Below, piece by piece: positions 1 to 14,013 of a stretch of DNA of 14,013 nt; the first letter of the stretch is position 1; each line of letters opens with the position of its first letter. The stretch is from Promethearchaeota archaeon. GTDB lineage: Archaea > Asgardarchaeota > Lokiarchaeia > Sigynarchaeales > SOKP01. The notes below the pieces were generated by a model that was not told the DNA's origin, made no database searches, and was given only the letters and a program-made list of their open reading frames with translations. The DNA lies in the NCBI GenBank assembly GCA_004524425.1, contig SDNN01000058.1, positions 1 through 14,013 on the forward strand, written 5' to 3'. The translations under genes were made by a program, and so were the position numbers.

Positions 1-1
1 A

Positions 2-619
2 CCTCCATCGAATTTTTCGGTTATATGTGCTCATAAATTGATACCCGCAGCATTAGAACTCCTGATGAGCATTGATCAATTAAATATTAAAGGATTCATA
101 TCTCCGGGTCATGTTTCAACCATAATTGGATTACAACCCTTCAAAATATTTTCAGATGCTTATAAGGTTCCAAATGTTATAGCGGGATTTGAACCGAATG
201 ATGTCTTATTAGCGATTTTAATGTTGCTAAGGCAAATTAAATATAAAAGATCTGAAACTATAAATGAATATAACAGGGTGGTGAAACCTGAAGGAAACCT
301 TGTTGCTCAGAGGATAATCAAAGAAGTTTTTGATCCCATCTCCTCACCATGGAGAGGGATCGGAAGAATCATGGATGGGGGCCTAGCAATTAAGGAAAAA
401 TATAAGAATTATGATGCTGAAGAGAAATTTGAGATTAATATAAAAGAATCTCAAGATATTCCTCCAGGATGCTCTTGTCATTTAGTGATGACGGGGAAAA
501 TATATCCAACTGAATGTAAATTATTTAGAAAGGCATGCACGCCTCTCAATCCGATAGGACCGTGCATGGTATCAATGGAAGGTACCTGTAGTATTTACTA
601 CAAATATCATGAAAAATAA
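2..619 (+). CDS. hypD: HypD, hydrogenase maturation protein (5' end outside window)
   Basis: C-terminal part of HypD, the iron-sulfur scaffold that works with HypC to build the Fe(CN)2CO group of [NiFe] hydrogenases in the cytoplasm. The frame is open to the left edge with no stop, so the gene is truncated by the window; a TTG at 38 is only an internal codon. Recognisable HypD blocks are the 'GFISPGHVSTIIG' segment, 'VPNVIAGFEPNDVLLAI', 'RVVKPEGN', 'PWRGIGRI' and the C-terminal Cys-rich end with 'GCSCHLVM', 'PTECKLF' and 'CTPLNPIGPCMVSMEGTC', whose cysteines match the family's [4Fe-4S] site region. It lies upstream of and codirectional with the hydrogenase operon but is separated from it by about 400 bp and a likely terminator, so it is probably a separate transcript of the same functional locus. 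Identification is confident; only the N-terminus is unseen. Confidence 0.95.
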   Translation, partial: PPSNFSVICAHKLIPAALELLMSIDQLNIKGFISPGHVSTIIGLQPFKIFSDAYKVPNVIAGFEPNDVLLAILMLLRQIKYKRSETINEYNRVVKPEGNLVAQRIIKEVFDPISSPWRGIGRIMDGGLAIKEKYKNYDAEEKFEINIKESQDIPPGCSCHLVMTGKIYPTECKLFRKACTPLNPIGPCMVSMEGTCSIYYKYHEK

Positions 620-667
620 TTAAATTTAAATCGAAGCTCTACCCAATTCACTCTTTATGATACACTT

Positions 668-731
668 AATGGATGTGATTTGAAAAGGACCTAATTAACT
701 TCAAAAAAAGTTATTCATCATCCATTTTTTT
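668..731 (+). terminator. Nested hairpin plus T-run after hypD
   Basis: An outer 8-bp stem (AATGGATG at 668-675 with CATCCATT at 719-726) encloses an inner 6-bp hairpin (TAACTT at 696-701 with AAGTTA at 708-713) and runs directly into seven T residues (725-731). It lies about 50 bp after the hypD stop. Archaeal termination mainly needs the U-tract, so the hairpins may instead stabilise the 3' end. Based on sequence pairing only. Confidence 0.5.
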
Positions 732-1016
732 ATATAACCATTAATAAAATATCATTTATTTGTTAAATAATTAAAGAATAATTATTCAAAATGATAGAAA
801 TGACAAAAATTTACATTACCTAATCTGGATTGAAATTTAAAAAAATTTCGAATATTTATTCATTATTATCCTCATAAGAGTGTTTTATAATTCCATATCA
901 GAAATTTTTAATAAAGTAGTGAATAATTTAACACATCTTATTTTCTAAAAATAAACAAGTATATACATCTAAAAAAACCAAATAAAAAAAAAAAAAATAA
1001 AAAAGTGAAAAAGAAA
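732..1016 (+). promoter_or_regulatory. AT-rich promoter region of the hydrogenase operon
   Basis: About 285 bp of very AT-rich DNA with no convincing gene on either strand. The best TATA box is TATATA at 960-965, preceded by an A-rich BRE-like stretch; it would place a start near 987-990 and give a leader of roughly 30 nt before the ATG at 1017. A homopurine tract follows, with GTGA at 1005-1008 as a weak Shine-Dalgarno match. Other AT-rich TATA look-alikes (around 730, 852 and 885) make the assignment tentative. The same arrangement (A-tract, GTGA, A-rich, ATG) recurs before hdrC at 3973-3991. Confidence 0.4.
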
Positions 1017-2367
1017 ATGGCAGTAAAAGTAGCTTTTATGCAATGTTCTGATTGCTGGGGTTGCCATCAAAGCCTATTGAATGCACATTATTAGGGTTAA
1101 CCCTTTAAGTATAAATTTAGGCTTATTACCAGTACTCCCGGCATTGGATATTGTATATTGGCCAGCAGTCGTTGATTTCAAGCATGACTCATTGAAAGCC
1201 CGACCTAACGGTGATATATTAGTTGGATTCGTTGAGGGAAGTTTAAGAACGAACGAAGACGTGGAAAATGCAAAACTCATGCGGGAGAAATGTCAATTAA
1301 TAATCGCCTTTGGCAGTTGCTCCTGTTATGGGAATGTTCACGGACTAGCCAATCAGTGGGACATACAAAAGAGCATAGACAGAAAGTTCAAAGAAGTAGA
1401 AAGCATAGCTGATGAAAGCGGTGGAGAACCTAAGGAACACATGCCCGGTTTTGTTGATAAAATCGTACCATTAGATGAAGTTGTAAAGGTTGATGCGTAT
1501 ATTGCAGGATGTCCACCAAAACCTGAAGCCATTATAAGTGCTGTCCAGTTTCTGCTCGGACAAAAGCCATTCCCTATGAATGATTTATCCTTTTGTAATG
1601 ATTGTATTCTAAATAACGAAAATTGCCTATTAGAAAAAGGTATTATGTGCTTTGGGCCAATAACCAGTACTGGTTGTTCACTTAAATGCACTAACGAAGG
1701 TAAACCATGCGTGGGATGTTTTGGTCCTGCAAAAACTGTTTCTGCAAGAGTAGAAAAGCTGAAGAGCATGTCCGAAAACCTAGGTCAGATCAATTCTGGG
1801 AATAAAAAGAGCTTATATGAATTCTTGTCCTTATTCCTTAACGTGCCATTAATGGCCGGATTTGATCTTTCAGGAGATATTCTAAAACAAGTGAAGAAAA
1901 AGGGGTCACCACAGACTCCATTAGCAAACCTACCTCCTGATACTGAACAAATTGCTTCAAACTTATTACGCTTTCTAAGAGATACTCCTGACTTCCATGA
2001 AATTTCTAACGTATGCGATACTTGTCCAAGAATCAGAGGAAGGATGAGAATGGAGAAAGTGAAACGAGACTATGAAGGCCTTCCCAATCAAGAAGACTGT
2101 TTTATTGAACAAGGTTATTTATGCATGGGTCCAGTTACTAAGGCGGGATGTGGTGGTCTATGCCTCAAAGTCAATGCTCCTTGTACAGGCTGTTATGGTC
2201 AAACAGAATGGAATGTTGATCAAGCTTCCAGATATGCGGAAACTGTGATCAAGAATTTTAATGTGGGTTTATCAAAAGAAGAATTGCTTAGTCAAGTAAA
2301 AGATACGCTTGGAACCTTCGAGAAATTTACATTAGCATCTAATAAATCATATAGAGGAGGAGAATAA
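1017..2367 (+). CDS. mvhG: F420-non-reducing [NiFe] hydrogenase small subunit, interrupted by a 28-nt intron (join 1017..1086, 1115..2367)
   Basis: Electron-transfer subunit of a group 3 (Mvh/Vhu-type) hydrogenase, passing electrons from the NiFe site through iron-sulfur clusters to an Hdr-type partner. The real start is ATG 1017, which opens with the diagnostic 'CSDCWGCHQSLLNAH' (proximal-cluster C13/C16). In genomic frame this peptide ends at TAG 1092 after 25 codons, while the rest of the protein ('LGLLPVLPALDIVYWPAVVD' onward) lies in the +1-shifted frame. Removing 1087-1114 joins them as NAH-LGLLPVLP, the spacing expected for the family, and gives 440 residues. Further conserved cysteines are C92/C94 and C156 ('AGCPPKPE'). 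Two Cys-rich modules follow (residues 184-225 and 324-383), the second with 'CMGPVTKAGC' and 'PCTGCYG', so the protein is longer than the roughly 300 residues usual for MvhG. The stop is 4 bp before the large subunit. The ATG at 1081 that a gene caller would choose is not the start: it lies inside exon 1 in the wrong frame. Confidence 0.93.
1087..1114 (+). other. Predicted archaeal mRNA intron with bulge-helix-bulge splice sites
   Basis: The pre-mRNA can fold as follows. The outer stem is 1070-1076 with 1118-1124 (7 bp, AAGCCTA/TAGGCTT), then a TT bulge (1077-1078), then G1079-U1117 and A1080-U1116. Bulge 2 is AAA (1113-1115). The central helix is 1081-1084 with 1109-1112 (4 bp, one G-U). Bulge 1 is ACA (1085-1087). 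The inner helix is 1088-1090 with 1106-1108, then a small internal loop, then AGGG/CCCT (1093-1096 with 1101-1104) capped by TTAA. The tRNA splicing endonuclease cuts 3-nt bulges between nucleotides 2 and 3, here 1086/1087 and 1114/1115, and this excises exactly the 28 nt that protein homology says must go. Codon 24 (CAT) is rebuilt from C1086 and A1115-T1116. The intron carries in-frame TAG (1092-1094) and TAA (1098-1100). Confidence 0.88.
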
Positions 2368-2371
2368 AAAA

Positions 2372-3676
2372 ATGGTTAAGGAAATAGAAGTAGAACCCGT
2401 TACTCGGTTAGAAGGACATGGCGGATTAAGAGTGGTAATAGGGGACGATGGAAAGGTCAAAGATGCACAATTCAATATCACTTCCACGAGATTTTTTGAA
2501 AAATTTTGTGAAGGGCGATACTGCGAGCACGTGCCCCGCATCACCCCAAGAATCTGTGGCATTTGTCCCATACCCCATCATATCACGCCTACTAAGGCTG
2601 TCGAAGATGCATGGGGCGTGGAGATTCCCGAGCCCGCGCGCAAGCTGCGCCAGTTAATCATGAACGCCAAGCAATATAGTTCTCACCTGTTGCATTTTTA
2701 TGCATTAGCTGCACCCGATTTCTTATTAGGGCCGATGGCTGACCCTGCATTGAGAAACGTGGTGCATGTCATCAATAAGATGCCCGACGTGGGAGCAATG
2801 GCTTTAAAGATGATGGATTTTGGCCAGAAGCTTTGCGCGGAAATTGGTGGTAAATCAGTTCATCCCATTTCAGCTATTGTCGGCGGAATGAAAAAACCCA
2901 TGGATGAAGATGCGAGAGACAGGTTTCTCAAGCAAGTGGACGAACAGATTGAATTCACCAAGAAGACGGTTGACATAGGCATCAAGGTCACAGAAGATTA
3001 TTGGGACGTCGTGGCTAACGTAGGAGTCGTTCCTACTTATTATGTTGGGATGACCAAGAATGGCGTGCATGATATTTATGAAGGTGATATTCGCATCGTA
3101 ACTCCTGATGGTGACAAGATAGATTATGCACCCCAAAAATACTTGGACGCGTTAGGTGAACACATACCCGATCATTCTTATGCAACGCACATGTATTACA
3201 AGCCTGCTGGATATCCAGAGGGCATTTATCGTGCCAATTGCTTGGCAATGATCAATGCAGCGGATAAGATGGCCACGCCGTTGGCTGACGAGGCTTTAAA
3301 GACGTTTAGAGAGAAACTCGGTCAAGTCTCGCATCACACTTTCGCCTATCATTGGGCACGGTTAATCGAGACGGTGGAAGCAATAGAAATCATCAAGACT
3401 TTATTAGAAGATCCTGATATCTGCAATCCAGATTGCAAGACCTTGGATATTGAACCCAAGGAAGGTGAAGGGGTTGGCATAACTGAAGCACCGCGAGGTT
3501 TATTACTCTATAATATCTGGTCTGATGCGGAAGGGATTTGCAAGAAATTAAATCTCTTGGTTGCGACGAACCACAATATTGCAGGGATTGAGAAGTCACT
3601 GATGCATACGGCAAAGCAAGTGTTCGAAGACAAGGCTTTGGATGGATTAAAATTACCCGATCCATGGATAAAATAG
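2372..3676 (+). CDS. mvhA: F420-non-reducing [NiFe] hydrogenase large subunit, C-terminally truncated (split from VhuU)
   Basis: Catalytic subunit that carries the NiFe(CN)2CO site, 434 residues, cytoplasmic. The N-terminal L1 motif is present as 'RICGICPIPHH' with Ni/Fe ligands C62 and C65, preceded by the family signature 'VTRLEGHGG'. The C-terminal L2 motif (DPCxxCxxH) that provides the other two ligands is absent: the protein stops at 'KLPDPWIK', and the missing motif is encoded by the small selenocysteine gene 53 bp downstream. This matches the established VhuA/VhuU split of Methanococcus. A strong ribosome binding site (GAGGAGG, about 2354-2360) overlaps the end of the small-subunit gene, indicating translation as one operon. 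Codons near 2521-2640 are much richer in G+C (72 of 120 bases) than in neighbouring genes. Without the L2 motif it is inactive unless joined by the next product. Confidence 0.95.
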   Translation: MVKEIEVEPVTRLEGHGGLRVVIGDDGKVKDAQFNITSTRFFEKFCEGRYCEHVPRITPRICGICPIPHHITPTKAVEDAWGVEIPEPARKLRQLIMNAKQYSSHLLHFYALAAPDFLLGPMADPALRNVVHVINKMPDVGAMALKMMDFGQKLCAEIGGKSVHPISAIVGGMKKPMDEDARDRFLKQVDEQIEFTKKTVDIGIKVTEDYWDVVANVGVVPTYYVGMTKNGVHDIYEGDIRIVTPDGDKIDYAPQKYLDALGEHIPDHSYATHMYYKPAGYPEGIYRANCLAMINAADKMATPLADEALKTFREKLGQVSHHTFAYHWARLIETVEAIEIIKTLLEDPDICNPDCKTLDIEPKEGEGVGITEAPRGLLLYNIWSDAEGICKKLNLLVATNHNIAGIEKSLMHTAKQVFEDKALDGLKLPDPWIK

Positions 3677-3729
3677 ACAATTAAAAGAGATATATTAACA
3701 ACAAGCAAAAAAGGAGAGTAGATATAAAC

Positions 3730-3882
3730 ATGAGTGATGACATACCAGAAGGAGTAGTAAATCTCTTAGAAATGATAGTTCGCTGTTATGATTGCTGACT
3801 ATCATGCGCCGCCCACATCACAGTCGTTGATGAGGAAGGTAAGGAGATTTACTCCCGAAAGATGCACGTTGGCTTAGGATGA
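3730..3882 (+). CDS. vhuU: VhuU-like selenocysteine peptide: C-terminal part of the hydrogenase large subunit
   Basis: Tiny gene too short and too interrupted for ordinary ORF finding. From ATG 3730 (GGAG Shine-Dalgarno at 3713-3716) it reads 22 codons to an in-frame TGA (3796-3798). Read as Sec (U), this gives 'VRCYDCULSCAAH', i.e. the L2 motif RxYDPCxxCxxH with Sec in place of the first nickel-ligating Cys, as in VhuU of Methanococcus. C26 supplies the second ligand, and H29 marks where the maturation peptidase normally cuts; the following tail (ITVVDEEGKEIYSRKMHVGLG) would be the removable extension. The proline of the DPC motif is replaced by Cys. A second in-frame TGA (3880-3882) is taken here as the stop, giving 50 residues, because it lies inside a folded RNA element. 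If it too were recoded, the frame would continue 21 more codons to TAA 3946-3948. The gene sits between the large subunit and hdrC. Confidence 0.9.
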
Positions 3883-3939
3883 ATGTCCAATGAAAATATT
3901 AGATTGGACATAACTGCCCACGCAAGGGTTAAAGCCAAT
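3868..3939 (+). promoter_or_regulatory. Three-way-junction RNA over the vhuU 3' end; SECIS candidate
   Basis: The outer stem is 3868-3875 with 3932-3939 (8 bp, one G-U). Hairpin 1 is 3883-3891 with 3903-3911 (9 perfect bp, 11-nt loop). Hairpin 2 is 3917-3919 with 3926-3928, extended by TAA/TTA (3911-3913 with 3929-3931) around a 3-nt bulge. The only free strand in the junction is AGGATGA, which contains the second TGA. At the top of hairpin 1, AUGA (3890-3893) faces AGAU (3901-3904), which can form tandem G-A pairs like the SECIS core quartet, although the long upper helix of a eukaryotic SECIS is missing. Selenoprotein mRNAs of archaea usually carry their SECIS in a UTR, and Lokiarchaeota have eukaryote-like ones. 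The folding is seen in the sequence; the SECIS role is inferred. Confidence 0.5.
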
Positions 3940-3990
3940 AAATACTAATAAAAAAATTGAATTGGAAAAAACAAAAAAAGTGAAAAGATA

Positions 3991-4500
3991 ATGTCTATAG
4001 ATTTTGAATTTAGAAAACAAGTAATGGATCATCATATAAGTGCTGATTTGATTAAATACTGTTATCAATGTAATAGATGCACTGATAATTGCCCAGTTTC
4101 CGCAGTCACGTTGGATTTCTACGGTGTTGAAGGATATAATCCAAGAAGTAATATATTGAATGCACTTTTAGGTTATAAAGATTCGATATTTGATGCTGAG
4201 GATCTGGTAATCTGGGGCTGCACCGTATGTGATACGTGTGATGAAGTTTGTCCTCAAAACATTGAACTAACAGAAATCTTCACATTTTTAAAGAATCAAA
4301 GTATTGCACGAGGAAAGGGTCCCGAATTTCTATATGGACAAGCAAAGGCCATTTTTGATGATGCTAAGGCCATTCCTTCCCAACCAGCCATTGAAAGAAG
4401 ACGCCAACAAATGGGATTACCAGCTGTAATTCCTCCTGATGTTTCTGAAGTACAAACATTACTTAAAAATATCGGTACTGATAAGAAACTAAAAGAATAA
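3991..4500 (+). CDS. hdrC: Heterodisulfide reductase subunit C (HdrC-like iron-sulfur protein)
   Basis: 169-residue cytoplasmic ferredoxin-type protein with two classical [4Fe-4S] motifs: C24-x2-C27-x2-C30-x3-C34-P and C77-x2-C80-x2-C83-x3-C87-P. It is expected to relay electrons between HdrA and the catalytic HdrB subunit. The first motif context 'CYQCNRCTDNCP' and the intervening 'GYNPRSNILNALLG' are typical of HdrC. The start ATG 3991 follows a GTGA element at 3980-3983. It lies directly after vhuU and 13 bp before hdrB in the same orientation, which supports a hydrogenase-Hdr operon. The length is near that of methanogen HdrC. Whether the complex reduces CoM-S-S-CoB or another disulfide cannot be told; in non-methanogens an Hdr-like complex often serves other acceptors. 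Confidence 0.92.
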   Translation: MSIDFEFRKQVMDHHISADLIKYCYQCNRCTDNCPVSAVTLDFYGVEGYNPRSNILNALLGYKDSIFDAEDLVIWGCTVCDTCDEVCPQNIELTEIFTFLKNQSIARGKGPEFLYGQAKAIFDDAKAIPSQPAIERRRQQMGLPAVIPPDVSEVQTLLKNIGTDKKLKE

Positions 4501-4513
4501 GAGGGAGTAAAAA

Positions 4514-5386
4514 ATGACAGAATACAAAATGTTTGAAGGTTGTACTATAGGAAATAGAATTCCCTTTATCGAAGCTTCGTCTCGAAAAGTTCTTGATAAA
4601 ATAGGCGTAGAAACCTCTCAGGCACCATTCTCATGTTGCCCAGATCCGACAGGAATGAAAGGCTTTGATAATGATGCTTGGTTGGTAATGGGTGCAAGGA
4701 ATTTGTGCTTGGCAGAAGCAGAGGGAAAAGATATCATTTCTTTATGTAATGGTTGTGCTAATACTTTAAGGGGTGTAGATCATCAATTAAAACACGATTC
4801 TTTATTAAAAGGTAAAATAAACGCTCAATTATCCAAAGTAGGAAAGGAATACAAAGGAAGCATTGATGTAAAACACTTCGTGGATGTAATAAGAGACAAT
4901 TTAGATAAAGTTAAGGGTGCTATTACCAAACCACTCAATGGACTGAAAGTAGCTTGTCATCCAGGATGCCATTACATGAGACCTGCTGAGTGGATGGAAT
5001 CTGATGATCCTCTAAGACCTAAGAATTTGAAAGAAGTCGTAGCTGCTAGTGGCGCGACTGTCGTTGATTACGAGGAAGAAGCGCTATGTTGTGGTTCAGC
5101 TGTTACTAACGCCTATCCAGAATACGGAATGGCAAATCTGAAGCGAAAATTAGACAGTATAAATAAGGCAGGAGCAGATATCATTTGTGTAAATTGCCCT
5201 GCTTGCTTTCAGCAATTTGATACTCAACAGCGAGACCTTTCAAAAAAATATGAATCGGATTATAATATACCCGTGCTTTACTTGACTGAAATTCTTGCTT
5301 TAGCCATGGGTATCAGTCCAGATGATATTGGATTGAAATTCCATAGAACGAGGCTAAAAGCGGTCTTAGAAAAATTAGGGTTATAA
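4514..5386 (+). CDS. hdrB: Heterodisulfide reductase subunit B (HdrB-like, two CCG domains)
   Basis: 290 residues with the two Cys-rich CCG domains that, in the methanogen enzyme, bind two noncubane [4Fe-4S] clusters at which disulfide is reduced. Domain 1 has C10, C41-C42 and C78-x2-C81 ('SLCNGCANTL'); domain 2 has C148, C152 ('ACHPGCHYMRP'), C192-C193 ('ALCCGSAVTN') and C228-x2-C231 ('NCPACFQQFD'). The full cysteine set indicates a catalytically competent HdrB rather than a degenerate paralogue. A GAGGGAG ribosome binding site follows the hdrC stop. It is the last gene of the operon, followed by T-rich termination sequence. No hdrA or mvhD gene is nearby, so the electron-bifurcating flavoprotein partner must be encoded elsewhere. 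The physiological disulfide or other substrate is unknown. Confidence 0.93.
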   Translation: MTEYKMFEGCTIGNRIPFIEASSRKVLDKIGVETSQAPFSCCPDPTGMKGFDNDAWLVMGARNLCLAEAEGKDIISLCNGCANTLRGVDHQLKHDSLLKGKINAQLSKVGKEYKGSIDVKHFVDVIRDNLDKVKGAITKPLNGLKVACHPGCHYMRPAEWMESDDPLRPKNLKEVVAASGATVVDYEEEALCCGSAVTNAYPEYGMANLKRKLDSINKAGADIICVNCPACFQQFDTQQRDLSKKYESDYNIPVLYLTEILALAMGISPDDIGLKFHRTRLKAVLEKLGL

Positions 5387-5415
5387 GTTTCGTATAAAAT
5401 TTAAAATTTTAATTA

Positions 5416-5436
5416 TTTTTTTTTATTTAATTTTTT
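5416..5436 (+). terminator. T-tract terminator of the hydrogenase-hdr operon
   Basis: Nine consecutive T (5416-5424), a short A-rich break, then six T (5431-5436), about 30-50 bp after the hdrB stop. Oligo-U tracts are the main intrinsic termination signal in archaea. The region also separates two convergent genes. Confidence 0.6.
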
Positions 5437-5458
5437 CATAATATAAGTTAAATTAAGG

Positions 5459-5466
5459 AAAAAAAA
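5459..5466 (-). terminator. T-tract terminator for the minus-strand membrane protein gene
   Basis: Eight A on the plus strand form an oligo-U tract on the minus-strand transcript, about 23 bp beyond the stop of the gene ending at 5489. It faces the terminator of the convergent operon. Confidence 0.4.
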
Positions 5467-5488
5467 TCTCAAATAATCGATTTTCAGT

Positions 5489-6040
5489 TTATTTGATCTT
5501 TTGAATGGAAAGGATAATTAGCGATATCAAAAAGAAAAGAATCGCTAAAATCAATAGTCCAAATTTGATTGTTGCACATAATGAAGCAAAAAATGGGCTT
5601 AATGACCAAACATATCTATCATCAGTCAACATTAGAATTAAATTAATGTTTTCGATGACATCGAAAATTCCTGCGATGAAGGGGGTTAATGTCATGTAGA
5701 AACCAATTTCTTGGCTTTTTCCCTCTAATTTACGAGAAATAAGTAAAATACAACCTGCCATGAAGAAACCATAAGAAGGAATGTATAAAAAATCGACATA
5801 AGTCACGTATAATTGCTTATTTTTACCATCTTGACCCCAGGCTTTAAAGATCTTATTGATATTTTCCGAAGTCCATGCTAGTTCAAATTCCATTACTCCA
5901 TAACCCGTTCTTGCCATTAACTCTGCTTCTATGGGTGCAAATATCACGAAAGTCATGAAAAGGTACGAAATGAATGCTAAAAAAGTAATCATTACTAAAC
6001 TTCTATTTTTTGGAATATCTTTTAATTTTTCTAATACCAT
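5489..6040 (-). CDS. Four-helix integral membrane protein of unknown function
   Basis: 183 residues, family not recognised. Four hydrophobic segments are visible at roughly residues 15-36, 80-100, 113-136 and 148-178, with a Lys-rich N-terminus and a Lys end, so both termini are probably cytoplasmic. The loop between helices 1 and 2 (about residues 37-77) is polar and would lie outside. Conserved-looking polar or charged residues fall inside or beside helices 2 and 3 ('YVDFLYIPSYGFF' and 'FDVIENINLIL'), as in small four-TM protein families whose function is unknown. No signal peptide cleavage site, Cys cluster or enzyme motif is seen. It is divergent from hypC and convergent with hdrB, which does not by itself imply a hydrogenase role; a membrane anchor for the complex is conceivable but unsupported. 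Confidence 0.8.
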   Translation of the reverse strand: MVLEKLKDIPKNRSLVMITFLAFISYLFMTFVIFAPIEAELMARTGYGVMEFELAWTSENINKIFKAWGQDGKNKQLYVTYVDFLYIPSYGFFMAGCILLISRKLEGKSQEIGFYMTLTPFIAGIFDVIENINLILMLTDDRYVWSLSPFFASLCATIKFGLLILAILFFLISLIILSIQKIK

Positions 6041-6224
6041 GAAACTTTCACTCCCGAGTTCTTAATGCTTGTAATTTGATATTCGTTATTCTAATTAGAT
6101 TTAGTTTTAGTTATAAGATTTATGAAATAAGAATCTGATCAATTATCTAATATAAAAATTAATTTTATTTAACTTGCTATATTACGAAGATTAGCAAACA
6201 ATTAGTATAGATTGAGACGTTATC

Positions 6225-6467
6225 ATGTGCCTTGCAATTCCCGGGAAAATTCTCAGCATTGAAGGAAATAAAGCATTAGTAGATTTTGATGGCATCAAAC
6301 AAGATATCATCATTGCATTAATCCAAGATCCCGTGGTAGGCAAGTATGTTATTGTTCACGCTGGATATGCGATTGAACAAATAAATGAATCAGAAGCTTT
6401 AGAAGCTATAAATCAATGGAAAGAAATAGCAGAAGAACAAGATCTCGATCTCTCTGAAATATTATAG
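6225..6467 (+). CDS. hypC: HypC/HupF-family hydrogenase maturation chaperone
   Basis: 80 residues, starting with the invariant 'MCLAIPGKI' of HypC, whose Cys2 (after Met removal the N-terminal thiol) helps carry the Fe(CN)2CO unit with HypD and docks to the immature large subunit. The following 'ALVDFDGIKQDI' and 'VGKYVIVHAGYAIEQI' strands fit the OB-fold of the family. The acidic C-terminal tail (EEQDLDLSEIL) is usual. The start is fixed by the need for MC at the N-terminus. A weak TATA-like CTATATTA near 6177-6184 would give a leader of about 20 nt. Its last 6 bp overlap the end of the convergent cooC-like gene. Together with hypD and the structural genes it marks this as a hydrogenase maturation locus. 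Confidence 0.97.
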   Translation: MCLAIPGKILSIEGNKALVDFDGIKQDIIIALIQDPVVGKYVIVHAGYAIEQINESEALEAINQWKEIAEEQDLDLSEIL

Positions 6468-7274
6468 GTCAAAAAGCTCTTTTTTTAATCTCTTTAATTT
6501 CTCATAAAGTTCTTTAATTGATTCCATTGCTTTTGAATTGGGATTATAATCAATTGGAGCTGTACCCTCTAAGTCTGCATTGATTATTTCTGGATCATAT
6601 GGTATGGTGTGGTATAGTGGAACTTCCCAATTCTCGATGGTCCTATATATCACGTCTATTTGAGATTCATCGTAGATTTTGTTTGCTACTAAAAATACGT
6701 TGATGACTCCCAATCGTTTTGATAGTTTAATGATTTTAGAACATAGATCTAATGATTTTTGAGAAGGTTCGGTGATCACTAACATGACATCAATACCTTT
6801 TGCGGTACCGCGTCCCAAATGCTCTAATCCCGCTTCAAAATCAACGATTAAAACCTCATCCCTTTTTACGAATAAGTTATATACCAAGGTTCTAATTAAG
6901 GCGTTTTCAGGACAAAGGCATCCCGATGAGGGATTTTGGATTGTACCCAGCACCAATAGTTGTAACCCATTCGGACCAGGTACCTTGAATCGATCGGGGA
7001 TATCTGATACTTCTGGATTAATGTTATATATTCCTGCACCTTCACCAGCAACATTGGTGCGCTCATCAATTAATTTCTTCATTTCAGATATGGGAACTAT
7101 ATTAGATTTAACATCCTCATCGATTCCGAGCGTGTAACTTAAGTTCATAGCAGAGTCATTATCAATGGCTAAAACATTGAAGCCATCCTCAGCAAATAGT
7201 CTAGCTAATGTTCCCGCCATAAGTGTTTTTCCAACACCTCCTTTTCCTGACACAGCGATTTTAACAATAATCAC
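6462..7274 (-). CDS. cooC: CooC-like MinD/ParA-family ATPase, probable nickel-insertion factor
   Basis: 270 residues with a deviant Walker A P-loop 'GKGGVGKT' (residues 10-17) including the signature lysine K11, so a dimerising SIMIBI-class ATPase. 'VDFEAGLEHLGRGT' corresponds to the switch/Walker B region, and the 'GCLCPEN' motif (C119-x-C121) matches the CxC by which CooC dimers bind nickel or zinc. CooC delivers nickel to carbon monoxide dehydrogenase; close paralogues sit near other nickel enzymes, so here it may serve a CODH/acetyl-CoA synthase encoded elsewhere or, by context, the hydrogenase. Start is GTG 7274, placed immediately before the P-loop strand; a TATA box at 7311-7316 predicts a leader of only about 10-15 nt. 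The C-terminal end overlaps hypC tail to tail by 6 bp. Confidence 0.9.
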   Translation of the reverse strand: MIIVKIAVSGKGGVGKTLMAGTLARLFAEDGFNVLAIDNDSAMNLSYTLGIDEDVKSNIVPISEMKKLIDERTNVAGEGAGIYNINPEVSDIPDRFKVPGPNGLQLLVLGTIQNPSSGCLCPENALIRTLVYNLFVKRDEVLIVDFEAGLEHLGRGTAKGIDVMLVITEPSQKSLDLCSKIIKLSKRLGVINVFLVANKIYDESQIDVIYRTIENWEVPLYHTIPYDPEIINADLEGTAPIDYNPNSKAMESIKELYEKLKRLKKELFDL

Positions 7275-7308
7275 CCGATAATTCGCAATAGAATAAAAAA
7301 TAATTCAA

Positions 7309-7318
7309 TTTATATAAT
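7309..7318 (-). promoter_or_regulatory. TATA box of the cooC-like gene
   Basis: Minus strand reads ATTATATAAA, about 39 nt upstream of the GTG start, the distance expected for an archaeal promoter with a very short leader. Confidence 0.45.
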
Positions 7319-7564
7319 TTTTTATTATGGAATATTAAATATTTTTAGGGATTTTTATCATACATTAACGTGATAATTAAATATCTCACCTTATAACAAA
7401 ATTGAGAAAATATTCATGAAAAAAATTGTCTAAAATTTAAATTAAAACTTATTCTTAATGGAGGGACGAGCATAACAAAAAGTAAAAATAAGTTGATTTT
7501 TCTCTTCTTAGAATGTAAGGGCTTATTAAAGAACAAACTTAATGAATCCAATTCAATTTTAGAT
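7319..7564. other. Intergenic region with an inverted repeat; no gene seen
   Basis: AT-rich spacer between two minus-strand genes. It contains an 8-bp inverted repeat (AACTTATT at 7446-7453 with AATAAGTT at 7487-7494) that encloses a locally G-rich patch (GGAGGGACGAGC, 7460-7471) and is followed by GATTTTT. This could be a small structured RNA or 3' end on the plus strand, but no coding potential beyond a few codons is visible. Confidence 0.3.
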
Positions 7565-7852
7565 TCATAAAGGTTGAAGCAAGTCTTCTTCTGGATCCTC
7601 TTTTCTCATCTTCTGTATTCTTTTAGTAATTTTCATCATTTCTTTGAACAATCGTTCGTTTTCTTCATTATCCCTTGTGATTATTAATTTTTCATTCAAT
7701 TTTTTGAGCTTCATGGTAAGATCTAAAAATTCCTGAGGCGGATCATCACGATAATGATATATTTTTCTTCCATCCTCATGTATTTTTATGAAAATCCATT
7801 TCTTAGTTTCATCATCCCAATTCCATCTATTAGGAGTAAGTTTCCTTGACAT
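7565..7852 (-). CDS. Small RWNW-motif protein, copy 1 (unknown function)
   Basis: 95 residues, not recognised as a known family. The N-terminal half has 'MSRKLTPNRWNW' followed by 'KKWIFIK' and 'GRKIYHY', which looks like a small aromatic beta-sheet, then 'DDPP' and a Lys/Glu-rich helical half (about residues 42-85), probably one or two amphipathic helices. The tail EDPEEDLL is acidic. It is a tandem paralogue of the next gene, to which about 40 of 87 aligned positions are identical without gaps. Start ATG 7852 is supported by alignment with the paralogue; TTTAAA around 7874-7879 on the minus strand lies about 25 nt upstream, suggesting a leaderless transcript. No signal peptide or membrane segment; a cytosolic protein or nucleic-acid binder is possible but unproven. 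Confidence 0.75.
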   Translation of the reverse strand: MSRKLTPNRWNWDDETKKWIFIKIHEDGRKIYHYRDDPPQEFLDLTMKLKKLNEKLIITRDNEENERLFKEMMKITKRIQKMRKEDPEEDLLQPL

Positions 7853-8019
7853 GTCTAACTAATTAACAGTTTTAAATGATGAGCACATTCTTATTACTTA
7901 TATTTGATACATGAATAGTATATAATTTTTCACGCTAAATCTATTAACAGATTATTAATCATACGAATTTCTTACAATATGATTAATTTAAAAACATGAG
8001 GGTCTTTGTTTACGAACCT

Positions 8020-8027
8020 AAAAAAAA
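8020..8027 (-). terminator. T-tract terminator between the two RWNW genes
   Basis: Eight A on the plus strand give an oligo-U tract about 20 nt beyond the stop of the 87-residue gene, suggesting the two paralogues are transcribed separately, each from its own TATA box. Confidence 0.4.
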
Positions 8028-8045
8028 GGATGCTTTAATGATTCT

Positions 8046-8309
8046 TTAACCCTCGTGATACTTCATGTTTTGCATTTTTTTGGAAATTTGCATCAATTTT
8101 TCAAATAATTTTCTATTTTCTCGGGGGTCATCTGTATTCATTAATTTATCATTAACTTTCTTAATTTGCATGGTTAGATCGATAAAAATTTTAGGTGGCT
8201 CAAGTTTATATGTATAAATTCTCTTTCCATTTTCATCTTTGGTCACAAATACCCACTTGCCAGCCTTCTCGGACCAGTTCCATCTGTCTAAAGTGTATTT
8301 TCTTGACAT
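8046..8309 (-). CDS. Small RWNW-motif protein, copy 2 (unknown function)
   Basis: 87 residues, paralogous to the gene just downstream of it. Shared blocks are 'MSRK-T--RWNW', 'KW-F', 'G--IY-Y--PP--F-DLTM', 'KK-N-KL' and a C-terminal helix with 'LF---M-I-K--Q-M'. It lacks the acidic tail of copy 1 and ends in KYHEG. The ungapped alignment over the full length supports both starts and shows that both are under selection as proteins. A TTTAAA element near 8350-8355 on the minus strand lies about 40 nt upstream of the ATG. The function is unknown; the aromatic N-terminal half plus a basic helical half could suit nucleic-acid or protein binding. Confidence 0.75.
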   Translation of the reverse strand: MSRKYTLDRWNWSEKAGKWVFVTKDENGKRIYTYKLEPPKIFIDLTMQIKKVNDKLMNTDDPRENRKLFEKLMQISKKMQNMKYHEG

Positions 8310-8515
8310 GGTTTCTCGTTTTTTAAGTTTTCCGCCAAAATTAATTCGTTTAAAAACCTAAGAAAACAATGGATAATTAATAAAGCTCTAAATATAGAAT
8401 ATTACTTTGCATTTTTATTTATTTTGTTATATTATTGAGATAAATCATCCATTTTAAATGTTATATACATGAAAAATAAGCATGAAATTTCCTCGTGTTG
8501 ATTTGAGTATCTTAT

Positions 8516-9976
8516 TTAAGATATCTTTTGAATGAGTTGTTGAGTGGCATTTCTTACATCTTTATCTTGATCATTAAGGAGTTTTTTCAAGGATTGCATG
8601 AAATACCTTTTTATGACTTTCTTTTCAAATTTTATTAGAGATTTAACCACATATAAACGTGTTAACCAATCTTTATCTAGCAACATTTCATTGAGCGGTT
8701 CATAACACGTTTCATCTTTTATTTCGCATAAAAGCATGATTAGATGTCTTTTAACGTCACAATTTTCAGTATTTTTTAGATCCTGGAGTAAGCTATTTAT
8801 TAATAGTTTTGTTTTGTTTTGATCTAAAAGGGAAAAAATTCTCATGAAAAGATTATTTTGATAACTTTTAGGTAAGCTGAAATCATAGTGATATTTATAG
8901 TTCTGAGTTTGAGCTTGATTTAAGATTAATTCGGAAATTACATTACTCAGATGCTTGTTATCATTTTTCAGATTTTCAAGATCAATATTAATTATGCTGT
9001 TTTCTTTTTCTAAACTTTGAGATTCGGCATTTTGATCCCCCGTTTTTGTTTCCATATTTTCATATAATCCTTTTTTTAATTCTGCATTTTGTCTTTTTAA
9101 ACTCTCAGTCTTTTCATTCAAAACACTTATCTTAATTTTTTTGTCTTGTAGTTCTTTATTTAGTTCGGAGATCTCTGTCGTGTGTCTATCTATCTCATCA
9201 ACTAATCTATCATGTGTGTTTTGAGCGGTATTAATATTTTTTAGCAGTCTTTTATTTTCTCTTTCTAATTCAATTATTTTTTCAAGGGGATCATTTAACA
9301 ACTCTTCAAAATGTCCTCCATGATTTATTGGTTTGCCACTTTCTTCCAATTTATTCCTTAAAAATACAATCTCTTGTTTTAATTCTTCTGCTTCTTTTTG
9401 GATATTACTTTTCTTAGATATGACTAAATCATTTTGGCTTGATTTTAGCTCTTCGATGGTTGTATTTAATTCAAAAATATCATCTTCTAATTTATCAATT
9501 TGAGATTTCAATTTTTCATTTTCGAATTGGTATTCCTTATTTGATTCAGATAACTCTTCTAGTAAATTTTTAGCATTCTCTTCGTTTATGCGATATAATT
9601 CGTTTTCCTCTGACAATTGGACAATTAATTTTTGCGCTTCCAGAAACTCATCATTTGTTATTTGATCTTCTAATACAACGGATTTTTGTTTGAATTTATT
9701 CAATTCCTTTTCTAAGATTTCAATATCCCTATCTTTTTTCTTTAATTCTTGTCGTTGGGATAAAAGCAGGTCTTTTAGTATTTTTACATCCCCGGGAATA
9801 TCTTGAGACTTTGAAAGAATTTCATTTTGTTCTTGGATAATTTTCTTTTGTTCGCTAATTGTAAACTTTAATTTTTCGATTTCTTCCTTGAGTTGATTAA
9901 TTGAAACTTCATATTGAGTCTCTTTTTCATTTTTTTCTTCAATTGCATCAATCAAATCTTTTAAATTCCGAGACAT
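8516..9976 (-). CDS. Long coiled-coil protein with C-terminal HEAT-like repeats
   Basis: 486 residues. From about residue 5 to 345 the sequence is almost entirely Lys/Glu/Leu/Ile/Asn-rich heptads with no proline-rich breaks apart from short linkers (near residues 58 and 216-230), predicting long parallel coiled coils. From about 385 to the end it changes to short paired helices ('VKRHLIMLLCEIKDETCYEPL', 'WLTRLYVVKSLIKFEKK' and 'KDVRNATQQLIQKI'), resembling HEAT/PBS-lyase-type repeats used for protein binding. No transmembrane segment, signal peptide or nucleotide-binding motif, so it is not an SMC or Rad50 ATPase. Such scaffold-like architecture is common among Asgard proteins, but low-complexity coiled coils give no dependable homology. 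It is flanked by unrelated genes on the same strand with their own promoters. Confidence 0.8.
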   Translation of the reverse strand: MSRNLKDLIDAIEEKNEKETQYEVSINQLKEEIEKLKFTISEQKKIIQEQNEILSKSQDIPGDVKILKDLLLSQRQELKKKDRDIEILEKELNKFKQKSVVLEDQITNDEFLEAQKLIVQLSEENELYRINEENAKNLLEELSESNKEYQFENEKLKSQIDKLEDDIFELNTTIEELKSSQNDLVISKKSNIQKEAEELKQEIVFLRNKLEESGKPINHGGHFEELLNDPLEKIIELERENKRLLKNINTAQNTHDRLVDEIDRHTTEISELNKELQDKKIKISVLNEKTESLKRQNAELKKGLYENMETKTGDQNAESQSLEKENSIINIDLENLKNDNKHLSNVISELILNQAQTQNYKYHYDFSLPKSYQNNLFMRIFSLLDQNKTKLLINSLLQDLKNTENCDVKRHLIMLLCEIKDETCYEPLNEMLLDKDWLTRLYVVKSLIKFEKKVIKRYFMQSLKKLLNDQDKDVRNATQQLIQKIS

Positions 9977-9985
9977 CTTTAGATT

Positions 9986-9998
9986 CTAATCAGATTAG
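9986..9998. promoter_or_regulatory. 13-bp palindrome just upstream of the coiled-coil gene
   Basis: CTAATC-A-GATTAG lies 10-22 bp before the start codon at 9976. Together with a possible TATA-like TTTATATCC near 10034-10042 on the minus strand, it would overlap the transcription start, a common place for an archaeal repressor site. Sequence symmetry is the only evidence. Confidence 0.3.
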
Positions 9999-10107
9999 GG
10001 GATGGAAAATTTTGAATGTTTTAATCTATTTTGGATATAAAGAAACAGTTTAATAAATTTATTCAAAAATAGCAATAAAAAAGAATACATGAGAATATTA
10101 AGAAGAG

Positions 10108-10584
10108 TTATAAGATTATAATCTCTTTTATGTAATCGCCTTGTTTTATTGAATTTACAACTTCTTGATCTTTATTAGAGATCACTTCACCAAAGATGGT
10201 ATGATTATTGTTAAGCCAGGGAGTGGGAACGTGGGTTATGAAGAATTGTGATCCATTAGTATTAGGTCCTGAATTTGCCATCGCTAAAATTCCTGGTTTA
10301 TCAAATTTTCTTCCACTTTTGAATTCGTCTGGAAAGGGATAGTTTACTTGCCTATTTTGATGAGGAAATGATTGGATCCCCTTGTCCTTAGGGCCACCAT
10401 AACCTGCTTCCAAGGGATCTCCTCCTTGAATCATGAAATCGGCTATCACTCTATGAAATTTAAGGTTATTATAAAAACCTTGTTTTGCCAAATACAAAAA
10501 ACTCGAAACCGCCAATGGAGCCTCATCGTCAAATAACTTGAGTTTTATATCCCCTTTATTAGTTATCATTATAATTTTGGTCAT
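10108..10584 (-). CDS. ppiA: Cyclophilin-type peptidyl-prolyl cis-trans isomerase
   Basis: 158 residues, a compact cytoplasmic cyclophilin that accelerates proline isomerisation during folding. Active-site signatures are intact: '[14 protein letters not shown]' with the catalytic Arg of FHRV, '[20 protein letters not shown]', and '[14 protein letters not shown]', which contains the Trp and His corresponding to W121 and H126 of human CypA. The length is typical of prokaryotic single-domain members, and there is no signal peptide. Start ATG 10584 is favoured because TTTTATAAAA at 10607-10616 lies about 27 nt upstream on the minus strand, giving a leaderless mRNA. A 12-bp palindrome sits immediately before the start. 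It is divergent from the acyl-CoA synthetase gene with no evident functional link. Confidence 0.97.
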
Positions 10585-10616
10585 ACTATATATATAGTTT
10601 CATCATTTTATAAAAA
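10585..10616 (-). promoter_or_regulatory. Cyclophilin promoter: TATA box plus perfect palindrome at the start site
   Basis: TTTTATAAAA (10607-10616) is a good archaeal TATA box about 27 nt from the ATG. Between it and the start lies the perfect 12-bp palindrome ACTATATATAGT (10585-10596), abutting the start codon; it may be a regulator site or simply AT-rich promoter sequence. Confidence 0.4.
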
Positions 10617-10712
10617 ATTCTAATCTATAAATTCAATATTTTTAACTCATGAAAATATAATAAATAATGATATCATCTAACTTATCTAATTTAAAAGCCT
10701 CTCACACATAAC

Positions 10713-12881
10713 ATGAAAAAGAATAGCGATATATCATACTATTTTAATCCGAAATCACTTGCAATAATTGGTGCAAGTGCTACTGAAGGAAAGGTGGGTA
10801 ATACTGTTCTTAAAAACGTTATAGAATCAGGTTATGAAGGTAAAATTTATCCGATTAATCCTAAATCAGAAGAAATTTTAGGGCATAAATCATATAAATC
10901 CATATTAGAAGTGAATGATGAAATCGAGGTTGCGGTTTTCGTAATCCCTGCTGATAAAGTCGTTCCCATAGCAGAAGACTGCGGCAAAAAGGGGGTTAAA
11001 GGTTTGATTGTAATCTCAGCGGGATTTAAAGAAATTGGTGGCGAAGGAATACAACGAGAAGAAGAACTCGTTAAAATTGGTAAAAAACATAACATGAGAA
11101 TATTAGGACCAAATTGTCTTGGAATAATCGGCCTGCATTATAATTGTTCATTTGCCGCCGATACCCCCAAGAAAGGAAATATTGCCATGATTTCACAATC
11201 CGGAGCCATGTTAACAGGTATGATGGATTATTCCATGACCCAACCATTCGGATTTTCGGTAAATATTAGCCTAGGAAATAAGGCGGATTTAGGGGCAGTT
11301 GATTTCATCGAATATCTTGCTAATGATGAGGAAACCAAAGTAATTTTATGTTATTTAGAAAGCATAAAAGATGGAGATCGATTTCTTGAAGTTCTACCCA
11401 AGGCAACGAGGAAAAAACCTATAATTATTTTAAAATCGGGAGTTAGTGAAGCAGGAGCTAGAGCAGCATCAAGTCATACGGGAGCATTAGCAGGCTCTGA
11501 TACTGCATATGATTTGGCTTTTAATAAATGTGGGGTCATAAGGGCAATAACTATTGAGGATTTATTTGATTATGGTGAAATTTTTCTTTATCAACCCATC
11601 CCCTCAAAAAATTCATTTGCTATCATCACAAATGCAGGCGGCCCGGGAATTGTGGCTACTGATGCTTTTGAAAGAGAAGGTTTAAAATTTGCACAGTTTT
11701 CCGAAAATATTCTTCATAAACTCAGAGACAATTTACCGTTAGAAGCAGCAATTTTTAATCCTGTTGATATCGTTGGTGATGCTAGTCCACAAAGGTATGA
11801 ATTTGCTTTAGAAACGATTTTTGGTATTAACAGGAAAGTAAATGATTCAAAAGAGAATTCTAATGAAATAACGACGTATGGTTCGTTGATAATCGTGACT
11901 CCACAAGCTCAAACGAAACCAACTGAAGTTGCTAAATTAATTCATCAAATAAGTTCAAAAAATTTAAGAGAGAAACCCATTGTGTGTTCATTTTTAGGAG
12001 AGAAATCAACGGCGGAAGGGAGAAAGTATCTAAAAAGCAATCACATTCCTTGTTATCATTTTCCAGATAGGGCTGCCGTGTCTCTCAAAAAGCTCTTGCT
12101 ACGAACTGAATTTTTGAAATCGACGCCTTTGGATGAAGTATCCATACCTCAATTTGATGTAGATAAGAAACGCGTAAGCGAAATAATTGAGGAAGTTCGA
12201 AAAGATGACAGAACAGTTCTTTTAAGTCATGAAACTAGTGAGATTTTTGAATGTTATGGAATAAAATCCCCTGCTTCTCGGTTAGCTAGAACCCCTAGGG
12301 AAGCCATGAACATTCAAGAGAAAATCGGAAAAGCGGTCATGAAAATTGTGAGCCCTCAGATAATCCATAAGACAGATGTTGGGGGGATCGCTTTAGATAT
12401 TAAAACTCCTGAAGAAGCTTTTGAAGCATTTACCCAAATTGTTGATAATGCTAAAAAATTCGGCCCTTCTAATGCGAAAATTTACGGGGTCGAAGTGCAA
12501 GAAATGATTGACACGAAAAAGCAAGAAAAAGTCAATGAATTAATCATAGGAATGTCTAAAGATCCCCAGTTCGGGCCCATGTTAATGATAGGCATGGGGG
12601 GTATATATGCCAATTTTCTTAAGGATGTTACTTTTTCATTGGCGTATAAATTTACAGAAAATGATGCTAGAAATATGCTTCAAAAGACTAAAGTGTATAG
12701 TTTACTTGAGGGCGTAAGAGGAGAGAAAAGATCTGATATAGAAGCCGTGATTGAGGTATTATTAAGACTTTCTCAATTAGTTAATGATTTTCCAGAAATT
12801 GTCGAATTAGATATAAATCCATTATTATCTTTTATTAAAAGTTATAGTGCTGTGGATATTAAAATCACCATCACCCGTTAG
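10713..12881 (+). CDS. Acetate/acyl-CoA synthetase (ADP-forming), fused alpha-beta
   Basis: 722 residues, the single-chain form of ADP-forming acyl-CoA synthetase, which converts acyl-CoA + ADP + Pi to acid + CoA + ATP and conserves energy from fermentation in many anaerobic archaea. Order of domains: CoA-binding Rossmann domain ('SLAIIGASATEGKVGNTVLKN' at about 15-35, 'YPINPK'), succinyl-CoA-ligase-like domains with 'GPNCLGI', 'AMISQSGAM' and the phosphorylated histidine H255 in 'SSHTGALAGSD', then the ATP-grasp beta part from about residue 495 ('AVMKIVSPQIIHKTDVGGI', 'MLMIGMGGIYANFLKDV', 'ELDINPLL'). All key motifs are present and the length is normal. Preferred acyl substrate (acetyl, aryl or branched) cannot be read from sequence. 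TTTAAAAG at 10690-10697 lies about 20 nt before ATG 10713, suggesting a leaderless start. The next gene is codirectional and probably related in function. Confidence 0.95.
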   Translation: MKKNSDISYYFNPKSLAIIGASATEGKVGNTVLKNVIESGYEGKIYPINPKSEEILGHKSYKSILEVNDEIEVAVFVIPADKVVPIAEDCGKKGVKGLIVISAGFKEIGGEGIQREEELVKIGKKHNMRILGPNCLGIIGLHYNCSFAADTPKKGNIAMISQSGAMLTGMMDYSMTQPFGFSVNISLGNKADLGAVDFIEYLANDEETKVILCYLESIKDGDRFLEVLPKATRKKPIIILKSGVSEAGARAASSHTGALAGSDTAYDLAFNKCGVIRAITIEDLFDYGEIFLYQPIPSKNSFAIITNAGGPGIVATDAFEREGLKFAQFSENILHKLRDNLPLEAAIFNPVDIVGDASPQRYEFALETIFGINRKVNDSKENSNEITTYGSLIIVTPQAQTKPTEVAKLIHQISSKNLREKPIVCSFLGEKSTAEGRKYLKSNHIPCYHFPDRAAVSLKKLLLRTEFLKSTPLDEVSIPQFDVDKKRVSEIIEEVRKDDRTVLLSHETSEIFECYGIKSPASRLARTPREAMNIQEKIGKAVMKIVSPQIIHKTDVGGIALDIKTPEEAFEAFTQIVDNAKKFGPSNAKIYGVEVQEMIDTKKQEKVNELIIGMSKDPQFGPMLMIGMGGIYANFLKDVTFSLAYKFTENDARNMLQKTKVYSLLEGVRGEKRSDIEAVIEVLLRLSQLVNDFPEIVELDINPLLSFIKSYSAVDIKITITR

Positions 12882-12893
12882 ATAATAAAAAAC

Positions 12894-12903
12894 TATATAT
12901 AAA
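12894..12903 (+). promoter_or_regulatory. TATA box upstream of the DRTGG-domain gene
   Basis: TATATATAAA lies 13 bp after the acyl-CoA synthetase stop and about 55 nt before the next ATG, predicting a leader of about 30 nt. The second gene may thus have its own promoter in addition to read-through. Confidence 0.4.
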
Positions 12904-12952
12904 TTTAAAATAAAATAAAAAATCGAATAAAAAAAAAAGAAATGAGATTATT

Positions 12953-14013
12953 ATGGCAAAACCTTTATATTTATGTTCTCTAAAAGAAAGGGTTGGGAAA
13001 AGTCTTCTTTCCATAGGGATAATGCAGAAACTAAAAAAAGATGGGAAAAAGGTAGCGTACTTTAAACCCATCGGGATTCCCAAAGGAGCCTTTTCCAACA
13101 AGGCAGATCCAGATGTAGGGTTTATATTAAACACGGTATTTACCACTTCAAAACCTTTTGACATCATCAATCCTGTATCCATTCCAGATTGTTATTATGT
13201 TGATTTAATTGATTCAGCTAAGAAAGAAGAACACTTAAATAAGATCAAATCCGCCTATGAACAAATTTCAAAGGATATGGATTACGTGATAATCGAAGGA
13301 ACTCCTTCTATAAAAAAATACATCCGAGTAGGATTGGATGATATTACCATTGCTCAACACTTGGGAATAAATGATCTAATTTTCATAGAAACCGCCTCCT
13401 CGGATAAGTGTATCGATAACATTTTTTTCACGAAAAGATATTTTGAATTCAGGCACATCGGAATTAAGGGTATTATCTTTAACAAGATCGATTATGATTA
13501 CAAGGCTCGCATAAAAGAATTAGAACCAAATCACATTAAGAGGTATAATTTATCAATAATAGGAATTATTCAGAAAAGCATTGAATTATTATCCGCAAGA
13601 GGTTCAGAGATACAAGCAGCTATCGGTGGAGAATTAATAAATGAAGCAGCAACTCCTGGTTTACAAAATCTCGTTGAAACATACATCATTGGTGCCATGA
13701 ATCCCCAGGCTGCATTAAAATATCTACGACAGTTAAAAAAGGCAGCATTCATTACGGGAGGAGACAGATCTGATCTGATCTTGACGGCATTGAATGAAGA
13801 TGTTTCATTACTCGTGTTAACAGGAAGAATACAACCTGATATTAAAGTCATTAGTGTTGCGAATATGAAAGGAGTTCCAATAATCTTGAGTCCGTCTGAT
13901 ACTTATACCACGATTAGAAACATGGATAATATTCGACCAGGCATACAAGAAGATGAGATAGAGATGGCTTTAAAATTAATTGAAGAGGATATAGATTGGG
14001 ATCAATTACTTAA
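12953..14013 (+). CDS. BioD-like/DRTGG-domain protein (phosphotransacetylase N-terminal-like), 3' end outside window
   Basis: Open from ATG 12953 to the right edge with no stop (353 codons seen), so the gene continues outside. The N-terminal part resembles the CobQ/BioD-type P-loop domain found at the N-terminus of long phosphotransacetylases: 'LYLCSLKERVGKSLLSIGIMQKLKK' style start, 'VAYFKPIG', 'YVIIEGTPS' and 'IKGIIFNKI'. The P-loop is LKERVGKS, with Leu instead of the usual first Gly/Ala, so nucleotide binding may be altered. After it comes a DRTGG-type regulatory domain (about residues 220-325) with 'GAMNPQAALKYL', 'FITGGDRSDLI' and 'VPIILSPSDTYTTI'. There is no sign of the catalytic phosphotransacetylase domain so far, and stand-alone versions next to ADP-forming acyl-CoA synthetases are known in archaea. 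A role in sensing or tuning acyl-CoA/acyl-phosphate metabolism is inference from context. Confidence 0.88.
   Translation, partial: MAKPLYLCSLKERVGKSLLSIGIMQKLKKDGKKVAYFKPIGIPKGAFSNKADPDVGFILNTVFTTSKPFDIINPVSIPDCYYVDLIDSAKKEEHLNKIKSAYEQISKDMDYVIIEGTPSIKKYIRVGLDDITIAQHLGINDLIFIETASSDKCIDNIFFTKRYFEFRHIGIKGIIFNKIDYDYKARIKELEPNHIKRYNLSIIGIIQKSIELLSARGSEIQAAIGGELINEAATPGLQNLVETYIIGAMNPQAALKYLRQLKKAAFITGGDRSDLILTALNEDVSLLVLTGRIQPDIKVISVANMKGVPIILSPSDTYTTIRNMDNIRPGIQEDEIEMALKLIEEDIDWDQLL

Follow-up and report, generated by a model that had tools for sequence, protein, structure and literature searches.

A [NiFe]-hydrogenase small-subunit gene of a Promethearchaeota archaeon is interrupted by 28 nt (positions 1087-1114 of the window, by which we mean the whole 14,013-nt stretch analysed, contig SDNN01000058.1), and the best explanation is that these nucleotides constitute a pre-mRNA intron with a relaxed, HBh'-like bulge-helix-bulge (BHB) motif, which would be cut by the splicing endonuclease EndA and sealed by RtcB. 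We put the probability of this reading, in which splicing is predicted from sequence, at about 0.86. The interpretation had been proposed in an earlier note on this DNA, and it is supported here by homologues that are gap-free at the junction, by a second insert in another genome, by the register between fold and splice point, and by EndA and RtcB in five of five relatives.

An interrupted hydrogenase gene

The gene (1017-2367, plus strand) encodes a vhuG/mvhG-type small subunit with a match to the Oxidored_q6 domain, and its best relative of solved structure is the MvhG chain 5odc_E (E-value 1.1e-56), with which it aligns from residue 3. The frame from 1017 reads MAVKVAFMQCSDCWGCHQSLLNAHY*G* (asterisks for stops), i.e. 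the conserved N-terminus hits a TAG and a TAA; the vhuG frame breaks after codon 23 plus one base, and the protein continues 28 nt further on, in the frame of 1117. Joining 1017-1086 to 1115-2367 yields a single open frame of 440 amino acids, which shares 85% identity along its entire length with P0002, the best homologue besides the window itself. The translations and the joined frame confirm the earlier claim that exactly 28 nt with two stops separate the N-terminus from the remainder of the protein, and the proposal that the predicted cuts rebuild codon H24 holds as well, as removal of 1087-1114 restores the conserved reading frame without interruption. Exon 1 (1017-1086) thus comprises codons 1-23 and the first base of codon 24, including the N-terminal CxxC motif DCWGCH, as indicated by its translation, by gap-free homologues and by the 5odc_E alignment; the predicted intron (1087-1114), with TAG and TAA in the exon 1 frame, is missing from intronless homologues; and exon 2 (1115-2367) encodes the remainder of the small subunit with the Oxidored_q6 domain, as judged from translation, domain match and homologues. 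The insert shows no catalytic core of a group I or group II intron, being just 28 nt long, and at gathering scores the window has no Rfam match. The spliced frames of the window and of two related loci (L003 and L001) are constrained at the protein level, with dN of 0.13-0.16 and amino acid identity exceeding nucleotide identity; dS was not estimable.

Downstream of vhuG lie a vhuA/mvhA-like large-subunit gene (2372-3676, plus strand; PF00374, NiFeSe_Hases), which is the next gene of the cluster, a small selenoprotein gene (3730-3882, plus strand) recognized from its sequence and from related loci, with an in-frame UGA at 3796-3798 and a probable stop at 3880-3882, and then genes with Fer4 and CCG domains. 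The latter presumably resemble HdrC and HdrB, and we use the Hdr names in this sense; likewise, vhuU is the name that we assume for the selenoprotein gene. VhuU-type selenoproteins of Asgard archaea are named in the accessible part of PMC11227280. The vhuU-like ORF (3730-3948) has its UGA in the context CYDC-U-LSCAAH; it is flanked by the large-subunit gene on one side and the HdrC-like gene on the other. The second UGA (3880-3882) is probably the real stop, because in 7 of the 19 related loci with a match the conserved sequence that follows it has left the reading frame, which would suit an RNA element at the 3' end, for instance a SECIS, better than a protein. The vhuU-like gene of L001 has one further stop between both UGAs. 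Elsewhere in the window, on the minus strand, there are two adjacent small ORFs of one family (7565-7852 and 8046-8309; MSRKxTxxRWNW...) and, near the hydrogenase cluster, a ParA/NifH-like ATPase gene (6462-7274). A plus-strand ORF near the cluster (10713-12881), judged by sequence, presumably resembles an ADP-forming acyl-CoA synthetase.

The junction in homologues and a second insert

The junction was surveyed in 173 homologue records, comprising the best 120 of 859 matches and further listed matches. Exactly 13 residues separate CxGCH from LPxLD in 159 of them. The remaining 14 include the window's own protein (P0001) together with P0066, P0094 and P0096, all of which are without the N-terminal part, seven records with a variant spelling of the motif that are gap-free by eye, two (P0138 and P0140) that begin within the motif, and one (P0156) without the CxGCH stretch. 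The alignment of homologues at the NAH-LGLLP run, which the earlier note had named as a check, therefore shows a gapless junction, and a full N-terminus joined in frame to extra residues was found in none of the 173 records. The database copies of intron-bearing vhuG represented by P0001, P0096 and P0066 begin within the intron or shortly after it, with P0001 and P0096 starting from an ATG of exon 1 read in another frame; because of these starts, the predicted proteins are without the N-terminal CxxC motif.

A second insert was found at the same junction in locus L003 (SDNW01000074.1, genome G003), where it is 30 nt long and contains a TAA. The spliced protein of L003 is 81% identical to that of the window, and the gene was found again in the G003 genome, with one TAA inside. 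An insert of 28 nt changes the reading frame whereas one of 30 nt preserves it, so that neither frameshifting nor read-through could by itself account for both genes. Further candidate carriers are P0096, P0066 and P0094, whose introns are read from the proteins alone. P0096 is 78% identical to the spliced protein of the window, and its N-terminus reads MHIIRVFPLSIN, versus MHIIRVNPLSIN in the window ORF; eight of the nine codons that lie wholly within the intron read alike in both. For the sole difference (Asn to Phe), changes at two loop bases suffice, and the stem is pairable with either Phe codon. An insert of the same position and structure thus recurs in L003, and the proteins P0096 and P0066 point to further cases. 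P0096 represents 3 and P0066 38 database sequences, and P0001 is a single one. P0094 may carry an L003-like intron; its gene lies on a contig of 1476 bases and could be cut.

RNA fold and splice-point register

In the minimum free energy (MFE) folds of 63-, 76- and 144-nt stretches around the window insert, the plus-strand transcript contains a 7-bp outer stem between exon 1 (1070-1076) and exon 2 (1118-1124), a central 4-bp helix between exon 1 (1081-1084) and the 3' end of the intron (1109-1112), a 5' bulge ACA (1085-1087) with the predicted cut at 1086/1087, and an inner hairpin (1088-1108) formed by 1088-1090/1106-1108 and 1093-1096/1101-1104 with the loop 1097-1100. The central helix pairs with a probability of 0.57-0.64. 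The bulge-helix-bulge drawn in the earlier note stands as far as its stems, ACA bulge and hairpin are concerned, and fails in one element: the AAA at the 3' splice site (1113-1115, predicted cut 1114/1115) is no free-standing 3-nt bulge and belongs, in the best fold, to a 4x5 internal loop (1077-1080/1113-1117). The strict two-bulge form lies 2.9 kcal/mol higher, and its two extra pairs have a probability of 0.02. The modelled motif is accordingly a relaxed one, with a clean 5' bulge and an internal loop on the 3' side, and resembles the HBh' class. As a whole, the stretches fold only modestly better than their shuffles (z-scores of -1.07, -2.36 and -2.53 for 76, 63 and 144 nt, respectively).

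The MFE fold of the 63-nt stretch of L003 has the architecture of the window, i.e. an exon-exon stem of 6-7 bp, an internal loop, and an exon 1-intron helix of 3-4 bp, and the two folds have in common the 3-nt ACA bulge and, beyond it, 3 bp that are separated from a hairpin of 4-5 bp by a mismatch or small internal loop. The two introns align poorly; the inner hairpins differ (AGGG-UUAA-CCCU in the window vs GGAAA-AAAUA-UUUCC in L003, in the minimal stretches), and the central helix has a G.U in the window and a G-C in L003. In L003, the two extra pairs of the strict form cost 3.6 kcal/mol. For its 78-nt stretch a different fold is preferred (-15.1), which we count against the intron reading, as we do the internal loop where a clean 3' bulge would be expected, the failed control described below and the rarity of the insert.

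The agreement between fold and splice point was assessed with a register criterion, which demands an exon-intron helix of at least 3 bp, a 3-nt bulge cut after its second base, an adjoining inner helix and an unpaired 3' site. The splice point was taken from the protein, which leaves four equivalent registers for the window and three for L003, and flanking contexts of 20/14, 30/30 and 70/46 bases were used. Both the window and L003 are in register in all three contexts, the central helix and the ACA bulge of the window included. With dinucleotide-shuffled introns the register arose in 0 of 5000, 1 of 5000 and 0 of 1500 cases for the window (1 of 11500 in sum) and in 0 of 5000, 0 of 5000 and 0 of 1500 for L003 (0 of 11500), and shuffling the whole stretches gave 1 of 11500 and 0 of 11500, respectively. 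The positive control failed: none of four G003 tRNA introns called by ARAGORN was in register, in a control that was even looser, dispensing with the inner helix and allowing shifts of 3 nt, and for which the ARAGORN borders may be wrong. Within the analysed part of G003, ARAGORN called introns in 5 of 12 tRNA genes.

Splicing enzymes and proposed mechanism

EndA is present in all five relatives searched, the genome of L003 included, with two EndA genes in four of them, and RtcB was likewise found in all five, again including that genome. In G003, one EndA subunit is closest to the Aeropyrum pernix EndA (3p1z_B), which it matches at a His that is Ala in 3ajv_B; the other carries a Ser where 1a79 has the aligned His, and the residue thus replaced is presumably the catalytic His. 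A loop in crenarchaeal EndA gives these enzymes a broad specificity. According to the accessible text of PMC6379350, (alpha-beta)2 and epsilon2 endonucleases cut relaxed motifs, the (alpha-beta)2 enzyme of M. kandleri being narrower and thus an exception.

In the proposed mechanism, the vhuG transcript would fold by pairing of 1081-1084 in exon 1 with the intron's 3' end and of 1070-1076 in exon 1 with 1118-1124 in exon 2; a two-subunit EndA would cut at 1086/1087 and 1114/1115; and RtcB would join the exons, thereby rebuilding His24, with the release of 28 nt. The product would be one small subunit of 440 amino acids that keeps the N-terminal CxxC motif and reads MAVKVAFMQCSDCWGCH joined to LGLLP. 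Cleavage and ligation of the vhuG transcript, the action of EndA as a two-subunit enzyme in this case, and the presence of EndA and RtcB in the organism of the window itself are inferred.

Alternative explanations

The features of the two inserts also bear on programmed translational bypassing, in which the insert would be kept in the mRNA and the ribosome would leave the His codon and land 28 or 30 nt further on. Precedents for bypassing are gene 60 of phage T4 and short hairpin-forming inserts in certain yeast mitochondria, and the inserts described here are likewise small (28-30 nt) and hairpin-bearing; moreover, a hop would suit both lengths. However, matching take-off and landing codons are typical of bypass elements, whereas the codon before the insert is CAT and that before the resumed frame is AAT, a mismatch present in both genes. 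A hop would also have no need of the exon 1-intron helix and the exon 1-exon 2 stem, which are kept in both genes, nor would it account for a splice point placed where EndA would cut. EndA and RtcB are, moreover, present in the relatives searched. We consider bypassing very improbable, and the same low odds apply to the possibility that the gene is disabled, by a frameshift or an assembly error, and that a full-length small subunit is never made. The window variant is indeed represented in the protein database by one sequence only (P0001), but two assemblies have different inserts with the same fold at precisely this junction, several database sequences stand behind each of P0096 and P0066, the rest of the gene is open and constrained, and the large-subunit gene downstream is open.

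Slighter still is the chance that translation starts internally, at the ATG at 1081, and runs on through exon 2 to yield a working, N-terminally shortened subunit. An ORF of 428 amino acids does begin at this ATG, and P0096 shares the start; nevertheless, such a protein would be without DCWGCH, the CxxC motif that the match to MvhG (5odc_E) includes and that we take to be a ligand of the proximal Fe-S cluster. Nor does this explanation carry over to L003, because the same ATG there meets a TGA in the insert.

Distribution and evolutionary history

The search with the window small subunit returned 24 genome loci, all from Lokiarchaeota or Lokiarchaeia MAGs, which suggests that the contig of the window is itself Lokiarchaeia-like; the junction is gapless in 23 of them, and the insert is present in L003 only. 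Among the matches listed in a search of 227 Asgard genomes, 48 genomes contain an orthologue at 64% identity or higher, a count that takes two fragments of one genome as a single entry, and a single one of these, G003, has an insert at the junction. The judgement was made by alignment for 30 of the 48, and for the other 18 by a single match starting at residue 11 or earlier plus the stop count; G098, which belongs to the latter, has one TGA, probably at residue 438 as in L023. The intron is thus not a general feature of the small-subunit family.

In a tree of exon 2 (34 rows, P0037 having been dropped by trimming), the four well-evidenced carriers, i.e. the window, L003, P0066 and P0096, need three changes, which are forced by well-supported branches, and P0094 is sister to L003 and P0066. 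A grouping of the window with P0096 was rejected (AU p 0.0044), and one of all five candidate rows including P0094 was rejected more strongly; the groupings were chosen for testing after a quick 73-row tree that showed the same picture. Nearly identical introns (window and, by protein, P0096) therefore occur in genes that are not nearest kin, and transfer or repeated loss has to be invoked. The intron could have spread by transfer or gene conversion, or it could be old, lost repeatedly and conserved to an unusual degree. A more speculative idea, to which we give less than even odds, is that it represents a miniature BHB element of Asgard archaea that is mobile or passed on horizontally, and that may enter one fixed site by reverse splicing or move through recombination between gene copies with and without the intron; it is suggested by a like element in the window and P0096, a diverged 30-nt form in a third clade, and intronless genes between them.

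A hunt for further introns covered roughly 1.20 Mb of the 2.4-Mb genome G003 and 0.735 Mb of the 4.3-Mb genome G002. All ORFs that begin with ATG and reach a length of 100 amino acids were taken from these parts, from L001-L024 and L204, and from the window, and were searched against this very DNA, L025-L063 and L141 being left out as repeats; in G003, about 207 one-kilobase bins had a match of more than 40% identity from outside that genome. Among the 39 candidate places, only the inserts of the window and of L003 were accepted as intron-like. At L198 and L102, the seeming inserts appear to be cases of separate vs fused genes, which we assume to be HdrA- and MvhD-like: in G003, at L198 (4780-5100) and L102 (1-260), the two parts are separate and adjacent, and they are fused in some paralogues. 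The other places, judged from the rows and not one by one, were rejected as frameshifts, low-identity matches or noise from antisense ORFs. The window intron was found with up to three mismatches in none of the 227 genomes and exactly in none of 204 loci. In the family of G003, cbf5 scored above the cut-off in 60 of the 61 genomes drawn, in none with an internal stop and in two ending at contig ends; since cbf5 is stop-free in these 60 genomes, the vhuG intron is a case separate from that of cbf5.

Relation to known introns

The earlier note knew of no BHB intron in a hydrogenase, and our literature search, outside of which most subscription papers lie, is in agreement, as none of the titles and abstract openings that it listed mentions one in a hydrogenase or in an Asgard protein gene. 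The accessible part of PMC7714728, from 2020, gives the cbf5 mRNA as the only other BHB intron of such sort reported in archaea, and that of PMC2738675 states that in other protein genes introns had only been predicted. For Asgard genomes, the accessible text of PMC11291895 describes many tRNA introns and names no intron in a protein gene, and that of PMC3146512 deals with tRNA introns only.

The crenarchaeal cbf5 introns (16 to 44 bp, with motifs that are frequently relaxed and with some losses, according to the available text of PMC2738675) are the closest parallel. Like them, the vhuG intron is short, lies within the coding sequence, has a relaxed motif and is missing in some lineages; in both cases the frame is preserved at some lengths and shifted at others, and the cbf5 authors tie their intron to the hetero-oligomeric EndA. 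The vhuG intron differs in residing in a hydrogenase small subunit of Asgard archaea (Promethearchaeota), in its patchier distribution, and in the near-identity of introns from genes that are not nearest kin; moreover, cbf5 splicing was demonstrated by experiment, as that text describes, whereas vhuG splicing is a prediction. Archaeal tRNA introns, with BHB and relaxed hBH or HBh' motifs (PMC6379350, in its accessible part), are similar in size, motif geometry and predicted enzymes, but here the host RNA is an mRNA without a tRNA body. Another mRNA processed by the splicing endonuclease is the Haloferax HVO_1309 substrate of EndA described in the accessible text of PMC7714728; unlike in vhuG, the motif is in the 5' UTR and interrupts no reading frame. 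The 12-bp insertions of the SIRV1 rudivirus mentioned in PMC2738675 are likewise tiny inserts in archaeal coding genes that have been proposed to be introns; they differ in length, and according to that text their splicing is undemonstrated.

We judge the vhuG intron to represent a new gene and a new phylum for BHB introns in protein genes, with an odd distribution. If the interpretation is true, the enzymes of tRNA splicing would also splice a metabolic mRNA in Asgard archaea, the group nearest to eukaryotes. Gene callers would then truncate such intron-bearing genes, and it would become directly testable how introns of protein genes are gained, lost and spread among Asgard archaea.
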